Shown piece after piece: positions 1-64,000 of a DNA stretch of 64,000 bases. Under the pieces are notes generated by a model, which did no database searches, had not been told where the DNA came from, and was given only the letters and a program-made list of their open reading frames with translations. The stretch lies in the NCBI RefSeq assembly GCF_900113525.1, contig NZ_FOPP01000002.1:62001-126000 (forward strand), in the 5' to 3' direction. The stretch is from Pedobacter insulae (lineage in GTDB: Bacteria > Bacteroidota > Bacteroidia > Sphingobacteriales > Sphingobacteriaceae). Every line of letters starts with the position of its first letter. Position 1 is the first letter of the stretch. Made by a program: the position numbers and the translations under genes.

Positions 1-838
1 ATTGGGTGCCACGACCGTGATTGATGTATATGCCTTCAAACAGGCAAGTGCTAGGGTATAATAAGATAGATTGTGCAGTATTTAAGTTTGGAGATGGTTT
101 TACAGGTAGCACGTAAGGCATTTCGTGTGTATAATTAGCATTTTTAATCACCGTGATCTTGCACTTTACTTTATCTTTTAACCATCCTTCACCATTTAGC
201 ATGTGTGCATATTCGCCAACTGTTAAGCCATGTACGATAGGAATTGGCTGCAGCCCAATGCCCGACTTATGTTTCGGATCTAAAATTGGGCCATCAATGT
301 AAAAACCATTTGGGTTCGGGCGATCTAAAATCATTACTTCTTTGTTATTAACCGCACAGGCTTCCATTAAATGCTGTAATGAGTTGATATAGGTATAGAA
401 ACGAACACCAACGTCCTGTATGTCGAATATGACAACGTCAACGTCTGCCAACTCTTCTTTGGTTGGGGTATTGTGTTTGCCGTACAAGGAAATTTCTTTT
501 ATGCCGGTTTTAGCATCAACCGCATCTTCTACGTGTACTCCCGCACTGGCATTCCCTCTAAAACCATGTTCAGGACCAAATATTTTAACCAAGTTTATTT
601 TGTTCCTTAAAAGCACATCAACCGTTGTTTCATCGCCAATTATGGAAGTTTGGTTCGCTAAAATGGCGACACGTTTCCCTTTTAATAAAGGAAAATATTT
701 TTCAGTTTGCTCAGCGCCGGTTTTAAACTTACCTGAAATTGTTTTGCCTGTTGAGGATTTTTGTTTTGCTGTCTGCCCGCATGCCGTTAGTGCGAAAACA
801 GAAAGTAAGAGGGCAAACGCAATAGTTTTTTTCTTCAT
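1..838 (-). CDS. DUF1343 / NamZ-type exo-beta-N-acetylmuramidase lipoprotein (3' end cut by window)
   Basis: Open frame from the ATG at 838 running off the window start, so about 279 codons of the N-terminal part are visible. It begins with a lipoprotein signal peptide whose lipobox LTAC is followed by GQ. The next part (KGKRVAILANQTS, FGPEHGFRGNASAG, FDIQDVGVRFYTY, LDRPNPNGF) is the conserved core of DUF1343, the family that contains NamZ exo-muramidases, which release N-acetylmuramic acid from peptidoglycan fragments. Being a lipoprotein it probably works in the periplasm or on the cell surface. It is transcribed divergently from the permease gene at 919. Family is secure; substrate is inferred from the family. 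Confidence 0.85.
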   Translation of the reverse strand, partial: MKKKTIAFALLLSVFALTACGQTAKQKSSTGKTISGKFKTGAEQTEKYFPLLKGKRVAILANQTSIIGDETTVDVLLRNKINLVKIFGPEHGFRGNASAGVHVEDAVDAKTGIKEISLYGKHNTPTKEELADVDVVIFDIQDVGVRFYTYINSLQHLMEACAVNNKEVMILDRPNPNGFYIDGPILDPKHKSGIGLQPIPIVHGLTVGEYAHMLNGEGWLKDKVKCKITVIKNANYTHEMPYVLPVKPSPNLNTAQSILLYPSTCLFEGIYINHGRGTQ

Positions 839-918
839 CTTTATAGGTTTTTAAAAGTATTATGCGTTAAATCAAAATCGAATTAGCACTTTTGCTAAGT
901 TACAAATTATTATAAATT

Positions 919-2133
919 TTGAACATAGCTTATTTTATATCAAGGCGAATAGCCATTAAATCAGAACGCACTTTCTCTAAATTGATTGTACGCATTGCTA
1001 TTGCTGGGGTAATGTTGAGCCTTGCGGTGATGATTTTGTCGGTAGCCATTATCACTGGATTTAAAACTGAAATTCGTGATAAGGTAAGAGGCTTTATTGG
1101 CGATATTCAAATTTATCGCTATGATTTAAATGGTTCTTTTGAAAAAGCACCTTTCGTGCCAAATGACACCACGCTTGCTAACCTGCGCAACAATCCAGAT
1201 GTTGCCTCCTTCTATCCTTTTGCTACCAAGCCTGCAATAATTGCGGCGAATGAAGAAGTAGAGGGAATCAATTTTAAAGGGATTGATAAAACTTATGATT
1301 GGGAGTTTATCAAGAAGCATTTGGTGAGCGGTACAGTTATCAATTTTAACGACCAAAGTAAAAACCAAATTCTGATATCAGCTTTCACAGCCAACCGCTT
1401 AAAACTAAAACTAGGTGATAGTTTTCTCATGCATTTTGTGCAAAATCCGCCAAAACCAAGAAAGTTTATCATTGTTGGGATTTATGATATTGGCATTGAA
1501 AACATTGATAAGAGTTTCGCATTGGGAAATATCAATATCATTAGGGGCGTTAACAATTGGGATTCAGGACAGATGGGAGGGATTGAGGTACGAATTAAGC
1601 ATTTTGAAAATCTAAGGCCCGTAGCGAATGAAGTGTATGCCAATTTAGAACTCAAGCTTAGATCCCGATCTGTTGAAGAAAGTTCACCTGAAATTTTTAC
1701 CTGGCTTTCATTGTTGGATGTAAATACGAGAGTTCTACTTATTTTAATGATGATTGTGGGGGTAATCAATATGGTAACCGCATTGTTGATTATGATATTG
1801 GAGCGGACCACCATGATTGGTTTACTCAAGGCTTTGGGTATTTCCAATTTCAATGTGATGAAAATTTTCTTATACAATGCTATTTACCTGGTGGGCTTCG
1901 GACTCATCTTGGGGAATTTATTGGGGCTTGGCCTGGCTTATTTACAGCAATACAAGCATATTTTTAAGTTAGATCAAACCAATTATTATCTTGCCTATGT
2001 ACCCATAGAAATTCATTTTATGGATGTGCTGTTGCTCAATCTTGCTACGCTCTTTATCTGCTCGCTGGTACTCATTATTCCATCAATGCTAGTGAGTAGG
2101 GTTAGTCCTTTAAAAGCGATCAGGTTTAAATAG
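919..2133 (+). CDS. LolC/LolE-type FtsX-domain ABC transporter permease
   Basis: 404 residues starting with TTG at 919. The N-terminus MNIAYFISRRIAIKSERTFS matches the usual start of Bacteroidota LolC/E-type permeases, so the non-ATG start looks right. One transmembrane helix (about residues 25-48) leads into a MacB-PCD-like periplasmic domain (about 50-265). Three C-terminal helices (about 270-400) form the FtsX domain. The family extracts lipoproteins from the inner membrane (LolCDE) or drives related mechanotransmission. No ATPase gene is adjacent. The last 8 bases overlap the 3' end of the convergent truA. Confidence 0.85.
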   Translation: MNIAYFISRRIAIKSERTFSKLIVRIAIAGVMLSLAVMILSVAIITGFKTEIRDKVRGFIGDIQIYRYDLNGSFEKAPFVPNDTTLANLRNNPDVASFYPFATKPAIIAANEEVEGINFKGIDKTYDWEFIKKHLVSGTVINFNDQSKNQILISAFTANRLKLKLGDSFLMHFVQNPPKPRKFIIVGIYDIGIENIDKSFALGNINIIRGVNNWDSGQMGGIEVRIKHFENLRPVANEVYANLELKLRSRSVEESSPEIFTWLSLLDVNTRVLLILMMIVGVINMVTALLIMILERTTMIGLLKALGISNFNVMKIFLYNAIYLVGFGLILGNLLGLGLAYLQQYKHIFKLDQTNYYLAYVPIEIHFMDVLLLNLATLFICSLVLIIPSMLVSRVSPLKAIRFK

Positions 2134-2929
2134 TTACCGGAACCCAATCTTTTTGTTTTAAGCCACAAAATTCTGTTCTGGTAGGTAAATTTAAATATGG
2201 ATAGGTAACTTTAGAAAGATACAAGCCATGGGGATGCGCTGGTTCTAATAACTTGGGTGTTTCTTTGGTAACCAGCAAATGTTCAAATTCATCTACGCTC
2301 ATGTTTCCAGTACCTATTTTTAACAACTTGCCGGTAATAATTCGAATCATCTTCCCTAAAAAACGATTAGAAGAGATATGGAAACGCAAGTTATCTCCAT
2401 TTGGGGAGCTATATAGAGTGGCTTCTTTCACGTAACAAATCGTATGCTCGTTCTTGTCTGGTGTAGTACAAAGTGCTCTATAATCTTTGTATTTTGGCAG
2501 CAGTGCAGCCGCTTTGGCCATTTCATCCAGCTTTAAATTTCTAGCGTTATAATAAGAGCTGAGTTGGCTTAAGAAAGGGTCTTTATAGGTATGCAAGTAA
2601 TAATCGTATTCCCGTTGCACGGCATCAAATCGGGCGTGAGGTTTTCCATCCATCGGGATGATATCAAAAACGGAGATATTGTGTGGAAGCAATTTATTTA
2701 GCCGGAAAATCAGATCAAACTCCCACTGCTCCTCTATATCAACATGAAAAAAGAACTGGCTGGCATGCACCTGCGAATCTGTGCGCCCACACCCGTTAAT
2801 GGCCAATGGCATTTTAAAAGCCTGGCTTAATTTACTTTCAATAACTTCTTGTACGCTGTTTACTTTTGGCTGCCTTTGCCATCCGCTATAATTGTGCCCA
2901 TTGTAGGCAATGTGAAAGAAGTATCTCAA
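2126..2929 (-). CDS. truA: tRNA pseudouridine synthase A
   Basis: 267 residues. TruA isomerises uridines 38-40 in the tRNA anticodon stem-loop to pseudouridine. The catalytic motif GRTDSQVHA with Asp51 and the N-terminal RYFFHIAYNG and GWQRQ segments are clear. Translation begins at TTG 2929; an in-frame TAA sits directly upstream, so no longer start exists, and homologues begin at this point. The 25 bases between it and the upstream DinB gene are mostly a (TTTA)5 microsatellite. The 3' end overlaps the convergent permease gene by 8 bases. Confidence 0.93.
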   Translation of the reverse strand: MRYFFHIAYNGHNYSGWQRQPKVNSVQEVIESKLSQAFKMPLAINGCGRTDSQVHASQFFFHVDIEEQWEFDLIFRLNKLLPHNISVFDIIPMDGKPHARFDAVQREYDYYLHTYKDPFLSQLSSYYNARNLKLDEMAKAAALLPKYKDYRALCTTPDKNEHTICYVKEATLYSSPNGDNLRFHISSNRFLGKMIRIITGKLLKIGTGNMSVDEFEHLLVTKETPKLLEPAHPHGLYLSKVTYPYLNLPTRTEFCGLKQKDWVPVTI

Positions 2930-2934
2930 TTATT

Positions 2935-2954
2935 TTTATTTATTTATTTATTTA
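2935..2954. repeat. (TTTA)5 tetranucleotide microsatellite
   Basis: Five perfect TTTA units (TAAA on the coding strand) fill most of the gap between the DinB stop codon and the truA TTG start, where translation-initiation signals of truA must lie. Tetranucleotide tracts can change length by slippage. Confidence 0.85.
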
Positions 2955-3416
2955 TTATACCAGTTTTTTTAACGAGATACTGCAACCATAATGTAGGGCA
3001 TCATGGGACACAATAAAGACTAATGCATCATTTAAATTGGATAAAGTAAACCCTGCATAAGTAGAGATGGTATAAGGTGTATAATTAACAAATAATCCAT
3101 TTTTTAAGTCCATTTCTAATTGGTCGATGGTGCTTAACATAGAGTCTTTTAAAAGACTGATTTCCTCCTTGTTGATATAGCTTTCAGGTCTGGAGCCATT
3201 TTTATAACGATCAATTAAATCCTCATTGATTACGAATTTTTGGCCAGCCAGGCGGTAGCACAATATCTGCTGACTCACAATAACGTGTCCTAACTGCCAA
3301 GCCAAGTTGTTATTAAATCCAGGAGGGATGGCGTTTAACTGATCAACCGTTAACTGGTCTAGCATGCTTAACCATTTTGAACGGCAAGCTTTGATAACTT
3401 CTATTATTTTGTTCAT
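2955..3416 (-). CDS. DinB-family (DinB_2-like) protein
   Basis: 153 residues forming the DinB/YfiT four-helix-bundle fold. The three metal-ligand histidines are visible: His44 in AWQLGHV, and His138 and His142 in SHDALHYG. Members are metal-dependent hydrolases or thiol (bacillithiol or mycothiol) transferases, often without a known substrate. It follows the SRPBCC gene on the same strand with 13 bases between them, so the two are probably co-transcribed, together with truA. Function beyond the fold cannot be assigned. Confidence 0.8.
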   Translation of the reverse strand: MNKIIEVIKACRSKWLSMLDQLTVDQLNAIPPGFNNNLAWQLGHVIVSQQILCYRLAGQKFVINEDLIDRYKNGSRPESYINKEEISLLKDSMLSTIDQLEMDLKNGLFVNYTPYTISTYAGFTLSNLNDALVFIVSHDALHYGCSISLKKLV

Positions 3417-3429
3417 TTCACGAAATTTT

Positions 3430-3924
3430 TTAATTATTTAACATCGGTTTAAAACGATTGTCTTTATTTCTTAGATCTAGGCCACCTTCATAAACCGATT
3501 TTAAATTTACCAGATAAAATGACCAGCCATTGTGACAACCTAACCGAATATTTCTTTTGCTATTCTCATCTGTTGGGATGTTTTTGTGCGTTAAAGTAAC
3601 TACTGTATGGTCAAATTCTTCATTCAACTTAATGGTAACCAAACAATCTCCCGCAAAGGTAAATTCAAAAATATCCTGTCCATTGGCCTGCGTTATTCTT
3701 CCGCTCTCGGTATCTTCATACAAAAACCAACGCCAAAAATAGGTGTCATTTTCTCGTAGCCTTTCGTTGCCGCTAACTTTGCCATCCTGAGGTCGGGAAT
3801 AAATTGCTTCACTTAGAAACCATTTTTCAATCTCTGCACTTTGGGTCCACGCATTGTAAAGTGTCTGAATGTCAGCTTTAATTGCAATTCTTAGCGTAAA
3901 AGATGTCCAGTCAAAATTTTCCAT
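3430..3924 (-). CDS. SRPBCC / AHSA1-like START-domain protein
   Basis: 164 residues when started at the ATG at 3924 (MENFDWTSF). An upstream TTG at 3945 would add seven residues, but it overlaps a perfect TAnnTTTG promoter box (3943-3950, minus strand), so the later start is preferred. The sequence has the Activator-of-Hsp90-ATPase-like helix-grip pattern: LRIAIKADIQTLYNAWTQ near the N-terminus, EKWFLSEA, and a C-terminal HNGWSFYLVNLKSVYE helix. Such proteins bind hydrophobic ligands or act in stress responses; no ligand can be named. It heads the run with DinB and truA. Confidence 0.78.
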   Translation of the reverse strand: MENFDWTSFTLRIAIKADIQTLYNAWTQSAEIEKWFLSEAIYSRPQDGKVSGNERLRENDTYFWRWFLYEDTESGRITQANGQDIFEFTFAGDCLVTIKLNEEFDHTVVTLTHKNIPTDENSKRNIRLGCHNGWSFYLVNLKSVYEGGLDLRNKDNRFKPMLNN

Positions 3925-3942
3925 CTGTATGAGTATTTGGCT

Positions 3943-3950
3943 CAAATATA
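3943..3950 (-). promoter_or_regulatory. Bacteroidota -7 box for the SRPBCC gene
   Basis: Minus-strand TATATTTG, a full match to TAnnTTTG, 18 bases upstream of the ATG at 3924. It lies over the alternative TTG start and so argues for the shorter protein. No clear -33 element was seen. Confidence 0.5.
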
Positions 3951-3958
3951 GAGAATGG

Positions 3959-4783
3959 TTACCTTTTCCCCAACCACATTACACTATTCAAAATCATTTT
4001 ATTTTGATTTTTACTTCCAAAACTTGATGAAAGGGAGGTGGTAGTTTTACCATATTTATGTTCATAATCCATATCATTATGTCCCATATTTATATAAACC
4101 ATCTTATAATTTTTGTTACTCCAAACTACGGGATAGTAACCACTTTGCCATATTTCGTGGGCTTTTGGTCCCGTCCCTAAAGGAAAGCTGCTTGTATCAA
4201 TTGCTAAAAGAATTTTAATATTAGCATTTTGGCGTAAATCATTTTCCCATCTGTACCATTCATTTGGTTGAGCCTTAAATTTTTTTGGTAGATTTTTAGT
4301 AACGGGGTGTTTTTTATCTTCAACCTTTAGTATCGCAGAGGTTGGTCGCCAGGTATTGCTCGCGTATACTCCAGACCCTAAAAATTCATGATGATACCAA
4401 TTCCAGTTTTGTGGGTAACTAGAGGGGGTAAGTGCAAAAGCAGAAAAGTGAAAACCTAACCATGCTCCACCATTTTTTATATAATTTTCGAAGGCTGTTC
4501 TTTGCTCAGGCGCTTCCGGTCTGGTATCAAGAAATACAACTACTTCATAATTCGTCAAAAATTGAGCGTTCATGTTAGCCCAATTGGCAGTGGAATCATA
4601 ATTGAAGCCATGATTTTTGGCCATTTTGGTAAACCATTTATTCGCTTCCTGAACGAAACTTATATGCGCTTGATCATTTTTTCCGGTATAAAATGCAATT
4701 ACGCTGAATTTTGGTTTTTGAGCACAAACGGAGAAGCTAATTACAAAGCTTATGAAGAAAATGAGTCTATTGATTTTGAACAT
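3959..4783 (-). CDS. secreted ThuA-like domain protein
   Basis: 274 residues with a Sec signal peptide (MFKINRLIFFISFVISFSVC, then AQ). The mature part matches the ThuA (trehalose-utilisation) glutamine-amidotransferase-like fold: KFSVIAFYTG, NYEVVVFLDTRPEAP, FENYIKNGGAWLGFHFSAF and a late VVWSNKNYKMVYINMGHNDMD segment. The family is common in Bacteroidota carbohydrate loci, but its reaction is mostly unproven. It lies downstream of the S9 peptidase on the same strand, separated by about 100 bases holding a long hairpin, so co-transcription is uncertain. Confidence 0.8.
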   Translation of the reverse strand: MFKINRLIFFISFVISFSVCAQKPKFSVIAFYTGKNDQAHISFVQEANKWFTKMAKNHGFNYDSTANWANMNAQFLTNYEVVVFLDTRPEAPEQRTAFENYIKNGGAWLGFHFSAFALTPSSYPQNWNWYHHEFLGSGVYASNTWRPTSAILKVEDKKHPVTKNLPKKFKAQPNEWYRWENDLRQNANIKILLAIDTSSFPLGTGPKAHEIWQSGYYPVVWSNKNYKMVYINMGHNDMDYEHKYGKTTTSLSSSFGSKNQNKMILNSVMWLGKR

Positions 4784-4810
4784 AATTTTTGTTTTTTGCC
4801 TTGCCTATAT

Positions 4811-4864
4811 AATCACATAGGCACATAGAACGCTATTTAATGTGTCTTATGTGCCTGTGTGATT
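4811..4864. repeat. 17-bp inverted repeat between S9 peptidase and ThuA genes
   Basis: Arms 4811-4827 and 4848-4864 pair over 17 bp with one G-T wobble, around a 20-base loop. The minus-strand RNA would fold just after the S9 peptidase stop codon. No long U tract follows, so it is either a weak terminator or an attenuator, or a dispersed palindrome. Confidence 0.6.
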
Positions 4865-4887
4865 ATTTTAAATAACTAGCGAAACTT

Positions 4888-7311
4888 TTACTTTGCCACC
4901 GTTGGTTTAGCATTTTTCACATAAGTGTCCAGCCAAGTGTTTATTTCCCATAACTGGTGTAAAATATTTTCCTTTGCGCGGTAACCATGTGCTTCGTAAG
5001 GAAGATAAACAAAACGGGTTGTTCCACCATGTCCTTTAATGGCAGCGAATAAACGTTCGCTATTAATTGGAAAAGTTCCCTGGTTATCGTCCATTTCGCC
5101 ATGAATTAATAAGATCGGTGTTTTAATTTTATCTGCGTAACTAAAGGGACTCATCTCATAATACAGTTGAGGTGCCTGCCAATAGGTGCGGTCTTCGTTT
5201 TGGAAGCCAAATGGGGTAAGCGTTCTATTATAGGCACCACTACGGGCTATACCCGCTTTGAATAAATTGGTGTGTGCCAATAAATTCGCAGTCATAAATG
5301 CTCCGTAACTATGACCGCCAACAGCCATGCGGTTTCTATCACCCACTCCCATTTCAGAAAGTTTGCTGATAGCAGCTTCGGCGTTCAGTTTCAATTGTTC
5401 AACAAAAGTATCATTAGGCCTCTTACCTTCTTTAGCCACAATCGGCATTTCCGCATTGTCCAATACAGCATAACCCTGTGTCACAAAGAATAAAGGTCCG
5501 CCGGAACTAATCGTCGTAAATTTATCTTGCGATCCTCTAATTTGTGCCGCATCTGCAGCCGAGTTAAATTCACGTGGATAAGCCCATATCAGAACAGGTA
5601 GTGGTCCATCTTTTGCCTTGTCATATCCTTTAGGCAAGTATAAATCGCCTGTTAAGTCAATCCCGTCAGCCCGTTTATAAGCTATTTTTTCTTTTTTAAC
5701 TCCCTCCATTTGTGGGTAAGGGTTAGTAAAGGCGGTAATTGGCTGATCGGCCGTACGAAGGATCAAGTTTTTAATGAAGTAATTAGGCACGTCTTTCTGA
5801 CTTTCTTTACGGGTAAGAAGTACTAATTTTTGAGGATCCAATACATCAGTAACCATTTCGAATGTACCTGGTTGTGCGCGCCATAAAATTTCAGATTTTT
5901 TGCTCGCTAGATCAAACTTTGCCAAGAAAGGTAAATCCCCTTTAGCAGATGCTCCTGTTGTATTGTTCAATAATAATTTAGCGCCATTGTCTGTTGTTAA
6001 AATTACTTGGCGGCCAAATTTATTTTTCTCTGTTACCGGGCTTCCAGGATTGTTGTAAGCATCGGTGGTATTTAACTCATATAGCGTTTCTACATCACCT
6101 GTGCTGGGATTGAAACGACTTAATCTAGACATCTGCTTGGCTCTCGAATTTTCTCTCACCAATGCGAAGGAAGCATTGCCCCAGGTTATGCCGCCGAACC
6201 TCATTTTTGTTTTGAGCAACTCTTTGGGAGTTCCAGTAAAAGGGGCTGTTAAGGCCACTACTGCATCGTGATACTCCACATTCTTTTTTATAAGACCACT
6301 ATCCAACGCTACGGTCCAGGTAATGGTTGCCGCTTCATCATCTCTCCAATCGAAACCACGAGGCACATTTTGCACGTTATCATTACCTGATGGCCTAACC
6401 TCTGTTGAGGGTAGATCAGCAAGTAATTTAACCAATTTGCCAGCTCTGTCCGTAATGCTTACTGTAGAGGGAAATCCATAAGCAGATACCAGATAGGAAA
6501 ACGGTTTCTTGATGGTTCGCGTCATTAAATAATTTTTATCAGGCGACAAGCTAACGCTACTATAGATATTTGGTTTACCTATTGGGGTCTCCACACCACC
6601 TTTGTTTTGTATCAACTGCGAGGTCGCATAGAACTCAAATAACTGCTCATCATAAGGCGACTTGATTAGATCTTGCAGTGTTGGACTAGGAGCGGCCTTG
6701 CCTAAACTTTGTTGTACAGTTGGTCCCTTAGGCGCTAGCGGACGAGCGGGAGCTAAGTTAGCTGCTTTGGTTGCCACCCGATACAGCAATGTGTTTTCAT
6801 CAACCCATGTTGCACCACCACCCATAATTACATTCAGGGGCTGTTTATTTGTTTTAATGGCTTTTCCCGTAGCCACATCGATAATGTATAAGTCTACACG
6901 GTTTTGCGAAGTATGGGTAACTGCAATTTTAGTCTCATTAGGGCTCCAATTTGCAGTACTGGCATAAAGCGGGCTGGGTAAACCGGTTACGGCCAAAGTT
7001 TTTCCAGTTTTAATATTCTTTAAGTTAAAACTGTTGATATACGTTTGCCGGCTTGGCGAATAGTTGTTAGGATTAATCCGCATCCCAGCTATACGATATT
7101 CTGGCATTGCTAGCTCTTCAATGGAGGGATAAGAATTACGTTCACTAAACAACATCCATTCCGCCTTACTGTCAATGCTCACATTAGGCGTAGATTTAGC
7201 TAATAATAAGTCGGCAATCGCTTTTGGAGGAGTTTGATAGTTTACTGCATCCTGAGCGAAGGCGCCAGTGATTGACGCAGTTAAAAAAAGATTTAAAATG
7301 ATTTTCTTCAT
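4888..7311 (-). CDS. secreted S9-family prolyl oligopeptidase-like peptidase (glutamyl endopeptidase-like)
   Basis: 807 residues with a Sec signal peptide ending near AFAQ. An N-terminal beta-propeller-like region (about 30-540) carries the segment APARPLAPKGPTVQQ that I associate with S9D glutamyl peptidases of the plant CGEP type. The C-terminal alpha/beta-hydrolase domain holds the catalytic triad: Ser668 in GGHSYGAF, Asp741 in HGEMDD, and His775 in EAHGY. It probably degrades peptides in the periplasm. Family is secure; Glu-specificity is inferred from resemblance. It is followed at a distance by the ThuA-like gene. Confidence 0.85.
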   Translation of the reverse strand: MKKIILNLFLTASITGAFAQDAVNYQTPPKAIADLLLAKSTPNVSIDSKAEWMLFSERNSYPSIEELAMPEYRIAGMRINPNNYSPSRQTYINSFNLKNIKTGKTLAVTGLPSPLYASTANWSPNETKIAVTHTSQNRVDLYIIDVATGKAIKTNKQPLNVIMGGGATWVDENTLLYRVATKAANLAPARPLAPKGPTVQQSLGKAAPSPTLQDLIKSPYDEQLFEFYATSQLIQNKGGVETPIGKPNIYSSVSLSPDKNYLMTRTIKKPFSYLVSAYGFPSTVSITDRAGKLVKLLADLPSTEVRPSGNDNVQNVPRGFDWRDDEAATITWTVALDSGLIKKNVEYHDAVVALTAPFTGTPKELLKTKMRFGGITWGNASFALVRENSRAKQMSRLSRFNPSTGDVETLYELNTTDAYNNPGSPVTEKNKFGRQVILTTDNGAKLLLNNTTGASAKGDLPFLAKFDLASKKSEILWRAQPGTFEMVTDVLDPQKLVLLTRKESQKDVPNYFIKNLILRTADQPITAFTNPYPQMEGVKKEKIAYKRADGIDLTGDLYLPKGYDKAKDGPLPVLIWAYPREFNSAADAAQIRGSQDKFTTISSGGPLFFVTQGYAVLDNAEMPIVAKEGKRPNDTFVEQLKLNAEAAISKLSEMGVGDRNRMAVGGHSYGAFMTANLLAHTNLFKAGIARSGAYNRTLTPFGFQNEDRTYWQAPQLYYEMSPFSYADKIKTPILLIHGEMDDNQGTFPINSERLFAAIKGHGGTTRFVYLPYEAHGYRAKENILHQLWEINTWLDTYVKNAKPTVAK

Positions 7312-7412
7312 GTCAATACATTAAGATTTAAACTTAAGGTATTTTTGAATGGAATTTAGGTTTGTATCAAAAATTTGATATATCAAGCAAGAAAACTTAC
7401 ATTAATTCCCCT

Positions 7413-7859
7413 TTATTTTGTAATGATTATCTTAGCTTTTGAAGGTTCGGATACTGACTTATTTAATGTTGGATAAGGTGTGACCTCCTGCAGTTTTATT
7501 TTATAAGTTTTACCGTTTAAAATGATGGTATTAGGCAGGTTAACAGATAGTATTTCGCAGGCGCCAATACACATCGTAATATCCTGTTCTTTATTTTCTT
7601 CCTTAAAATTAACTTTTAACATGGCATAGCCGCTCCAAACACAATCTGCATTTACCGGACAACGGCTATCTGTAAAATTAGTTGCGGTTATAGCTATTTT
7701 TTCTCCTTCAAATGCAGCGGTTTTAGTTTCGTTTTCGGTCAATAGGAGGGTCTCAGCAGATCCGAGAGACCCCGACTTTTCACAAGCTTGAATAAATATT
7801 AAACAGGAAAGAAAAACAATAACACCTAGTAAAATTGTTTTGATTTTTTTGATAGCCAT
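7413..7859 (-). CDS. small Cys-rich lipoprotein of unknown function
   Basis: 148 residues. A hydrophobic signal ends in FIQAC, giving a lipobox. The mature part is beta-rich and has four further cysteines, in RCPVNADCVWSG and MCIGACE, which could form two disulfides in the periplasm. The RCP-x4-CVWSG pattern recurs in uncharacterised secreted proteins, as far as I recall. It lies 10 bases downstream of the other lipoprotein gene (7870) on the same strand, so they form a likely two-gene unit. I do not recognise a function. Confidence 0.7.
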   Translation of the reverse strand: MAIKKIKTILLGVIVFLSCLIFIQACEKSGSLGSAETLLLTENETKTAAFEGEKIAITATNFTDSRCPVNADCVWSGYAMLKVNFKEENKEQDITMCIGACEILSVNLPNTIILNGKTYKIKLQEVTPYPTLNKSVSEPSKAKIIITK

Positions 7860-7869
7860 AGGACGTTCG

Positions 7870-8262
7870 TTATTTAATTTTTTTTAATCTGTATTGATAA
7901 TAATTATGCTTTAACTGTACCAAAAAGTACTTATTCAATAGTAGACTATCTCCTTTAATTTGATAGCCATAGTCTCCATTCAGTATAGTATTCCAGTCGA
8001 AATTTGCAGTGTAAAAAAGTTCGTCGACAAAGGTAACTTGGTTGCTGTTTACCACTTCAAAAGATCCGCGTCCGGCTCCTCCCTTTGTAGTGGTAAATCG
8101 CTTAGCTTCTAAGGTAACCTCAAAATCGGTTCTTTTTTCCTTATTATCTACCAATGTACTAAAGGTACCCACATAGGTGCCATCTGGCAGATTCGGATTG
8201 CTTTCTTTTTTGCATCCCGAAAAGGTTAAGGTTAAAAGCGCTAAATAAAGTAATCTTTTCAC
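7870..8262 (-). CDS. small lipoprotein of unknown function
   Basis: 130 residues with a lipoprotein signal (LTLTFSGC, then KKES). The remainder alternates short hydrophobic strands (DGTYVGTF, FEVTLEAKRFT, GSFEVVNSNQVTFVDE, YQIKGDSLLL) and ends QYRLKKIK. This resembles small lipocalin-like or META-like barrels of Bacteroidota, but I cannot place it in a named family. It is the first gene of the pair with 7413-7859. Nothing in the sequence points to a ligand. Confidence 0.68.
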   Translation of the reverse strand: MKRLLYLALLTLTFSGCKKESNPNLPDGTYVGTFSTLVDNKEKRTDFEVTLEAKRFTTTKGGAGRGSFEVVNSNQVTFVDELFYTANFDWNTILNGDYGYQIKGDSLLLNKYFLVQLKHNYYQYRLKKIK

Positions 8263-8407
8263 GTGTTTTGGAGAATTTATATCACTAATACGAGACTGGC
8301 GATTATTACGTTACAGTCGAAAATATTTTTTGCATCTTACCTTTGGTGATTTGGTAAGTAGCGCTTGTTTGTTACTTTCAGAGTAGGCTGCGCAACATCC
8401 TGCTGTT

Positions 8408-8468
8408 CCGTCATTGCGAGGCACGAAGCAATCTTTCCAGCAGATTGCTTCGTGCCTCGCAATGACGG
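8408..8468. repeat. perfect 27-bp inverted repeat (REP-like palindrome)
   Basis: Arms 8408-8434 and 8442-8468 are exact reverse complements around a 7-base loop. The core, CATTGCGAGGCACGAAGCAA, is a type of intergenic palindrome I recall from many genomes. It sits in the 306-base gap between the lipoprotein gene and the divergent DEAD-like gene. A 65-codon minus-strand ORF over it (8311-8508) is translated repeat and not a gene. The rest of the gap shows nothing else except the promoter box. Confidence 0.85.
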
Positions 8469-8537
8469 GGCTTAAATCGCAGTACCATCGTTTAATATAG
8501 TCGTGCACTAGGCGATAACCGAACCAATAATTTTCCT

Positions 8538-8545
8538 TAAATTTG
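8538..8545 (+). promoter_or_regulatory. -7 box upstream of the DEAD-like gene
   Basis: TAAATTTG, a full match to TAnnTTTG, 23 bases before the TTG start at 8569. No convincing -33 element was found. Confidence 0.45.
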
Positions 8546-8568
8546 TCTTTTCATTAATACGAAGTAAA

Positions 8569-9870
8569 TTGTCTTTAGAACAACTAAAATTAAGCAAGCC
8601 ACTCATATCTGCAATGACGGCGGCAGGGTATTTAAGTCCAAAAGAAATACAAGCAAGAAGTATGTCGCGCATTTTAGGCGGACAAGACATTATTGCAGTA
8701 GGGCCTGAGGGCTGCGGCAAATCAACTACTTATGTGTTAGGGGTTTTAATGCGGATAAAATATGGATTTGAAGAAGCCCCACGTGCTTTGATTTTAGTGC
8801 CTTCCAAGGAGCGGGTGCTCGAGGTAGTTGAACAGTTTAATCTTCTAAATCGCAATGCAAGCATCCGCATTATCGGCATTCATGCCGACGGGGGAATGGA
8901 ACAGCAGATTAACGAAATTACCGATGGCGTTGATATCATAGTCGCTGTGCCTTCTCGCGCCCGCGCTATTTACCTGAAGCTTGGCTTGAATACGAATAAA
9001 ATTCAAATGTTTGTGGTCGACGATGCTGCCGAGATGGTAAGATCGGGAATGCAATTGCCCATTAATGAATTAGCCAATAGCATCCAGAAATGCCAGCACC
9101 TCATATTTACAGAAGTAATGCATGATCGTTTATATAAAATGATTGATCCTTTTATGAAACTCCCAACTTTAATCGAAGTTGAAGAGCTTAATGAGAAGCA
9201 AGCTGAAACACATACACAATTGCTGTATCATGTGCCCAATTTTAGAACGAAGCTCAATTTGTTAAACCTTCTTTTAAAAGATGAAGAAGTATTTGATAAA
9301 GTGGTTGTTTTTGTGAATACCCGCTTAACGGCTCAAACCTTGTCAAAAGATCTTTTTGATGGTAAAGCAGCCGATGTTTTTGTATATAAACCCTTATTTT
9401 TTGATGAGGCAGGTTTTGATGCAATTGAAGATTTTAAAGAAGTAGCAGAAGCCCGTGTGTTAATTGTAGCGAATGAAAATCTTCCCAGTTTGGATTTGAC
9501 TGGTATTCCGTTCATCTTCCATTTCGAACTACCGGAGCAAAAGGAGATTTATCTCAATCGGGTAGTTAAAAAACAGGACGATGGCGATGTAGTAGCGATT
9601 ACTTTCACTACTGATTTGGAATTACCGACTGTAAAAAAGATAGAGCAGGCAATAGGACAACGAATTGAAATTGCCGATCTTCCGGAAGGCTTACTAGTAG
9701 AAGAAGTAAACAAAACAGCATCTCAAAAGAAAAAGTTAACACAAGCACAGGTCGAAGAAGAAGCTCACCAAGATGCGGCTTTCCATAAGAGAAAAGAAAG
9801 CAATACCAAAACTACAAACTATGGGATTGGACAAAAAGCCATTATGAATAAGAAGAAAAAACACGGTTAA
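8569..9870 (+). CDS. DEAD-box RNA helicase-like protein with degenerate catalytic motifs
   Basis: 433 residues from TTG 8569 (MSLEQLKLSKPL). The two RecA-like domains of an RhlE-type helicase are recognisable: Q-motif remnant PKEIQ, P-loop GPEGCGKS in place of AQTGTGKT, and FHFELPEQKEIYLNR where helicases have the HRxGRxGR region. Motif Ia is PSKERV, motif II is DDAA instead of DEAD, motif III is FTE instead of SAT, and motif VI is NRVVKKQ. Only the P-loop lysine and the first motif II Asp survive. The basic tail (KKKKHG) may bind RNA. The frame is intact, so this looks like a retained pseudo-helicase. ATPase activity is doubtful. Confidence 0.8.
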   Translation: MSLEQLKLSKPLISAMTAAGYLSPKEIQARSMSRILGGQDIIAVGPEGCGKSTTYVLGVLMRIKYGFEEAPRALILVPSKERVLEVVEQFNLLNRNASIRIIGIHADGGMEQQINEITDGVDIIVAVPSRARAIYLKLGLNTNKIQMFVVDDAAEMVRSGMQLPINELANSIQKCQHLIFTEVMHDRLYKMIDPFMKLPTLIEVEELNEKQAETHTQLLYHVPNFRTKLNLLNLLLKDEEVFDKVVVFVNTRLTAQTLSKDLFDGKAADVFVYKPLFFDEAGFDAIEDFKEVAEARVLIVANENLPSLDLTGIPFIFHFELPEQKEIYLNRVVKKQDDGDVVAITFTTDLELPTVKKIEQAIGQRIEIADLPEGLLVEEVNKTASQKKKLTQAQVEEEAHQDAAFHKRKESNTKTTNYGIGQKAIMNKKKKHG

Positions 9871-9888
9871 TGTTTTAACTCAATTTTT

Positions 9889-9896
9889 TATCTTTA
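9889..9896 (+). promoter_or_regulatory. variant -7 box for the DUF5362-like gene
   Basis: TATCTTTA, one mismatch to TAnnTTTG, 16 bases before the ATG at 9913. The same variant lies at the same distance before the gene at 34241. Confidence 0.35.
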
Positions 9897-9912
9897 ACAA
9901 AAAAATGCTTAC

Positions 9913-10368
9913 ATGGAGAATTCAGAAGAAACTAACGAACAACAAAATATCCCCCAACTTATCATCACTGAAGATATACGTAGCTATTTGTACGATATGG
10001 CCAAATGGGCAAACTTTCTTGCTATTGTAGGGTTCGTTATTGCTGGATTTATGATCATTGCATCCTTCACTATTGGCGCAGCAATGAGCACTAATCCCGA
10101 GCTAAGTGCATTAATGGCTTCATCTGCTTTAAGTCCCATTGGTTTTACCATATTTTGTTTAGCTTATTCATTTGCGATATTTTATCCAAGTTTATTGTTA
10201 TTTAAATATTCAACCAAGGCAAAACTTGGGGTTTTGTATGGCGAACAAGCGAGCTTAAACGAGGCATTCAGCAAACTGAAGTCGCTCTTTAAATATTGGG
10301 GCATTATCACCATGATATTTATAGTCCTTTACGTTATGTTAATGGTTCTTTCGGCTTTCTCACGCTAG
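9913..10368 (+). CDS. DUF5362-like small membrane protein
   Basis: 151 residues. A polar N-terminus (MENSEETNEQQ) is followed by an LYDMAKWANFLAIVGF segment and three predicted transmembrane helices (about 36-60, 72-98 and 125-147). The cytosolic loop KLGVLYGEQASLNEAFSKLK is typical of the family as I remember it. Function is unknown. It follows the DEAD-like gene after 42 bases but has its own promoter-like box, and it converges on the GH2 gene 6 bases further on. Confidence 0.7.
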   Translation: MENSEETNEQQNIPQLIITEDIRSYLYDMAKWANFLAIVGFVIAGFMIIASFTIGAAMSTNPELSALMASSALSPIGFTIFCLAYSFAIFYPSLLLFKYSTKAKLGVLYGEQASLNEAFSKLKSLFKYWGIITMIFIVLYVMLMVLSAFSR

Positions 10369-10374
10369 TTAGCG

Positions 10375-12219
10375 CTATAGTTTAACCAGGGCTTTGTTAT
10401 AAAGCTTGGTTGTTACACTTTTTAATTTTTCTGCCGGAACCTTAATCACTTTCCTATCGTAAGTCATCAGGCCATTGGTTTCGATCTCTACATCGGTTGT
10501 TTGGGTATAAACCGCGGCAGATAACCCTTTCGTAATAAGGTGTTCTAATCTATCCATAAAAGAAGCATATTTTGCAAATAATTCATCCGCATTTTTAAAG
10601 GTTTGGTATCCCCAATTATTGGTGTTTTGCCAAGTGTGATCAACTACAGGCAGGCCTAGTCCCCCAAACTCACCCAGTACAATTGCTTGTGTTTTACCAA
10701 ATATATCTGGTCTTGGCATTTTTGGTTCGGGGTAATTGTGTAGGTCAACAATATCTCCTGTAATCTCAAAATTACCGCCACTTGCACTATTTACTAGTCT
10801 GGAAGGATCTTTTTGCTTTGTCCACTCGGTAATCTCTTTTGTTTTAAATTGTCCCCAGGCTTCATTAAAAGGTACCCATACCACAATAGAAGGATAGTTG
10901 TGCAGCATGTCCATAATGCTGTTCCATTCCTTTTTATAGCTTGCTTCAGATTCAGGTGTTCTATCTTTGTCGGTACCTCCATAATCGCCCACGCGCATTT
11001 CCCACTTATTTCCCAGATCACCACTTGGCATATCTTGCCAAACTAATAAACCTTGTTTGTCACATTCATAATACCACCGTGCGGGCTCTACTTTGATATG
11101 TTTACGGATCATATTAAAACCCATTTCTTTGGTTTTGATGATGTCAAATTTCAATGCTTCATCCGTTGGAGCGGTATATAAACCATCAGGCCACCATCCC
11201 TGATCTAGCGGGCCATATTGAAAAACAAATTCATCATTGAGCAGCATGCGCATGATCCCATCCTTGTCTTTGCCCATTGATGATTTTCTCATCGCGAAAT
11301 AACTTTGGATTTTATCAATTACCTTTCCTCCGCGCATGAGTTCTACTGTTAAATTATATAGAAATGGATTACTTGGCGACCATAATTTTTGCTCTTTCAA
11401 GTGAAGTTTAGCTTCCTGGTTTGGCGAAGTTTCAACTTCTGCAACTTTCGTTTGTCCATCGAAAGCAGTAATTTTAAGTTTGTCATCTGCTTTTGCATGC
11501 TTAACCTCAGTGGTAATGTTCAAGCTTTTTGAATCGATATCGGGGGTTTGCTTAGTATTTGCAATATGCGTTTGCGCTACGCTTTCTATCCAAACTGTTT
11601 GCCAAATGCCTGTTACGGGAGTGTACCAAATGCCATTAGGTTTAACAACTTGCTTGCCACGTGGCTGATAGCCTTTGTCTGTTGGATCCCAAACGCTCAA
11701 TACCAGCTCTTGTTTGCCTCCTTTTTTAAGGTGTGGGGTGATGTCTATTGTAAAAGAATCAAAACCGCCTTCGTGACTTCCAACTTTCGTTCCGTTTAAA
11801 TAAATTTCTGTTCGCCAATCTACCGCCCCGAAATGCAAAAGGATAGTGTTTTTTAGGTTAGCGACATCAATAGTGGTATGATACCAAAGCAAATGATCTT
11901 CACCTACTGTTTTTCCTACGCCCGACAATGATGATTCTATGGCAAATGGAACTAGGATTTTTCCATCCCATTTCTTGGGAATAGTGATCTCGTCTTTGTT
12001 GGTGATGGCATAGTCCCATAGACCATTTAGATTTTTCCAGTTATTTTCGCGAACCAGGAGTGGGCGAGGATATTCTGGCAGGGGATGAGCTGGATTGATA
12101 GCTGCTACCCAAGGGGAAGCGATTTTTCCAGGAACTGGTGTCCAATTTTGAGCATTGGAATTTAAAGATAATAATAGGCAAAGTGAGGCTAGGAAGGAAT
12201 ATGCTTTCATTAGATTCAT
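10375..12219 (-). CDS. secreted glycoside hydrolase family 2 protein (beta-galactosidase/glucuronidase-like)
   Basis: 614 residues from ATG 12219; a second ATG at 12210 (MKAYSFL) also leaves a full Sec signal ending near SNAQ. Domains in order: sugar-binding jelly roll (about 50-215, WKNLNGLWDYAI and GAVDWRTEIYLNG), immunoglobulin-like domain (about 220-315) and TIM barrel (about 325-590). The acid/base Glu453 in PFNEAWG and the nucleophile Glu517 in LGEFGG are present. It hydrolyses beta-linked galactose, glucuronic acid, mannose or similar; the sugar cannot be told. It stands alone, without SusC/D neighbours. Confidence 0.88.
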   Translation of the reverse strand: MNLMKAYSFLASLCLLLSLNSNAQNWTPVPGKIASPWVAAINPAHPLPEYPRPLLVRENNWKNLNGLWDYAITNKDEITIPKKWDGKILVPFAIESSLSGVGKTVGEDHLLWYHTTIDVANLKNTILLHFGAVDWRTEIYLNGTKVGSHEGGFDSFTIDITPHLKKGGKQELVLSVWDPTDKGYQPRGKQVVKPNGIWYTPVTGIWQTVWIESVAQTHIANTKQTPDIDSKSLNITTEVKHAKADDKLKITAFDGQTKVAEVETSPNQEAKLHLKEQKLWSPSNPFLYNLTVELMRGGKVIDKIQSYFAMRKSSMGKDKDGIMRMLLNDEFVFQYGPLDQGWWPDGLYTAPTDEALKFDIIKTKEMGFNMIRKHIKVEPARWYYECDKQGLLVWQDMPSGDLGNKWEMRVGDYGGTDKDRTPESEASYKKEWNSIMDMLHNYPSIVVWVPFNEAWGQFKTKEITEWTKQKDPSRLVNSASGGNFEITGDIVDLHNYPEPKMPRPDIFGKTQAIVLGEFGGLGLPVVDHTWQNTNNWGYQTFKNADELFAKYASFMDRLEHLITKGLSAAVYTQTTDVEIETNGLMTYDRKVIKVPAEKLKSVTTKLYNKALVKL

Positions 12220-12350
12220 TTAGTTAATCCAAGATACTATTTTTTGATGAAAATCGAAATCGTTAAGAGGATGTAAGGTAATAGGGGTTGTAGCTGAAGT
12301 GTTTAGGAACAACGTTTGAACAAGCTTGGAACTACTTTGTTATCCCGGAT

Positions 12351-12397
12351 TTGACGTGGACTTACCGTGGACCTGAGGTGGGCTTACTGTGGACTTG
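12351..12397. repeat. four 11-bp tandem repeats
   Basis: Units at 12351-12361, 12362-12372, 12373-12383 and 12384-12394, plus a partial unit, follow the pattern TTACcGTGGAC with small changes. They lie in the 276-base gap upstream of the GH2 gene and downstream of the serine hydrolase gene. An 11-bp period is one helical turn. Confidence 0.75.
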
Positions 12398-12495
12398 TTA
12401 AGATGGTAGAATTAGATTTTAGTTTATCGATTGATAAGAGGGGAGTGTCTTAAACTAAGATACGTAAAATAATTGTAAAATGCTATATTTTTCTA

Positions 12496-13410
12496 TCAAT
12501 AATACTTCTCCATGCCTTTGGCTGGTTGCCAATTAGATTTTGGTTCAAAGTAATTCCATAAGGTTTTACTCAACTTACGAATAAGCGTAGTACCTTCATT
12601 TTTATGGATCCATGAAGTATCTTTTTGATTTTTTGTGGTGATGCAGAAAACATAGTCGCCATGTGGTGCGTTTACCAAAGCTACTTCCGATCTGGCCGCA
12701 TTCACTGCGCCAGATTTTGAAGCAACCTGCACATATGGTGGGATTTCTGAAAGTGCTTCGTGATCATAATAGATGCGGATCAAATTGCGGTAAATTCTTT
12801 CGGAAGCCGCTTCGTTAATCATTTTACCATCTCTAATTAACGTCAATAGCGTTGCCATTTCTCGCGGAGTAGTTTGGCCCCAGCCATATTTTCGTTGGTT
12901 GTCTGCTCTTCCTGGTGTTCTTGAATTCACTCGGGTATGTTGAAAACCATAGTTTTCCATTAATTCGTTAATGACAGTTCCCGTACCTGCCAGGCTTTGC
13001 GACCATAAACTTGCTGTATTATCGCTCGTAGTTATCATGAGCATAAGTACCTTGCTTAGCACAATTTTCTCGTTGTTTTTAAACGATCCCAAAAGGTCTT
13101 CACCTGCATAAAGCAAACTATCCTTATAAACCAACTCTGTCTGATAAGCTAATTCACCCTTTTCAATTTTATTGAAAATGCCACACGTTATCGGTACTTT
13201 AATCATGCTTGCCGTAGGGAAAATCGTATCGGCATTTAAACTAGCTACCTTACCGGTTTTTAAGTTTTTTATGTAGATGCCAACGTCCCCATTAAACCCC
13301 TTTACCATTTCGGTTAGCATCTTGTTGAGCTTATGGTCTACGGTCTCTTTCTGGGCGAAAAGCTGAATTGAGGTGAATAATAAAATGATAGTTAGTTTAA
13401 GCGATTTCAT
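12496..13410 (-). CDS. secreted class A beta-lactamase-like serine hydrolase
   Basis: 304 residues with a Sec signal (cleavage near LFAQ). Active-site motifs of the penicillin-binding/beta-lactamase fold are present: Ser68-x-x-Lys71 (SMIK), Ser129-Asp130-Asn131 (SDN) and Lys232-Ser233-Gly234 (KSG). In the omega-loop region before TTPREM, class A enzymes have ExxLN with the deacylating Glu166. Here the stretch reads SRTPGRADNQRKYGWG and has no glutamate. The protein may therefore be a peptidase or esterase and not an efficient beta-lactamase. It is the last gene before the 11-bp repeats. Confidence 0.8.
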   Translation of the reverse strand: MKSLKLTIILLFTSIQLFAQKETVDHKLNKMLTEMVKGFNGDVGIYIKNLKTGKVASLNADTIFPTASMIKVPITCGIFNKIEKGELAYQTELVYKDSLLYAGEDLLGSFKNNEKIVLSKVLMLMITTSDNTASLWSQSLAGTGTVINELMENYGFQHTRVNSRTPGRADNQRKYGWGQTTPREMATLLTLIRDGKMINEAASERIYRNLIRIYYDHEALSEIPPYVQVASKSGAVNAARSEVALVNAPHGDYVFCITTKNQKDTSWIHKNEGTTLIRKLSKTLWNYFEPKSNWQPAKGMEKYY

Positions 13411-13490
13411 TTTAGGTAAGGTTTGTTTGAAGGATCAAGAGGTTTAACCTCATACTGTTAGAACTTCATAAGCCCATAACTTCTTAGTTC

Positions 13491-13519
13491 AAAAAAAAGT
13501 CCCGATTTGATCGGGACTT
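13491..13519 (-). terminator. Rho-independent terminator after the PUR-like gene
   Basis: On the minus strand a 10-bp perfect stem (arms 13510-13519 and 13497-13506) with a 3-base loop is followed by a run of U (A tract 13491-13498 on the plus strand). It lies 20 bases past the stop codon of 13539-13871. Confidence 0.85.
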
Positions 13520-13538
13520 CCTTAAATTAAATTATTTC

Positions 13539-13871
13539 TTAGAAAGAAAAATCGTCGTTGTCTACTTTAGGACTATGGCTGTATTCTGCATTCTCAGAAT
13601 ATTCATAGCGTTTTTCAACTACCTCTTGATGCGATTTGATATACTCAACCGTTTCGGTTAAGCCTTCCGTAAATTTCTCAAAATCTTCTTTGTATAAGAA
13701 AATTTTATGTTTTACAAATACACCATCTTCTAATCTCTTTTTACTCTCTGTTAAGGTTAGGTAATAGTCGCCTGATCGTGTTGCTTTTACATCAAAAAAA
13801 TAAGTACGTTTTCCAGCTCTTACTTTCTTCGAAAAAACCTCTTCTCTCTCTTTATTGTCAAAATCTCCCAT
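13539..13871 (-). CDS. PUR-like nucleic-acid-binding protein (DUF3276)
   Basis: 110 residues matching the bacterial PUR-alpha-like family (DUF3276, related to Borrelia BpuR): EVFSKKVRAGKRTYFFDVK, then ATRSGDYYLTLTESKK, then HKIFLYKEDFEKFTEGL. The beta-beta-beta-beta-alpha PUR repeat binds single-stranded DNA or RNA; BpuR is a post-transcriptional regulator. The acidic tail (KVDNDDFSF) is typical of the Bacteroidota members. It is a single-gene unit with its own strong terminator. Targets in this organism are unknown. Confidence 0.85.
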   Translation of the reverse strand: MGDFDNKEREEVFSKKVRAGKRTYFFDVKATRSGDYYLTLTESKKRLEDGVFVKHKIFLYKEDFEKFTEGLTETVEYIKSHQEVVEKRYEYSENAEYSHSPKVDNDDFSF

Positions 13872-14013
13872 TGTTGTGTATAGTATTGGTTTAAGGTTGG
13901 GGTAAATATAAAGGAATAATTATCAAAGTTCAAAATAGAAAACGTTATGATTTTCGATTAAGTTAAGATTTGTGTAAATTTTTTATGAACAACTTCGAAT
14001 AATGAGCTTGAAT

Positions 14014-15798
14014 TTACCGATTTTCTTCTTCAAGCAATTGGTTATCGTACATTTCTGCATACATACCGGCTTTATTTAGGAGTTCCTGGTGGGTTCCTTG
14101 CTCAATGATCATTCCCTGGTCTAAAACAATTATTTTATCGGCATTTTTGATGGTAGAAATACGGTGTGCGACAATGATGCTGGTTTTTCCTAACATTATT
14201 CTTCCCAGGTTGTTCAATATTTCTTCTTCGGTTTTGGTATCTACTGCCGAAAGGCAATCATCAAATATCAAGATTTTTGGTTCTTTGATCAATGCTCTAG
14301 CAATGGAAACGCGTTGTTTTTGTCCGCCTGAAAGGGTAATACCCCGTTCTCCAAGCATGGTTTCAAACTTCTTTTCAAAATTGATGATATTGTTATAGAC
14401 TGCTGCATTTGTGGCTGCCCGTTCAACTTCTTCATCAGTAACTGTTGATAAGCCGAAAGCGATATTGTTCTTGATCGTGTCGGAAAATAAAAACACTTCT
14501 TGCGGAACAAAACCTATTTGATTTCGATAGTTGTTTAGGTTAATTGTTTTTAATTCTTGTTCATCAATTAAAATAGCGCCTGAATCAACATCGTACATAC
14601 GCATGATTAGATTTGCCAGGGTAGATTTTCCTGAACCTGTGCGTCCGATGATAGCGATAAATTGCCCTTTTTCTAAATCAAAATTAATGTTCTTTAAAGC
14701 TGTGATGCCTGTGTCGGGATAGGTGAAGCTCACATCTTTAAAACTTATTTTACCCTCAATAATTTGGGTTGTAGTGTTGCTTGAGATGATATCTGGTTTT
14801 AATTGTAGAAATTCATTGATTCTTTTTTGGGAGGCGGCAGCACGCTGGATTAAGGTTGTAACCCAGCCCAACATCGTTACTGGGAAGGTTAGCTGATTTA
14901 CGTAGACGATAAACTCAGCAATATTACCGGGGGTTATTGCGCCTTCTATAACCTGCTTTCCGCCTATAAAAACTGTTAAAATAGTACTTAAACCAACCAA
15001 TAGTAACATGGAAGGATAAAATAATGCTTGGATCTTAACTAAGCCCATCGCATTATGCTTATAAATCTGGCTTTCGTTGGCAAATATTTCCTGATTATGT
15101 GCTTCCCTTACGTAGGATTTAATAACGCGAATACCAGAAAAACGTTCTTGTACGAAACTCGAAAGTTTAGACAGCTGCGCTTGTATTTTTTCGCTTTTAA
15201 GATTGATCAAGGTATTTACATAATAGATTGTAATCACTAAAACGGGAAGGGGAAGTAAACAGAAAAGCGCCAATTTAACGTTTACCGAAAACATGAAATA
15301 AATAATAAGGCAAAATAGCACTGCCGTATTAATGGCGTACATAATAGCCGGCCCCACATACATCCTCACCCTGTTAACATCCTCGGTTGCCCTGTTCATT
15401 AGATCTCCTGTGTTATTACGGCGATAAAAACCCAGGCTCAATTCTTGATAGTGTGCATAAATCTCATTTTTCATGTCATATTCAATGTGACGAGACATTA
15501 AAATAATAGTTTGACGCATAAAAAACAGGAACAAGCCCCGAAGTAGGTAAAGTGCTAAAATGAGCAAGCCGAAAAAGAAAAGGCTATAACTAAAAATGCT
15601 GTACACAATTTCTTGTCTATCGAAACCATTAAACAAGCTGTAAATTGAAATATTCTCGGTAATGATATTAATGGCATGACCAACAACCTGCGCAGGCACT
15701 ACGCCAAAGATGTTAGAAATAATTACAAAGAATATGCCCGGAATAATCCACCACTTATATTTATAGAAGTATTTATTTAAAAATGCAAGATGCTTCAT
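14014..15798 (-). CDS. ABC exporter half-transporter (MdlA/MdlB-like)
   Basis: 594 residues with a fused membrane domain (six helices, about 15-320) and nucleotide-binding domain (350-590). Walker A GRTGSGKS is at 385-392, the signature LSGGQ at 489-493, and the H-loop His at 545. Walker B reads ILIFDD, so the catalytic glutamate position (514) is Asp, followed by CLSAVD. That DDxLSAVD form is seen in the non-canonical subunit of heterodimeric exporters such as MdlA/YheI. No partner gene is adjacent. Substrate is unknown; lipids or drugs are usual for the family. Confidence 0.85.
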   Translation of the reverse strand: MKHLAFLNKYFYKYKWWIIPGIFFVIISNIFGVVPAQVVGHAINIITENISIYSLFNGFDRQEIVYSIFSYSLFFFGLLILALYLLRGLFLFFMRQTIILMSRHIEYDMKNEIYAHYQELSLGFYRRNNTGDLMNRATEDVNRVRMYVGPAIMYAINTAVLFCLIIYFMFSVNVKLALFCLLPLPVLVITIYYVNTLINLKSEKIQAQLSKLSSFVQERFSGIRVIKSYVREAHNQEIFANESQIYKHNAMGLVKIQALFYPSMLLLVGLSTILTVFIGGKQVIEGAITPGNIAEFIVYVNQLTFPVTMLGWVTTLIQRAAASQKRINEFLQLKPDIISSNTTTQIIEGKISFKDVSFTYPDTGITALKNINFDLEKGQFIAIIGRTGSGKSTLANLIMRMYDVDSGAILIDEQELKTINLNNYRNQIGFVPQEVFLFSDTIKNNIAFGLSTVTDEEVERAATNAAVYNNIINFEKKFETMLGERGITLSGGQKQRVSIARALIKEPKILIFDDCLSAVDTKTEEEILNNLGRIMLGKTSIIVAHRISTIKNADKIIVLDQGMIIEQGTHQELLNKAGMYAEMYDNQLLEEENR

Positions 15799-15827
15799 GG
15801 AGGGGTAAAGTTAACTAAAATTGGTGT

Positions 15828-16070
15828 TTACCATCTATAATTTATCCATCTAATTATTAGATATACCATAAAAGTTAATGGTAAAATTAAAAAGAATGAA
15901 GCAACAAAGGTAAAATAGACTATTCTTTTTAGAAGGCTGCTTTGACGAAATTTTTGTAGTTCATACTGATATCTTTGTTGAGTATCATTTCTTAAAAAAA
16001 ATAAGAGAGGGATTAAAGTGGCAAAACTAGTTGCTATTGATAATCGAAGATTGCCCCCTAAAAATCTCAT
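15828..16070 (-). CDS. small membrane protein, probably N-terminally frameshifted
   Basis: 80 residues from the first ATG (MRFLGGNLRLS) with at least two hydrophobic segments (about 8-25 and 50-72). The same frame stays open upstream to a TAA at 16161-16163 and encodes another hydrophobic helix (YRILYIIFALFSLSFFIFLI) but contains no ATG, GTG or TTG. An ATG at 16173 in the neighbouring frame would join it if one A were lost from the T5A4 run at 16146-16154, giving MKILNSIFK then FETWGYR. The gene may be slightly broken, use a rare start, or carry a sequence error. No family recognised. It is 29 bases upstream of the ABC exporter. Confidence 0.5.
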   Translation of the reverse strand: MRFLGGNLRLSIATSFATLIPLLFFLRNDTQQRYQYELQKFRQSSLLKRIVYFTFVASFFLILPLTFMVYLIIRWINYRW

Positions 16071-16256
16071 GATTAAGAAGATGAAAAAGCTTAAGCTGAA
16101 AAGCGCAAATATGATATACAGTATTCGATAACCCCAAGTTTCGAATTTTAAAAATAGAATTTAGAATTTTCATTTTATGAAACCCAACTATAGTTGCTAA
16201 ATTTTTCTTTTATTAATTTTCCTTAAAATACTAGGTAAAATAATGGATTTTTATCT

Positions 16257-16264
16257 TAATTTTG
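16257..16264 (+). promoter_or_regulatory. -7 box deciding the leucine dehydrogenase start
   Basis: TAATTTTG, a full TAnnTTTG match, 23 bases before ATG 16288. It lies inside the longer open frame that starts at 16243, so that longer start is unlikely. Confidence 0.5.
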
Positions 16265-16287
16265 CAGCTTATCAATTCAACACTCGT

Positions 16288-17376
16288 ATGTCTGGTAATA
16301 GTTCTGCAGTTACTTCCATTTTAGATCAATTAAGCGCATCAGGCCACAAAAAAGTAGTTTTTTGCAATGATGCTGATACCGGACTTAAAGCCATTATTGC
16401 CATTCATGACACTACATTAGGCCCAGCTTTGGGCGGCACAAGAATGTGGAATTACAATACTGAAGCTGAGGCTCTTGAAGATGTGCTTCGTTTATCGAAA
16501 GCCATGACTTACAAAGCCGCTGTTGCTGGTCTAAACCTGGGTGGAGGTAAAGCGGTAATTATCGGCGATTCGCGAATGGCCAAAACAGAGGCCTTAATGC
16601 GGAGCTACGGAAGATTTATTAAGAACCTCAATGGAGAGTTCGTAACTGCCGAAGATATGGGTACTACCACCAGGGATATGGAATATATCCGCATGGAAAC
16701 CAGTCATGTAACAGGGGTGCCAGAATCTATTGGTGGGGCAGGAGATCCGGCGCCGATTACAGCAAAAGGTGTCTTTTTAGGTATTAAAGCTTGTGTGAAA
16801 GAAGTTTATGGTACTGATATGCTTGCAGGAAGATCGGTTGTAGTACAAGGGATTGGAAATGTGGGCGAACACCTCGTAGATTTACTAAGGAAAGAGAATG
16901 TTGAAGTTTACGTAAGTGATATTAACGAAGAAAGGCTACAACAAGTGGCCAGAAAATATAAAGCAAAGGCAATTGAAGCTGATAAAATTTTCACGATTGG
17001 TGCCGATATTTATGCACCATGTGCTTTGGGAGCAACAGTTAATGATAAAACAATCAAAAAAATGAAGTTTGCCATCATTGCTGGTTCAGCAAATAATCAG
17101 TTGGGCGACGAACAGATCCATGGTCAACTGCTTTTGGAAAAAGGGATTTTGTATGCTCCTGATTATTTAATCAATGCTGGTGGGTTAATAAATTGTTATT
17201 CTGAGTTAACGGGCTTTGGTAAAAAGAGAACTATGCAACTAACAGAAAATATTTATAATGCCACTAGAGAAGTCATAAAATTGTCTAAAGCCGAGAATAT
17301 CCCTACAAATTTAGCAGCCAGCAGAATCGCAGAAAAAAGGATCTCAGACATTAAAAAAATAAAATCATCATATTAA
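16288..17376 (+). CDS. ldh: leucine dehydrogenase (Glu/Leu/Phe/Val dehydrogenase family)
   Basis: 362 residues from ATG 16288 (MSGNSSAVTS). An in-frame ATG at 16243 lies upstream of the -7 box and adds sequence not expected in the family. The enzyme deaminates leucine and other branched-chain amino acids to 2-oxo acids with NAD+. The substrate-binding region AMTYKAAVAGLNLGGGKAV carries the two lysines, Lys76 and catalytic Lys88. The Rossmann motif GIGNVGEHL and the C-terminal DYLINAGGLINCY follow. It starts a plus-strand series with nusB 42 bases behind. Confidence 0.88.
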   Translation: MSGNSSAVTSILDQLSASGHKKVVFCNDADTGLKAIIAIHDTTLGPALGGTRMWNYNTEAEALEDVLRLSKAMTYKAAVAGLNLGGGKAVIIGDSRMAKTEALMRSYGRFIKNLNGEFVTAEDMGTTTRDMEYIRMETSHVTGVPESIGGAGDPAPITAKGVFLGIKACVKEVYGTDMLAGRSVVVQGIGNVGEHLVDLLRKENVEVYVSDINEERLQQVARKYKAKAIEADKIFTIGADIYAPCALGATVNDKTIKKMKFAIIAGSANNQLGDEQIHGQLLLEKGILYAPDYLINAGGLINCYSELTGFGKKRTMQLTENIYNATREVIKLSKAENIPTNLAASRIAEKRISDIKKIKSSY

Positions 17377-17418
17377 TTACAACCAGTAAAACTTACTACT
17401 CGTTCTTACATTCATTTC

Positions 17419-18369
17419 ATGTTAAATAGAAGGCACTTAAGGATTAAAGCTTTGCAAAATATTTTTGCTTGGCAAATGACAGAAAAGAAAGACAGCGTAA
17501 GCAGTCAAAAAGCATTAATGCAAAGCATTGATAGTGTTTATGAAATGTATGTGCGAATGCTCGCACTCATTGTTGATGTAACCGAATATACGGCCAATGA
17601 CGCAGTTGAAAGAGCTAATAAGCATTTGCCTACCGCAGAGGATTTAAGTCCCAATCAGAAACTACTTCATAATAAGTTTGCAGTAGTTTTAAAACAAAAC
17701 CCGGAGTATAGTGCTTTAGTAAATAAATATCAGATCAACTGGCATTCGGATCCGGAGTTAGTGAAATCTATCTTTATAAAGTTAAAAGATACCAAGGAGT
17801 ATGCAGCTTATTTGGCTGAAGAAGAAGAAACACTTGAAAGTTCAAAAGAGATTATCAAATTCATTTTCAGAAAGGTTTTATTGAAAAACCTCAATATTAT
17901 TCAAGCTTTCGAAGACAAATTTATCAATTGGCCAGTTGATAGTGAGGTGATGAAAGGTATGATTGCGAAAACCCTTAAGAACTTTACTCAGGAAGATCCA
18001 TTCAAAAATAAGTTAACACCAATTAGCGCAGATTGGGACGAGGACAGCAGATTTGTGAAAGATCTGTTCGCCTATACGATCAAGAATGACAATGCTTACC
18101 AAGAATTGATTGCTGAACGTACAAAAAATTGGGAATCGGAGCGTATTGCTTTAATGGACACGATCTTAATGAAAATGGCGATCTGTGAGCTGATGAATTT
18201 CCCGTCTATACCCGTGAAAGTTACCATAAACGAGTACCTTGAATTATCAAAAGATTACAGTACACCGAAAAGTAATTCATTTATTAACGGTATCTTGGAC
18301 AAAATTTTGAATGATCTGAAAAGAACAAATAGTATTAAAAAATTAGGTAGAGGTTTAATAGAGGATTAA
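17419..18369 (+). CDS. nusB: transcription antitermination protein NusB, long form
   Basis: 316 residues, about twice the usual NusB length. The N-terminus MLNRRHLRIKALQNIFAWQM is the NusB RNA-binding helix. The C-terminal part (about 235-310: ERIALMDTILMKMAICELM, then PVKVTINEYLELSKDYS, then SNSFINGILDKIL) is the canonical NusB core. The extra 150 or so middle residues are charged and helical, as in other Bacteroidota homologues. NusB binds boxA RNA with S10 in antitermination of rRNA operons. It is followed after 3 bases by the DUF1573 gene, so they are probably translated from one mRNA. Confidence 0.88.
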   Translation: MLNRRHLRIKALQNIFAWQMTEKKDSVSSQKALMQSIDSVYEMYVRMLALIVDVTEYTANDAVERANKHLPTAEDLSPNQKLLHNKFAVVLKQNPEYSALVNKYQINWHSDPELVKSIFIKLKDTKEYAAYLAEEEETLESSKEIIKFIFRKVLLKNLNIIQAFEDKFINWPVDSEVMKGMIAKTLKNFTQEDPFKNKLTPISADWDEDSRFVKDLFAYTIKNDNAYQELIAERTKNWESERIALMDTILMKMAICELMNFPSIPVKVTINEYLELSKDYSTPKSNSFINGILDKILNDLKRTNSIKKLGRGLIED

Positions 18370-18372
18370 ATA

Positions 18373-18810
18373 ATGAAGCGTTTAATTTTAAGTTTATTAG
18401 TTTCGGTTTTACTTGCCGCTTGTGGTCAAAATAAAGATTCTTCAACAGCAGTAGTACTCGATTCAACAGGTAAAGCAGTTTCGGCTGTGGATGCCCCCGT
18501 CATAAAATTTGAAGAAGAGTTATATGATTTTGGGGTGATCAACGAAGGTGAAAGCGTTAAATACGAATTTAAATTTAAGAATGTTGGCAAAACACCGTTA
18601 ATCATTAGCAATGCTACTGCAACATGCGGATGTACGGTGCCAGAATATCCAACAACACCGATAAAACCAGGCGACGAAGGAAAGATAAAAGTTATCTTTA
18701 ACAGCCAGGGTAAAGTAGGAATTCAAGACAAGGTAGTTTCTATCATTTCAAATGCAAACCCATATTTAGCTACGTTGCATGTGGTAGGCGAAGTAAAGGC
18801 GAAGAAGTAG
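18373..18810 (+). CDS. DUF1573 lipoprotein
   Basis: 145 residues. The lipoprotein signal ends LLAAC. The mature part is a single DUF1573 immunoglobulin-like (ASH/MSP-like) domain with the hallmark GVINEGESVKYEFKFKNVG and ATATCGCTVPEYP, the latter holding two cysteines. The family is very common in Bacteroidota envelopes, without a known biochemical role. It sits between nusB and yajC, a linkage that places it with envelope and secretion genes but does not prove function. Confidence 0.85.
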   Translation: MKRLILSLLVSVLLAACGQNKDSSTAVVLDSTGKAVSAVDAPVIKFEEELYDFGVINEGESVKYEFKFKNVGKTPLIISNATATCGCTVPEYPTTPIKPGDEGKIKVIFNSQGKVGIQDKVVSIISNANPYLATLHVVGEVKAKK

Positions 18811-18848
18811 TTTTTCAGTTAACCAATTAAACAATTAAATAAAATATA

Positions 18849-19169
18849 ATGAATTCAGTAATCTTACAAGCGGCTGGCAATAATATGTTGGGCACAATAG
18901 TACCAATGGTATTAATTATGATCGTTTTTTATTTTTTCATGATCAGACCTCAGATGAAGAAAGCAAAAGACCATAAAAAACTAGTAGAGGAGTTAAAAAT
19001 TGGAGACAAAATTGTAACTACTGCGGGTATTCACGGTAAAATAGTTGGATCTAACGATACTACTTTCTTAATTGAAGTAGAAGGCGGTACCAAAATTCGT
19101 TTTGATAAATCTGCCATCTCTCTTGATGCAACGAAGGCTGCTACAACGGCTGCATTACCAAAAGCATAA
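18849..19169 (+). CDS. yajC: preprotein translocase accessory subunit YajC
   Basis: 106 residues. One transmembrane helix (about 15-36, VPMVLIMIVFYFFMIRPQ) carries the invariant FMIRPQ followed by KKAKDHKKLVEELKIGDKIVTTAGIHGKI, the standard YajC domain. YajC associates with SecDF and SecYEG in the inner membrane. The fused secDF is in this window at 37-40 kb but not adjacent. The gene ends the nusB-DUF1573-yajC unit at a strong terminator. Confidence 0.92.
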   Translation: MNSVILQAAGNNMLGTIVPMVLIMIVFYFFMIRPQMKKAKDHKKLVEELKIGDKIVTTAGIHGKIVGSNDTTFLIEVEGGTKIRFDKSAISLDATKAATTAALPKA

Positions 19170-19184
19170 CAAAGAATTAAATAG

Positions 19185-19222
19185 GCCGCTCTTCTGTAAT
19201 TTCGGGAGAGCGGCTTTTTTTT
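19185..19222 (+). terminator. Rho-independent terminator after yajC
   Basis: Perfect 8-bp stem GCCGCTCT/AGAGCGGC (19185-19192 and 19207-19214) with a 14-base loop, then eight T. It ends the nusB-yajC unit. Confidence 0.88.
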
Positions 19223-19223
19223 G

Positions 19224-19231
19224 TAGTTTTA
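19224..19231 (+). promoter_or_regulatory. variant -7 box 4 bases before the YbbR-like gene
   Basis: TAGTTTTA (one mismatch to TAnnTTTG) ends 4 bases before ATG 19236 and lies directly after the yajC terminator. If used, the mRNA would be leaderless or nearly so. Confidence 0.35.
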
Positions 19232-19235
19232 CAAT

Positions 19236-20183
19236 ATGCCATTTATTAAACTAACCAAGGTAGAAAGAAAGCGATTTCTTGTACTCATACTTTGCCTATT
19301 CTGTGCAATTGGAGCCTGGTTGTTTATGGCCCTTAATCATAAGTATGTATATAATGCAAAAACGGTTTTAATATATAAAGATTTTCCTCAAAAGAAAGCA
19401 TTTAAAGCACTGCAAACAGATACAGTTGATTTACAAGTGGAGGGTACGGGCTGGCAATTGTTGTTTGCGCGACTAAGGATTAACCCTCAGTCGATTGCCA
19501 TCAGTCTGGAAAAATTAAATAACCGCAATTTTATCTTGTTTACCGAACAGTTGTCGCAGATAAATAAGCAATTGGAAACCTCACAAAAAATCATCTCCGT
19601 TAAACCAGATACCTTGTATTTTGATTTTTCTAAACGAACAAATAAACGCGTTCCAGTTAAATTAAAGTATAATTTTTCTTTTGAAAAGCAGTTCGGACTG
19701 GCCAGCGAGATTCAGTTAAAACCTTCATACGTAAATATATCGGGTCCACAAGAAGAACTCGTTAAGATTAAAGAGTGGTATACCGACACCCTTAAGCTCA
19801 CAGACTTGAAAGGATCGGTGCACACCAAAATAGGCGTAAAAACAAACAATATTGTTAATGTGAGTATCTACCCAACTACGGTTGATGTGAAAGTGCCAGT
19901 TGATGAGTTTACCGAAAAAACTGTTGAGGTGCCATTGAACATCATCAATAACCATGATTTTCATAACGTTCAACTTTATCCGAAAAAAGTAAAAGTAACT
20001 TTTACAGTTGCCCTATCAAGATACGATGAAGTTGATGAGGATTTTATTGTCGCCAACGTTGATATAAACGAATGGAGGATGTTAAATCATGAGCAGCTTA
20101 CCGTAAGCTTGTCCCGCTTTCCGGAGTATTGTAAATTAGTGAGCATTAAACCACGGAAAATAAATTTTATTATCGAAAAGTAA
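19236..20183 (+). CDS. YbbR-like (CdaR-related) membrane-anchored protein
   Basis: 315 residues. An N-terminal cytosolic tail and one helix (about 14-33, FLVLILCLFCAIGAWLFMAL) anchor an exported region of YbbR-like repeats: VDLQVEGTGWQLL, KRVPVKLKYNFSF, YVNISGPQEELVKI, and EKTVEVPLNIINNHDF. In Firmicutes YbbR/CdaR regulates a di-adenylate cyclase; no cyclase gene is adjacent here, so that role is not implied. Its stop TAA overlaps the coaE ATG by one base (TAATG), indicating coupled translation. Confidence 0.78.
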   Translation: MPFIKLTKVERKRFLVLILCLFCAIGAWLFMALNHKYVYNAKTVLIYKDFPQKKAFKALQTDTVDLQVEGTGWQLLFARLRINPQSIAISLEKLNNRNFILFTEQLSQINKQLETSQKIISVKPDTLYFDFSKRTNKRVPVKLKYNFSFEKQFGLASEIQLKPSYVNISGPQEELVKIKEWYTDTLKLTDLKGSVHTKIGVKTNNIVNVSIYPTTVDVKVPVDEFTEKTVEVPLNIINNHDFHNVQLYPKKVKVTFTVALSRYDEVDEDFIVANVDINEWRMLNHEQLTVSLSRFPEYCKLVSIKPRKINFIIEK

Positions 20184-20791
20184 TGCTTAAGATAGGGATA
20201 ACTGGAGGTATAGGAAGCGGCAAAACGACTGTTTGTAAGGTGTTTGAAACTTTAGGGGTGCCAATTTTTTATGCAGATATAGCAGCTAAGTTGGCGATGA
20301 CCAGCGACCCAGTACTAGTTGAGGGCATAAAAAAAACTTTCGGTACTGAAAGTTATCACCCCGATGGTACCTTGAACAATAAATATATTGCGGCAATAGT
20401 TTTTCATCAAAAAGCAGAACTGGACAAGCTGAATGCATTAGTTCACCCTGCGGTATTTAAGGCATTTGAAAATTGGGCAGCAACTAAAGTCTACGCTGCG
20501 CCCTATGTGTTAAAAGAAGCAGCACTTTTATTTGAAAGCGGTTCTTATAAACAATGCGATAAAAATATTTTGGTAACAGCCCCTTTGAAGTTGAGGTTAG
20601 CCAGGGTAATGAAGCGCGATCAAGTGAGCGAAGCTGAAGTAATGGCCAGAATGGATAAGCAGTTCACGGACGGCCAAAAATCAAAAATGGCAAACTATTT
20701 CATTTCAAATTCCTTATCCGATTCAATAATTCTTCAAGTGCTAAATTTGCATCAACAGTTTTTAGCTTTATCTGCATCCACAAACTTATGA
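20183..20791 (+). CDS. coaE: dephospho-CoA kinase
   Basis: 202 residues. CoaE phosphorylates the ribose 3'-OH of dephospho-CoA, the last step of coenzyme A synthesis. The P-loop GGIGSGKTT occupies residues 8-16. The family motifs GVPIFYADIAAK, FHQKAELDKLNALVHP and LFESGSYKQCDKNILVTAP follow, and RMDKQFTDGQKSKMANYFI is the standard C-terminal segment. It overlaps the YbbR-like gene by 1 base and the exonuclease gene by 4 (ATGA), so it lies inside a tightly coupled operon. Confidence 0.93.
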   Translation: MLKIGITGGIGSGKTTVCKVFETLGVPIFYADIAAKLAMTSDPVLVEGIKKTFGTESYHPDGTLNNKYIAAIVFHQKAELDKLNALVHPAVFKAFENWAATKVYAAPYVLKEAALLFESGSYKQCDKNILVTAPLKLRLARVMKRDQVSEAEVMARMDKQFTDGQKSKMANYFISNSLSDSIILQVLNLHQQFLALSASTNL

Positions 20792-21729
20792 TATTAGAAG
20801 ATTTTATTGTCCAGACAAAAACAGGCCTTTTTTGCAGTTATGGAAACTTTTACCTCGATCCCAAAGAACCTGTTGTAACAGCGGTGATTTCACATGCACA
20901 TGGCGATCATGCTGTTGGAGGAAATCAAAATGTATTTTGTACTAAACCCACAATGGCTTTCATGCAGCATAGGTATAAGAAGTTCGCTGCAGCCAACTTT
21001 TTCATTAAAAACTATGAGGCGGTTTTTGTGTTAAACGGTGTTGCCATAAGTTTATATCCTGCTGGACACATGTTGGGCTCTTCTTTAGTGTTAATGGAAT
21101 ATAAGGGCGTTAGGTATTTATATACGGGCGATTACAAGTTAGAAGCTGATGATACCTGTGAGCCTATGGCTTTTGTTAAGGCGGATGTATTAATTACCGA
21201 AACAACTTTTGCAAATCCAGACACGAAGCATCCTGAAGCCATTGAGGAAATCAAAAAGTTAAATGAAACTAAAAGTAATATTATGCTAGGCGCTTATGCC
21301 TTGGGTAAAAGTCAGCGTTTAATTGCCATGATTAACCAACACTGTACTCAAAAAAGGATATTGGTACATCATAGCATAGTGCCGTTTGTTAAAATTTATG
21401 AGGAATTAGGGATCCGTTTAGGGAAGTACGAAGTATATGATAGAAAGGTTATGAAAAACAACCAGGTAGATCTGATTTATATTGTCCCCCCAATGGTTTT
21501 TCATAGCTATTTTAAAGCAATAAATGTCGTTAGGATCTTTGCAACAGGTTGGAAGCACCTTCAGAATAACAATGAAATTCAATTATATATTTCTGATCAT
21601 GTTGATTGGGATGCTATTTTAGAAACGGTGGAGAAAGTTAATCCTAGTGAAGTTTGGACTACCCATGGAAGTGGAACACACTTGCAAAATTACTTTGGAG
21701 AAAAATTGGTCGTTAAATTGCTTAACTAA
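20788..21729 (+). CDS. metallo-beta-lactamase-fold exonuclease of the DNA-ligase-associated type
   Basis: 313 residues. The N-terminus GLFCSYGNFYLDPKEPV and the metal motif SHAHGDH (residues 35-41) match the MBL-fold nucleases annotated as putative DNA-ligase-associated exonucleases. PAGHMLGSS, YTGDYK and the late WTTHGSG are further MBL motifs. In many bacteria these genes travel with an ATP-dependent DNA ligase and a DEXH helicase; neither is next to it here. It overlaps coaE by 4 bases and the DUF5522 gene by 1. Nuclease activity is inferred from family. Confidence 0.82.
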   Translation: MILEDFIVQTKTGLFCSYGNFYLDPKEPVVTAVISHAHGDHAVGGNQNVFCTKPTMAFMQHRYKKFAAANFFIKNYEAVFVLNGVAISLYPAGHMLGSSLVLMEYKGVRYLYTGDYKLEADDTCEPMAFVKADVLITETTFANPDTKHPEAIEEIKKLNETKSNIMLGAYALGKSQRLIAMINQHCTQKRILVHHSIVPFVKIYEELGIRLGKYEVYDRKVMKNNQVDLIYIVPPMVFHSYFKAINVVRIFATGWKHLQNNNEIQLYISDHVDWDAILETVEKVNPSEVWTTHGSGTHLQNYFGEKLVVKLLN

Positions 21730-21908
21730 TGGAAGAGGGGGTGGATTTTTACTTTAATGAAGATGGATTGATGGTTTTTACAGCGGCATATCATCTGAAA
21801 AGAGGCTATTGTTGTAAAAATGGTTGTAAACATTGTCCCTGGAATTATAAGCGAGAAATTAAACAAACTATCCCAAAAACGAAAAACAGCCAATCTAAAG
21901 AAGAATAA
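21729..21908 (+). CDS. DUF5522-like small cysteine-rich protein
   Basis: 59 residues, ATG 21729-21731, stop 21906-21908. It overlaps the exonuclease stop by one base (TAATG) and the MarR start by one base, so it is clearly a coupled gene. The sequence contains AYHLKRGYCCKNGCKHCPWN: four cysteines in a CC-x3-C-x2-C arrangement that suggests zinc or iron-sulfur binding, and that I associate with DUF5522. The basic, polar tail (KTKNSQSKEE) follows. Function is unknown; position suggests a partner of the nuclease. Confidence 0.82.
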   Translation: MEEGVDFYFNEDGLMVFTAAYHLKRGYCCKNGCKHCPWNYKREIKQTIPKTKNSQSKEE

Positions 21909-22357
21909 TGGAACTAAAAAAGGAAGTAAAGAGTTCGAAATTTGAGAATGTATTTCAACAAGCCTTAGTGAATATATTTTTTACCTACCATTGGAGCAAT
22001 CAACGTGTTAAGGAAGCTTTTAATCCCTATAACATTACCCAACAACAGTTTAACATTTTAAGAATTTTAAGAGGTCAATATCCACACCCCTGCACTATTA
22101 ATTTATTAAAATCAAGGATAATAGATAAGTTGAGTGATGTATCAAGAATTGTAGAGCGACTGGTTCAAAAGGGCTATATTCATAAGAATGTCAATAACAC
22201 TGATAAGCGAGCACTGGATATTGTTATTTCTGCGGATGGCCTGAAATTGTTGGAAAAATTGGATAGGGAGATAGATTTATCAGCTTTTATTAGGCCAAAT
22301 CTATCTGAGGAAGAGGCAGAACAACTAAACTTGCTATTAGATAAATATAGAGGCTAA
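21908..22357 (+). CDS. MarR-family transcriptional regulator
   Basis: 149 residues with a winged-helix fold: NITQQQFNILRILRGQYPHPCTINLLKSRI (helices 2-3), LSDVSRIVERLVQKGYIHK (recognition helix) and the wing with NNTDKRALDIVIS, where the DKR motif is diagnostic of MarR. Helices at both ends form the dimer interface. MarR proteins usually repress neighbouring genes and respond to small ligands. It is the last gene of the operon and abuts the convergent ZIP gene with no gap. The ligand is unknown. Confidence 0.85.
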   Translation: MELKKEVKSSKFENVFQQALVNIFFTYHWSNQRVKEAFNPYNITQQQFNILRILRGQYPHPCTINLLKSRIIDKLSDVSRIVERLVQKGYIHKNVNNTDKRALDIVISADGLKLLEKLDREIDLSAFIRPNLSEEEAEQLNLLLDKYRG

Positions 22358-23077
22358 CTAATGTCCGGCACTATAAAATCCAATCAATGCAACTCCTAAT
22401 CCTGCCAATACGGCAAGCATTTTCCTTTTATTGATTTTATGATCAGTATTTGATTCGAACAGTATCGTAGTTGAAATATGCAGAAATATGCCGATTACAA
22501 TGCCCATCACTTTGTTAAAATATGGTTCCATTCCGCTAATACGCCCATTATTTAAGCTTTCGCTAAAATAATAACCAAATGGTGCCATGAGCGCAAATAC
22601 GGTAATGAATAGAACAATTGATTGGGCTTTAAACTGATTTTGGACTAAAATACTGGCTAATGCAAATGCGGCAGGGATATGGTGAAGTGAAATGCCAAAA
22701 ATCAACTCGTTATTCTGGTCTTTAACCAATGGCATTCCCTCTAAAAATGCATGTAAGCATAAACTTATCATGATACCATAAGGAAATGCATGCCCCTCGT
22801 GGTGCTTGTGGATATGACCATGCTCTACTCCTTCAGAAAACTGCTCGAGGAATACTTGCAAAAGAAACCCAATTAAGATAAAAATACCAATTTCGTGGGC
22901 ATCAATTCCACTATAAGCATCGGGTATGAGATGTAATACCGTGATTGCGAATAAATATGCGCCACTAAATGACAGAATTAATTTTAACGTTTGAGACCTA
23001 TCATTTTTTACTAAAAAAATAGCGAGCCCTCCTACAAAGGCGCAAAAAAACAAAACTAGGAATTTCCAGATTTCCAT
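22358..23077 (-). CDS. ZIP-family divalent metal transporter
   Basis: 239 residues, about seven to eight transmembrane helices. Conserved ZIP metal-site helices are visible: FGISLHHIPAAFALASI (helix with HH and P) and SLCLHAFLEGMPL (helix with H-x3-E). The long cytosolic loop is histidine-rich (EHGHIHKHHEGH), as in ZIP zinc importers. It imports Zn2+ or another divalent cation across the inner membrane. It is the last gene of a three-gene unit with the methyltransferase and PAP2 genes, whose stop and start codons abut. Confidence 0.85.
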   Translation of the reverse strand: MEIWKFLVLFFCAFVGGLAIFLVKNDRSQTLKLILSFSGAYLFAITVLHLIPDAYSGIDAHEIGIFILIGFLLQVFLEQFSEGVEHGHIHKHHEGHAFPYGIMISLCLHAFLEGMPLVKDQNNELIFGISLHHIPAAFALASILVQNQFKAQSIVLFITVFALMAPFGYYFSESLNNGRISGMEPYFNKVMGIVIGIFLHISTTILFESNTDHKINKRKMLAVLAGLGVALIGFYSAGH

Positions 23078-23641
23078 TTATAATTCAGGTTGTAATTTTC
23101 TATAAATTGTTGAAATAGTAAGGCCTATAAATGTCCCCAAAATAGCCCCTGCCATCGTGTCGATTGGATAATGTACGCCAACATAAATTTGAGCAAATGC
23201 AATGAGTAATGCCCACGCTAATGCAACAGGTAAAATTAATTTCCATTTTCGGTAAAAAACACAAATTAAGAATACTGCAATAGCGAAGTGATTGGTGGCG
23301 TGTGCAGAAGGGAAACTATATCCGCTGCCGCAGGGCACGCGCCTATGAATGCTATTTGCCAAACCAACTTCGTTACAAGGCCTAACACGTTGTACGCTCG
23401 GTTTAATTATTCGGGAAGCAATTAAATCGCCCATGGCAAATGTAATAAGTATTCCTAGGATGATATAATAACCTTGTTTCTTATATTGTTTAATGCAAAA
23501 AACAATGATAAATAAATACAAAGGCGCCCAGAAAAACCGATTTCTCGCCAAGGGCATAATGAAATCGAAAAAGTCGTTTCCCAAATCTTTATGGATTTTA
23601 AGAAAAAGTGCCGTATCAAATTGTTGTAACTCTGCTATCAT
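23078..23641 (-). CDS. PAP2-family membrane phosphatase
   Basis: 187 residues from ATG 23641 (MIAELQQF). This start forms an ATGA overlap with the methyltransferase stop; an ATG at 23653 would add four residues. The three acid phosphatase motifs are present: KPSVQRVRP, PSAHATNH and YVGVHYPID. These place it in the PAP2/lipid phosphatase family that dephosphorylates undecaprenyl pyrophosphate, phosphatidylglycerophosphate or lipid A. Five or six transmembrane helices are predicted. The substrate cannot be told from sequence. Confidence 0.85.
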   Translation of the reverse strand: MIAELQQFDTALFLKIHKDLGNDFFDFIMPLARNRFFWAPLYLFIIVFCIKQYKKQGYYIILGILITFAMGDLIASRIIKPSVQRVRPCNEVGLANSIHRRVPCGSGYSFPSAHATNHFAIAVFLICVFYRKWKLILPVALAWALLIAFAQIYVGVHYPIDTMAGAILGTFIGLTISTIYRKLQPEL

Positions 23642-24369
23642 GCTTTTTTGCAAACTAAAATCAATCGGTCTGACTTTTCCTCATTAAAGGCCTCTAATCC
23701 ATAACTTCCAAATGTAGCATTGATTTGGAGGCCAGCTTTGGTGAGCATTCGTTCAAAGTCGGTGAATGAAAATGCCTGAACTCTTTCTTCAAAAGCATAA
23801 GCTTTTAAGCGATGCTCGAAATTGATATGCTTTATGATCTTCCCCTCAGAAACAAATTTATGAAGATGAAACTCAATGCCATCAACTGTTTTTATCTCTT
23901 GCTGGGTTAAGTTTTTGATGATTTTCTGTGTGTTGAAATAATCGATAACTAATGTTCCATCAATTTTCAAACCCTTTCTAAAAGCTTTCAAGGCATTCAC
24001 ATGTTCCTTTTCAGTTTCAAAATAGCCGAAACTTGTGAATAGATTAAGGGCAATGTCAAAATAATTGATATACGCCAACTTGCGCATGTCGTGCACATAA
24101 AAATGCAGATTTCTTTGTTCAAACTGTTGCGCATATTTAATACTCTGTTCAGACAGATCTATGCCGGTAACATCGTAGCCCTTTTTATTTAAATATATTG
24201 CATGTCTTCCTCTTCCACACGCAATATCTAGTATTTTGCTATTCTTTTCCGGTGCTAAATAAGCAGATAGATTGTCAATTAGAAATTCAGCCTCTTCATC
24301 ATTACGTTGACTGTAAAGTATATGATAATAAGGTGAGTTAAACCAAAATTGAAACCATTTTCGCTGCAT
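23638..24369 (-). CDS. class I SAM-dependent methyltransferase
   Basis: 243 residues. The SAM-binding motif I is ILDIACGRGRHAIYL (about 46-60), followed by the acidic end of strand 2 in YDVTGIDLSEQSI, and motif II region YFDIALNLFTSFGYF. The N-terminus WFNSPYYHILYSQRNDEEAE occurs in methyltransferases often found in Bacteroidota cores, substrate unknown. It is the first gene of the unit with PAP2 and ZIP and has a promoter-like box upstream. Confidence 0.82.
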   Translation of the reverse strand: MQRKWFQFWFNSPYYHILYSQRNDEEAEFLIDNLSAYLAPEKNSKILDIACGRGRHAIYLNKKGYDVTGIDLSEQSIKYAQQFEQRNLHFYVHDMRKLAYINYFDIALNLFTSFGYFETEKEHVNALKAFRKGLKIDGTLVIDYFNTQKIIKNLTQQEIKTVDGIEFHLHKFVSEGKIIKHINFEHRLKAYAFEERVQAFSFTDFERMLTKAGLQINATFGSYGLEAFNEEKSDRLILVCKKA

Positions 24370-24399
24370 TATCCCAGTGTTTTAACGTTTTTTGATCAA

Positions 24400-24407
24400 C
24401 AAATATA
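24400..24407 (-). promoter_or_regulatory. -7 box for the methyltransferase-PAP2-ZIP unit
   Basis: Minus-strand TATATTTG, a full match to TAnnTTTG, 30 bases before the ATG at 24369. Confidence 0.48.
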
Positions 24408-24517
24408 GTACTTTGTAATGCAAGAATATCTAAATAATTTATTTAATGCAATAATGTTGCAATTAAAAAATTACCCAGCTGTGTATTCGATTAGCCTTCT
24501 AATCCTTAAATTTTTAT

Positions 24518-24525
24518 TATTTTTG
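24518..24525 (+). promoter_or_regulatory. -7 box for glmM
   Basis: TATTTTTG, a full TAnnTTTG match, 17 bases before the TTG start at 24543. Confidence 0.45.
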
Positions 24526-24542
24526 GGAAAATCTATAAGAAC

Positions 24543-25931
24543 TTGACATTAATAAAATCTATTTCGGGAATTAGGGGTACTATTGGCGGCAAAGCAGGCG
24601 ATGGTTTAACTCCAATGGACATTGTAAAATTTACAGCTGCCTATGGTGCATGGGTAATTGACAAGACACAAAATAAAAAAATAGTATTAGGCCGTGATGC
24701 GCGTATTTCGGGTGAAATGGTTAACAACTTAGTAATTGGCACCTTGCAGGGCTTAGGTATTGAGGTAATTGATCTTGGCTTGTCTACCACACCAACAGTA
24801 GAAATAGCAGTGCCATTAGAAAAGGCGGGAGGCGGTATTATTTTAACCGCTAGTCATAACCCTAAACAATGGAATGCGCTTAAGTTATTAAACGAAAAAG
24901 GCGAATTTATTAGTGATACAGACGGAAAAGAGGTGTTAGAAAAAGCTGAAGCAGCTGATTTTTCATTTGCAGAGGTAAACGATTTGGGTAAAGTTGTATC
25001 GAACGACACTTATTTACAAAAACACATTGATGCGGTGCTCGCATTGCCTTTGGTGGATGTTGATGCCATTAAAAAGGCAAATTTTAAAATCGCCATTGAT
25101 TGTGTTAATTCTTCTGGGGGGATATTTATTCCTGCTCTTTTAAAAGCTTTAGGGGTAGAAACAATTTACGAACTATATTGTACACCTAACGGTGAATTTC
25201 CGCACAATCCAGAACCTTTACCTGAGAATTTGACTGAAATAGCAAAGGTAGTTCAGGAAAAGAGAGCCGATTTGGGTATAGTAGTAGACCCTGATGTAGA
25301 TCGTCTTTGTTTTGTTAACGAAGATGGGACGATGTTTGGCGAAGAGTATACGTTAGTGGCCGTGGCAGATTATGTATTGAAAAATACACCAGGTAATACT
25401 GTTTCCAATCTTTCTTCAACGCGTGCATTGAGAGATGTAACAGAGAAAGCAGGCGCTACTTATACTGCAGCAGCGGTAGGAGAGGTAAATGTGGTGAACC
25501 AAATGAAAGCCAGTAACGCGATTATTGGTGGCGAAGGCAATGGCGGAATTATTTATCCAGAATCTCATTACGGACGAGATGCATTAGTGGGCATTGCCTT
25601 ATTTTTATCGCATTTGGCAAAATTTGGTAAATCGATTTCTATATTGCGTAGCACCTATCCAGCTTACCATATTTCGAAGAATAAAATTACCTTAACTCCC
25701 GAAATGGATATTGATGCTTTACTGATCAAGGTTCAAGAAAAGTATAAAGACCAGCCTAATAGTACGATCGATGGGTTGAAAATTGAGTTTGCCAATGAGT
25801 GGGTACATTTGCGACGTTCTAATACAGAGCCAATTATCCGCATCTATAGCGAGGCCGAGAACGAAACTGTTGCCGAAAATCTTGCCAATAAGATCATTTC
25901 AGATATTAAAGAGATATTAAAGTTAAACTAA
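24543..25931 (+). CDS. glmM: phosphoglucosamine mutase
   Basis: 462 residues from TTG 24543 (MTLIKSISGIRGTIGG, the expected N-terminus). GlmM converts glucosamine-6-phosphate to glucosamine-1-phosphate for UDP-GlcNAc, peptidoglycan and LPS synthesis. The phosphoserine Ser104 lies in TASHNP. The metal loop is DPDVDRL, the sugar loop GEGNGG, and the phosphate loop RRSNTEPIIR. Four alpha-D-phosphohexomutase domains cover the full length. Phosphomannomutase activity cannot be excluded. The cysteine desulfurase gene follows after 24 bases. Confidence 0.88.
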   Translation: MTLIKSISGIRGTIGGKAGDGLTPMDIVKFTAAYGAWVIDKTQNKKIVLGRDARISGEMVNNLVIGTLQGLGIEVIDLGLSTTPTVEIAVPLEKAGGGIILTASHNPKQWNALKLLNEKGEFISDTDGKEVLEKAEAADFSFAEVNDLGKVVSNDTYLQKHIDAVLALPLVDVDAIKKANFKIAIDCVNSSGGIFIPALLKALGVETIYELYCTPNGEFPHNPEPLPENLTEIAKVVQEKRADLGIVVDPDVDRLCFVNEDGTMFGEEYTLVAVADYVLKNTPGNTVSNLSSTRALRDVTEKAGATYTAAAVGEVNVVNQMKASNAIIGGEGNGGIIYPESHYGRDALVGIALFLSHLAKFGKSISILRSTYPAYHISKNKITLTPEMDIDALLIKVQEKYKDQPNSTIDGLKIEFANEWVHLRRSNTEPIIRIYSEAENETVAENLANKIISDIKEILKLN

Positions 25932-25955
25932 TCAAATCGGTATAAACATCATAAA

Positions 25956-27104
25956 ATGAAAAGAGTTTATTTAGACAATGCCGCAACAACTCCGTTAGAT
26001 CCTGCTGTAATTGCTGAGATGACAAATGTAATGCAGAATTATTTTGGTAATCCATCAGCAATTCATGCACTTGGGCGTGAGGTTAGGACTTTGGTAGAGA
26101 AAGCTAGAAAAAATGTTGCCGGGTTGTTAAATGCATCGCCATCAGAAATATTTTTTACCTCAGGTGGTACTGAAGCCGATAATACAGCTATTCGCTGCGG
26201 CATTGCTGCCTATGGTATTAAACATGCAATTACTTCGAAAATTGAGCATCATGCAGTTGAGCATACTTTAAACATGATGCTCAAAGATGGCCAAATTGAT
26301 AAGTTGAGTTTTGTAAATGTAGATCAAAAAGGCAATGTTGACTACGAGCATTTAGAAGAGCTGCTAAAAAGTAATGATCGGAGTTTTGTCTCGTTAATGC
26401 ATGCAAATAATGAGCTTGGAACATTAACAAACATGGAAAAAGTTGGCGATATCTGTGAAAAATATGATGCTATATATCATGCAGATACCGTTCAAACCAT
26501 GGGCCATTATGTGCATGATGTTCGTAAGCTTAAAGCGCATTTTCTTGTATGTGCAGCGCATAAGCTGCATGGTCCAAAAGGCGTAGGTTTCTTGTTTGTA
26601 AACAGTAACATCAAAATACCGCCAATGATTTATGGAGGCGCTCAGGAACGTAATATGCGTGGGGGAACTGAAAATGTTTATGGTATTGTTGGTTTAGCTA
26701 AGGCCCTTGAAATTGCCTATAATGAAATGCAAGCACATCAGACCCATATTCAAGGGTTAAAAGACTATTTGAAAGAACAATTGATAGCCGAGATTCCAGG
26801 TATCGCATTTAACGGTGAAACTGAGGCTGGCAAAAGCTTATATACAGTATTGAATGTTTCTTTTCCAGAAATGGATATGGCAGATATGTTACTGTTCAAC
26901 TTAGATATTAATGGTATTTGTGCTTCCGGAGGTAGTGCATGCTCTTCTGGATCAAATATTGGCTCTCATGTGCTAAATGGTATTCACGCTGACCCAAACC
27001 GTCCTTCAGTACGCTTTTCGTTCAGCAAATACACTACCAAAGAGGAGCTTGATTATTTAATGGAAAAGGTGAAAATGGTCGTGAAGCAAAATGCATTAGC
27101 TTAG
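25956..27104 (+). CDS. cysteine desulfurase (NifS/IscS family)
   Basis: 382 residues. The PLP lysine is Lys203 in CAAHKLHGPKG. The sulfur-accepting cysteine is Cys329 in GGSACSSGS. The N-terminus VYLDNAATTPLDP and the EHHAVEH motif are standard for the IscS/NifS group. It takes sulfur from cysteine for Fe-S clusters, tRNA thiolation or other acceptors. No iscU or other Fe-S assembly gene follows, so the acceptor is unknown. Co-transcription with glmM is likely from the short gap. Confidence 0.88.
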   Translation: MKRVYLDNAATTPLDPAVIAEMTNVMQNYFGNPSAIHALGREVRTLVEKARKNVAGLLNASPSEIFFTSGGTEADNTAIRCGIAAYGIKHAITSKIEHHAVEHTLNMMLKDGQIDKLSFVNVDQKGNVDYEHLEELLKSNDRSFVSLMHANNELGTLTNMEKVGDICEKYDAIYHADTVQTMGHYVHDVRKLKAHFLVCAAHKLHGPKGVGFLFVNSNIKIPPMIYGGAQERNMRGGTENVYGIVGLAKALEIAYNEMQAHQTHIQGLKDYLKEQLIAEIPGIAFNGETEAGKSLYTVLNVSFPEMDMADMLLFNLDINGICASGGSACSSGSNIGSHVLNGIHADPNRPSVRFSFSKYTTKEELDYLMEKVKMVVKQNALA

Positions 27105-27164
27105 AAAGTTTAAAACAATTTTTTTGTATTGGTTGTTGATATAGCGAACTAAATTGCAAATATC

Positions 27165-27371
27165 ATGGAAAAGAAACACGAAAAGGACAGTGCACTGCAG
27201 CGAGATGCAACTGTAACCGATACAGAACAAGAGACACCCCGCAATGAAGAGAACGTAGAAAAAAACTCTTCATCAAAGGTAACCAGCAACTTTGCAAAAA
27301 AACATGGACGTACAAGCCATGCACTTGGTGATAGCCACGAACCAGGTACCATTCCTGGAGGCGGTGTATAA
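27165..27371 (+). CDS. small hydrophilic protein of unknown function
   Basis: 68 residues. It is highly charged and polar in the first half (EKDSALQRDATVTDTEQETPRNEENVEKN) split by acidic patches, and ends FAKKHGRTSHALGDSHEPGTIPGGGV. The C-terminal HGRT...HEPGT pattern recalls small proteins annotated in Pedobacter genomes, from memory only. It is 60 bases downstream of the desulfurase gene and followed directly by a clear terminator, which supports it as a real transcribed gene. Likely unfolded in isolation. Minus-strand ORFs over it are shadows. Confidence 0.65.
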   Translation: MEKKHEKDSALQRDATVTDTEQETPRNEENVEKNSSSKVTSNFAKKHGRTSHALGDSHEPGTIPGGGV

Positions 27372-27396
27372 AAATAATTAAATATTCCCTACATTT

Positions 27397-27424
27397 AAAC
27401 CACGATATTATTCGTGGTTTTTTA
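27397..27424 (+). terminator. Rho-independent terminator after the 68-residue gene
   Basis: 9-bp perfect stem AAACCACGA/TCGTGGTTT (27397-27405 and 27412-27420) with a 6-base loop, continuing into further T. It lies 25 bases past the stop. Confidence 0.82.
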
Positions 27425-27435
27425 ATTTCATTCCT

Positions 27436-28335
27436 ATGCAAAGAAGACACTTCATCCAAAATTCAGCATTAGCCATGGCTTTGCTTGCCTTTTATAAAGC
27501 TGATGTATTTGCAAATTCGTCCATTCACCGTGCATACCAATTTAAAGCACTGCGCAATGATGTTGGTATTTTTACCGAACAAGGCGGCACAATAGCGTGG
27601 CTAAACGGAACTAGCGGATTTGTAGTGGTCGATTCGCAGTTTCCAGCATCTGCACCAAATGTAATCGCCGAACTGAAAAAGCTAGGAGAAAAACCATTTA
27701 AATATTTATTGAATACACATCATCATGGTGACCATACTGCTGGTAATATTGCGTTTAAAGGGATGGTTGATCATGTAGTTGCCCATCAAAACTCGGCAAT
27801 TAATCAGAAACTAGCTGCCGAAAAAGCCAAAAATGAAGATAAGCAACTTTTTCCAGATGTAACCTTTGGAAAAGGATGGAAAGCTCCCGTAGGTAAAGAA
27901 AAAATAAGTGCTTATTATTATGGTTCGGGTCATACAAATGGCGACGTAGTTTATCATTTCGAAAACGCAAATATTGTACATGTTGGGGATTTGGTTTTTA
28001 ATCGTCGTTTTCCCTATATCGATCAAGCAAATGGGGCACATATTGGAAATTGGATAACGGCATTAGATAAAATCTATAATCAGTTCGATAAAGATACGAT
28101 CGTAGTAACGGGCCATAGTTTAGATCCAGAAAAAGTGGTTGGCGACAAAGAAAATGTTAAAGCTTTTAAAAATTATCTAGAAAGTTTGCTGGCATTTGTT
28201 AAAACGGAAATACAAGCTGGTAAAACCAAAGAAGACATTTTAAAAGCAACCACAATTCCAGGCGCTCCTGAATGGCAGGGGGACGGTATAGCGCGAAGTT
28301 TAACTGCGGCTTACACCGAACTTGGCGGGCGCTAA
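27436..28335 (+). CDS. exported metallo-beta-lactamase-fold hydrolase
   Basis: 299 residues with a twin-arginine-like signal (MQRRHFIQNSALAMALLAF). The zinc-binding motif is HHHGDH (95-100). The third histidine lies in GSGHTNGD, and a later one in VTGHS. This is a general MBL-fold hydrolase; its family includes quinoprotein-relay and glyoxalase II-like proteins, and sequence alone does not indicate carbapenemase activity. It is a single gene between a terminator and the cyd promoter. Confidence 0.82.
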   Translation: MQRRHFIQNSALAMALLAFYKADVFANSSIHRAYQFKALRNDVGIFTEQGGTIAWLNGTSGFVVVDSQFPASAPNVIAELKKLGEKPFKYLLNTHHHGDHTAGNIAFKGMVDHVVAHQNSAINQKLAAEKAKNEDKQLFPDVTFGKGWKAPVGKEKISAYYYGSGHTNGDVVYHFENANIVHVGDLVFNRRFPYIDQANGAHIGNWITALDKIYNQFDKDTIVVTGHSLDPEKVVGDKENVKAFKNYLESLLAFVKTEIQAGKTKEDILKATTIPGAPEWQGDGIARSLTAAYTELGGR

Positions 28336-28411
28336 CTATTGCGCTGTAATTCAGAAACATTCCATATTATTATTTTTTTGTCGGCTAAAAAAAACTCATA
28401 GCCATATACGG

Positions 28412-28419
28412 TATATTTG
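28412..28419 (+). promoter_or_regulatory. -7 box for cydAB
   Basis: TATATTTG, a perfect TAnnTTTG match, 21 bases before ATG 28441. It overlaps a possible TTG start at 28417, which is therefore unlikely to be used. Confidence 0.5.
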
Positions 28420-28440
28420 CTTAATTCTAATCCTATTCTT

Positions 28441-29775
28441 ATGGATGATTTTTTAGCAGCCCGCTCACAGATGGCCCTCTCGCTGGGTTTTCATATTATT
28501 TATGCATGTATTGGTATGGTGATGCCTTTTTTTATGGCGGTATCTCATTATAAATGGTTAAAAACAAATAACGAGGTTTATAAACATATAACTAAGGCAT
28601 GGAGTAAAGGGGTAGCAATTTTTTTTGCTACTGGGGCTGTTTCTGGAACGATGCTGTCATTTGAGCTAGGTTTGTTATGGCCGAAGTTTATGGAACATGC
28701 TGGACCAATATTCGGGTTACCATTTTCTCTAGAAGGCACGGCTTTTTTTATTGAAGCCATAGCATTAGGCTTTTTCTTATATGGCTGGAATAAGTTAAAT
28801 AAATGGTTCCATTGGTTTACAGGAGTAATAGTTGGCGCCAGTGGGTTGGCTTCTGGTATTTTGGTGGTTGCCGCCAATGCATGGATGAATAGTCCGGCAG
28901 GTTTTGATGTTATAAATGGCGCTTATGTAAATATTGATCCGATTGCAGCTATGTTCAATAAAGCATGGTTTACACAAGCATTGCACATGTGTTTAGCTGC
29001 CTTTACTGCTACCGGCTTTGCGGTTGCGGGCGTACATGCTTTAATGATTCTAAAAAATCAATACCTAGATTTTCATTACAAGGCATTTAAAATTGCAGCA
29101 ATGTTTGCTGTGATCTGCGCACTTTTACAGCCAGTAAGTGGGGATATATCGGCAAAAGACGTAGCAAAGCGCCAGCCGGCAAAATTGGCTGCCATGGAGG
29201 CGCATTATCATACACAGAAAGCAGCTCCCTTATTAATTGGTGGTATTGTAAATGAAAAAAAGAAGGAAGTGAATATGGGTATTGAAATCCCAGGTGCCTT
29301 AAGTTTTTTAGCGCATGGCGATTTTAAGAGTGAGGTGAAGGGGCTCGATCAAATACCTGTTAATGAACATCCGCCGGTAGCGATCACGCACTATGCGTTT
29401 CAAATAATGGTTGGCATTGGAAGCCTATTAGTTTTGCTCTCAATGGTTTACTTAGTAATGCTCCTTAAAAAGAAAGAACTTATAGCTTACAAATGGCTAT
29501 TGAAATTATTTGTTTGGGCAATTCCATTAGGTTATATCGCCCTGGAAGCAGGGTGGGTGGTAACAGAGGTAGGCAGACAACCATGGATTATTTATGGCAT
29601 CATGCGAACAAAGGATGCAGTGACACCAATGCCTGGGATTGCATGGTCATTCTATTTGTTTTCGGCCATTTATGCTTCGCTTAGTGTGATTGTTATCTTT
29701 TTGCTTTACAGGCAGATAAAAATGGTTCCGATGTTATATAATGGGAATATGATAAACCCAGTTAAAGAAAATTAG
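28441..29775 (+). CDS. cydA: cytochrome bd ubiquinol oxidase subunit I
   Basis: 444 residues from ATG 28441 (MDDFLAARSQMALSLGFH). CydA holds haems b558, b595 and d and oxidises quinol while reducing O2 in the inner membrane. The haem-ligand His18 near the N-terminus (GFHIIYACIGM) and the GRQPW motif (VTEVGRQPWIIYG) are present. The Q-loop is of the short type, giving a protein much shorter than the E. coli form of about 520 residues. About nine transmembrane helices. cydB follows after 2 bases; no cydX-like small ORF is evident. Confidence 0.92.
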   Translation: MDDFLAARSQMALSLGFHIIYACIGMVMPFFMAVSHYKWLKTNNEVYKHITKAWSKGVAIFFATGAVSGTMLSFELGLLWPKFMEHAGPIFGLPFSLEGTAFFIEAIALGFFLYGWNKLNKWFHWFTGVIVGASGLASGILVVAANAWMNSPAGFDVINGAYVNIDPIAAMFNKAWFTQALHMCLAAFTATGFAVAGVHALMILKNQYLDFHYKAFKIAAMFAVICALLQPVSGDISAKDVAKRQPAKLAAMEAHYHTQKAAPLLIGGIVNEKKKEVNMGIEIPGALSFLAHGDFKSEVKGLDQIPVNEHPPVAITHYAFQIMVGIGSLLVLLSMVYLVMLLKKKELIAYKWLLKLFVWAIPLGYIALEAGWVVTEVGRQPWIIYGIMRTKDAVTPMPGIAWSFYLFSAIYASLSVIVIFLLYRQIKMVPMLYNGNMINPVKEN

Positions 29776-29777
29776 TC

Positions 29778-30782
29778 ATGGATTTTGTTATCATCTCTTT
29801 TTTATGTCTAGCTATTCTGCTATATTTTTTATTGGGAGGGGCCGACTTTGGAGCGGGTATCATTGAATTATTTACTTCTTCAAAAAATAGAAGCAAAACC
29901 CGCAGCACGATGTATCATGCAATTGGTCCCGTATGGGAAGCCAATCATATGTGGTTAATCATTACAATTGTGATTTTATTTGTAGCGTTTCCCAAAATAT
30001 ACACTACCATGTCTGTTTATTTGCATATTCCTTTAGCAATTATGTTAGTTGGGGTTATAGCAAGAGGTACAGCTTTTGTATTTCGACATTATGATGCGGT
30101 AAAAGATCAAATGCAAGAGGTATATAACAAGATTTTCATTTATTCGAGCTTCATAACCCCACTATTCCTTGGCATCATAGCAGGAAGTGTTATTTCTGGG
30201 CAAATAGATAATCAGGCGAATGATTTTTTGAGTGCCTATGTGTTTGGTTGGTTCAATTGGTTCTCGATCGCTGTTGGTTTATTTACCGTTGCTTTATGTG
30301 GTTTTTTGGCTGCAATTTATCTAATAGGGGAAAGTAAGGTCGAAGCAGATAAAAAACGGTTTATCAAAAAGGCTGAATTTATGAATGTAGCGGCTGTTTT
30401 GATAGGAATGTTAGTCTTCGTAGCTGCGCAAGTTGATGGAGTGCCTTTAACGAGCTGGGTTTTTAAAGATGCCATTGGCTTAAGCGCAGTTTGTTTGGCA
30501 AGCTTATCGTTGATTTTACTTTGGTACTTATTATTGAAAGGCAAAACAAAGGTTTTAAGAATTCTAGCGGGTTTTCAAGTCACGATGATTTTAGTGACAA
30601 TTAGCTATGCACATTTTCCAAATTTTATAAGGTTTAAAAACGGTACAACAATTTCATTATATGAAAGTATCGCTCCGGTTAAAACCGTAGAAAGCTTAGG
30701 CTGGGCATTACTCCTAGGAAGCTTGCTTATCTTGCCCTTTTTAGGTTATCTGTTCTATAAATTTCAACAAAAGGAAGAATAA
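29778..30782 (+). CDS. cydB: cytochrome bd ubiquinol oxidase subunit II
   Basis: 334 residues with eight or nine transmembrane helices. The N-terminal FLLGGADFGAGI segment and GPVWEANHMWLI motif are diagnostic of CydB, the structural partner of CydA. It is translated directly after cydA in one operon and ends six bases before the convergent YCII gene. High-affinity oxygen use under low oxygen is the expected role of the complex. Confidence 0.92.
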   Translation: MDFVIISFLCLAILLYFLLGGADFGAGIIELFTSSKNRSKTRSTMYHAIGPVWEANHMWLIITIVILFVAFPKIYTTMSVYLHIPLAIMLVGVIARGTAFVFRHYDAVKDQMQEVYNKIFIYSSFITPLFLGIIAGSVISGQIDNQANDFLSAYVFGWFNWFSIAVGLFTVALCGFLAAIYLIGESKVEADKKRFIKKAEFMNVAAVLIGMLVFVAAQVDGVPLTSWVFKDAIGLSAVCLASLSLILLWYLLLKGKTKVLRILAGFQVTMILVTISYAHFPNFIRFKNGTTISLYESIAPVKTVESLGWALLLGSLLILPFLGYLFYKFQQKEE

Positions 30783-30788
30783 TTTGGA

Positions 30789-31250
30789 TTAAAGTCTAGC
30801 CTTCCATACTTTATCTTCCACCGTTAAATAGGCTGCAAGAGCGGCAGAACCGTACCAATTAAATAAGTCAGCATCTAGCAATTTAGCTTTTACTGCCGGA
30901 TCGGTTGCTAATAGTTCCTTTGCTTCTTCTAAAGATTTAGTATTTAAAATAAATATGCCTCTGTAATTTTTATCATTTTTAGCTAAAGGACCCGCTACAA
31001 TTAATTTGTTGATGCTTACCAGCCTACTGATATTTGCCATATGCCCAGCGAACAAACTGTCGCTCTTTGCTTTAGTTTCAGTGGTATTCGACCCTGTTTT
31101 TAGCATCACAAGCACGTAAATCTTCATTCCATTGTCTTCAGCCCCTAGCTTTTTAGCCAAAGCTTCGTCATAGTTTGGATTTATTTTTTTTTCTTGCGCA
31201 TTTACGCTTAAACCTAAAGCTACAAGGATAGTAATAAGTGCGATTTTCAT
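30789..31250 (-). CDS. exported YCII-domain protein
   Basis: 153 residues from ATG 31250, where a normal Sec signal begins (MKIALITILVALGLSVNAQ). A longer frame from 31307 would overlap the amidase gene and hide the signal, so it is rejected. The mature part has the YCII-like ferredoxin fold: MKIYVLVMLKTGSNT, SLFAGHMANISRLVSINKLIVAGPL, GIFILNTKSLEEAKELLATDP and the end of that domain. The YCII family has unclear, possibly ligand-binding or catalytic roles; an exported version is less usual. Last gene of the accD unit. Confidence 0.78.
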   Translation of the reverse strand: MKIALITILVALGLSVNAQEKKINPNYDEALAKKLGAEDNGMKIYVLVMLKTGSNTTETKAKSDSLFAGHMANISRLVSINKLIVAGPLAKNDKNYRGIFILNTKSLEEAKELLATDPAVKAKLLDADLFNWYGSAALAAYLTVEDKVWKARL

Positions 31251-31269
31251 GATTTTTGTTGCTAAGTTT

Positions 31270-32004
31270 TTATAATCCTTTTTCTTCCAGCCATTTTGCC
31301 AGCGCAATTTTGATTGCTTGGCCTATTCTTTTTTGTCCAGCCGGGTCTGTTAACAATGCGCGACTTTCAGCATTGTCGCCAACTTCTAACAACACCCTAT
31401 ATTTTGCTGTATTTACATTTTCGTCGATACTATAAAAGGCTCTTTTTTCTGTTTTTTGGCATTTATAGTCATTTCTACCTGTAGAGCTATCTAAAAATAC
31501 ACCGCGATTTTGAAGATCGGTTACTCCACTGATTGCGGCAATAAGTTTTGCCGCCAAATCTCTATTTTCGGCTTCATACTGATCCCCATCGTGAATAAAT
31601 CCCCATACGGCATTACTTTTTGAACCTCCATTGTTATGGACTGCAATAAATACATCAGGTTTTCTCTTATTCGATTCTTGGATTTCATAGGCATAGCCTG
31701 AAATTTTACCATTTTCTACTGCGGTAGTATGGGCGATAATGGTGTTGCTTCCAACGTTAGCATGATGTAAATCAGGTTTGTTTAAGCTCCATACCTTAAA
31801 TTCTTTGAATTTGGGTTTGAAAGCCATCGCGGCTTCTACAATAGCATTACAGGTGGCGGCTTCACTAAAATCTTTACCAGTATCTGTTTGATGGGAAGGT
31901 TGCCAAACAATAATGGCTTTAGACTTCGAGTCTATTGCTATGATCGGTTTCGTAAAACTTGAAAATAATACAAAACTTAAAAGTAGGGCAATTATCTTAT
32001 TCAT
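31270..32004 (-). CDS. exported N-acetylmuramoyl-L-alanine amidase (Amidase_3-like)
   Basis: 244 residues with a signal peptide (MNKIIALLLSFVLFSSF). Putative zinc ligands: His in VWQPSHQTD, Glu in DFSEAATCN and His in VFIAVHNNG. The catalytic Glu lies in VLLEVGDNAE. This order, H-E-H-E, matches Amidase_3 enzymes that cut the amide between MurNAc and L-Ala in peptidoglycan. It lies 14 bases downstream of accD and 19 bases upstream of the YCII start on the same strand. Activity is inferred from motifs. Confidence 0.8.
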   Translation of the reverse strand: MNKIIALLLSFVLFSSFTKPIIAIDSKSKAIIVWQPSHQTDTGKDFSEAATCNAIVEAAMAFKPKFKEFKVWSLNKPDLHHANVGSNTIIAHTTAVENGKISGYAYEIQESNKRKPDVFIAVHNNGGSKSNAVWGFIHDGDQYEAENRDLAAKLIAAISGVTDLQNRGVFLDSSTGRNDYKCQKTEKRAFYSIDENVNTAKYRVLLEVGDNAESRALLTDPAGQKRIGQAIKIALAKWLEEKGL

Positions 32005-32018
32005 AAAATATCGATCAA

Positions 32019-32864
32019 TTAATTTTCCATCATCTTTAAGAAAGTTGCAAGTTTCGCCTTCATCTGCCTTCTATCGACTATAAAATCTAAGAAACCATGT
32101 TCTAACACAAATTCAGAGGTTTGAAAACCTTTGGGAAGATCTTTTTTAATGGTCTCCTTGATTACCCGTGGACCGGCAAAACCAATCAAAGCGCCTGGTT
32201 CTGCGATATTAATATCCCCAAGCATGGCATAAGAAGCTGTAACTCCACCAGTTGTTGGATCGGTTAGCAAGGAAATATAAGGGATTTTCGCTTGTGCCAA
32301 TAAAGCTAGTTTAGCTGAGGTTTTGGCCATTTGCATCAATGAAAATGCGGCTTCCATCATTCTGGCACCACCAGATTTTGATATCATTAAAAATGGCACA
32401 TTGTTTTTTAAGCTATAATCTATCGAACGCGCAATTTTTTCTCCTACCACAGATCCCATTGAGCCTCCGATAAAATTAAAGTCCATACAGGCAATCATAA
32501 TAGGGTGGCCGTCAATTTTCCCATGTGCGGCACGAATAGCATCTTTTAAGCCAGTTTTTGCTGTGGTTTCTACAATTCTATCCGCATAAGGCTTGCTATC
32601 CACAAAGCTTAAAGGATCGCCTGAGGTTAAATTTGCAAATAACTCGGTGTAGCTATCACGATCGAATAAAACTTCAAAATATTCTTTAGAGCCAACTCTT
32701 AAATGATAATCACAATAATGGCAAACATATTTATGCTCTATTAAGTCTGCGCTATGTAGTGCTTTCTTACAGTTTGGACATTTGTTCCACAAACCATCTG
32801 GGGCTTCTTTCTTTTCTTCGGTTGTGGTACTAATACCTTTTTTTTCTCTCTTAAACCAGGCCAT
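32019..32864 (-). CDS. accD: acetyl-CoA carboxylase carboxyltransferase subunit beta
   Basis: 281 residues. The N-terminal zinc ribbon has Cys29, Cys32, Cys48 and Cys51 ([17 protein letters not shown]). The crotonase-like carboxyltransferase domain shows [21 protein letters not shown] and [16 protein letters not shown]. AccD with AccA transfers CO2 from carboxybiotin to acetyl-CoA, giving malonyl-CoA for fatty acid synthesis. It heads a unit with the amidase and YCII genes. The 207-base gap upstream is shared with the divergent aldolase gene and holds two 22-bp repeats. Confidence 0.93.
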
Positions 32865-32967
32865 ATTTCTTTTAAAAAATGCGAGTACAAAGAAACGAAA
32901 AATTATTTAACAATAGCAGGAGTTTTTGTGGGAGTGTTTTATAAAACTACTTGGAGATTGAAGTTGG

Positions 32968-33011
32968 TTATTGTTAAAAATACACTTAGTTATTGTAAAA
33001 AGTACACTTAG
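32968..33011. promoter_or_regulatory. two tandem 22-bp repeats between accD and fba
   Basis: Units 32968-32989 and 32990-33011 agree at 20 of 22 positions and share TTATTGT and TACACTTAG. The period is two helical turns. They lie 60 bases upstream of the aldolase gene, in the gap shared with the divergent accD gene, so a regulator-binding array is possible. Confidence 0.55.
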
Positions 33012-33071
33012 TAAAAATTATAGTTTTTCTTGTTTTTTTTTATAACTTCGAAAGATCAAATTTAAATAGAA

Positions 33072-34151
33072 ATGAGTTTAAAAGGCTACAAAGGCGTAAT
33101 TTACGGAGCAGCCGTTCAGGAATTATTTGAACAGGCGAAGAAACATCAATTTGCATTACCCGCAGTAAATGTTACAGGAACTAATACTATTAATGCGGTA
33201 ATGGAAACTGCAAAGGCAGTAAATTCTCCTGTCATGATTCAACTTTCAAATGGGGGCGCACAGTTTTACGCAGGTAAGACTTTAAATAACGATAATTTGA
33301 ATGCATGCATTTTAGGTGCGGTTTCTGCGGCTAAGCATGTTCATTTATTAGCAGAACATTATGGTGTTGCAGTAGTTTTACATACAGATCATGCTGCAAA
33401 AAAATTACTACCATGGATTGACGGGTTGCTAACGCATGGCGAGAAGTTCTTTGCCGAAACGGGAAAACCCCTATTTTCATCGCACATGTTGGATCTTTCT
33501 GAAGAACCAATTGAAGAAAACATGGAGGTCTGTGTTGAATATTTCAAACGCATGGCTAAAATGGGAATGACAATTGAAATTGAATTAGGGGTAACTGGAG
33601 GTGAGGAAGATGGGGTTGACAATAGCGATGTAGACAGTTCTAAATTATATACACAACCTAGTGAAGTTGCTTTTGCTTATGACGAATTAAGCAAAGTAAG
33701 TGATCGTTTTACGATAGCGGCAGCTTTTGGAAACGTACATGGTGTTTATAAGCCTGGTAATGTTAAACTTCAACCTATTATCCTAAAAAACTCTCAAGAT
33801 TACATTAAAGAAAAGTATAACCTGCCGGCGGAGAAACCAATTAGTTTTGTGTTTCATGGTGGTTCTGGTTCTTCGCAAGAAGAAATAAGAGAAGCTATTT
33901 CTTATGGAGCTATCAAGATGAATATTGATACCGATATGCAATGGGCTTTTTGGGAAGGTATTTTGGCGTATTATCAAAAAAATGAGGCCTACCTACAAGG
34001 TCAAATTGGTAATCCTGATGGGGACGACAAACCGAACAAGAAATATTATGACCCTCGGGTGTGGCTTCGCAAAGGTGAAGAGGAATTTGTAAAACGCTTA
34101 ACAATTGCGTTTGAGGATTTAAATTGCCTTAATGCAAACGACAAACTTTAA
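33072..34151 (+). CDS. fbaA: class II fructose-bisphosphate aldolase
   Basis: 359 residues, the length of class IIA aldolases of the E. coli FbaA type. FALPAVNVTGTNTINAVMETA, VVLHTDHAAKK (zinc His and catalytic Asp), EIELGVTGGEEDGVDN and FHGGSGSSQEEI (zinc His and phosphate-binding loop) are conserved. It interconverts fructose-1,6-bisphosphate with dihydroxyacetone phosphate and glyceraldehyde-3-phosphate. Single gene, divergent from accD, ended by a terminator. Confidence 0.93.
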   Translation: MSLKGYKGVIYGAAVQELFEQAKKHQFALPAVNVTGTNTINAVMETAKAVNSPVMIQLSNGGAQFYAGKTLNNDNLNACILGAVSAAKHVHLLAEHYGVAVVLHTDHAAKKLLPWIDGLLTHGEKFFAETGKPLFSSHMLDLSEEPIEENMEVCVEYFKRMAKMGMTIEIELGVTGGEEDGVDNSDVDSSKLYTQPSEVAFAYDELSKVSDRFTIAAAFGNVHGVYKPGNVKLQPIILKNSQDYIKEKYNLPAEKPISFVFHGGSGSSQEEIREAISYGAIKMNIDTDMQWAFWEGILAYYQKNEAYLQGQIGNPDGDDKPNKKYYDPRVWLRKGEEEFVKRLTIAFEDLNCLNANDKL

Positions 34152-34171
34152 AAATCGCTAAAAATTTTAAG

Positions 34172-34202
34172 AACGCCATCAGTAAAACTTATGGCGTTTT
34201 TT
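34172..34202 (+). terminator. Rho-independent terminator after the aldolase gene
   Basis: 8-bp perfect stem AACGCCAT/ATGGCGTT (34172-34179 and 34191-34198), 11-base loop, then a T run. Confidence 0.82.
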
Positions 34203-34215
34203 GCTGTTTATTGGT

Positions 34216-34223
34216 TATCTTTA
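34216..34223 (+). promoter_or_regulatory. variant -7 box for the iron-permease-like gene
   Basis: TATCTTTA, one mismatch to TAnnTTTG, 17 bases before ATG 34241 and just after the aldolase terminator. Confidence 0.35.
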
Positions 34224-34240
34224 ATTGTTAGATATTTGAT

Positions 34241-34723
34241 ATGGCATCATCCAATAAGCAAAGAGAAAAAAAGAGCAGTTTATTTGAGCGGTTTGCAAAT
34301 GCAGCTACGAAATTTACCGGAAGTTCACCGGCGTTTCTCGTGGCTGCGGGCATTGTAGTTTTATGGGCAGCTAGCGGTCCCTTTTTTAATTATTCAGAAA
34401 CATGGCAGTTAGTAATCAATACTGGAACTACCATTATTACGTTTCTAATGGTATTTTTAATACAAAAAGCACAAAATAAAGACGGCAAAGCTATACAGTT
34501 GAAGTTAAACGAGTTGATCGCTGCTCATGAACGTGCGAGCAACAGAATGGTGGATATTGAAGATCTAACTGAAACTGAATTGGATGACTTGCACAACTTC
34601 TACGTCAAGCTGTCTAGGCTAGCTAAAAAGGAAAACGATATTCATAATTCCCATTCTATTGATGCGGCGAAGGAAATAAATGAATTTAAACTAAAAGGCG
34701 CTAAGAAGATAAATAAATCATAG
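34241..34723 (+). CDS. low-affinity iron permease family protein
   Basis: 160 residues. A basic N-terminus, then FERFANAATKFTGSSPAFLVAAGIVVLWAASGPFF (first helix preceded by the family signature) and a second helix NTGTTIITFLMVFLIQKAQNKDGKAIQLKLNELI. This is the pattern of the PF04120-type Fet4-like family. The C-terminus is cytosolic and charged. The name comes from yeast Fet4; iron transport by these short two-helix bacterial proteins is not established. It is followed by the GNAT gene after 3 bases. Confidence 0.82.
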   Translation: MASSNKQREKKSSLFERFANAATKFTGSSPAFLVAAGIVVLWAASGPFFNYSETWQLVINTGTTIITFLMVFLIQKAQNKDGKAIQLKLNELIAAHERASNRMVDIEDLTETELDDLHNFYVKLSRLAKKENDIHNSHSIDAAKEINEFKLKGAKKINKS

Positions 34724-34726
34724 ATT

Positions 34727-35152
34727 ATGGACACACTACACGTACAAAAAGCAATAACTAAGGAAGATTTAGAAAAAGTATTCGCGATCCGTAAAATAGT
34801 ATTTGTACATGAACAAGGTTGTCCTCCTGAAATCGAGTGGGCAAATGAAGAAGAATCTACGCATTTTTTAGCGATATCAGATCACTATCCATGTGGTGCC
34901 TGTAGATGGCGTAAAACAGAAAAAGGATATAAATTGGAACGTTTTGCTGTGCTGAAGGAGTTTAGAGGAAAAGGCATAGGAAGGGCATTAATTGCTACTG
35001 CACTTGACGATTTACCAGCGGATGCGGAATACATTTATCTTAATTCACAGTTAGATGCGATGAGCTTATATGCTAAATTTGGTTTCTCAGCAGAAGGTGA
35101 ACAGTTCGAAGAAGCGGGTATTCAGCACTTTAGAATGGTGAAAAAGGGTTAA
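34727..35152 (+). CDS. GNAT-family N-acetyltransferase
   Basis: 141 residues. The acetyl-CoA-binding motif A is KLERFAVLKEFRGKGIGRALI (pyrophosphate loop R-G-K-G-I-G). The N-terminal VFAIRKIVFVHEQGCP and the late YLNSQLDAMSLYAKFGF are characteristic of the ElaA/YjcF-like group. It transfers an acetyl group from acetyl-CoA to an unknown amine. Probably co-transcribed with the permease-like gene. Confidence 0.85.
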   Translation: MDTLHVQKAITKEDLEKVFAIRKIVFVHEQGCPPEIEWANEEESTHFLAISDHYPCGACRWRKTEKGYKLERFAVLKEFRGKGIGRALIATALDDLPADAEYIYLNSQLDAMSLYAKFGFSAEGEQFEEAGIQHFRMVKKG

Positions 35153-35168
35153 GACATTTAACGCGAAA

Positions 35169-36014
35169 TTAGCTAAATATTTTGCTAGAAAACAACATTG
35201 CTTCCTGCCAATAATCTTTGTTTAAACCAAGTTTTTCTCCTCTGCTTTCCAGGAAATAAATCAGATCTTCAGTTGCTAAATTTCCTGTTAAATCATCAGT
35301 AGCCATCGGGCACCCTCCAAAACCTTTAACTGCACTATCAAAACGGGTGCATCCAGCAGCATAGGCAGCTGCTATTTTTTCAATCCTTGTTTCGGGAGTA
35401 CTATGCAAATGAATACCAATTTCGGTTTTGTTAAATGTTTTGATCAAACCCGGTAGGATAGCGTTTATTTTCTCGGGCGTGGAAACTCCTGTGGTATCCG
35501 AAATAGATAAAATTCCAACGCCTCTTTTAATCAATTCATCGGCCCAATGTGCTACAATTTCAATATTCCATTCATCGCCATACGGATTGCCGAAACCCAT
35601 CGATAAATAGACGACAGCCGTTTTTTGATGCTTATCGCATAAATTAAGCATCTCTTCTACAGTATTTAAAGATTGGCTAATACTTGAATTGGTGTTTCTT
35701 TGTTGGAACGTTTCAGAGATAGAAAAGGGAAAGCCAAGATAATTTATCGATTGGTGAGTGATCGCCTCTTGTACCCCCCTTAAATTAGCTACAATGGCTA
35801 GTAACTTTGTCCTTGTGCTACTTAAATCTAAATTAGCTAATACCTCACTCGTGTCGCGTAGTTGCGGAATCGCTTTTGGAGAAACAAAACTTCCAAAATC
35901 GATGGTATCGAAACCTACTTGTAATAACAGGTTAATATAACTTGTTTTGTCAACAGTGGGCACAAAGTCATGCAAGCCTTGCATAGCGTCGCGTGGACAT
36001 TCGATCAGTTTCAT
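35169..36014 (-). CDS. hydroxymethylglutaryl-CoA lyase-like HMGL-family enzyme
   Basis: 281 residues forming one HMGL-like TIM barrel. The N-terminal ECPRDAMQGLHDFVPTVDK contains the catalytic Arg-Asp pair. The metal-binding HLHSTPE and the cysteine loop GFGGCPMATDDLTGN are present, the last resembling the GGCPYAxGASGN loop of HMG-CoA lyase. It would split HMG-CoA to acetyl-CoA and acetoacetate, as in leucine breakdown; leucine dehydrogenase is elsewhere in this window. It starts with an ATGA overlap to the NDH-2 stop, so the two are coupled. Confidence 0.82.
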   Translation of the reverse strand: MKLIECPRDAMQGLHDFVPTVDKTSYINLLLQVGFDTIDFGSFVSPKAIPQLRDTSEVLANLDLSSTRTKLLAIVANLRGVQEAITHQSINYLGFPFSISETFQQRNTNSSISQSLNTVEEMLNLCDKHQKTAVVYLSMGFGNPYGDEWNIEIVAHWADELIKRGVGILSISDTTGVSTPEKINAILPGLIKTFNKTEIGIHLHSTPETRIEKIAAAYAAGCTRFDSAVKGFGGCPMATDDLTGNLATEDLIYFLESRGEKLGLNKDYWQEAMLFSSKIFS

Positions 36015-37273
36015 CTTTTAAATGGTCTAATAATTAACCTCGTTCCTCTATCATAGCTAAAATAGCTCCAAACCCAGTTTACAAATACCACTAGTTTATT
36101 CCTAAAGCCTACCAAGGTCATTAAATGGACAAACATCCAGGTAAACCAGGCAAAAACACCCTGGAAATGAATTTTATTAATATCGACTACTGCTCTGTTT
36201 CTGCCAACAGTTGCCATTGCTCCTTTGTCGAAGTATTTGAAGTTGCTTGTTCCTTTGCCCTCTATCATATTTATCAAATTCTTTGCAAGCAACTTGCCTT
36301 GTTGGATGGCGACTGGCGCAACTCCCGGATGCCCGTTGGGAGTCTCCTCGCTAATCATTGCCGCAACATCTCCAATGGCGTACACATTTTGATAGCATTC
36401 AACTCTGTTGATCAAATCTACTTTTAAACGATTGCCTCGCACCGTACAATCAGGATTAAGCCCTTCCAGCACAACCCCCTTTACACCGGCGCTCCATATC
36501 ACAGTACTCGACAAAATAGTACGCCCATCTGCTAAAGTAAGTATATTTCCATCATAAGATTGTACACGGGCGTTGGTATATACAGCAACTCCAAGTTCTT
36601 CTAAAAACTCTTGCGATTTAACTTGTGACTGTTTTGACATAGGGCCAAGTAATTCTGGAGACCCTTCTATTAAGTAAATATTTACCCTTTGGATATCGAG
36701 CTCCGGATAATCATTTTTAAGGACGTGTTTCTTTAGTTCAGCTATAGCGCCTGCCGTTTCCACCCCTGTTGGACCGCCGCCCACAATAACAAAATTTAAT
36801 AGTTTTCTTTCATTCTCCTCGTTCTTAGCAATAAGTGCTGCTTCTAAATTTTGTAAAATTAAACTCCTTAAGTTTAAAGCTTCAGGAATGGATTTCATTG
36901 GCATCGCATTTTGCTCAATTTCAGTCTGCCCAAAAAAATTACTGGTAGAGCCTGTTGCAATCACTAAGTAATCATAGGTAATAATACCAATTGTGGTTAT
37001 TAGTTTATTTTCCGCAGGTATTACTTTTTCTACTTCAGTAACTCTAAATTTGAGATTTTTCTGCCCTTTGAAAATTTTTCGAATTGGAAAAGCAATAGAG
37101 TCAGCTTCTAATCCTCCGGTAGCAACTTGATAGAGCAAGGGCTGAAAAGTGTGATAATTATGTTTGTCTAAAATGGTGATGTCAACGTGTTGATTTCGAA
37201 GTTTTTTGGCTAGTTCAATACCTCCAAAACCACCTCCTACAATTACAATTTTTTTCATACCTGATAAACCCAT
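36011..37273 (-). CDS. type II NADH dehydrogenase (NAD(P)/FAD-dependent oxidoreductase)
   Basis: 420 residues from ATG 37273 (MGLSGMKKIVIVGGGFGG). The open frame reaches back to 37333, but a perfect -7 box at 37293-37300 lies in between, so the shorter protein is chosen; a further ATG at 37258 is possible. The FAD motif is GGGFGG and the NAD motif VGGGPTGVE. YVQNVYAIGD-like text (ECYQNVYAIGDVA) and a C-terminal membrane-binding segment follow, as in NDH-2. It passes electrons from NADH to quinone without pumping protons, and could feed cytochrome bd. Confidence 0.87.
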   Translation of the reverse strand: MGLSGMKKIVIVGGGFGGIELAKKLRNQHVDITILDKHNYHTFQPLLYQVATGGLEADSIAFPIRKIFKGQKNLKFRVTEVEKVIPAENKLITTIGIITYDYLVIATGSTSNFFGQTEIEQNAMPMKSIPEALNLRSLILQNLEAALIAKNEENERKLLNFVIVGGGPTGVETAGAIAELKKHVLKNDYPELDIQRVNIYLIEGSPELLGPMSKQSQVKSQEFLEELGVAVYTNARVQSYDGNILTLADGRTILSSTVIWSAGVKGVVLEGLNPDCTVRGNRLKVDLINRVECYQNVYAIGDVAAMISEETPNGHPGVAPVAIQQGKLLAKNLINMIEGKGTSNFKYFDKGAMATVGRNRAVVDINKIHFQGVFAWFTWMFVHLMTLVGFRNKLVVFVNWVWSYFSYDRGTRLIIRPFKR

Positions 37274-37292
37274 ATTGCTCCATTTAGTTTGG

Positions 37293-37300
37293 CAAATATA
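37293..37300 (-). promoter_or_regulatory. -7 box for the NDH-2/HMGL unit
   Basis: Minus-strand TATATTTG, a full TAnnTTTG match, 19 bases before ATG 37273. Confidence 0.5.
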
Positions 37301-37322
37301 TAAAGTAAAATATAGATGAATC

Positions 37323-37351
37323 AAAAAAGGCATTCATAATTGAATGCCTTT
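37323..37351 (-). terminator. Rho-independent terminator after secDF
   Basis: Minus-strand stem of 10 bp (arms 37342-37351 and 37326-37335) with a 6-base loop is followed by U residues (A run 37323-37328 on the plus strand). It lies 25 bases after the secDF stop codon. Confidence 0.82.
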
Positions 37352-37376
37352 GCGTATAATTCGGTACAAATTGAGC

Positions 37377-40334
37377 TTATTTAACAGCCTTGTTCGCTTC
37401 TTTTTTTGATAAATCGATTACGATAGGTGTAGAGATACAAAGTGAAGAATAAGTACCAATGATACGACCAATCAATAATGCAAATATAAATCCTCTAATG
37501 CTATCACCTCCAAAGATGAAAATAACTAAGAGTACAAAGAATACGGTTAGTGAGGTTAAAATAGTACGACTTAGCGTGCTATTTAAAGCGAAATTAATTA
37601 AGTTATTACGTTCTTCGCCATAAACATCAACTTTGCCGGTTTCACCTAATTTCTCACGAATACGGTCAAATACAACAACTGTTTCTGTCATGGTATAACC
37701 CATTACTGTTAAAATTGCAGCGATAAAATCCTGACCAATTTCTAATGAGAAAGGTAGTACACCATCTAATATTGTATAGAATGATAATACTAAAAGCACA
37801 TCATGAAATAGTGCAATTACTGCACCCAAACCATATTGCCATTTTCTAAAACGAACTAAGATGTAAATGAACATTACAATACAAGAGAATAAGATAGCTC
37901 CGTACGCTCCGTATACAATATCACTTGCCACAATTGGGGTTACTTTAGCTCCACCCTCATTGGTATATTTAGAACCTGTGGTCGACAATCCTTTATGTAG
38001 GGCTTCTTCCACAACTTTATCAGCATTTTCTGCCTGATCCAGGATATGGTAGGTAGTGGTAATTTTTAATTCGTTTGCTGAACCAGCAGTTACCACCTGC
38101 GTTTCTTCCTCACTTCCAAAAACAGCTTCTAACTTTCCTTTTACATCTTCAGTATCCATTGGTCTATCGAAGTGAACGATATAAGTTCTACCTCCTTTGA
38201 AATCAATACCAAGATTTAATCCTCCATTTTTAATATAGAAACCAATACCTAAAACAATAATTGCTGTAGATATACCATAATATAATTTTCTGTGTCCAAC
38301 AAAGTTGAAAGCAATATTCTTAAATGCGTTACGAGTAACACTGTTATCGAAAGAAATACTTGCTTTTTTAGCTAGTAATCCTTCGAATACCAAACGCGAA
38401 ATTAACACGGCCGCAAATAAAGAGGTGGCAATACCAACACACAAGGTAGTTGCAAAACCTTGTACAGGTCCAGTACCGAATACAAACAGGATAATACCTA
38501 AGATGAAAATCGTAACGTTAGAGTCGATAATTGACGACATCGCATGTTTAAACCCTTCTTTGATTGATACAGCAGTACTTTTTCCGTGTGCCAATTCTTC
38601 CCTTACACGTTCAAAAATTAGAATGTTCGCATCTACGGAGAGACCGATTGTTAACACGATACCAGCGATACCAGGTAAAGTTAAGACTGCACCAAAGGCA
38701 GCTAGGACACCCATGATAAAGAATACGTTGATAACCAAAGCTAAGTTAGCAACCCAACCTGCTTTATTGTAATACAATGCCATGAATGCTAAAATCACAA
38801 CAAAGGCAATCACAAATGAAGATAAACCACTGTCAATAGCTTCCTGACCTAATGATGGACCAACTACGAAGTCGGACACAATACGAGCAGGGGCAGGCAA
38901 TTTACCAGCTTTTAAAATATTAGCTAAATCTTTGGTGTCTTCCAGGGTAAAGCTACCAGAGATAGACGATACGCCATTAGGAATTTCATTCTGAACGGTA
39001 GGCGCAGAATAAACTGTATTGTCTAATACAATGGCAATTGCTTTTTTATTCTGAGGGTCAGCAGCAGCTTCCGCTGTCATTTTTTTCCATTTAGCAGCCC
39101 CATCGCTGGTCATATACATAGTTACATCTGGCTGATTTTTGTCATCATAACCTTGAATAGCGTTAGAAACCGCCTCGCCGCCTAAATCTGGTCTGCCATC
39201 TAATGAAGTTACCTTAATTGCATATAATTCAAAAATCTTGGTACCATCCATTGGTTTTAAGCCCCACATGAACTTCATGGTGCCTGGAATTATTGGTCTG
39301 ATTTCTGGTTTAGCAAATAGTGCATTTACTTTAGCAGTATCTTTTTGAGATGCCCAAGCAACAACCGGACCTGGACGCAATGACTGTTGACCGTTTTCTG
39401 CTTGATATGTTGGGATACTTAATATGCTGAATAATGGATTGTTTTTAATCGCATCATTTTTTAAAGCAGTAGAATCTTTAGCTTTATTAGTATTTGTTAA
39501 TCCGGCTAACTTACCGCCTTTACTAGCGGTGTCAGCAGCTTTAGTAACTGTACTGGTTGTATCTTTAATTGTTAAGGCTAAAGTCTTATTGATGTTTTCT
39601 AAAATGCCAACAACTTCTTCATTTTGATAAACTTGCCAAAATTGCAATTCTGCAGAACCTTGTAATAACTTACGCACACGATCTTTATCTTGTACGCCTG
39701 GCATTTCAATAAAAATCCTGTTAGAACCTTCTTGTTTTTGCATGTTTGGACTAACCACACCAAAACCATCAATCCGACTGCGCAAAATGGTAAATGAACG
39801 ATCAATTGCACTAGATCCTTCTTTGCTTAAGAAATTTTTAACATCAGCGTTACTAGCGTTTGCTTTTAATTGCTGAGCGTTATCTTGAGTAGAGAAAAAT
39901 TCTGCTAACTTTCCATTAGGTTCAAGTTTTTCGTATTCACTCACAAACAATGCGATAAAATCTTTTCCGCCAGCATTCATTTGAGCTTGTGCGTTAGATA
40001 ATGCCTGATTAAAATTGGCATCTGATGGATTGTTCGCCAATGATTTTGTTAACTCCGCTAAAGAGATTTCCATTGTTACGTTCATTCCACCTTTTAGATC
40101 AAGACCAAGGTTAATTTCTTTTCCTTTTACTTGCTGATACGTTAAGCCTAATCCCGGATATACTGGAACTGTGGCCATTGAATCTAAATATGCTTTTTCC
40201 TTAACCAAATCGCCTTTGGCAAACTCTTTGGCGTTCTTTTCTACATTATAAGTAACTAGATTAAACGAGAGTGAATAGAGACAGACAATACCTAATAGTA
40301 TTGCCATAAATTTAATAAAACCTTTACCTTGCAT
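37377..40334 (-). CDS. secDF: fused protein translocase subunit SecDF
   Basis: 985 residues. One protein contains SecD (about 1-650) and SecF (about 660-985), each with six helices and a large periplasmic loop. LGLDLKGGMNVTMEI marks SecD and LGIDFKGGRTYIVHF marks SecF. The helix-4 motifs SVDANILIFERVREEL and TETVVVFDRIREKLGE are present. SecDF uses the proton gradient to pull secreted proteins through SecYEG. The SecD loop has a low-complexity, Ala/Lys/Thr-rich insertion (about 245-295), as in other Bacteroidota. Single gene with its own promoter-like box and terminator. Confidence 0.93.
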   Translation of the reverse strand: MQGKGFIKFMAILLGIVCLYSLSFNLVTYNVEKNAKEFAKGDLVKEKAYLDSMATVPVYPGLGLTYQQVKGKEINLGLDLKGGMNVTMEISLAELTKSLANNPSDANFNQALSNAQAQMNAGGKDFIALFVSEYEKLEPNGKLAEFFSTQDNAQQLKANASNADVKNFLSKEGSSAIDRSFTILRSRIDGFGVVSPNMQKQEGSNRIFIEMPGVQDKDRVRKLLQGSAELQFWQVYQNEEVVGILENINKTLALTIKDTTSTVTKAADTASKGGKLAGLTNTNKAKDSTALKNDAIKNNPLFSILSIPTYQAENGQQSLRPGPVVAWASQKDTAKVNALFAKPEIRPIIPGTMKFMWGLKPMDGTKIFELYAIKVTSLDGRPDLGGEAVSNAIQGYDDKNQPDVTMYMTSDGAAKWKKMTAEAAADPQNKKAIAIVLDNTVYSAPTVQNEIPNGVSSISGSFTLEDTKDLANILKAGKLPAPARIVSDFVVGPSLGQEAIDSGLSSFVIAFVVILAFMALYYNKAGWVANLALVINVFFIMGVLAAFGAVLTLPGIAGIVLTIGLSVDANILIFERVREELAHGKSTAVSIKEGFKHAMSSIIDSNVTIFILGIILFVFGTGPVQGFATTLCVGIATSLFAAVLISRLVFEGLLAKKASISFDNSVTRNAFKNIAFNFVGHRKLYYGISTAIIVLGIGFYIKNGGLNLGIDFKGGRTYIVHFDRPMDTEDVKGKLEAVFGSEEETQVVTAGSANELKITTTYHILDQAENADKVVEEALHKGLSTTGSKYTNEGGAKVTPIVASDIVYGAYGAILFSCIVMFIYILVRFRKWQYGLGAVIALFHDVLLVLSFYTILDGVLPFSLEIGQDFIAAILTVMGYTMTETVVVFDRIREKLGETGKVDVYGEERNNLINFALNSTLSRTILTSLTVFFVLLVIFIFGGDSIRGFIFALLIGRIIGTYSSLCISTPIVIDLSKKEANKAVK

Positions 40335-40384
40335 TTGTTTGTAAATTATTTTTTTCTATAGTATGCTGTTTTTAAACAAGTCGG

Positions 40385-40392
40385 CAAATCTA
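40385..40392 (-). promoter_or_regulatory. -7 box for secDF
   Basis: Minus-strand TAGATTTG, a full TAnnTTTG match, 50 bases before the ATG at 40334. Confidence 0.42.
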
Positions 40393-40466
40393 ATTAATTT
40401 TTTAAATAATAAGCCTTCTTATTGTAATTTTATCGAGGCAGAAATTAAAATAGCTATTTCCCTTAC

Positions 40467-40955
40467 TTAAATCCGTTCCATTGTCGAAAAAGTGTAAGCT
40501 ACTTCATTTTTTTCATCTGCCCCGTGGGTAATTGAATTTAATTCTTTCCACTCTGTTGAATCTATGGCCGGAAAAAAAGTATCAGCTTCATATTTTCGAT
40601 GTACACGAGTTAAATAGATATGTGTAGCGTGGGCTAATGACTGCTGGTAAATCTCAGCTCCACCGATGATAAATACCTCCTTATCATGCTTGCAAAGTTC
40701 AATGGCATTTACTAAACTGGTAGCTACTTCAACTCCCGGTATAACCAAATTCGCATTTCTGGTAATTACAATATTTCTCCTGTTGGGAAGTGGTTTGCCT
40801 ATCGAATCGTATGTTTTGCGACCCATGATGATAGTATTCCCAGAAGTAATTTCTTTGAAATGTTTAAGGTCGGCAGGTAGATGCCATAGTAACTGGTTGT
40901 CTTTTCCAATTGCATTATTTTCGGAGACGGCAACAATTATAGAGAGTTTGTTCAT
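40467..40955 (-). CDS. folA: dihydrofolate reductase
   Basis: 162 residues, standard length for bacterial DHFR. IVAVSENNAIGKDNQLLWHLPADLKHFKEIT carries the Met20-type loop and the catalytic acid (Asp28). GRKTYDSIGKPLPNRRNIV and FIIGGAEIYQQSL complete the NADPH and folate sites. It reduces dihydrofolate to tetrahydrofolate. The gene follows thyA, whose reaction makes dihydrofolate, so the two act as a cycle and are probably one operon despite the tandem repeats between them. Confidence 0.93.
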   Translation of the reverse strand: MNKLSIIVAVSENNAIGKDNQLLWHLPADLKHFKEITSGNTIIMGRKTYDSIGKPLPNRRNIVITRNANLVIPGVEVATSLVNAIELCKHDKEVFIIGGAEIYQQSLAHATHIYLTRVHRKYEADTFFPAIDSTEWKELNSITHGADEKNEVAYTFSTMERI

Positions 40956-40961
40956 TTTCTT

Positions 40962-40993
40962 AATTAGCTAATTAGCCAATTAGCCAATTAGCT
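40962..40993. repeat. four 8-bp tandem repeats between thyA and folA
   Basis: Units AATTAGCT, AATTAGCC, AATTAGCC, AATTAGCT, then a partial unit. The array starts 7 bases before the folA ATG and reaches almost to the thyA stop, so copy number would change the intergenic distance. Confidence 0.85.
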
Positions 40994-41000
40994 AATTAAC

Positions 41001-41795
41001 TTAAACCGCTACAATACCTTTAATGTGCGGATGTGGGTCGTAATCTTCCAAGGTAAAGTCCTCAAATTTAAAGTCGAAGATGTTTTTCACCATAGGGTTA
41101 ATTTTCATTTTAGGAAGTGATTTAGGCGATCTGCTTAGTTGCAGATTCGCTTGCTCAATATGGTTATTGTACAAATGAGCATCTCCAAGGGTGTGTATGA
41201 AGTCTCCATAAGCCAAATCACAAACCTGTGCCACCATCATTGTTAACAGTGCGTATGAAGCAATATTGAAAGGAACACCTAAGAATATATCCGCGCTGCG
41301 TTGGTAAAGCTGACAACTTAATTTGCCATCTGCAACATAGAATTGAAAAAATGCATGGCAGGGAGGAAGAGCCATGTTCTCTATTTCGGCTACATTCCAG
41401 GCCGAAACAATAATTCTGCGCGAATCCGGATTGGTTTTTATATTATGGATAATCTGTGTAATCTGATCAATTTTTTCGCCGTCGGGTTTAGGCCATGAGC
41501 GCCATTGAGAACCATAAACCGGCCCCAGATTTCCATCCGCATCTGCCCATTCATCCCAAATTCTTACCCCATTATCTTTAAGATACTTGATATTGGTATC
41601 ACCACTTAAAAACCATATAAGTTCGTGTATAATTGACTTTAAATGAAGTTTTTTAGTTGTTACCATCGGGAAACCATCCTGTAAATTAAAACGCATTTGA
41701 TGTCCAAAAACACTAATGGTTCCAGTGCCAGTACGATCATGTTTTTGTGTTCCATAATCGAGGACATGCTGCATTAAATCTAAATACTGTTTCAT
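41001..41795 (-). CDS. thyA: thymidylate synthase
   Basis: 264 residues from ATG 41795 ([15 protein letters not shown]), the normal length of ThyA. The open frame continues to 41939, but that extra stretch is not ThyA-like and a -7 box sits 5 bases before 41795. The nucleophile Cys146 is in [12 protein letters not shown]. The folate and phosphate sites ([26 protein letters not shown]) are intact. It makes dTMP from dUMP with methylene-tetrahydrofolate. folA follows downstream. Confidence 0.94.
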
Positions 41796-41800
41796 AGATA

Positions 41801-41808
41801 CAAAACTA
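41801..41808 (-). promoter_or_regulatory. -7 box 5 bases before thyA
   Basis: Minus-strand TAGTTTTG, a full TAnnTTTG match, ending 5 bases before the ATG. This predicts a leaderless or almost leaderless mRNA. Confidence 0.48.
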
Positions 41809-41945
41809 AATAAAATATCTATGAAATCCTTCAAAGGCACATAGCGCTTTAAATAAAAACACAGGTTTACGAAACTTTGCAAAATCTTTTCGTTCTTTGC
41901 GTTAAAACAAGGTGCCAAAGCAGCTGCGTAAAAGATCATTTAGTT

Positions 41946-42533
41946 ATGCATAAACGATATTGTATATTTATAATTCTCCTTATTCTAGTACTCCCTGGTT
42001 TTGGACAATCAGCTGCCGCTTTAAAATTAGCTGCAGCGGCAATTGAATTAACCAAGCAAGAGGTAAAATACGACCCTGCTTACTTTAGTATTCCTTACCC
42101 AAATGGTGATGTGCCTTTTGGTAAGGGAGTTTGTACGGATGTAATTATTAGGGCATATAGGATGGCGTTAAAAGTCGACCTCCAAAAGGAAGTGCATGTA
42201 GATATGAAACCGAACTTCTCTTTATATCCTAAAAACTGGGGCCGTAAAACAACTGATAGAAACATCGATCACCGAAGAGTTTATAATTTAATGGTTTTCT
42301 TTAAGCGAAAAGGCGAAGTAAAACCCATTACCAAAAACCCTGCAGATTATCTACCTGGCGACATCGTTTGCTGGAATCTAAGCGGAAATATCTCACACAT
42401 TGGCTTAGTGAGTAACAAAAGAACAACAGATGGTAAAAGATATTTAATTGTGCATAACATAGGGGCCGGTCAAGTATTGGAAGACTGTTTGTTTTCATGG
42501 AAAATTATTGGGCACTATCAATATAAAGTATAA
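41946..42533 (+). CDS. exported DUF1287 protein (NlpC/P60-like)
   Basis: 195 residues from ATG 41946 (MHKRYCIFIILLILVLPGFGQS), which begins a proper signal peptide. An open frame from 41877 is rejected because it buries this signal. The mature part matches DUF1287: YFSIPYPNGDVPFGKGVCTDVIIRAYR (with a possible nucleophilic Cys), then NIDHRRVYNLMVFFKRKG, YLPGDIVCWNLSGNISHIGLVS and IVHNIGAGQVLEDCLF. The Cys then His order resembles NlpC/P60 cysteine peptidases, so a cell-wall role is plausible. ispE follows 2 bases later. Confidence 0.82.
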   Translation: MHKRYCIFIILLILVLPGFGQSAAALKLAAAAIELTKQEVKYDPAYFSIPYPNGDVPFGKGVCTDVIIRAYRMALKVDLQKEVHVDMKPNFSLYPKNWGRKTTDRNIDHRRVYNLMVFFKRKGEVKPITKNPADYLPGDIVCWNLSGNISHIGLVSNKRTTDGKRYLIVHNIGAGQVLEDCLFSWKIIGHYQYKV

Positions 42534-42535
42534 TT

Positions 42536-43339
42536 ATGCTAGCTTTTGCAAATGCTAAAATTAATTTAGGGTTGAATTTAACGGAGAAGCGTTCAGATGG
42601 TTTTCATAATCTGGAAACAATTTTTTATCCTGTGAAAATAAACGATGTGATAGAACTTGTTGATTCTGAAGAAACTCTTTGTATAATTAAAGGAATCGAA
42701 ATCCCCGGAAATGTAGATGAAAATATATGCTTGAAGGCTTTTAAAGTTCTTCAAAAGGATTTCAACTTACCCCACCAAAAATTAATTCTTCTTAAAAATA
42801 TACCTGTCGGTGCTGGGTTAGGAGGCGGTTCATCAGATGCAGCGTTTTTAATCAAATTAGTTAATGAAAAGTTTAACTTGAGCTTAAGCAAATCCCAAAT
42901 GGAGAGGTATGCACGTAGTTTAGGTGCCGATTGTGCTTTTTTTATTAAAAATGAGCCCGTATTTGCCTATGCCAAGGGAGACGAATTTGAAGACATGGAA
43001 CTTAGGTTAACGAACCACTTTTTAGTATTGGTAAAACCTCCCATCCATGTGTCGACCGCCTCTGCTTATGCTGACGTAAAAGTTAGGCAACCTATTACAT
43101 CCCTGAAAAAATTGATACATTTGCCCTTAAAGGACTGGAGAGCTCATATTTTTAATGATTTCGAACCCTCTGTTTTTGCAAAACATCCGCAAATTGAAGA
43201 AATAAAGGCAAAGCTTTATGATGCAGATGCTACATTTGCATTAATGAGCGGAAGCGGTTCTTCAGTTTTCGGTATTTTTGAAAATCCAGTGAAATTGCAG
43301 GAACTGGAATTGGAGAACTTGGTGTTTTACAATGTTTAA
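42536..43339 (+). CDS. ispE: 4-diphosphocytidyl-2-C-methyl-D-erythritol kinase
   Basis: 267 residues of the GHMP kinase superfamily. It phosphorylates CDP-methylerythritol in the MEP route to isoprenoids. FANAKINLGLNLTEKRSDGFH contains the catalytic lysine. The ATP loop PVGAGLGGGSSDAAF is at about 90-104, and the C-terminal ALMSGSGSSVFGIF closes the active site. Slightly shorter than E. coli IspE. Tightly linked to the DUF1287 gene upstream and to the OsmC gene 10 bases downstream. Confidence 0.9.
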   Translation: MLAFANAKINLGLNLTEKRSDGFHNLETIFYPVKINDVIELVDSEETLCIIKGIEIPGNVDENICLKAFKVLQKDFNLPHQKLILLKNIPVGAGLGGGSSDAAFLIKLVNEKFNLSLSKSQMERYARSLGADCAFFIKNEPVFAYAKGDEFEDMELRLTNHFLVLVKPPIHVSTASAYADVKVRQPITSLKKLIHLPLKDWRAHIFNDFEPSVFAKHPQIEEIKAKLYDADATFALMSGSGSSVFGIFENPVKLQELELENLVFYNV

Positions 43340-43349
43340 ATAGTTATAA

Positions 43350-43772
43350 ATGGAAATCAATCTTATCCGCAAAAGCGGTAAATTTAATTTTGAAGCAAGC
43401 AACGAAGCAGGATTTACAGTTGAGCTCGACGCGAAACCTGCAATAGGAGGAGAGGGCAAAGGTTTTAGACCAATGGAAATGATGCTTGTTGGTTTAGGAG
43501 GTTGTAGTGGCATTGATATGGTCAATGTATTAACCAAGCAAAAAGAGCCATTTACTGATATTACAATAAGCATCAAGGCCACTAGAAAAGAAGAGGAAAT
43601 GCCTCCAATATTCGATGTAATCGATATTCATTTTAATTTGTACGGAAACTTGAATGAGGCAAAGGTGGAAAGAGCCTTGCAAATGACATTCGATAAATAT
43701 TGTTCCGTGGCCAATATAATTAGTCGTTCGGCGACAATAAAGTTTACTTACTCGATACTTAATACTCAATAA
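43350..43772 (+). CDS. OsmC-family protein
   Basis: 140 residues. The two redox cysteines of the OsmC/Ohr fold are at 52 (LGGCSGIDMV) and 118 (DKYCSVANI). KGFRPMEMMLVGLGGC and the alpha-beta pattern fit the YhfA-like branch. These proteins reduce organic peroxides with a dithiol cofactor, though many branches are untested. It lies between ispE and the MetZ-like gene, with one base before the latter. Confidence 0.87.
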   Translation: MEINLIRKSGKFNFEASNEAGFTVELDAKPAIGGEGKGFRPMEMMLVGLGGCSGIDMVNVLTKQKEPFTDITISIKATRKEEEMPPIFDVIDIHFNLYGNLNEAKVERALQMTFDKYCSVANIISRSATIKFTYSILNTQ

Positions 43773-43773
43773 T

Positions 43774-44940
43774 ATGTCCGAAAATTTTGAAACCATTGCC
43801 ATTCGTACCCAAACAGAAAGAAGTAGTCATAAAGAACATTCCTCAGCCATCTATTTAACCTCGAGTTATAAGTTTGACGACGCCGAAGAAATGCGTGCCT
43901 TATTTGCAAATGAAAAGGAGGGGAATGTGTATAGTCGCTATTCTAATCCTAACACATCCGAGTTTATAGAGAAAATGTGTTTATTGGAAGGTGCAGAAGA
44001 TGGATTTGCTACGGCAACAGGTATGGCTTCTATTTTCACAACATTTGGGGCTTTTCTTAAAAGTGGCGACCATATTGTTTCAAGTCGTTCGGTATTTGGT
44101 TCAACTCATCAGCTATTAACTACAGTTTTCTCAAAATGGGGTGTCACCTTCGATTATGCAGATTTAGATAAGCCACAAGATTGGGAAGTGCTGATTAAGC
44201 CAAATACCAGGATCATTTTTGTAGAAACACCGTCAAACCCCGGTATCGATGTGATTGATCTAGAATTTTTAGCTGGATTAGCAAAAAAACATAAAGTTTT
44301 ATTTGTAGTCGACAATTGTTTTGCAACACCTTACTTGCAACAGCCAATTAAATTGGGAGCGGATATTTCTATCCATTCGGCAACAAAATACATCGACGGA
44401 CAAGGTCGTGTGCTTGGAGGCATTATTTTAGGAAGTAAGGCTTTGATTAGTGAAGTAATTACTTTTGCCCGCCATAGCGGTCCGTCTTTGTCTCCATTTA
44501 ATGCTTGGATATTGTCAAAAAGTTTAGAGACGCTTGCTGTTCGGATGGATCGCCATTGTGAAAATGCATTAAAGGTGGCGGAATATTTAGAAAACCATCC
44601 TCAAATTAAATTAGTAAAATATCCGTTTCTTCCGTCGCATCCCCAATATGAGATCGCTAAAAAACAAATGAAACAAGGCGGAGGCATTGTTACGATTGTG
44701 GTAAAAGGAGGTATAGCTGGTGCTCGTAAATTTATGGATGGTTTGAAAATGTTTTCTATTTCAGCTAACTTGGCTGATACACGTTCCATTGCAACGCATC
44801 CCGCAACAAGTACGCATTCCAAGTTAACTGAAGAGCAGCGCTTAGAGGTTGGTATTGAGCAAGGATCAGTGCGTTTATCGATTGGATTGGAGCATGTAGA
44901 TGATATTTTAAAAGACATTGAAGATGCACTTAATAGTTAA
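43774..44940 (+). CDS. metZ: O-succinylhomoserine sulfhydrylase-like PLP enzyme
   Basis: 388 residues of the Cys/Met-metabolism PLP family. The PLP lysine is Lys205 in SIHSATKYIDGQGRVLGG. SGPSLSPFNAWILSKSLETLAVRMDRH and the late ATHPATSTHSKLT are characteristic of MetZ/cystathionine gamma-synthase. It would add sulfide to activated homoserine in methionine synthesis; cystathionine gamma-synthase or O-acetylhomoserine use is the main alternative. One base after the OsmC gene, followed by a DUF1801 gene. Confidence 0.8.
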   Translation: MSENFETIAIRTQTERSSHKEHSSAIYLTSSYKFDDAEEMRALFANEKEGNVYSRYSNPNTSEFIEKMCLLEGAEDGFATATGMASIFTTFGAFLKSGDHIVSSRSVFGSTHQLLTTVFSKWGVTFDYADLDKPQDWEVLIKPNTRIIFVETPSNPGIDVIDLEFLAGLAKKHKVLFVVDNCFATPYLQQPIKLGADISIHSATKYIDGQGRVLGGIILGSKALISEVITFARHSGPSLSPFNAWILSKSLETLAVRMDRHCENALKVAEYLENHPQIKLVKYPFLPSHPQYEIAKKQMKQGGGIVTIVVKGGIAGARKFMDGLKMFSISANLADTRSIATHPATSTHSKLTEEQRLEVGIEQGSVRLSIGLEHVDDILKDIEDALNS

Positions 44941-44945
44941 CCGGT

Positions 44946-45368
44946 ATGGCTAAAAGCAAGACTGCTGAAACAACTCAAGATGTCGTAGAGTTTATCAATT
45001 CCTTTGCTGATACAACTCAAAAACGAGAAGATAGCCTAGCGTTATTGACATTGATGCAAAATGTTTCTGGCGATGAGCCTAAAATGTGGGGACCATCCAT
45101 CATTGGTTTTGGCAGTTATCATTACAAATATGAAAGCGGTCATGAAGGCGATGCTCCTCTTGTTGGTTTTTCGCCTCGTAAAGCAGCAATTTCCTTATAT
45201 ATTTATACTGGTTTAGCGGATCAGGAAGCCTTATTGAAAGACTTGGGTAAATTTAAAATGGCAAAAGCTTGCCTATATGTTAAAAAACTGAGTGACGTCA
45301 ACGAGGCGGTTCTAACAAAAATGATCCAAGCAGGAATTAGTTATTTAAAATCAAAATACCCTAAATAA
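44946..45368 (+). CDS. DUF1801-domain protein
   Basis: 140 residues with the YdhG-like DUF1801 fold: VVEFINSFADTTQKREDSLALLTLMQNVSG, then PKMWGPSIIGFGSYHYKYESGHEGDAPLVGFSPRK split by short loops, then KACLYVKKLSDVNEAVLTKMI. Related proteins have been linked to iron chaperone or frataxin-like roles in Firmicutes, which does not establish function here. Five bases after the MetZ-like gene; the VOC gene follows 11 bases later. Confidence 0.83.
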   Translation: MAKSKTAETTQDVVEFINSFADTTQKREDSLALLTLMQNVSGDEPKMWGPSIIGFGSYHYKYESGHEGDAPLVGFSPRKAAISLYIYTGLADQEALLKDLGKFKMAKACLYVKKLSDVNEAVLTKMIQAGISYLKSKYPK

Positions 45369-45379
45369 AACTTATAACC

Positions 45380-45817
45380 ATGGCAACTACAAACACTTAC
45401 TTGAATTTTAACGGCAATTGCGAAGAAGCATTTACTTTTTACAAAGCTGTATTCGGCGGAGAATTTAATTACATCGGTAGGTTTAACGAAATGCCTCCGC
45501 AAGAAGGTAATATGATGTCTGAAGAAGATGGCAACAGGATCATGCACGTATCACTACCAATTGGGACTTCAATTTTAATGGGGAGCGACACGGGAGGCGA
45601 ATGGGCGTCGAGCTATGTGCCTGGAAATAATTTTTCCGTTTCTATTACAGCAGACAGCAAAGAAGAGGCCGACAGGTTGTTTAAAGGCCTAGCTGAGAGT
45701 GGAAATGTTACTATGCCATTAAGCGACACATTTTGGGGTGATTATTTCGGAATGCTGACTGATAAATTCGGTATTGGTTGGATGATAAGCTTTAATGAAA
45801 ACGCCCAAAAAGTTTAA
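45380..45817 (+). CDS. VOC-superfamily (PhnB/YjdN-like) protein
   Basis: 145 residues. The first beta-alpha-beta unit is TNTYLNFNGNCEEAFTFYKAVFGGEF and the second repeat begins NNFSVSITADSKEEADRLF. The end WGDYFGMLTDKFGIGWMISF is a hallmark of the PhnB/3-demethylubiquinone-9-methyltransferase-like VOC group. Enzymatic role is unknown; the annotated names of this branch are misleading. Last gene of the plus-strand run ispE-OsmC-MetZ-DUF1801-VOC. Confidence 0.83.
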   Translation: MATTNTYLNFNGNCEEAFTFYKAVFGGEFNYIGRFNEMPPQEGNMMSEEDGNRIMHVSLPIGTSILMGSDTGGEWASSYVPGNNFSVSITADSKEEADRLFKGLAESGNVTMPLSDTFWGDYFGMLTDKFGIGWMISFNENAQKV

Positions 45818-45873
45818 TACTGGCTTGTTCGTAAGTTGTTCAGAAAAAAGCATGTTTTCTTCAAGAAACTATC

Positions 45874-45908
45874 CTGAAGCAGTCGTGAAAGATTCGTGAC
45901 GGCTTCAG
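45874..45908. repeat. imperfect nested inverted repeat in the VOC/LapA gap
   Basis: CTGAAGC (45874-45880) pairs with GCTTCAG (45902-45908). Inside, GTC/GAC and GAA/TTC pair as well, separated by short mismatches. A second weaker hairpin (45923-45941) follows. It may end one or both convergent transcripts, but no U tract follows. Confidence 0.5.
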
Positions 45909-45995
45909 AAAAGCCTTGTGATCGCTTCATGGCCGAAGGCGATTCAAAAAGCGGTCGAAAAATCCCAATTAACTTTCGAATGAACATGGCTACTG

Positions 45996-46280
45996 TTAGC
46001 TGATATAGTCCCTGTCTTCGTCACTTAAGGCAGATTTGTTCTCATTTGTTGGATAACCTTTTTCGATCTCTGCATCGTAACTGCTGATTGTTTTTCGTGG
46101 TCTTCCAACAATAAAACCGAGAATAAATCCGATTAGGATACAAACTCCAATGACCAAAAGCTTTGATACCGGAACAGGTGCTCCGATTAGAAAATTAAAT
46201 TCAACTGCATCACGATTTACCATTAAAAAAATGGTTAGTAGGCAGGTGATCAGGATCACGAATATGGTTTTTGCTTTCAT
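45996..46280 (-). CDS. LapA-domain (DUF1049) small membrane protein
   Basis: 94 residues with two hydrophobic helices (about 5-22 and 39-60) around NRDAVEFNFLIGAPVPVSKLL, the typical LapA/DUF1049 layout. A polar C-terminal tail follows. LapA proteins are inner-membrane proteins linked in E. coli to LPS assembly. The gene starts 3 bases after the stop of the large barrel protein and is presumably co-transcribed with it. Confidence 0.75.
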   Translation of the reverse strand: MKAKTIFVILITCLLTIFLMVNRDAVEFNFLIGAPVPVSKLLVIGVCILIGFILGFIVGRPRKTISSYDAEIEKGYPTNENKSALSDEDRDYIS

Positions 46281-46283
46281 AAT

Positions 46284-49100
46284 TTAAAAACTATAGTTAA
46301 AAATCAACTCTAATATAGGGTTTTGCTTATAACTTTGATTTACAAATATAACCCTTGCTCCTAAATCAACAATGGGTTGATAACGCAGTAGGTTCATACT
46401 ACTACGCAATTCGAAGCCGAAAGTTTTAGGTTGTGCAAGATTTGTTTGTTTTACAATGTTTTCATAATGGCTAAATAACCCACCTCTAATGTTTCTAATG
46501 TAGGCTAAAGGCCCAATTTCTGCGTCCGGAAAGGCGATGGGGAACCTATAATTTAGCAACAAGGTGTTTTGTAGTTTGCTTTTTGCTTTTATTTGTGCGT
46601 AGCCATAAACAGTGGTAATTTCTCTACTAGCATTAAATAACCCAGTTGTATTTTGGTAGTTCAAGCCCATAGAGAAAGTATGGTTTTTAAGAATTCCTGG
46701 GAAATACAGATTGCTTTCAAGTGCAAATAATTTGCCCTTTACTTTATTGTCGAACGGTTGATGAAAATACTTAAAACTGAAGACCTGGGCAAATTTTGGC
46801 GCCAAATCTCTTTCGGCAGTGCGTATGGTGTGTGTAAAAGCGAATCGATAATTTAGTGGAAAAGTTAATGTGCTATTAATTGCTTTAGCATCCGTTTCAT
46901 TTAAGTTTCTATCTGTATAGCTAGTGCCAATCTCTCCAATAAAGTTGTAGTTGTGGTTAAAACTATTAATGCTTAAAGGTAAACTCGCTTTGATGTTGAT
47001 GTAGTTTTCCCTCCAATTAGCTTGCGAGACCTGTGTTGCGTTTTTTAGCTTGTAAAAAGCAGTTCGTGCCCGGTTTCTATAAATTGCGCTAAAAATTGGG
47101 TACAGCGCCTTAAATGTGAAGCCGGCATTATATGCAATTTTCCGAAGATCGCTATCGTAGTCCATTCCTGCATAGAAGTCTAAGGTACTTAACAGGTCGG
47201 TTGATTTTAACTGTATTCCCGGCTTGTCTAAATCCTCAAATTTTGGGCTTAAGCTATGGAAATTAAAGAGGTTTGCGAAAGGACGATAAGGTTTAGATTC
47301 AAGTACTTGATCAGGAATTTCTTTAAAAACGTCCTCGGTCTTTTCTTGTCGCTGAGCTTCCTCTCCAAAGTAAATAAAACTATTTTCCTGTACTTCTTTA
47401 CGCACGATCGGCGCTTGGACAATATCGTAACCCATTAAATGATATTCGTTGAACAAGAGGCTTTTTCCCTCTTTCGTTAAGCTGCCATTAAAGGCTCCGT
47501 ATTTAGAGGCGCTCAGGGCGACGATCTTTTTGTCGATGGGGTTTACCTCAAAAAGATTGTTGATGCCGTTTAAATGTGCATTAAAAACGACCCTGTCGCC
47601 ATTAAATACTGGCCTGCTAAGTTGTTGTTGTGTAAAGTCAATTATTTTATCCGGTTTTTCGTCTCCTTCACGCGTCCATAATGCTTTTCCAGATTCGCTC
47701 ACGCTAACCCATGCAATTTTTGAACCATTGTTATTTAGCGCTGGAGTTTGAAGCATATCGCCTTCTTTATTTGGATGGGTTTTAATGATGGTTCCGTTTT
47801 GTGGGTCGAGTTCAACAAGGTTGGCTTGATTACTTAAATCAATTTGCACTGCAATTAACTTGTTGCCATCCGTCGAAAGGCTGGGAGAGAAGAGCCTGGT
47901 TTTAAAAGTGAGCTGTTTTTTTTGTTGCGTAAGAAAATTATAAGAGCAAATGACACTGTAGCTGCGTTGCTTATATCTTGGATCAAATCTGATTTCATCC
48001 CAAACTAAAATGTTGTTGGTGTAGCTAAACCATGGTTGTTCTTGATAGGCAATGCTGAAAAGTTTTTTTTCGTTTTTGGAAGAGTCTATCAGAACAAAAG
48101 TCGGCGGTGATGCTTTGCTGTGTTTTAACGATAAAATCTGATTGCTTCCAAATGCTGTTGGCAAAAAGTAATTCGTGGCAAATTTGGCTTTTTGATTTAA
48201 CACCTCATATTCATCACTTTTGTTTTCCGTATCTTGTTTCAGCCAGGCGTTTTTGAGAAGCTCGAGATTGTACTTGTACCACTGATTGGTATTTTTCCCC
48301 GTAAGCTTTTTTAAGCTCCTCGAAAATGGATATAACCGAAAAGGTCTTTTCTGAATATCTCCGAACAAGCTATCGACACTGTGTTTGCCAAATTCTTTCC
48401 TAAGTTGGGAAGTCAGTAAATATCCGAGTTGGTAATACCCTGGAGTTTGGTCTTTGCTAGAGCCAAAATAAGATTTGGAGTAGGAGAGTTTTTGATTGTT
48501 TAGAAGGGATGTTCTAAAAGGCATGATCCAGGAAGGTTGTCTTCCGCGACCCGCATTGGTTAAGGAAGTTTCAGTGCTAACTGCATCGCCTTCAAAGAAC
48601 CAGATTGGGACGCTAACGCCGAGGTAAGCAAAGTAAATTTCCTCGGGAAAGGGATAGGCTTTTCCGCCCGTTAATTTGTCGAATTGAGCAACATGTCTCA
48701 ACTCGTGAACTGCTAAATTATTTAACCAATCTTGACTGTCAAATTGCTGCGGGGGAGTAGTATAAAATTGCGACTTTTTTGGTGCCAGTTGAACGAAGCC
48801 ATTTGCCATTATTCCGCGGTTCTGAAACACAATTGGGATGGTAGTTTTTTGTTGGTTTAATGAGTGCCCAACCTGAGGGTAAATTTTCGGTATTGTGTTA
48901 GCCATTCGCTGAGCTTCTTTTTCGAGTTCGGCAGGGTAGATGATTTTAAATCCCGAAATATTGATTTGTCTCCATTTTACACTAAGTGGGTTTTGCTCCG
49001 CGTCAAAAACCTGTCCAAAAACACTGAGAGAAGTTAAACTTAATATTAATGTGTATAATATGCTGATTTTAAAATTGTTATATGGTATATTTAGTGTCAT
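46284..49100 (-). CDS. putative gluzincin metalloprotease - beta-propeller - outer-membrane barrel fusion protein
   Basis: 938 residues with a signal peptide (cleavage near VFGQ). The N-terminal domain (about 35-290) has the zinc-protease motif HELRH (132-136) and a downstream Glu170 in WFFEGDAVSTE, an HExxH...E gluzincin pattern of peptidase-MA type. The middle (about 300-560) has TolB/WD40-like propeller blades (FSPSLSTDGNKL, LNNNGSKIAWVS). The C-terminus (about 650-938) alternates amphipathic strands and ends LELIFNYSF with a terminal Phe, as outer-membrane barrels do. A surface or periplasmic protease anchored in the outer membrane is inferred. lapA follows it. Confidence 0.75.
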   Translation of the reverse strand: MTLNIPYNNFKISILYTLILSLTSLSVFGQVFDAEQNPLSVKWRQINISGFKIIYPAELEKEAQRMANTIPKIYPQVGHSLNQQKTTIPIVFQNRGIMANGFVQLAPKKSQFYTTPPQQFDSQDWLNNLAVHELRHVAQFDKLTGGKAYPFPEEIYFAYLGVSVPIWFFEGDAVSTETSLTNAGRGRQPSWIMPFRTSLLNNQKLSYSKSYFGSSKDQTPGYYQLGYLLTSQLRKEFGKHSVDSLFGDIQKRPFRLYPFSRSLKKLTGKNTNQWYKYNLELLKNAWLKQDTENKSDEYEVLNQKAKFATNYFLPTAFGSNQILSLKHSKASPPTFVLIDSSKNEKKLFSIAYQEQPWFSYTNNILVWDEIRFDPRYKQRSYSVICSYNFLTQQKKQLTFKTRLFSPSLSTDGNKLIAVQIDLSNQANLVELDPQNGTIIKTHPNKEGDMLQTPALNNNGSKIAWVSVSESGKALWTREGDEKPDKIIDFTQQQLSRPVFNGDRVVFNAHLNGINNLFEVNPIDKKIVALSASKYGAFNGSLTKEGKSLLFNEYHLMGYDIVQAPIVRKEVQENSFIYFGEEAQRQEKTEDVFKEIPDQVLESKPYRPFANLFNFHSLSPKFEDLDKPGIQLKSTDLLSTLDFYAGMDYDSDLRKIAYNAGFTFKALYPIFSAIYRNRARTAFYKLKNATQVSQANWRENYINIKASLPLSINSFNHNYNFIGEIGTSYTDRNLNETDAKAINSTLTFPLNYRFAFTHTIRTAERDLAPKFAQVFSFKYFHQPFDNKVKGKLFALESNLYFPGILKNHTFSMGLNYQNTTGLFNASREITTVYGYAQIKAKSKLQNTLLLNYRFPIAFPDAEIGPLAYIRNIRGGLFSHYENIVKQTNLAQPKTFGFELRSSMNLLRYQPIVDLGARVIFVNQSYKQNPILELIFNYSF

Positions 49101-49614
49101 TAAAATGGAATGCTAAAATTATTAGTTTTTAAGAGGAGTGTAATGTTTATTTGATTTAATTTTTAGATTATTTGGTTGTGTTTAAAGCTTTGATTAACAA
49201 TTTAATATAAAGAATATATAAAGTCTGTTAAATTGCTTGTTTGTGTGGTATTTTCGGTTATTTTTACCCTTTTTTGCTTGGTTTTTTGTAATTATACATA
49301 AGTATTTTATTTATCGGTTAATATACACTAATTACCCGTTATTTCTGCATATAAAAATTCAAATAAATTCTAAGATGTATAAGGATTAGATGATTTTACT
49401 AGCATGACTCCGGCCGGTTTTGCTTCTTTTTTGCATCTAATACAAGGCGGCCTTTAGAGGGTTTTATGGTCTGAAAATCCTTTCCCCTACCCTAGGGGAA
49501 GGCAAGCTTAGCGTATGTTTAGAGGAGTAAAAATTTGAAGTTATAAACTACCCTAAAGAGTTGTTGATAAGGGCTCCTCAACGATCATCAAAACTCGAAT
49601 AATCATGGATTGTT
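49101..49614. other. 514-base gene-free region
   Basis: No credible coding frame. The first 280 bases are very AT-rich and must hold the promoter of the metalloprotease gene, but I see no clear -7 box. At 49482-49500 a perfect 8-bp hairpin TTCCCCTA-CCC-TAGGGGAA lies in a locally GC-richer patch that looks like a remnant of a dispersed repeat. Confidence 0.5.
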
Positions 49615-50511
49615 TTAGACCTTATTTTTTCGCTTTTTATAGATAGGATATAAGAATACTGCGCCTAAAATTAGCAGTGAACCCAGGTAAAAACCACCTG
49701 TCATTTGCTCTCTGCTACCAAAGAATATAAAGGCGAGTATGATGCCATAAACAGGCTCTAGATTCGTAATTAACGCCACTCGAAAAGCGGACAAAGTTCG
49801 CATTACAGCTACGCCAGCAACGTAAGCCAAAGCCGTACATATTGTACCCAAAACCAGTAGATAGAACCAATCACTTAAGCTCAAATTAAACGTTTCCTGT
49901 GCCAGACTCAAGTCGAACAACCTATAAATAGTAATCCAAAAGAAAGCTCCTGAAAGCTCATAAAATCCGATAATACTAGGGTTTGTTTTTTGAACTAGTG
50001 TAGAATTTATGGTAGAAAAGAAGCTAGCGGCCACGGCAGACAAGAGGCCAAAAATGATCCCCGTGGTATATTTAGATTCGAATTTGAAAATCAAGTAGAT
50101 GCCTATGATGATTACCAGACCGATGAATATATCGCCTTTAGAGATACTTTGCTTTTTAATAATGGGCTCCAGAATGGCAATAAATAAGGTAACTGAGGAG
50201 AGACAGATTAAACTAACAGAAACGTTCGCAACTTTGATTGCATGAAAAAAGAAAATCCAATGTATAGCTACAATACTTCCGGTAAAGAAAAATTGAAGAA
50301 ATTGTTTCCTAGAAACCTTGATATCGGTTTTACTCCACAGAAAATAAGCAAACAAGCTGATGCTGGCAATCAATACCCTGTACCAAACCATTTGTACCGC
50401 ATCAATAGTGATTAGTGCTCCTAAGATGCCCGTAAACCCCCACACAAATACCGTTAAATGTAGTATTATTAAATTTTTGCGGTCGGCTGTGGCTTTTTGC
50501 AGGTCGTTCAT
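49615..50511 (-). CDS. DMT-superfamily (EamA-type) transporter
   Basis: 298 residues with ten predicted transmembrane helices in two EamA repeats (about 10-140 and 152-290). VFVWGFTGILGALI opens the first, and GTICTALAYVAGVAVMRTLSAFRVALITNLEPVYGIILAF is the typical end of the second, with the ExVxxxxx helix that gives the family its pattern. Members export amino acids or metabolites; substrate unknown. Its start overlaps the LptG-type permease stop by one base. Confidence 0.87.
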   Translation of the reverse strand: MNDLQKATADRKNLIILHLTVFVWGFTGILGALITIDAVQMVWYRVLIASISLFAYFLWSKTDIKVSRKQFLQFFFTGSIVAIHWIFFFHAIKVANVSVSLICLSSVTLFIAILEPIIKKQSISKGDIFIGLVIIIGIYLIFKFESKYTTGIIFGLLSAVAASFFSTINSTLVQKTNPSIIGFYELSGAFFWITIYRLFDLSLAQETFNLSLSDWFYLLVLGTICTALAYVAGVAVMRTLSAFRVALITNLEPVYGIILAFIFFGSREQMTGGFYLGSLLILGAVFLYPIYKKRKNKV

Positions 50512-51614
50512 TACTTTGGAGCTCGCTTAAGTAAGTAAAAGCCTAAGATACCGAAGAAAATGGTTGGCAGCATGATTGCTGCTAATGGTGGAAGCCCGCC
50601 TTTAGTAGAAAACATTTTTGCAAATTGATTGAAAACTATGTAGGTGAAGCTTAAGAAAATACCGATCCCTAACGGTAAGCCAACACCGCCCCTCACTTTG
50701 CGAGATGATAAGGCTACCCCAATCAAGGTTAGTACAAATGCCGATAAAGGCTGTAACCACCGCTTATATTGTTCAAATAACAAATCGTTCATGACACCGG
50801 AGCCCCTGATTTTTTCTTTGGTGATTTTATCAGATAGTTCTTTATTGCTTAAGCTTTCAAAAATGTTTCCATATGCCGAGAAATCGTCGGGCTTCATATC
50901 TAGCGTGGTATCTTTAGGTACGGTAGTTTCATAGATCATTTTTTCTTTTAAACCATCAATATTTCGTACCGAATAGTCGGATAATGTCCATTTTCGTTTT
51001 AAAGTATCCCATTTAATGGTTTGGGCAATTAACTTCTTTTGAAGAACATCACCTTTAAATTTATCAAGGGTGAAGCTATAACCCACGTTTGTTTTATTGT
51101 CGAATGAATTGATAAAAATATAGGTATTGCTGTCCAATTTCATATGTATTTTTTCCTTAGTATAAGGATCCTTCTTGTTAACAACCTCATTTTCAAACTT
51201 ATTCTTGATTTTATTAGTATAAGGAAGTACATAAAGATTAGAAAGAAGGTTGACTGAAAAAATGATGAATGCCGAAATAAAATATGGACGTAAGAACCTG
51301 TTAAAACTAACCCCACCACTCAGTATAGGTACAATTTCAGTTTGATCGGCCATTTTAGCAGTAAAGAAAATTACGGCAATGAAATTGATCAGCGGGGACA
51401 GCATGTTCACGTAAAATGGAATAGAGCCAGCGTAATATTGAGTAAGAACCTCCCAAATACTCATATTACTTTCCAAGAAATCATCGAGTTTTTCCGAGAG
51501 GTCAAAAATCACAATAATAACCACAAACAGCATAAGGGTATATACGAAAGTACCCAGGTATTTGCCGATAATAAAGGCGTCAATAATTTTTAAGCGTTTG
51601 CGAAAAAAGTTCAT
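50511..51614 (-). CDS. lptG: LptF/LptG-family permease
   Basis: 367 residues. The layout is that of LptF/LptG: two N-terminal helices (about 15-37 and 55-80), a third at 100-120, a periplasmic beta-jellyroll (about 135-265) and three C-terminal helices. FIIGKYLGTFVYTLMLF and LSPLINFIAVIFFTAKMADQTEIVPILSGG are the conserved start. With LptB it lifts LPS from the inner membrane. LptG is favoured over LptF by general resemblance only. It abuts tgt and overlaps the DMT gene by a base. Confidence 0.83.
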   Translation of the reverse strand: MNFFRKRLKIIDAFIIGKYLGTFVYTLMLFVVIIVIFDLSEKLDDFLESNMSIWEVLTQYYAGSIPFYVNMLSPLINFIAVIFFTAKMADQTEIVPILSGGVSFNRFLRPYFISAFIIFSVNLLSNLYVLPYTNKIKNKFENEVVNKKDPYTKEKIHMKLDSNTYIFINSFDNKTNVGYSFTLDKFKGDVLQKKLIAQTIKWDTLKRKWTLSDYSVRNIDGLKEKMIYETTVPKDTTLDMKPDDFSAYGNIFESLSNKELSDKITKEKIRGSGVMNDLLFEQYKRWLQPLSAFVLTLIGVALSSRKVRGGVGLPLGIGIFLSFTYIVFNQFAKMFSTKGGLPPLAAIMLPTIFFGILGFYLLKRAPK

Positions 51615-52745
51615 TTATAATTTATTCCCTAATATACCAACCATTTTGTTTTTCCAAGCGTAAAATTCACCAGCTATTATTTTCTCTCTAGCTTCATTTA
51701 CAAGCCATAAATAGAAATGAAGGTTATGAAGTGTGGCAATCTGAGCTCCAAGTATCTCTTTAGAATGCATCAAATGCCTTAAATAGGCTTTTGAATAAAC
51801 CTGATCAGCATATAAGCCGCTATCAGCGTCTATTGGAGAAAAATCATTTTCCCACTTTTTATTGGTGATGTTGATGATGCCATTTTTAGTAAACAGCATC
51901 CCATTTCTTGCGTTTCTTGTTGGCATTACACAGTCAAACATATCTATGCCTAACGCAATATTCTCCAAAATATTGACTGGTGTACCTACACCCATCAGGT
52001 ATCTGGGTTTCTCTGCTGGTAAGACATTACACACCACTTCTGTCATCGCATACATTTCCTCCGCCGGTTCGCCGACCGATAAACCACCAATTGCATTCCC
52101 TTCACGATCCATACTAGCAATGAATTCCGCCGATTTTATGCGCAAATCTTTATATACAGAACCCTGTACAATTGGAAAAAGGGTTTGTTCAAAGCCATAT
52201 TTAGGATTTGTGGTATCAAAACGATGACAACAACGTTTTAGCCATCTATGGGTCATGTTGATAGAATTGGCAGCGTACTTATAATCACAGGGATAAGGGG
52301 TGCATTCATCAAAGGCCATGATAATATCAGCCCCGATGGTTCGTTGAATGTCCATGGCATATTCTGGTGTAAATAAATGCTTTGAACCATCAATATGCGA
52401 TCTGAAAGTAACACCTTCTTCCTTTATTTTTCGAACTTTACTTAAAGAATAAACTTGATACCCACCACTATCAGTTAATATAGGTTTGTCCCAGCCAATA
52501 AATTTATGTAGGCCCCCTGCAGGTTCAATAATATCCAAGCCCGGTCTTAAGTATAGATGATAAGTATTACCTAAAATAATCTGCGCCTTTATATCCTCTT
52601 TTAGTTCCCGCTGATGCACAGCTTTAACTGTTCCGGCGGTACCTACAGGCATAAAAATAGGTGTTTTTATGTCGCCATGGGCTGTAGTAATTGTTCCTGC
52701 CCTTGCTTTTGATTGGGGGTCGTTTGCCTGTAAATTAAATTTCAT
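51615..52745 (-). CDS. tgt: queuine/preQ1 tRNA-guanine transglycosylase, lacking zinc cysteines
   Basis: 376 residues. It exchanges guanine-34 in GUN anticodons for preQ1. Asp92 in ILTDSGGYQ and the second acidic motif GIDMFDCVMPTRNAR are intact, as is the KAVHQREL N-terminus. Bacterial Tgt normally binds zinc through CxCxxC plus His just before SRAYLHHL. Here that stretch reads DADSGLYADQVYSKAYLRHL with no cysteine, although the His in TLHNL remains. The structural zinc site is thus missing. First gene of the tgt-lptG-DMT unit. Confidence 0.92.
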   Translation of the reverse strand: MKFNLQANDPQSKARAGTITTAHGDIKTPIFMPVGTAGTVKAVHQRELKEDIKAQIILGNTYHLYLRPGLDIIEPAGGLHKFIGWDKPILTDSGGYQVYSLSKVRKIKEEGVTFRSHIDGSKHLFTPEYAMDIQRTIGADIIMAFDECTPYPCDYKYAANSINMTHRWLKRCCHRFDTTNPKYGFEQTLFPIVQGSVYKDLRIKSAEFIASMDREGNAIGGLSVGEPAEEMYAMTEVVCNVLPAEKPRYLMGVGTPVNILENIALGIDMFDCVMPTRNARNGMLFTKNGIINITNKKWENDFSPIDADSGLYADQVYSKAYLRHLMHSKEILGAQIATLHNLHFYLWLVNEAREKIIAGEFYAWKNKMVGILGNKL

Positions 52746-52770
52746 ATATGGGTCTTCATCAAATCGGATG

Positions 52771-52778
52771 CAAAAATA
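52771..52778 (-). promoter_or_regulatory. -7 box for tgt
   Basis: Minus-strand TATTTTTG, a full TAnnTTTG match, 25 bases before the ATG at 52745. Confidence 0.48.
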
Positions 52779-52816
52779 GCCAAAATAATCGTTTAATTCT
52801 GGAAATAGGGAATAAG

Positions 52817-52863
52817 GTCGACTTCGTAAGTCGGCCTTAAAACTGCCGACTTACGAAGTCGGC
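52817..52863. repeat. paired self-complementary palindromes
   Basis: Arms 52817-52835 and 52845-52863 are reverse complements over 19 bp with one mismatch. Each arm is also a hairpin by itself (CGACTT-CGT-AAGTCG and its complement). The element lies in the divergent gap between tgt and the glycosyltransferase gene, so it is not a terminator of either. Confidence 0.8.
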
Positions 52864-52933
52864 ATATATTTTATCAACAAAAGGATACAAATCAGATTAA
52901 AAATGAGAGATTTGTGGCTTTTAGAAAACCATT

Positions 52934-54055
52934 GTGGAATTAAACACTATTGAAACCTACCTGCTAGGTGCATTTATTTTTTGTCTACTTGTACAGCTCT
53001 ATTTTAGCTTGTTTGTACATTTAAGATTGTTCTCTTTTAAAATTGATCAAATTCAGGAAAATACCTTACGGCCTGTGAGCATAATTATATGTGCTAGGAA
53101 TGAAATGGCAAATTTGGAAAAAAATCTGCCTGAATTTCTAGCACAAGATTATCCAGCATTTGAATTAATAGTGGTAAATGATAGGTCTTGGGACGGTACG
53201 GCGGATTTGCTCGAGGACTTTCAGAAGAAATATGATAAATTAAAAGTGGTGACGATAACGGATGGAGAAAAGTTTATTGCCGGGAAAAAGTTTGCGGTAA
53301 CAATGGGGATTAAAGCGGCCAGCAATGAGTGGCTTGTTTTTACAGATGCGGATTGCACTCCAGCATCTTCCAATTGGTTGAAAGGGATGCAACAACCCAT
53401 CAATGAGGATACAGAGATTATTTTAGGGTACTCCCCTTACTTAAAAAGGCGGTCCTTATTGAATTGTATCATTAGGTTGGAAACATTTTTTACGGCGGTT
53501 AACTACTTATCATTCGCGTTAAAAGGAATGCCATACATGGCTGTAGGAAGAAATATGGCATATAAGAAATCATTGTTCTTTAAAAATAAAGGTTTTGCAG
53601 CGCACATGCATATCCCATCGGGGGATGACGATTTATTCGTCAACGCTAATGCAACTAACCGCAATACGGAGATCCGAATACACCGCGATACGCATGTTTG
53701 GACTGAACCCAAGACTTCTTTTATTGCTTATTTACGTCAAAAGAAGCGTCACTATGGTGCGGGCAAGCTTTATAAAACGAAAGATCGGATTATACTTTCC
53801 ATTCAATTTATATTTCAATTCTTATTTTATGTGTTTGGAATAGCCTTGTTAGGTTTCAGCAATACACTTTATTTAGCCTTGGGGATTTTCGGATTTAGTA
53901 TACTTTATAGAAGTTTAATATATACGAGGCTCTTAAACCGGTTAAATTATGGGGAATTGAAATGGTGGTTTCCAATTTTAGAGCTTATTCATTTTTTGTT
54001 TTTAACGATTAACGGTATAGTTTCTATATTTGTTAAAAAAGTACAGTGGAAATAG
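52934..54055 (+). CDS. membrane glycosyltransferase family 2
   Basis: 373 residues from GTG 52934 (MELNTIETYLLGAF). One N-terminal helix (about 8-30) is followed by a GT-A domain: PVSIIICARNEMANLEKNLP, ELIVVNDRSWDGTADLL, then the DxD-type motif FTDADCTP, and later SGDDDLFVNANA. Two or three C-terminal helices anchor it. It transfers a sugar from a nucleotide donor, perhaps to a lipid or polysaccharide; the substrate is unknown. It ends overlapping the upstream frame of rsmG by a few bases. Confidence 0.83.
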   Translation: MELNTIETYLLGAFIFCLLVQLYFSLFVHLRLFSFKIDQIQENTLRPVSIIICARNEMANLEKNLPEFLAQDYPAFELIVVNDRSWDGTADLLEDFQKKYDKLKVVTITDGEKFIAGKKFAVTMGIKAASNEWLVFTDADCTPASSNWLKGMQQPINEDTEIILGYSPYLKRRSLLNCIIRLETFFTAVNYLSFALKGMPYMAVGRNMAYKKSLFFKNKGFAAHMHIPSGDDDLFVNANATNRNTEIRIHRDTHVWTEPKTSFIAYLRQKKRHYGAGKLYKTKDRIILSIQFIFQFLFYVFGIALLGFSNTLYLALGIFGFSILYRSLIYTRLLNRLNYGELKWWFPILELIHFLFLTINGIVSIFVKKVQWK

Positions 54056-54057
54056 TT

Positions 54058-54687
54058 ATGGTGAACCCAGATCTTATTTTAAAATATTTTCCAAATATTA
54101 GTGAGCTACAGCTTGAACAATTTGCTGAATTATATGATTTATATAGTTTCTGGAATGCGCAGATCAATGTGATCTCTCGTAAGGATATTGATGAACTTTA
54201 CGAAAGGCATATTTTACATTCCTTAGGAATTGCGAAATTCTGTACATTTAAACCAGGGGAGAAAGTTTTAGATGTTGGAACAGGCGGAGGATTTCCAGGC
54301 ATTCCACTGGCTATTTTATTCCCAGAAACATATTTTCATTTGGTCGATTCAATTGGTAAGAAAATTAAAGTGGTAACTGAAGTAGCAGCTTCTCTGGGTT
54401 TAACGAACGTAAAAGCTAGCCATTTAAGGGCTGAACAGGTTAACGAAAAGTATAATTTTGTGGTCTCTAGAGCGGTAACTCGCCTAGTAGATTTTTACCC
54501 ATGGATTAGGGGAAAGTTTGCAAAAGAGCATATCAATGCAATTCCCAATGGTATTTTATATCTCAAGGGAGGGGATCTAACCGAAGAGATTAAAGAATCA
54601 AAGCTGAAAGCAGAATTGCATCCGCTTTCAGCTTATTTTGAGGAAGATTTTTTTGAAACCAAATTCGTGGTTTATATTCCTCAGTAG
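54058..54687 (+). CDS. rsmG: 16S rRNA (guanine527-N7)-methyltransferase
   Basis: 209 residues from ATG 54058 (MVNPDLILKYFP). A GTG at 54046 would add four residues but overlap the glycosyltransferase gene. WNAQINVISRKDIDELYERHILHSLGI and the SAM motif VLDVGTGGGFPGIPLAI are diagnostic of RsmG/GidB. FVVSRAVTRL and LYLKGGDLTEEI complete the fold. It methylates G527 of 16S rRNA; loss gives low-level streptomycin resistance in other bacteria. It converges on the M56 gene, six bases away. Confidence 0.92.
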   Translation: MVNPDLILKYFPNISELQLEQFAELYDLYSFWNAQINVISRKDIDELYERHILHSLGIAKFCTFKPGEKVLDVGTGGGFPGIPLAILFPETYFHLVDSIGKKIKVVTEVAASLGLTNVKASHLRAEQVNEKYNFVVSRAVTRLVDFYPWIRGKFAKEHINAIPNGILYLKGGDLTEEIKESKLKAELHPLSAYFEEDFFETKFVVYIPQ

Positions 54688-54693
54688 AGAGGA

Positions 54694-56625
54694 TTAAAAC
54701 TTATTTTTTGTCTTTTCTTTAGCTGTATCAAGTAATTTGATAGTCAATTCCTTGATTTCACTATTTAGTTTACTAGAAGTAGCCGGATCTCCAGTTATTC
54801 TCACTTCCGTAAGTGGATCGCCCTCAACCATTTTATATTTCGCTTTAACCTTCTCTGGTTTTACAATAAGCGGAGGGAATTTTTGTGTCTTTTTATTTTG
54901 TGAAGGAGGTTCTACCTGTGGAGGTGGTATTGCTTTTTTTAGTTTGAGATTTGGAGGCGATGGACTTGTTTTTGGTGCATCTAGCTTTATAATTGGTGGA
55001 GGAAACTTAATTTGATCTGTTTGTGTATTAAATTCAATATTGGTTCCCGTAATCTCCACTGCACCATATTTGCCTTTTTCTTCCCCGTAAACTCGTGTAG
55101 CTTGTGCCGGACTCAAATAAGTAACTGTTTCAGCTTGGGTAATTCCTAAAAATTTACTATTGTCCTCAACTGGGGCTCCATTCACAACGATATATCTACT
55201 ATCTACCCCAACAAAGTTGCCAGTAGCTTTATCTTGTTTAAGGCTCGGTGTGAAGTACCGTTGTACGGTTTTTACAATTGGTGGAGGAAATTTTACCATA
55301 TCTTGTACTGGGGGTGGGGGTACGATGTCAGCTAAATAGTTAATATTTGATCCTGTAATTTCCACCCCACCAGATACACCTTCAATACCATATCTTTTTT
55401 TAGTTTCCTGTTGGCTTAATATAGTTACACTTTCAGTGTTGGTAGCGCCATAAAATTTGTCTTGATTTTCAACCGGTTTGCCATTTATCACAACATACAT
55501 ATTGTACACTCGAAAGGGCTTGCCGGTCTTACGATTGGTTCTATACGCTACAATATATCGATTTTGAACTTTTGGCTTGGTAGTAGCGGGTACCTCTTTC
55601 ACAATTGGTGGTGGAAACTTAATTTGATTAGTTTTTGCTTGCGTGGCATACTTAGCTTTTGGTGATTGCTCCTTTTTAATGCCCTGTGCTTTTGGTTTTT
55701 CCTGGAATGGCGCTATTGCAATGCTTTTCTCCGGAAGCAAATCAATATAGCCATAATCCTTTGTAAATGCCAGTGTAGATGCACAAAGCATTGCTGCCGT
55801 TAGGGGTAGCACCAACAGCAGCCTGAGCCTTGCCCCGCTCGCTGTTCTCTTTTTGTTTAACATGTTAATTCTCCTTTTTAATATTGATTGATTGAAAATT
55901 TGATTCGTAATTGGTTGTGCCCTTAATCCAAATGAGTTTTGGATCAAAAATAAGGCATATTCATGCTTGTGCATGTCAGTGCTGGTGGTCAGTTCATCAG
56001 CAATATATTCATGCAAGAGCTTGATGTCTTTTTTAATGAAATAAAGAACAGGATTGAACCAACTAATAATTTGTACTAGTTCAAAGAATAGGACATCAAA
56101 ACTGTGCTTCTGTTTGATATGGACCATTTCATGCTTTAAAACTGCCGGTTGATGGGCTAATCCCGGATGTATAAACAACAGATTAAAAAAAGAAAATGCG
56201 GTTGATTCTCCATTCACTTCCACCAAAGTGATATCGCCAGCAGTATGCTTCTTAGCCTTAAGCCAGATTTTTATGATTTTATAAATGCTAAAACTTAGCT
56301 TAAGGGCAAAAAAGAAAGCGACAAGGAGGTAAAACAGATATAACCAATTTATAACTGCAAATGAACTACTAATGTCAGCAGAGCTGGGTGGTTCCATAGG
56401 GGGTGGAGGTATCTCATATAGCATATCTCCGTGATACTGATATTGGGAAGGCTTTAAAAATCCTAATTGAAAAACGGGTAAAACAAATGATATAAAGGTA
56501 GAAGCCAAGAGGAAGTAGCGATTTAAGCTATAAAAAGTTTCATTTTGCAAAAGCAGACGGTAAAAACCGTAGAACAGGATCAAATACAGGTTTGCTTCGA
56601 GTAAATAATACAACCAGCTCATCAT
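54694..56625 (-). CDS. BlaR1-type M56 metallopeptidase with two TonB-plug-like periplasmic modules
   Basis: 643 residues. Transmembrane helices lie at about 5-25, 36-55, 90-118 and 268-288. The protease motif HEMVH is at 165-169 and the third ligand is in LLHEYIADE. After the last helix the periplasmic part has four KFPP(P/L)I(V/I)K repeats (336, 445, 540 and 582). Two modules (about 375-425 and 478-527) resemble TonB-receptor plug ends, such as YIVVNGAPVED, then VTYLSPAQATRVYG and YGAVEITG. No penicillin-binding sensor domain is present. It probably cleaves the BlaI-type repressor encoded just upstream, with a 4-base overlap, in response to an unknown envelope signal. Confidence 0.82.
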   Translation of the reverse strand: MMSWLYYLLEANLYLILFYGFYRLLLQNETFYSLNRYFLLASTFISFVLPVFQLGFLKPSQYQYHGDMLYEIPPPPMEPPSSADISSSFAVINWLYLFYLLVAFFFALKLSFSIYKIIKIWLKAKKHTAGDITLVEVNGESTAFSFFNLLFIHPGLAHQPAVLKHEMVHIKQKHSFDVLFFELVQIISWFNPVLYFIKKDIKLLHEYIADELTTSTDMHKHEYALFLIQNSFGLRAQPITNQIFNQSILKRRINMLNKKRTASGARLRLLLVLPLTAAMLCASTLAFTKDYGYIDLLPEKSIAIAPFQEKPKAQGIKKEQSPKAKYATQAKTNQIKFPPPIVKEVPATTKPKVQNRYIVAYRTNRKTGKPFRVYNMYVVINGKPVENQDKFYGATNTESVTILSQQETKKRYGIEGVSGGVEITGSNINYLADIVPPPPVQDMVKFPPPIVKTVQRYFTPSLKQDKATGNFVGVDSRYIVVNGAPVEDNSKFLGITQAETVTYLSPAQATRVYGEEKGKYGAVEITGTNIEFNTQTDQIKFPPPIIKLDAPKTSPSPPNLKLKKAIPPPQVEPPSQNKKTQKFPPLIVKPEKVKAKYKMVEGDPLTEVRITGDPATSSKLNSEIKELTIKLLDTAKEKTKNKF

Positions 56626-56990
56626 TTTGCGTTTTTAAGTTTTTCAGCCAAGGCAATTAATTCATCAAGCTCCTCCATATCCATGTTCTTCTCTTTCACC
56701 AAAAAGGAAACTAGACTTTGATAATTGTTCTCGAAATAATTGTTCATCACTTTATCAAATGCAAAATGCTTATACTCATCTTCGGTAATAAGAGGAAAAT
56801 AAATATGGGTATTCCCAATTGCCTTATGAGATAGGAAACCTTTTCCTTCCAGAACTCTTATCACTGTAGAAACGGTATTGTAGGCAGGCTTAGGAGGATC
56901 CATTTTATCAATTACATCTTTTACTAGTCCCTCCTTCATTTCCCATAGGATCAACATGACTTGCTCTTCGGCTTTTGTTAACTCTCTCAT
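56622..56990 (-). CDS. BlaI/MecI/CopY-family repressor
   Basis: 122 residues. The winged helix is LTKAEEQVMLILWEMKEGLVKDVID, then PKPAYNTVSTVIRVLEGKGFL (recognition helix) and GNTHIYFPL (wing). The C-terminal helices (YFENNYQSLVSFLVKEKNM) are for dimerisation and typically contain the cleavage site. Two direct operator-like sites lie 35-70 bases upstream. The M56 gene starts within its last codons (4-base overlap), so it likely represses its own operon until cleaved by the protease. Confidence 0.9.
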   Translation of the reverse strand: MRELTKAEEQVMLILWEMKEGLVKDVIDKMDPPKPAYNTVSTVIRVLEGKGFLSHKAIGNTHIYFPLITEDEYKHFAFDKVMNNYFENNYQSLVSFLVKEKNMDMEELDELIALAEKLKNAK

Positions 56991-57024
56991 AGTAATATTT
57001 TCTTTTTGTTAAATTAAATTTACT

Positions 57025-57060
57025 ACTATTTTTATAGTTATCAAACTATTTTTATAGTTA
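57025..57060 (-). promoter_or_regulatory. two BlaI-type operator sites
   Basis: ACTATTTTTATAGTTA occurs twice, at 57025-57040 and 57045-57060, exactly 20 bases apart. Each copy holds the dyad ACTAT-tttt-ATAGT. BlaI and MecI operators have ACTA/TAGT half-sites, so auto-repression of the BlaI-M56 unit is likely. An imperfect -7 box (ATAGTTTG on the minus strand, 57042-57049) overlaps the second site. Confidence 0.7.
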
Positions 57061-57125
57061 GGTATTTAATTAATTGATTTATAGGAAGATAAAATTATTG
57101 TAAGATGCCAATCCACATAATGTTT

Positions 57126-57133
57126 TACCTTTG
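57126..57133 (+). promoter_or_regulatory. -7 box 5 bases before dprA
   Basis: TACCTTTG, a full TAnnTTTG match, ends 5 bases before ATG 57139, suggesting a leaderless or nearly leaderless mRNA. Confidence 0.48.
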
Positions 57134-57138
57134 AATCA

Positions 57139-58227
57139 ATGAGTTTAGTTCACAAAATAGCACTTACCCTAATTAAAAATATTGGCTCAAGGCAAGCAAA
57201 AAAACTATTGCTAGCATTTGGAGATGCCGAATCTGTGTTTGCTGCTAAAAAGGATATGTTACTCAAGATTGACGGTATCGGAGAAAAGATCGCCTCATCA
57301 ATTTTGAATACGGATGCCTTGATAAAAGCTGAAAAGGAAATAGCTTTCATCAAGAAAAATAAGATAGAAGTATTATTTTATACAGATGCAAACTACCCAA
57401 ATAGATTGCGTAATTGCTATGATGCACCAGTATTGCTTTATTTTAAAGGGAAAGCAAATTTTAATCAAAAACGGGTAGTAAGTATTGTAGGTACCCGCAA
57501 TGCCACTCCTTATGGTAAAGCACTGTGCAAGCAGCTGATCGAAACACTGATGTGCTATAATGTTTTGGTGGTGAGTGGACTAGCTTATGGCATTGACGTA
57601 GCGGCGCATAAAGAAAGCTTAGTTGCTGAGATACCCACCATTGGCGTTTTAGGGCATGGACTGGATCGCATCTATCCACCGGCGCATGCAGATGTTGCCC
57701 GTAAAATGATTGGGAATGGGGGTTTATTAACAGAGTTTTTGCCTGGGACAATGCCCGACAAAGAAAATTTTCCAAAAAGAAACAGGATTATTGCTGGTCT
57801 ATGCGATGTGCTTGTTGTGGTTGAAGCTTCAAGCAAAGGAGGAGCATTGATCACTGCAGATATAGCAAATTCATATGCTAGAGATGTTTATGCCTTTCCT
57901 GGGAGAGTGAATGATGAATATTCAGCAGGTTGTAACTTTCTTATCAAAACAAATAGGGCAGGTCTTATTAATCATCCACGTGATCTTATTTATTACCTGG
58001 CTTGGGATGAAGCAGATAAAAAAGTTAATGTACAAGCACAGCTGCCACTCAACTTAACAGCAGTAGAGAAATTCATAGTCGATTCATTAAAAGCCAATGT
58101 TATGGATGTTGATGAATTAAGTTATCGGACAAACCTTTCGCAGAGCAAGCTCACAATGGCTTTATTAACGCTCGAAATCCAAGGGATAATAACAATCCTT
58201 CCAGGCAAGAGATATCAATTAACCTAA
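57139..58227 (+). CDS. dprA: DNA-processing protein DprA
   Basis: 362 residues. DprA loads RecA onto incoming single-stranded DNA during transformation. An N-terminal helix-hairpin-helix region (IGSRQAKKLLLAFG, IDGIGEKIASSIL), then the Rossmann-like core with VSIVGTRNATPYGK, VSGLAYGIDVAAHK and VVVEASSKGGALITA, then a C-terminal winged helix (about 300-362). The start MSLVHKIALTLIKNIG matches homologues, which makes the very short leader notable. Single gene; no other competence gene in view. Confidence 0.92.
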   Translation: MSLVHKIALTLIKNIGSRQAKKLLLAFGDAESVFAAKKDMLLKIDGIGEKIASSILNTDALIKAEKEIAFIKKNKIEVLFYTDANYPNRLRNCYDAPVLLYFKGKANFNQKRVVSIVGTRNATPYGKALCKQLIETLMCYNVLVVSGLAYGIDVAAHKESLVAEIPTIGVLGHGLDRIYPPAHADVARKMIGNGGLLTEFLPGTMPDKENFPKRNRIIAGLCDVLVVVEASSKGGALITADIANSYARDVYAFPGRVNDEYSAGCNFLIKTNRAGLINHPRDLIYYLAWDEADKKVNVQAQLPLNLTAVEKFIVDSLKANVMDVDELSYRTNLSQSKLTMALLTLEIQGIITILPGKRYQLT

Positions 58228-58347
58228 TTTTATAGTCTTTAAAGTATACTTATATGGTAGTTTAAAGAATATAATTATAATTTTCTTAATATATTAAAAC
58301 TTTATTCTGAATAAATTTTAAATCATAGAATACTTATCGTCAATTTG

Positions 58348-58355
58348 TACTTTTG
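58348..58355 (+). promoter_or_regulatory. -7 box 4 bases before the cystathionine beta-synthase gene
   Basis: TACTTTTG, a full TAnnTTTG match, ends 4 bases before ATG 58360. It overlaps an in-frame TTG at 58345, which argues against that start. Confidence 0.48.
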
Positions 58356-58359
58356 TAGT

Positions 58360-59721
58360 ATGTGGTATAATAATATTCTGGAAACCATTGGTAACACACC
58401 ATTGGTAAAATTAAACAACATTACTTCTGCTATTCCTGCAACGGTTTTAGCCAAGATCGAAACGACTAACCCCGGCAATTCAATTAAAGACCGTATGGCG
58501 GTAAAAATGATTGAAGATGCTGAGAAGAGTGGAGTTTTAAAGCCTGGTGGAACCATTATTGAGGGAACCTCGGGCAATACTGGAATGGGACTTGCTATGG
58601 CAGCGATTATCAAGGGCTACAAGTGTATTTTTACCACTACAGATAAACAATCGAAAGAGAAAGTTGATGCGCTCCGTGCATTTGGAGCCGAAGTAATTGT
58701 TTGTCCCACAAACGTAGATCCCGAAGACCCTCGTTCTTATTATACTGTTTCTTCACGGCTAGAACGTGAAGTTCCCAATTCATGGAAACCAAATCAATAC
58801 GATAATTTATCCAACTCCATGGCTCATTATGAGCAAACCGGTCCGGAGATTTGGGAGCAGACTGAGGGTAAAATAACGCATCTCGTAGTTGGAGTAGGTA
58901 CAGGAGGTACCATTTCTGGAGCAGGCAAATATTTAAAAGAGCAGAACCCGAACATCAAAGTTTGGGGCATAGATACTTATGGTTCGGTATTTAAGAAGTA
59001 TAAGGAAACTGGAATACTGGATAAGAATGAAATTTATCCATATATTACAGAAGGGATAGGTGAAGATTTCTTGCCACAAAATGTAAACTTTGACGTAATT
59101 GACTTATTTGAGAAGGTAACTGACAAAGATGCTGCATTAATGACCCGGGAGATTGCGCGCAAAGAGGGGATATTTGCGGGAAATTCTGCTGGTTCGGCTA
59201 TTGCCGGATTATTGCAGCTTAAAGACAAATTAAAACCTGAGGATGTGGTGGTGGTGATTTTTCATGATCATGGTAGTCGGTATATGGGCAAAATGTATAA
59301 CGAAGACTGGTTAAGAGAAAGAGGCTTTTTAAAAGATAAAAAACTCACGGCCCGCACTATTTTAGCTAAACAATCCAATCACGAAGTGGTAACTTTGGAT
59401 TGTGAGAAGACTATCACTGAGGCTATCAATGTGATGAAGACCCTTAGTATTTCACAGTTACCAATTACCCAACAGGGGATGGTAGTTGGGAAGGTAACAG
59501 AGAGCAATATCTTAGAATCTCTTTTAGAAAATCCTTCATTGAAGTCAAGTGCCGTAAGAGAAATCATGACGGCTTCTCTACCGTTTGTAGACTTAAACAC
59601 TTCAATTGATAAAATCTCGGCAATGATCAATAAAGATAACAGTGCCGTTTTAGTGGAAGATGAGCAGGGTAAATTCGGTATTATTACCCAATATGATATT
59701 ATTGAAGCAATCTCGGGCTAG
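58360..59721 (+). CDS. cystathionine beta-synthase (PLP domain plus CBS pair)
   Basis: 453 residues from ATG 58360 (MWYNNILETIGNTPLVKL). The PLP lysine is in NPGNSIKDRMAVKM. EGTSGNTGMGLAMA and GVGTGGTISGAGKYLKEQ bind substrate and cofactor phosphate. The C-terminal 120 residues form two CBS motifs (KTITEAINVMKTLSISQLPI and the second starting VREIMTASLPFVDL). It joins serine (or acetylserine) with homocysteine or sulfide; the CBS pair suggests regulation by a nucleotide or SAM. A MetZ-like gene is in the same window. It converges on murA through a hairpin. Confidence 0.87.
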   Translation: MWYNNILETIGNTPLVKLNNITSAIPATVLAKIETTNPGNSIKDRMAVKMIEDAEKSGVLKPGGTIIEGTSGNTGMGLAMAAIIKGYKCIFTTTDKQSKEKVDALRAFGAEVIVCPTNVDPEDPRSYYTVSSRLEREVPNSWKPNQYDNLSNSMAHYEQTGPEIWEQTEGKITHLVVGVGTGGTISGAGKYLKEQNPNIKVWGIDTYGSVFKKYKETGILDKNEIYPYITEGIGEDFLPQNVNFDVIDLFEKVTDKDAALMTREIARKEGIFAGNSAGSAIAGLLQLKDKLKPEDVVVVIFHDHGSRYMGKMYNEDWLRERGFLKDKKLTARTILAKQSNHEVVTLDCEKTITEAINVMKTLSISQLPITQQGMVVGKVTESNILESLLENPSLKSSAVREIMTASLPFVDLNTSIDKISAMINKDNSAVLVEDEQGKFGIITQYDIIEAISG

Positions 59722-59740
59722 TCATTTAGTGACTAGGCCC
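59715..59740. other. hairpin spanning the stops of the convergent cbs and murA genes
   Basis: GGGCTAGTCA (59715-59724) pairs with TGACTAGGCCC (59730-59740), 10 bp with one bulged G. It includes the cbs stop codon and the murA stop codon. There is no U tract on either side, so it is at best a weak bidirectional terminator or a 3'-end stabiliser. Confidence 0.55.
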
Positions 59741-61051
59741 AGAGCCCTCAACGCGTTTTATTTGGGCCCCTAAAGCTCTTAACCTCGTATCAATATCTTG
59801 ATAACCCCGTTCAATTTGCTCAATATTGTAAATCGTTGAGGTTCCTTCTGCTGATAGAGCAGCGATGAGCAATGAAACTCCTGCTCTAATATCGGGAGAT
59901 GTCATGCTGATACCTCTTAATTTATACTTCTTGTCGATTCCATTTACCGTTGCACGATGCGGGTCGCATAGGATAATTTGAGCTCCCATATCTATCAGTT
60001 TATCAACAAAAAATAGGCGGCTTTCGAACATTTTTTGATGAATTAATACGTTTCCTCTAGCCTGGGTAGCTACAACTAGAATGATGCTTAATAAATCTGG
60101 TGTAAAACCTGGCCATGGTGCATCAGCGAGCGTTAAAATAGAGCCATCAATAAAGGTGTCGAGTTCATAATGTTTTTGAGAAGGAACAAAAATGTCATCA
60201 CCTCTCCGTTCCAGTTTTATTCCTAACTTTTTAAATACTTCAGGTATAACGCCAAGCTCGTCATATTGTACATTTTTAATGGTAATCTCCGATTCGGTCA
60301 TCGCCGCAAGACCGATAAATGAACCAATTTCGATCATGTCAGGTAACATTTTATGCTCGGTACCATCCAATTTTTTAACACCCTCTATTGTTAAAAGGTT
60401 AGAGCCGATGCCCGAAATTTGAGCACCCATTCTATTTAACATTTTACATAATTGCTGTAAGTAAGGTTCACAAGCAGCATTGTAAATGGTTGTTGTTCCT
60501 TTTGCCAGCACTGCAGCCATTACAATATTTGCTGTCCCAGTTACCGAAGCTTCATCCAATAAGATATAAGCTCCTTTCAGATTTGTAGCATCTACATTAA
60601 AAAAGGCTTTTTTCGAATCGTATACAAATTTAGCGCCTAATTTTTCAAATCCTAAAAAGTGAGTGTCTAGTCGACGACGGCCAATTTTATCACCGCCTGG
60701 CTTAGGGATAGCGGCTTTTCCAAAACGTGCCAAAAGCGGGCCAACGATCATAATCGAACCTCTTAAGCCTCCTCCTTTTGTCTTGAAAACATCAGATTGA
60801 AAAAAGTCCAGGTTAATGTTTTTTGCTTCAAAGGTATAAGTGTCCTTATTCAAACGTTCAATTGCTACACCTAAATCACCCAAAAGCTCAATAAGTTTAT
60901 TTACATCTTTAATATCTGGAATATTACTGATGGTAATTTTCTTATCTGTTAATAACACCGCTGAAATTATCTGTAAAGCTTCATTTTTTGCCCCTTGTGG
61001 AGTAATTTCACCTTTTAATTTCTTGCCACCTATAATTTCGAATGCATTCAT
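59726..61051 (-). CDS. murA: UDP-N-acetylglucosamine 1-carboxyvinyltransferase with Asp in place of the catalytic Cys
   Basis: 441 residues. MurA transfers enolpyruvate to UDP-GlcNAc, the first committed step of peptidoglycan synthesis. GEITPQGAKNEALQII and LLARFGKAAIPKPGGDKIGRRRLDTH are the substrate-binding segments. In E. coli the loop reads PGGCTIG with Cys115; here it is PGGDKIG with Asp121 (GAT codon). The Cys-to-Asp form is known to remain active and to resist fosfomycin in other bacteria. It follows DUF4290 by 35 bases on the same strand. Confidence 0.93.
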   Translation of the reverse strand: MNAFEIIGGKKLKGEITPQGAKNEALQIISAVLLTDKKITISNIPDIKDVNKLIELLGDLGVAIERLNKDTYTFEAKNINLDFFQSDVFKTKGGGLRGSIMIVGPLLARFGKAAIPKPGGDKIGRRRLDTHFLGFEKLGAKFVYDSKKAFFNVDATNLKGAYILLDEASVTGTANIVMAAVLAKGTTTIYNAACEPYLQQLCKMLNRMGAQISGIGSNLLTIEGVKKLDGTEHKMLPDMIEIGSFIGLAAMTESEITIKNVQYDELGVIPEVFKKLGIKLERRGDDIFVPSQKHYELDTFIDGSILTLADAPWPGFTPDLLSIILVVATQARGNVLIHQKMFESRLFFVDKLIDMGAQIILCDPHRATVNGIDKKYKLRGISMTSPDIRAGVSLLIAALSAEGTSTIYNIEQIERGYQDIDTRLRALGAQIKRVEGSGPSH

Positions 61052-61086
61052 GTTTTTTAAATAAGATCGTAGAGACGAACAGGTTT

Positions 61087-61749
61087 TTAATGTCTTTGTT
61101 TTGGATTATTTCTTTGTTGCGGACGGCCATTATTGTTTTGGCGACCTTTATTGTTATTCCTGCCTCGATTATTGTTATTCGAACGTGCTGGAGCTGGTCT
61201 AAACTCAACTTTTTGCAAGTTTACGTTTTCTTCCAATACTAAATTTCCTCCCGAAAGCTCACGTAGGTTTTTAAGAATAACCTCATCAGCAACATTGTCC
61301 TTATTCCATTGCACGTAGGCCATTTTCATGAAATTGGCAATACCTTGAACCATCGCTGCTTTACGTTCAGGATGTTCTTCTTCCATTGTTTTGGCAATCA
61401 GCTTCTCAACAGTTTTACCATAATGTTTATAGGTAATTCTTTGCTGTGGATAACCGATGTGCTCAGGCTTAAATTGAGCGGCTTCCGGTAAGGGTTTAGG
61501 GTAGGGACTGTCTACGTCAATTTTATAATCAGAAATAATATGCAAATGGTCCCAGAGTTTATGCTTAAAATCGGCCACATCCCGTAAATGAGGGTTCAAA
61601 AAACCCATTAAATCTATAACGGCTTGCGCGTATTTATTGCGTTCTTCTTTTGTTGGCAAGTCGATAATGTACTTAACCATGTTTTGTACATTACGGCCAT
61701 ACTCTGCCAAAATTAAATCACTTCGTGTAGTATTATAATCGAAATTCAT
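61087..61749 (-). CDS. DUF4290 protein
   Basis: 220 residues. DYNTTRSDLILAEYGRNVQNMV, LPTKEERNKYAQAVIDLM and NPHLRDVADFKHKLWDHLHIISDY are the conserved helical core of DUF4290, which as far as I know is confined to Bacteroidota. The C-terminal 35 residues are low-complexity Asn/Arg/Gly/Gln (NNNNRGRNNNKGRQNNN), a possible RNA-binding tail. It is linked to murA. Function is unknown. Confidence 0.85.
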   Translation of the reverse strand: MNFDYNTTRSDLILAEYGRNVQNMVKYIIDLPTKEERNKYAQAVIDLMGFLNPHLRDVADFKHKLWDHLHIISDYKIDVDSPYPKPLPEAAQFKPEHIGYPQQRITYKHYGKTVEKLIAKTMEEEHPERKAAMVQGIANFMKMAYVQWNKDNVADEVILKNLRELSGGNLVLEENVNLQKVEFRPAPARSNNNNRGRNNNKGRQNNNGRPQQRNNPKQRH

Positions 61750-61938
61750 GATGGATTTTGCTTAAATATAAAATTAAAAATCTATTGCAAAAGCATTATG
61801 AATTAACCGGAATAGAAAAATAGCTTGTTAGGAGAACTAAATCTATGTTTTCTCAAGGAATATTACGGTTAAGAGTTCATCGAAATGAACAATTGCATTA
61901 CAAATATACGGTTAATTTACTTATAAAGAAAGCATTTT

Positions 61939-64000
61939 TTACTTCACAATTCTCAACTTTGCAAATTTCAATAGCAATTGTTTGTTCCCCAAGCCCTGGA
62001 AGAATACAGTAGCCTTAACATCTGGCAACATACCTTCTAAGTTAACAATCTTCCCAAAACCGAATTTTTCATGTTCAACATCCATTCCATTCTGAAACTC
62101 ATTAGCTGCATTCGGTGTGAAACCGGCAGTTGGTATGTGGGCTTTTGGAAGAATGGAAGTTGTTTTTGGTCTAATGATGGCCGCGCTGCTGGCGGGACTA
62201 GTAATTTTTGGTTTCCCGACGGATTCACGTTGCTGGGTCCAACTTTTACGTTCATTGTCAAAACTATTTTCGCCAAAACTGCTTCTCGCTGGTTTTACAA
62301 CCTCGAGTTCCAGGTAGGATGGGTTAATTTCATTGATAAAACGACTAGGTTCACAAGAAGTTAATGTTCCCCAACGATATCGTGAGGTAGCGTAGGTTAA
62401 GGTTAATTTTTTTTCTGCACGGGTTATTGCTACATAAAACAATCGTCTTTCTTCTTCTAAATCTGTTCTGGAGGTTAACGACATCTGCGAGGGAAAAAGA
62501 TTTTCTTCCAAACCCACAACAAATACATTTTTAAACTCCAGACCTTTAGCAGAGTGAATCGTCATTAATGAGACAGTATCTGCATCTTTATCGTTCTGGC
62601 GGTCATCGTTTGTTAATAAAGCAATGTCTTGCATAAAAATGGCCAAGCTACGGTCTTCTATATCTTCGCGTTCAGCAAATTCTTTAATCCCATTCAGTAG
62701 CTCCTGTATATTCTCATATCTACTTCGGCCTTCCACGCTATCATCGATGTGTAATTCTTTTAAAATTCCCGAATGTTGGGCAATATATAACGCAGTGTCA
62801 TAAGCGTCCAATTTTTTAGATTCAGCTGCAAAACTTTGGATCATAACTGCAAAATCATTTAACTGATTTGCAATTCTACCTTGGACATATTGTTGCGGAT
62901 GACAAATTACCTGCCACATGGTTGTATCATGTTGGTCGGCCGCCGCGGAAATTTTCTCAACCGTGGTATCACCTAAGCCACGACGGGGATAATTAATAAC
63001 TCTTTTTATCGCTTCTTCATCAGCAGGATTAAAGGTTAACCGGAAATAAGCAATGAGATCTTTTACCTCTTTTCGTTGATAAAATGACAGCCCACCATAA
63101 ATTTTGTACGGCACATTTAATTTTCTCAAGGCTTCTTCCATTGCCCTGCTTTGGGCATTGGTGCGATATAAGATGGCAAAATCTTTATGCGCGAGCCCTT
63201 TATTTAACCGATCTTGAACAATTGCCTCAGCAACTAATTTTCCCTCTTCATTATCCGTAAAGGCACGTGAAACCTTAATACGATCACCTTTCTCATTATC
63301 AGAAAATACATTTTTCTCGAGCTGGTTCTTGTTGTTCGCAATAATGCTATTTGCAACTTCGACGATGTTTTGAGTGGAACGGTAATTCTGTTCTAACTTA
63401 TATACTTTTAAATCAGGGTAATCCCTTTCAAAGTTTAGGATATTTTGAATGTTTGCCCCCCGGAAAGCATAGATACTTTGGGCATCATCACCTACTACAC
63501 AAATATTTTGGTAGGCGGCTGCTAACTTTTTTACTATAGTGTATTGAGAAAAATTGGTATCCTGATACTCATCGACCATTAAATACCTAAACTTTTGCTG
63601 ATACTTATTTAGTACATCAGGGTGGTTTTTTAACAGAACGTTGGTTTTAAATAATAGATCATCAAAATCCATCGCCCCTGCTTTGTAGCAGCGTTTAGCA
63701 TAGGTTTCATAAATTAAGCCTAAAAGGGGACGCTTGTTGCCGATGTCTTCTGCTTGGATTTGATCATTTTCTAAATATTCAGTAGCAGAAACCAAGTTGT
63801 TTTTAGCGGAGGAAATGCGATTAAAAACGATGTTTGCGGCGTACAGTTTGTCATCCAACTGCATTTCTTTCAAAATTGTACGGATTAGGCTTTTGCTATC
63901 GTCAGTGTCGTAGATCGTAAAATTAGATGGATAACCTATTTTCTCCGCCTCTACGCGTAAAATTTTAGCAAATACAGAGTGAAAAGTCCCCATCCAAATG
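61939..64000 (-). CDS. UvrD/PcrA-family DNA helicase (5' end outside window)
   Basis: About 687 codons are visible; the frame stays open past 63993 to the window end, reading IWMGTFHSVFAK, which is motif Ia, so roughly the first 100 residues including the P-loop are missing. DEYQDTNFSQY (motif II), GDDAQSIYAFRGA (III), YRSTQNI (IV), LMTIHSAKGLEFKNVF (V) and ITRAEKKLTL (VI) are all intact. The end (HEKFGFGKIVNLEG) is the Tudor-like RNA-polymerase-binding domain of PcrA/UvrD. It unwinds DNA 3' to 5' in repair and in removing RecA or stalled polymerase. Confidence 0.92.
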   Translation of the reverse strand, partial: IWMGTFHSVFAKILRVEAEKIGYPSNFTIYDTDDSKSLIRTILKEMQLDDKLYAANIVFNRISSAKNNLVSATEYLENDQIQAEDIGNKRPLLGLIYETYAKRCYKAGAMDFDDLLFKTNVLLKNHPDVLNKYQQKFRYLMVDEYQDTNFSQYTIVKKLAAAYQNICVVGDDAQSIYAFRGANIQNILNFERDYPDLKVYKLEQNYRSTQNIVEVANSIIANNKNQLEKNVFSDNEKGDRIKVSRAFTDNEEGKLVAEAIVQDRLNKGLAHKDFAILYRTNAQSRAMEEALRKLNVPYKIYGGLSFYQRKEVKDLIAYFRLTFNPADEEAIKRVINYPRRGLGDTTVEKISAAADQHDTTMWQVICHPQQYVQGRIANQLNDFAVMIQSFAAESKKLDAYDTALYIAQHSGILKELHIDDSVEGRSRYENIQELLNGIKEFAEREDIEDRSLAIFMQDIALLTNDDRQNDKDADTVSLMTIHSAKGLEFKNVFVVGLEENLFPSQMSLTSRTDLEEERRLFYVAITRAEKKLTLTYATSRYRWGTLTSCEPSRFINEINPSYLELEVVKPARSSFGENSFDNERKSWTQQRESVGKPKITSPASSAAIIRPKTTSILPKAHIPTAGFTPNAANEFQNGMDVEHEKFGFGKIVNLEGMLPDVKATVFFQGLGNKQLLLKFAKLRIVK

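Follow-up and report, generated by a model that had tools for sequence, protein, structure and literature searches.

A BlaI/M56 gene pair of Pedobacter insulae whose sensor tail is made of TonB-system parts

Described relatives and the pair in Pedobacter

BlaI/M56 pairs are known as beta-lactam switches. The staphylococcal pairs BlaI/BlaR1 and MecI/MecR1 combine a Penicillinase_R repressor and an M56 protease in one operon, with an HEXXH motif in the protease and palindromes at the pair's own promoter, and the pair from Pedobacter insulae described here shares all of these traits. It differs from them in that the protease has no penicillin-binding sensor, its tail consisting of plug halves and TonB-linker words, and in that the direct neighbours of the pair are rsmG and dprA, with no beta-lactamase or PBP gene beside it. 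The SusC/RagA receptors (plug PF07715) possess a C-terminal plug half that is similar to the modules of this tail in sequence and predicted fold, whereas the Pedobacter protein has no barrel and no N-terminal plug half, and carries its two copies as the tail of an inner-membrane-type protease. The organism's own TonB has the proline-rich linker word KFPPPIVK in common with the protein, but the latter has an M56 core, no TonB C-terminal domain and no exbD gene beside it. Closest in overall design are the M56–TonB_C fusions of Bacteroidota (19 of 57 sampled tails, and a paralog in the same genome), which join an M56 core to a TonB-system tail; in our protein, linker words and plug halves replace the TonB C-terminal domain. 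TonB proteins with a MecR1-like N-terminus were reportedly described by Chu, Peacock and Vogel in 2007, and the M56–TonB_C combination is already known; plug halves and TonB-linker words in an M56 sensor may be new, since our literature search, which covered few subscription papers, found no M56 or BlaR1 protein with plug or TonB-linker pieces among the matches listed. FecR-type cell-surface signalling also reads a TonB-dependent receptor system into transcription, as the present pair may do, but it works through sigma and anti-sigma factors, together with a signalling domain of the receptor, instead of a BlaI/M56 pair (PMC7593790).

In the window, by which we mean the whole 64,000-nucleotide stretch analysed, a blaI-type repressor gene (56622–56990, minus strand, 122 aa) and a gene for an M56 membrane protease with a TonB/plug-like tail (54694–56625, minus strand, 643 aa) overlap by 4 bp. 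An original prediction, made from the sequence alone, had recognised a BlaI-M56 pair, and both genes are confirmed by profile matches (Penicillinase_R E = 4.9e-29, Peptidase_M56 E = 1.4e-12). The alignment of the repressor with PF03965 spans profile positions 1-114 of 115, which predicts a winged helix over the whole protein. At the position that we take to be the cleavage site of BlaI, the dipeptide is S-F in 78 of 79 matches and T-F in the other one, and the BlaI proteins of related loci have a median identity of 80% to the window copy. These related loci are the best 80 of 86 relatives and belong, by title, to Pedobacter (67), Mucilaginibacter (7), Parabacteroides (2) and MAGs (2), plus Nubsella and Aquimarina. 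Because BlaI is found in 79 of the 80, rsmG in 63 and dprA in 39, we regard them as mostly one orthologous locus across relatives. The dprA gene is divergent and less than 300 bp from a BlaI gene in 38 of the 80 loci, in L081 beside a second BlaI copy. There are six M56 matches in the whole genome. A reading of the locus as a defence system was dropped, as PADLOC gave no match.

The conserved core of the protease (residues 1-288; 55762–56625, minus strand), delimited by an AlphaFold2 model and by conservation in two sets of relatives, contains the zinc-protease motif HEMVH at residues 165-169 (56119–56133, minus strand), an HEXXH in a PF05569 protein. The full-length model has a mean pLDDT of 62, with values below 50 for residues 290-353 and 537-643, and forms both tail modules as well as the four long helices of the core, which we read as membrane helices. 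The protease had been predicted to carry no penicillin-binding sensor, and indeed Pfam reports no penicillin-binding or transpeptidase domain in it at E ≤ 1, while the NCBIfam model blaR1_generic scores it at 23 bits with a cut-off of 400; Pfam likewise gives no outer-membrane beta-barrel domain. In a search of the PDB with the family profile, BlaR1 comes out on top (E = 0.011) with adrenergic receptors close behind, and the Foldseek matches of the full model are three transporters (E = 0.08-0.32), followed by BlaR1 (E = 2.1).

Putative operators at the blaI promoter

Upstream of blaI lie two ACTATAAAAATAGT sites, 20 bp apart, of the form ACTAT-N4-ATAGT, which a palindrome search combined with conservation marks as putative operators (57025–57038 and 57045–57058). 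The first is situated within the spacer of a putative blaI promoter, TTTG-N19-TAAATTTA (57015–57045, minus strand), presumably of the Bacteroidota kind, whose pattern is kept in 71 of 80 sequences. The stretch 54694–57060 marked in the original prediction takes in both palindromes, which went unmentioned there. Across the 80 sequences (79 loci and the window) at least two palindromes are present in 77, and the layout with a site in the promoter spacer recurs in 71; by pattern, no palindrome is present at L083, L155 and L156. In 1600 shuffled sequences one palindrome occurred 13 times and two never, the shuffle controls here and below, for box, linker words and repeats, preserving composition only.

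The case for these operators rests on their place and their conservation, because the pattern ACTAT-N4-ATAGT is by itself not enriched over its control: exact matches occur at five places genome-wide, two of them at blaI, compared with 12 for the backwards control pattern. When the genome was searched with the 16-mer at up to two mismatches, there were 11 forward and 22 reverse matches versus 27 and 28 for the control, and no further target could be called; within the window, the three palindrome matches at no more than one mismatch are at chance level. With no further callable target in the genome, the visible output of the pair is therefore autoregulation, and genome-wide palindrome searches brought up no target gene of BlaI related to TonB. 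The idea that the pair also controls the divergent dprA was not adopted, given the presence of dprA in 39 of 80 loci and the distance of the operators, which precede its start by some 80 bp at the least.

Plug halves and TonB-linker words in the tail

A domain roughly 52 residues long occurs twice in the tail. The two cores, located with a module profile grown from relatives and also supported by the genome-wide profile search, are at residues 377-427 (55345–55497, minus strand) and 477-529 (55039–55197, minus strand), in good agreement with the two modules predicted at about 375-425 and 478-527. The predicted resemblance of these modules to the end of receptor plugs is borne out for the C-terminal half only, by profile matches within the genome, by hhalign and in the PDB. 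All 51 of the non-self matches of the module profile genome-wide (E ≤ 10) fall on Pfam Plug matches, of which the genome has 87, covering 0.3% of both strands. When run on 30 plugs of the same genome, the profile matched 24 at E < 0.05 (Z 1000) and left 6 unmatched; the matched part is the C-terminal end of the plug, and the best E-value was 1.1e-6, compared with 17 for reversed plugs. The hhalign comparison between the module and plugs of the same genome returned 95.2% (E = 2.5e-8) versus 0.1% in the reversed control, and the nine best of the ten PDB matches obtained with the module are SusC/RagA proteins (top E = 6.5e-6). In the reverse direction, a whole-plug profile from the 30 plugs found the tails weakly, with a best whole-protein E of 0.0029 (L132) and 0.021 for the window protein, and the Pfam Plug model (PF07715) gave no match in the window M56 protein or its tail.

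A comparison of structures with plug domains points the same way for module 2, modelled by AlphaFold2 with a pLDDT of 91.5 (55030–55203) in the order strand, strand, helix, strand. With VIA-align, 9 of 92 chains reached Z ≥ 2, all of them TonB-dependent transporters, at Z-scores of 2.1-4.2 that are low and carry weight only beside the sequence evidence. The Foldseek matches of the module are weak (best E = 0.26, none below 0.001); by our own count, TonB-dependent transporters make up 19 of the 38, including ranks 1-16. VIA-align places the module on residues 74-133 of BtuB, and residues 73-136 of that protein are the C-terminal, mechanically strong part of the plug according to the force spectroscopy reported in PMC5413942. 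Homology of the modules to the C-terminal half of TonB-receptor plugs is thus strongly supported, with strong sequence-profile support and an agreeing predicted fold. The N-terminal plug half is missing from the modules, and the half that is present is not the one adjoining the TonB box.

Four proline repeats of the form KFPP(P/L)I(V/I)K had been predicted to separate the two modules. All four exist as pattern matches on the minus strand: KFPPPIVK at residues 336-343 (55597–55620), KFPPPIVK at 445-452 (55270–55293), KFPPPIIK at 540-547 (54985–55008) and KFPPLIVK at 582-589 (54859–54882). Their placement is not as predicted, however, with one before the modules, one between them and two after. 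Shuffled versions of the window tail never contained even one copy (0 of 20000). We show at the level of sequence that these repeats are identical with the word in the linker of the TonB that this organism encodes. A search of the genome with a DNA pattern for FPPPI(V/I/M)K yields four matches. Three lie in the M56 gene and one in a gene (L297, L302) whose 274-aa product is taken to be the TonB of this organism because it has a TonB C-terminal domain (E = 2.2e-20) and its gene stands directly after two exbD genes; the linker of this TonB reads PPPPVEPPPPKQDQVKFPPPIVKPDE. The form KFPPP(I/V)V is present in 30 of 30 Pedobacter TonB loci (the best 30 matches of 60 genomes), a scan of L332, a TonB of the same genus, did not find the linker word, and among the 25 TonBs that could be read from the phylum sample only 4 have it in a wider form.

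To compare tails across the orthologous locus we used a set of 79, made up of the window and 78 tails out of 77 loci, leaving out the distant L154-L156 and a short second reading in L120. A word of at least seven identical residues is common to the TonB linker and 45 of the 79 tails, the longest having 17 (shuffled, 1 of 1580), and (K/R)(F/I)PPP(I/V/M) occurs in 37 tails with 72 copies (shuffled, 5 of 3950). The module profile is positive in 34 tails (22 with one module, 11 with two, 1 with three). As a further element we scored a nine-residue box motif, LxEVVVVGY, with a matrix of 20 receptor peptides, the ones that a selection rule kept out of 23 taken from 30 receptor stretches of the same genome; the motif overlaps the TonB box of BT1763, given as VDEVVV in PMC7782687. 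At a counting mark of 14 bits this motif is found in 17 of the 79 tails, compared with none in 50 rounds of shuffling, and in 13 of the 17 it begins within 50 residues of the C-terminus. The window tail has a weak TonB-box-like peptide, LTEVRITGD, at residues 605-613 (54787–54813, minus strand), which at 11.1 bits is under the mark. TonB_C forms part of eight tails, seven from Mucilaginibacter and one from a MAG (L150, under the Pfam cut-off), all eight with dprA and rsmG at the usual sides; Pfam gives no TonB_C match in the window protein or its tail. CHU_C, a type IX secretion signal domain, occurs in 11 tails. Counting plug module, linker word, box and TonB_C together, 67 of the 79 tails have one or more; 45 lack a plug module and 12 lack all four elements, so that no single element is essential. 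Among 700 sampled protein pairs, those whose cores are 50-60% identical have tails with a median identity of 22%, a divergence that is compatible with weak constraint and equally with a specific partner.

The survey of M56 proteins that had been proposed alongside the prediction found at least one module in 37 of 91 distinct M56 proteins (24 with one, 12 with two, 1 with three) and in 8 of 57 tails from across the phylum. For the latter, 80 regions were fetched and 23 were dropped by the ORF rule. Besides the TonB_C domains counted above, Pfam recognises Plug in 7, TonB_2 in 5 and ExbD in 1 of the 57 tails, and the box motif occurs in 2, near chance (shuffle maximum 1).

What the tail may report

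That this is a BlaI/M56 pair with a sensor tail made of TonB-system parts is nearly certain. We propose, with a probability of a little under one half (about 0.47), that it is an autoregulated pair whose periplasmic sensor reports on the TonB system. Its core would be a BlaR1-like relay in which the drug sensor has been replaced by the TonB-linker/plug-half tail. BlaI would bind the palindromes of the blaI promoter and repress its own operon, while the tail would cross the periplasm as TonB does and, on the most economical reading, meet the partners of TonB or of plugs. The M56 protease may be switched on by the status of TonB or the receptors, that is, by whether TonB is free or busy, energised or not, or whether receptors are loaded or mis-assembled; the activated protease would inactivate BlaI, and the repressor would then determine how much of the pair, and of any targets not seen here, is made. 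The tie to the TonB system is stronger than the modules alone had suggested, because of the identity of the linker word, the box-like peptides and the TonB_C domains in ortholog tails, none of which the original prediction contained. We nevertheless treat the predicted sensing of TonB or the receptors, or engagement of the tail by them, as an inference, because the plug half in the modules is not the one that adjoins the TonB box and the window protein has only a weak box-like peptide. In Porphyromonas gingivalis, the expression of a BlaI-type gene varies with the supply of hemin, and the locus tag beside it is that of an M56 gene (PMC10470040). By analogy, this response would fit a relay for the TonB system, and we take it as a hint.

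The tail may instead be mainly a spacer that spans the periplasm and bears generic binding modules, its proline rods and plug-derived folds having been recruited because they cross the periplasm well, with a real signal such as peptidoglycan or general envelope damage. Quick turnover of the tail upon a conserved core is in keeping with this idea, as are the 30 of 79 tails without a module, TonB_C, CHU_C-like end or strong box, and the amidase and M23 domains found in 2 and 1, respectively, of the 57 other M56 tails and likewise in the paralog L038. We consider it rather doubtful, however, since the proline word is not generic, its coding pattern being found outside the M56 gene in TonB alone genome-wide, and since TonB-system elements occur in those 67 tails, different ones recurring at one locus. 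A plain BlaR1-type beta-lactam sensor would share the operon type and the M56 core, and BlaR1 is the best PDB profile match of the family, but neither Pfam nor NCBIfam finds a penicillin-binding domain and the tail has another origin; we rejected this default, and its probability is next to negligible.

Two further explanations make direct use of the TonB-system parts. If the modules competed with mis-assembled receptors for a periplasmic chaperone or protease, titration of the latter could activate M56 and the pair would be a stress sensor for unassembled receptors. The modules are true plug relatives, and the 87 Plug matches of the genome amount to a large assembly load; linker words, box-like peptides and TonB C-terminal domains would, however, go unexplained, and plug halves are not known to have such a chaperone, so that we consider this reading improbable. 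Alternatively, the tail might be an effector instead of a sensor, competing with TonB for partners or acting as an alternative TonB while the BlaI loop sets its dose. TonB linker words in the tail, TonB C-terminal domains in eight of the orthologs and in a paralog, and the fact that the only operators called are the pair's own all agree with such a role, but a TonB C-terminal domain is lacking in the window protein, and both the BlaI partner and the protease motif are retained, which makes it very improbable. To return to a sensor of the TonB system, a more specific and distinctly unlikely version would have the tail act as a gauge of the TonB motor. The tail would be hooked by TonB itself or by some partner able to recognise the linker word, and pulling or its absence would open the M56 site and destroy BlaI. 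The plug halves, being mechanically strong, would then be stiff beads on proline rods, and the tail would be rebuilt in each lineage from its own TonB parts.

If the pair does report on the TonB system, it would let the cell follow outer-membrane import at the level of transcription, in a manner distinct from the sigma-factor type that serves a single receptor, and in the case of the motor gauge it would be a dedicated read-out of how hard the import machine works. One orthologous locus swaps linker word, TonB_C, box-like peptide and plug half while its protease and repressor stay conserved, and this swapping provides a concrete ligand hypothesis, the TonB system, for which the blaI promoter with its two palindromes offers a simple reporter.

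M56 proteins of Bacteroidota often have TonB-related tail domains; an M56 match is present in 83 of 118 sampled genomes and exceeds the family cut-off in 62. In the genome studied here, the paralog L041 has a plug end and a TonB C-terminal domain that matches the one in TonB at 72% identity. Downstream of it are a 333-aa protein with two plug ends and then a 268-aa protein with two TonB_C domains, whose identities to that of TonB are 67% and 73%.

M56 paralogs of the same genome

One M56 paralog of the genome belongs to an operon made of loose TonB-system pieces (locus L041, 213-4027, lying within C19:120500-127500 of the genome's own coordinates). The paralog itself unites TonB_C and a plug end in one protein. 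After it come a protein of 333 aa that has a pair of plug ends and one of 268 aa in which TonB_C occurs twice. Next to a BlaI of its own lies a second paralog (L038, 2043-4412), whose tail includes an N-acetylmuramoyl-L-alanine amidase domain. The end of a third (L040, 3117-4580) carries, as judged by eye only, an EVIVQGY stretch and then an NG...IKSV stretch, and looks like a worn plug piece.

Tails of orthologs and of the phylum sample

The type IX secretion signal domain CHU_C is present in 11 of the 79 ortholog tails; in one example (L079, 4004-5977) it lies at the extreme C-terminus. The M56 ortholog bearing it looks to be anchored in the inner membrane. Among the 57 M56 tails of the Bacteroidota sample, Amidase_3 occurs in two and ExbD, TolA C-terminal and M23 peptidase domains in single tails each, and because such domains occur there, M56 tails seem to gather envelope-machine parts widely.

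Control region and a possible parallel in P. gingivalis

The blaI control region (window 57015-57138) is shared with a divergent dprA, both in the window and in 38 of the best 80 related loci (86 relatives in all). In the tables of PMC10470040, a P. gingivalis BlaI-type gene responds to hemin supply, and the next locus tag is an M56 gene.
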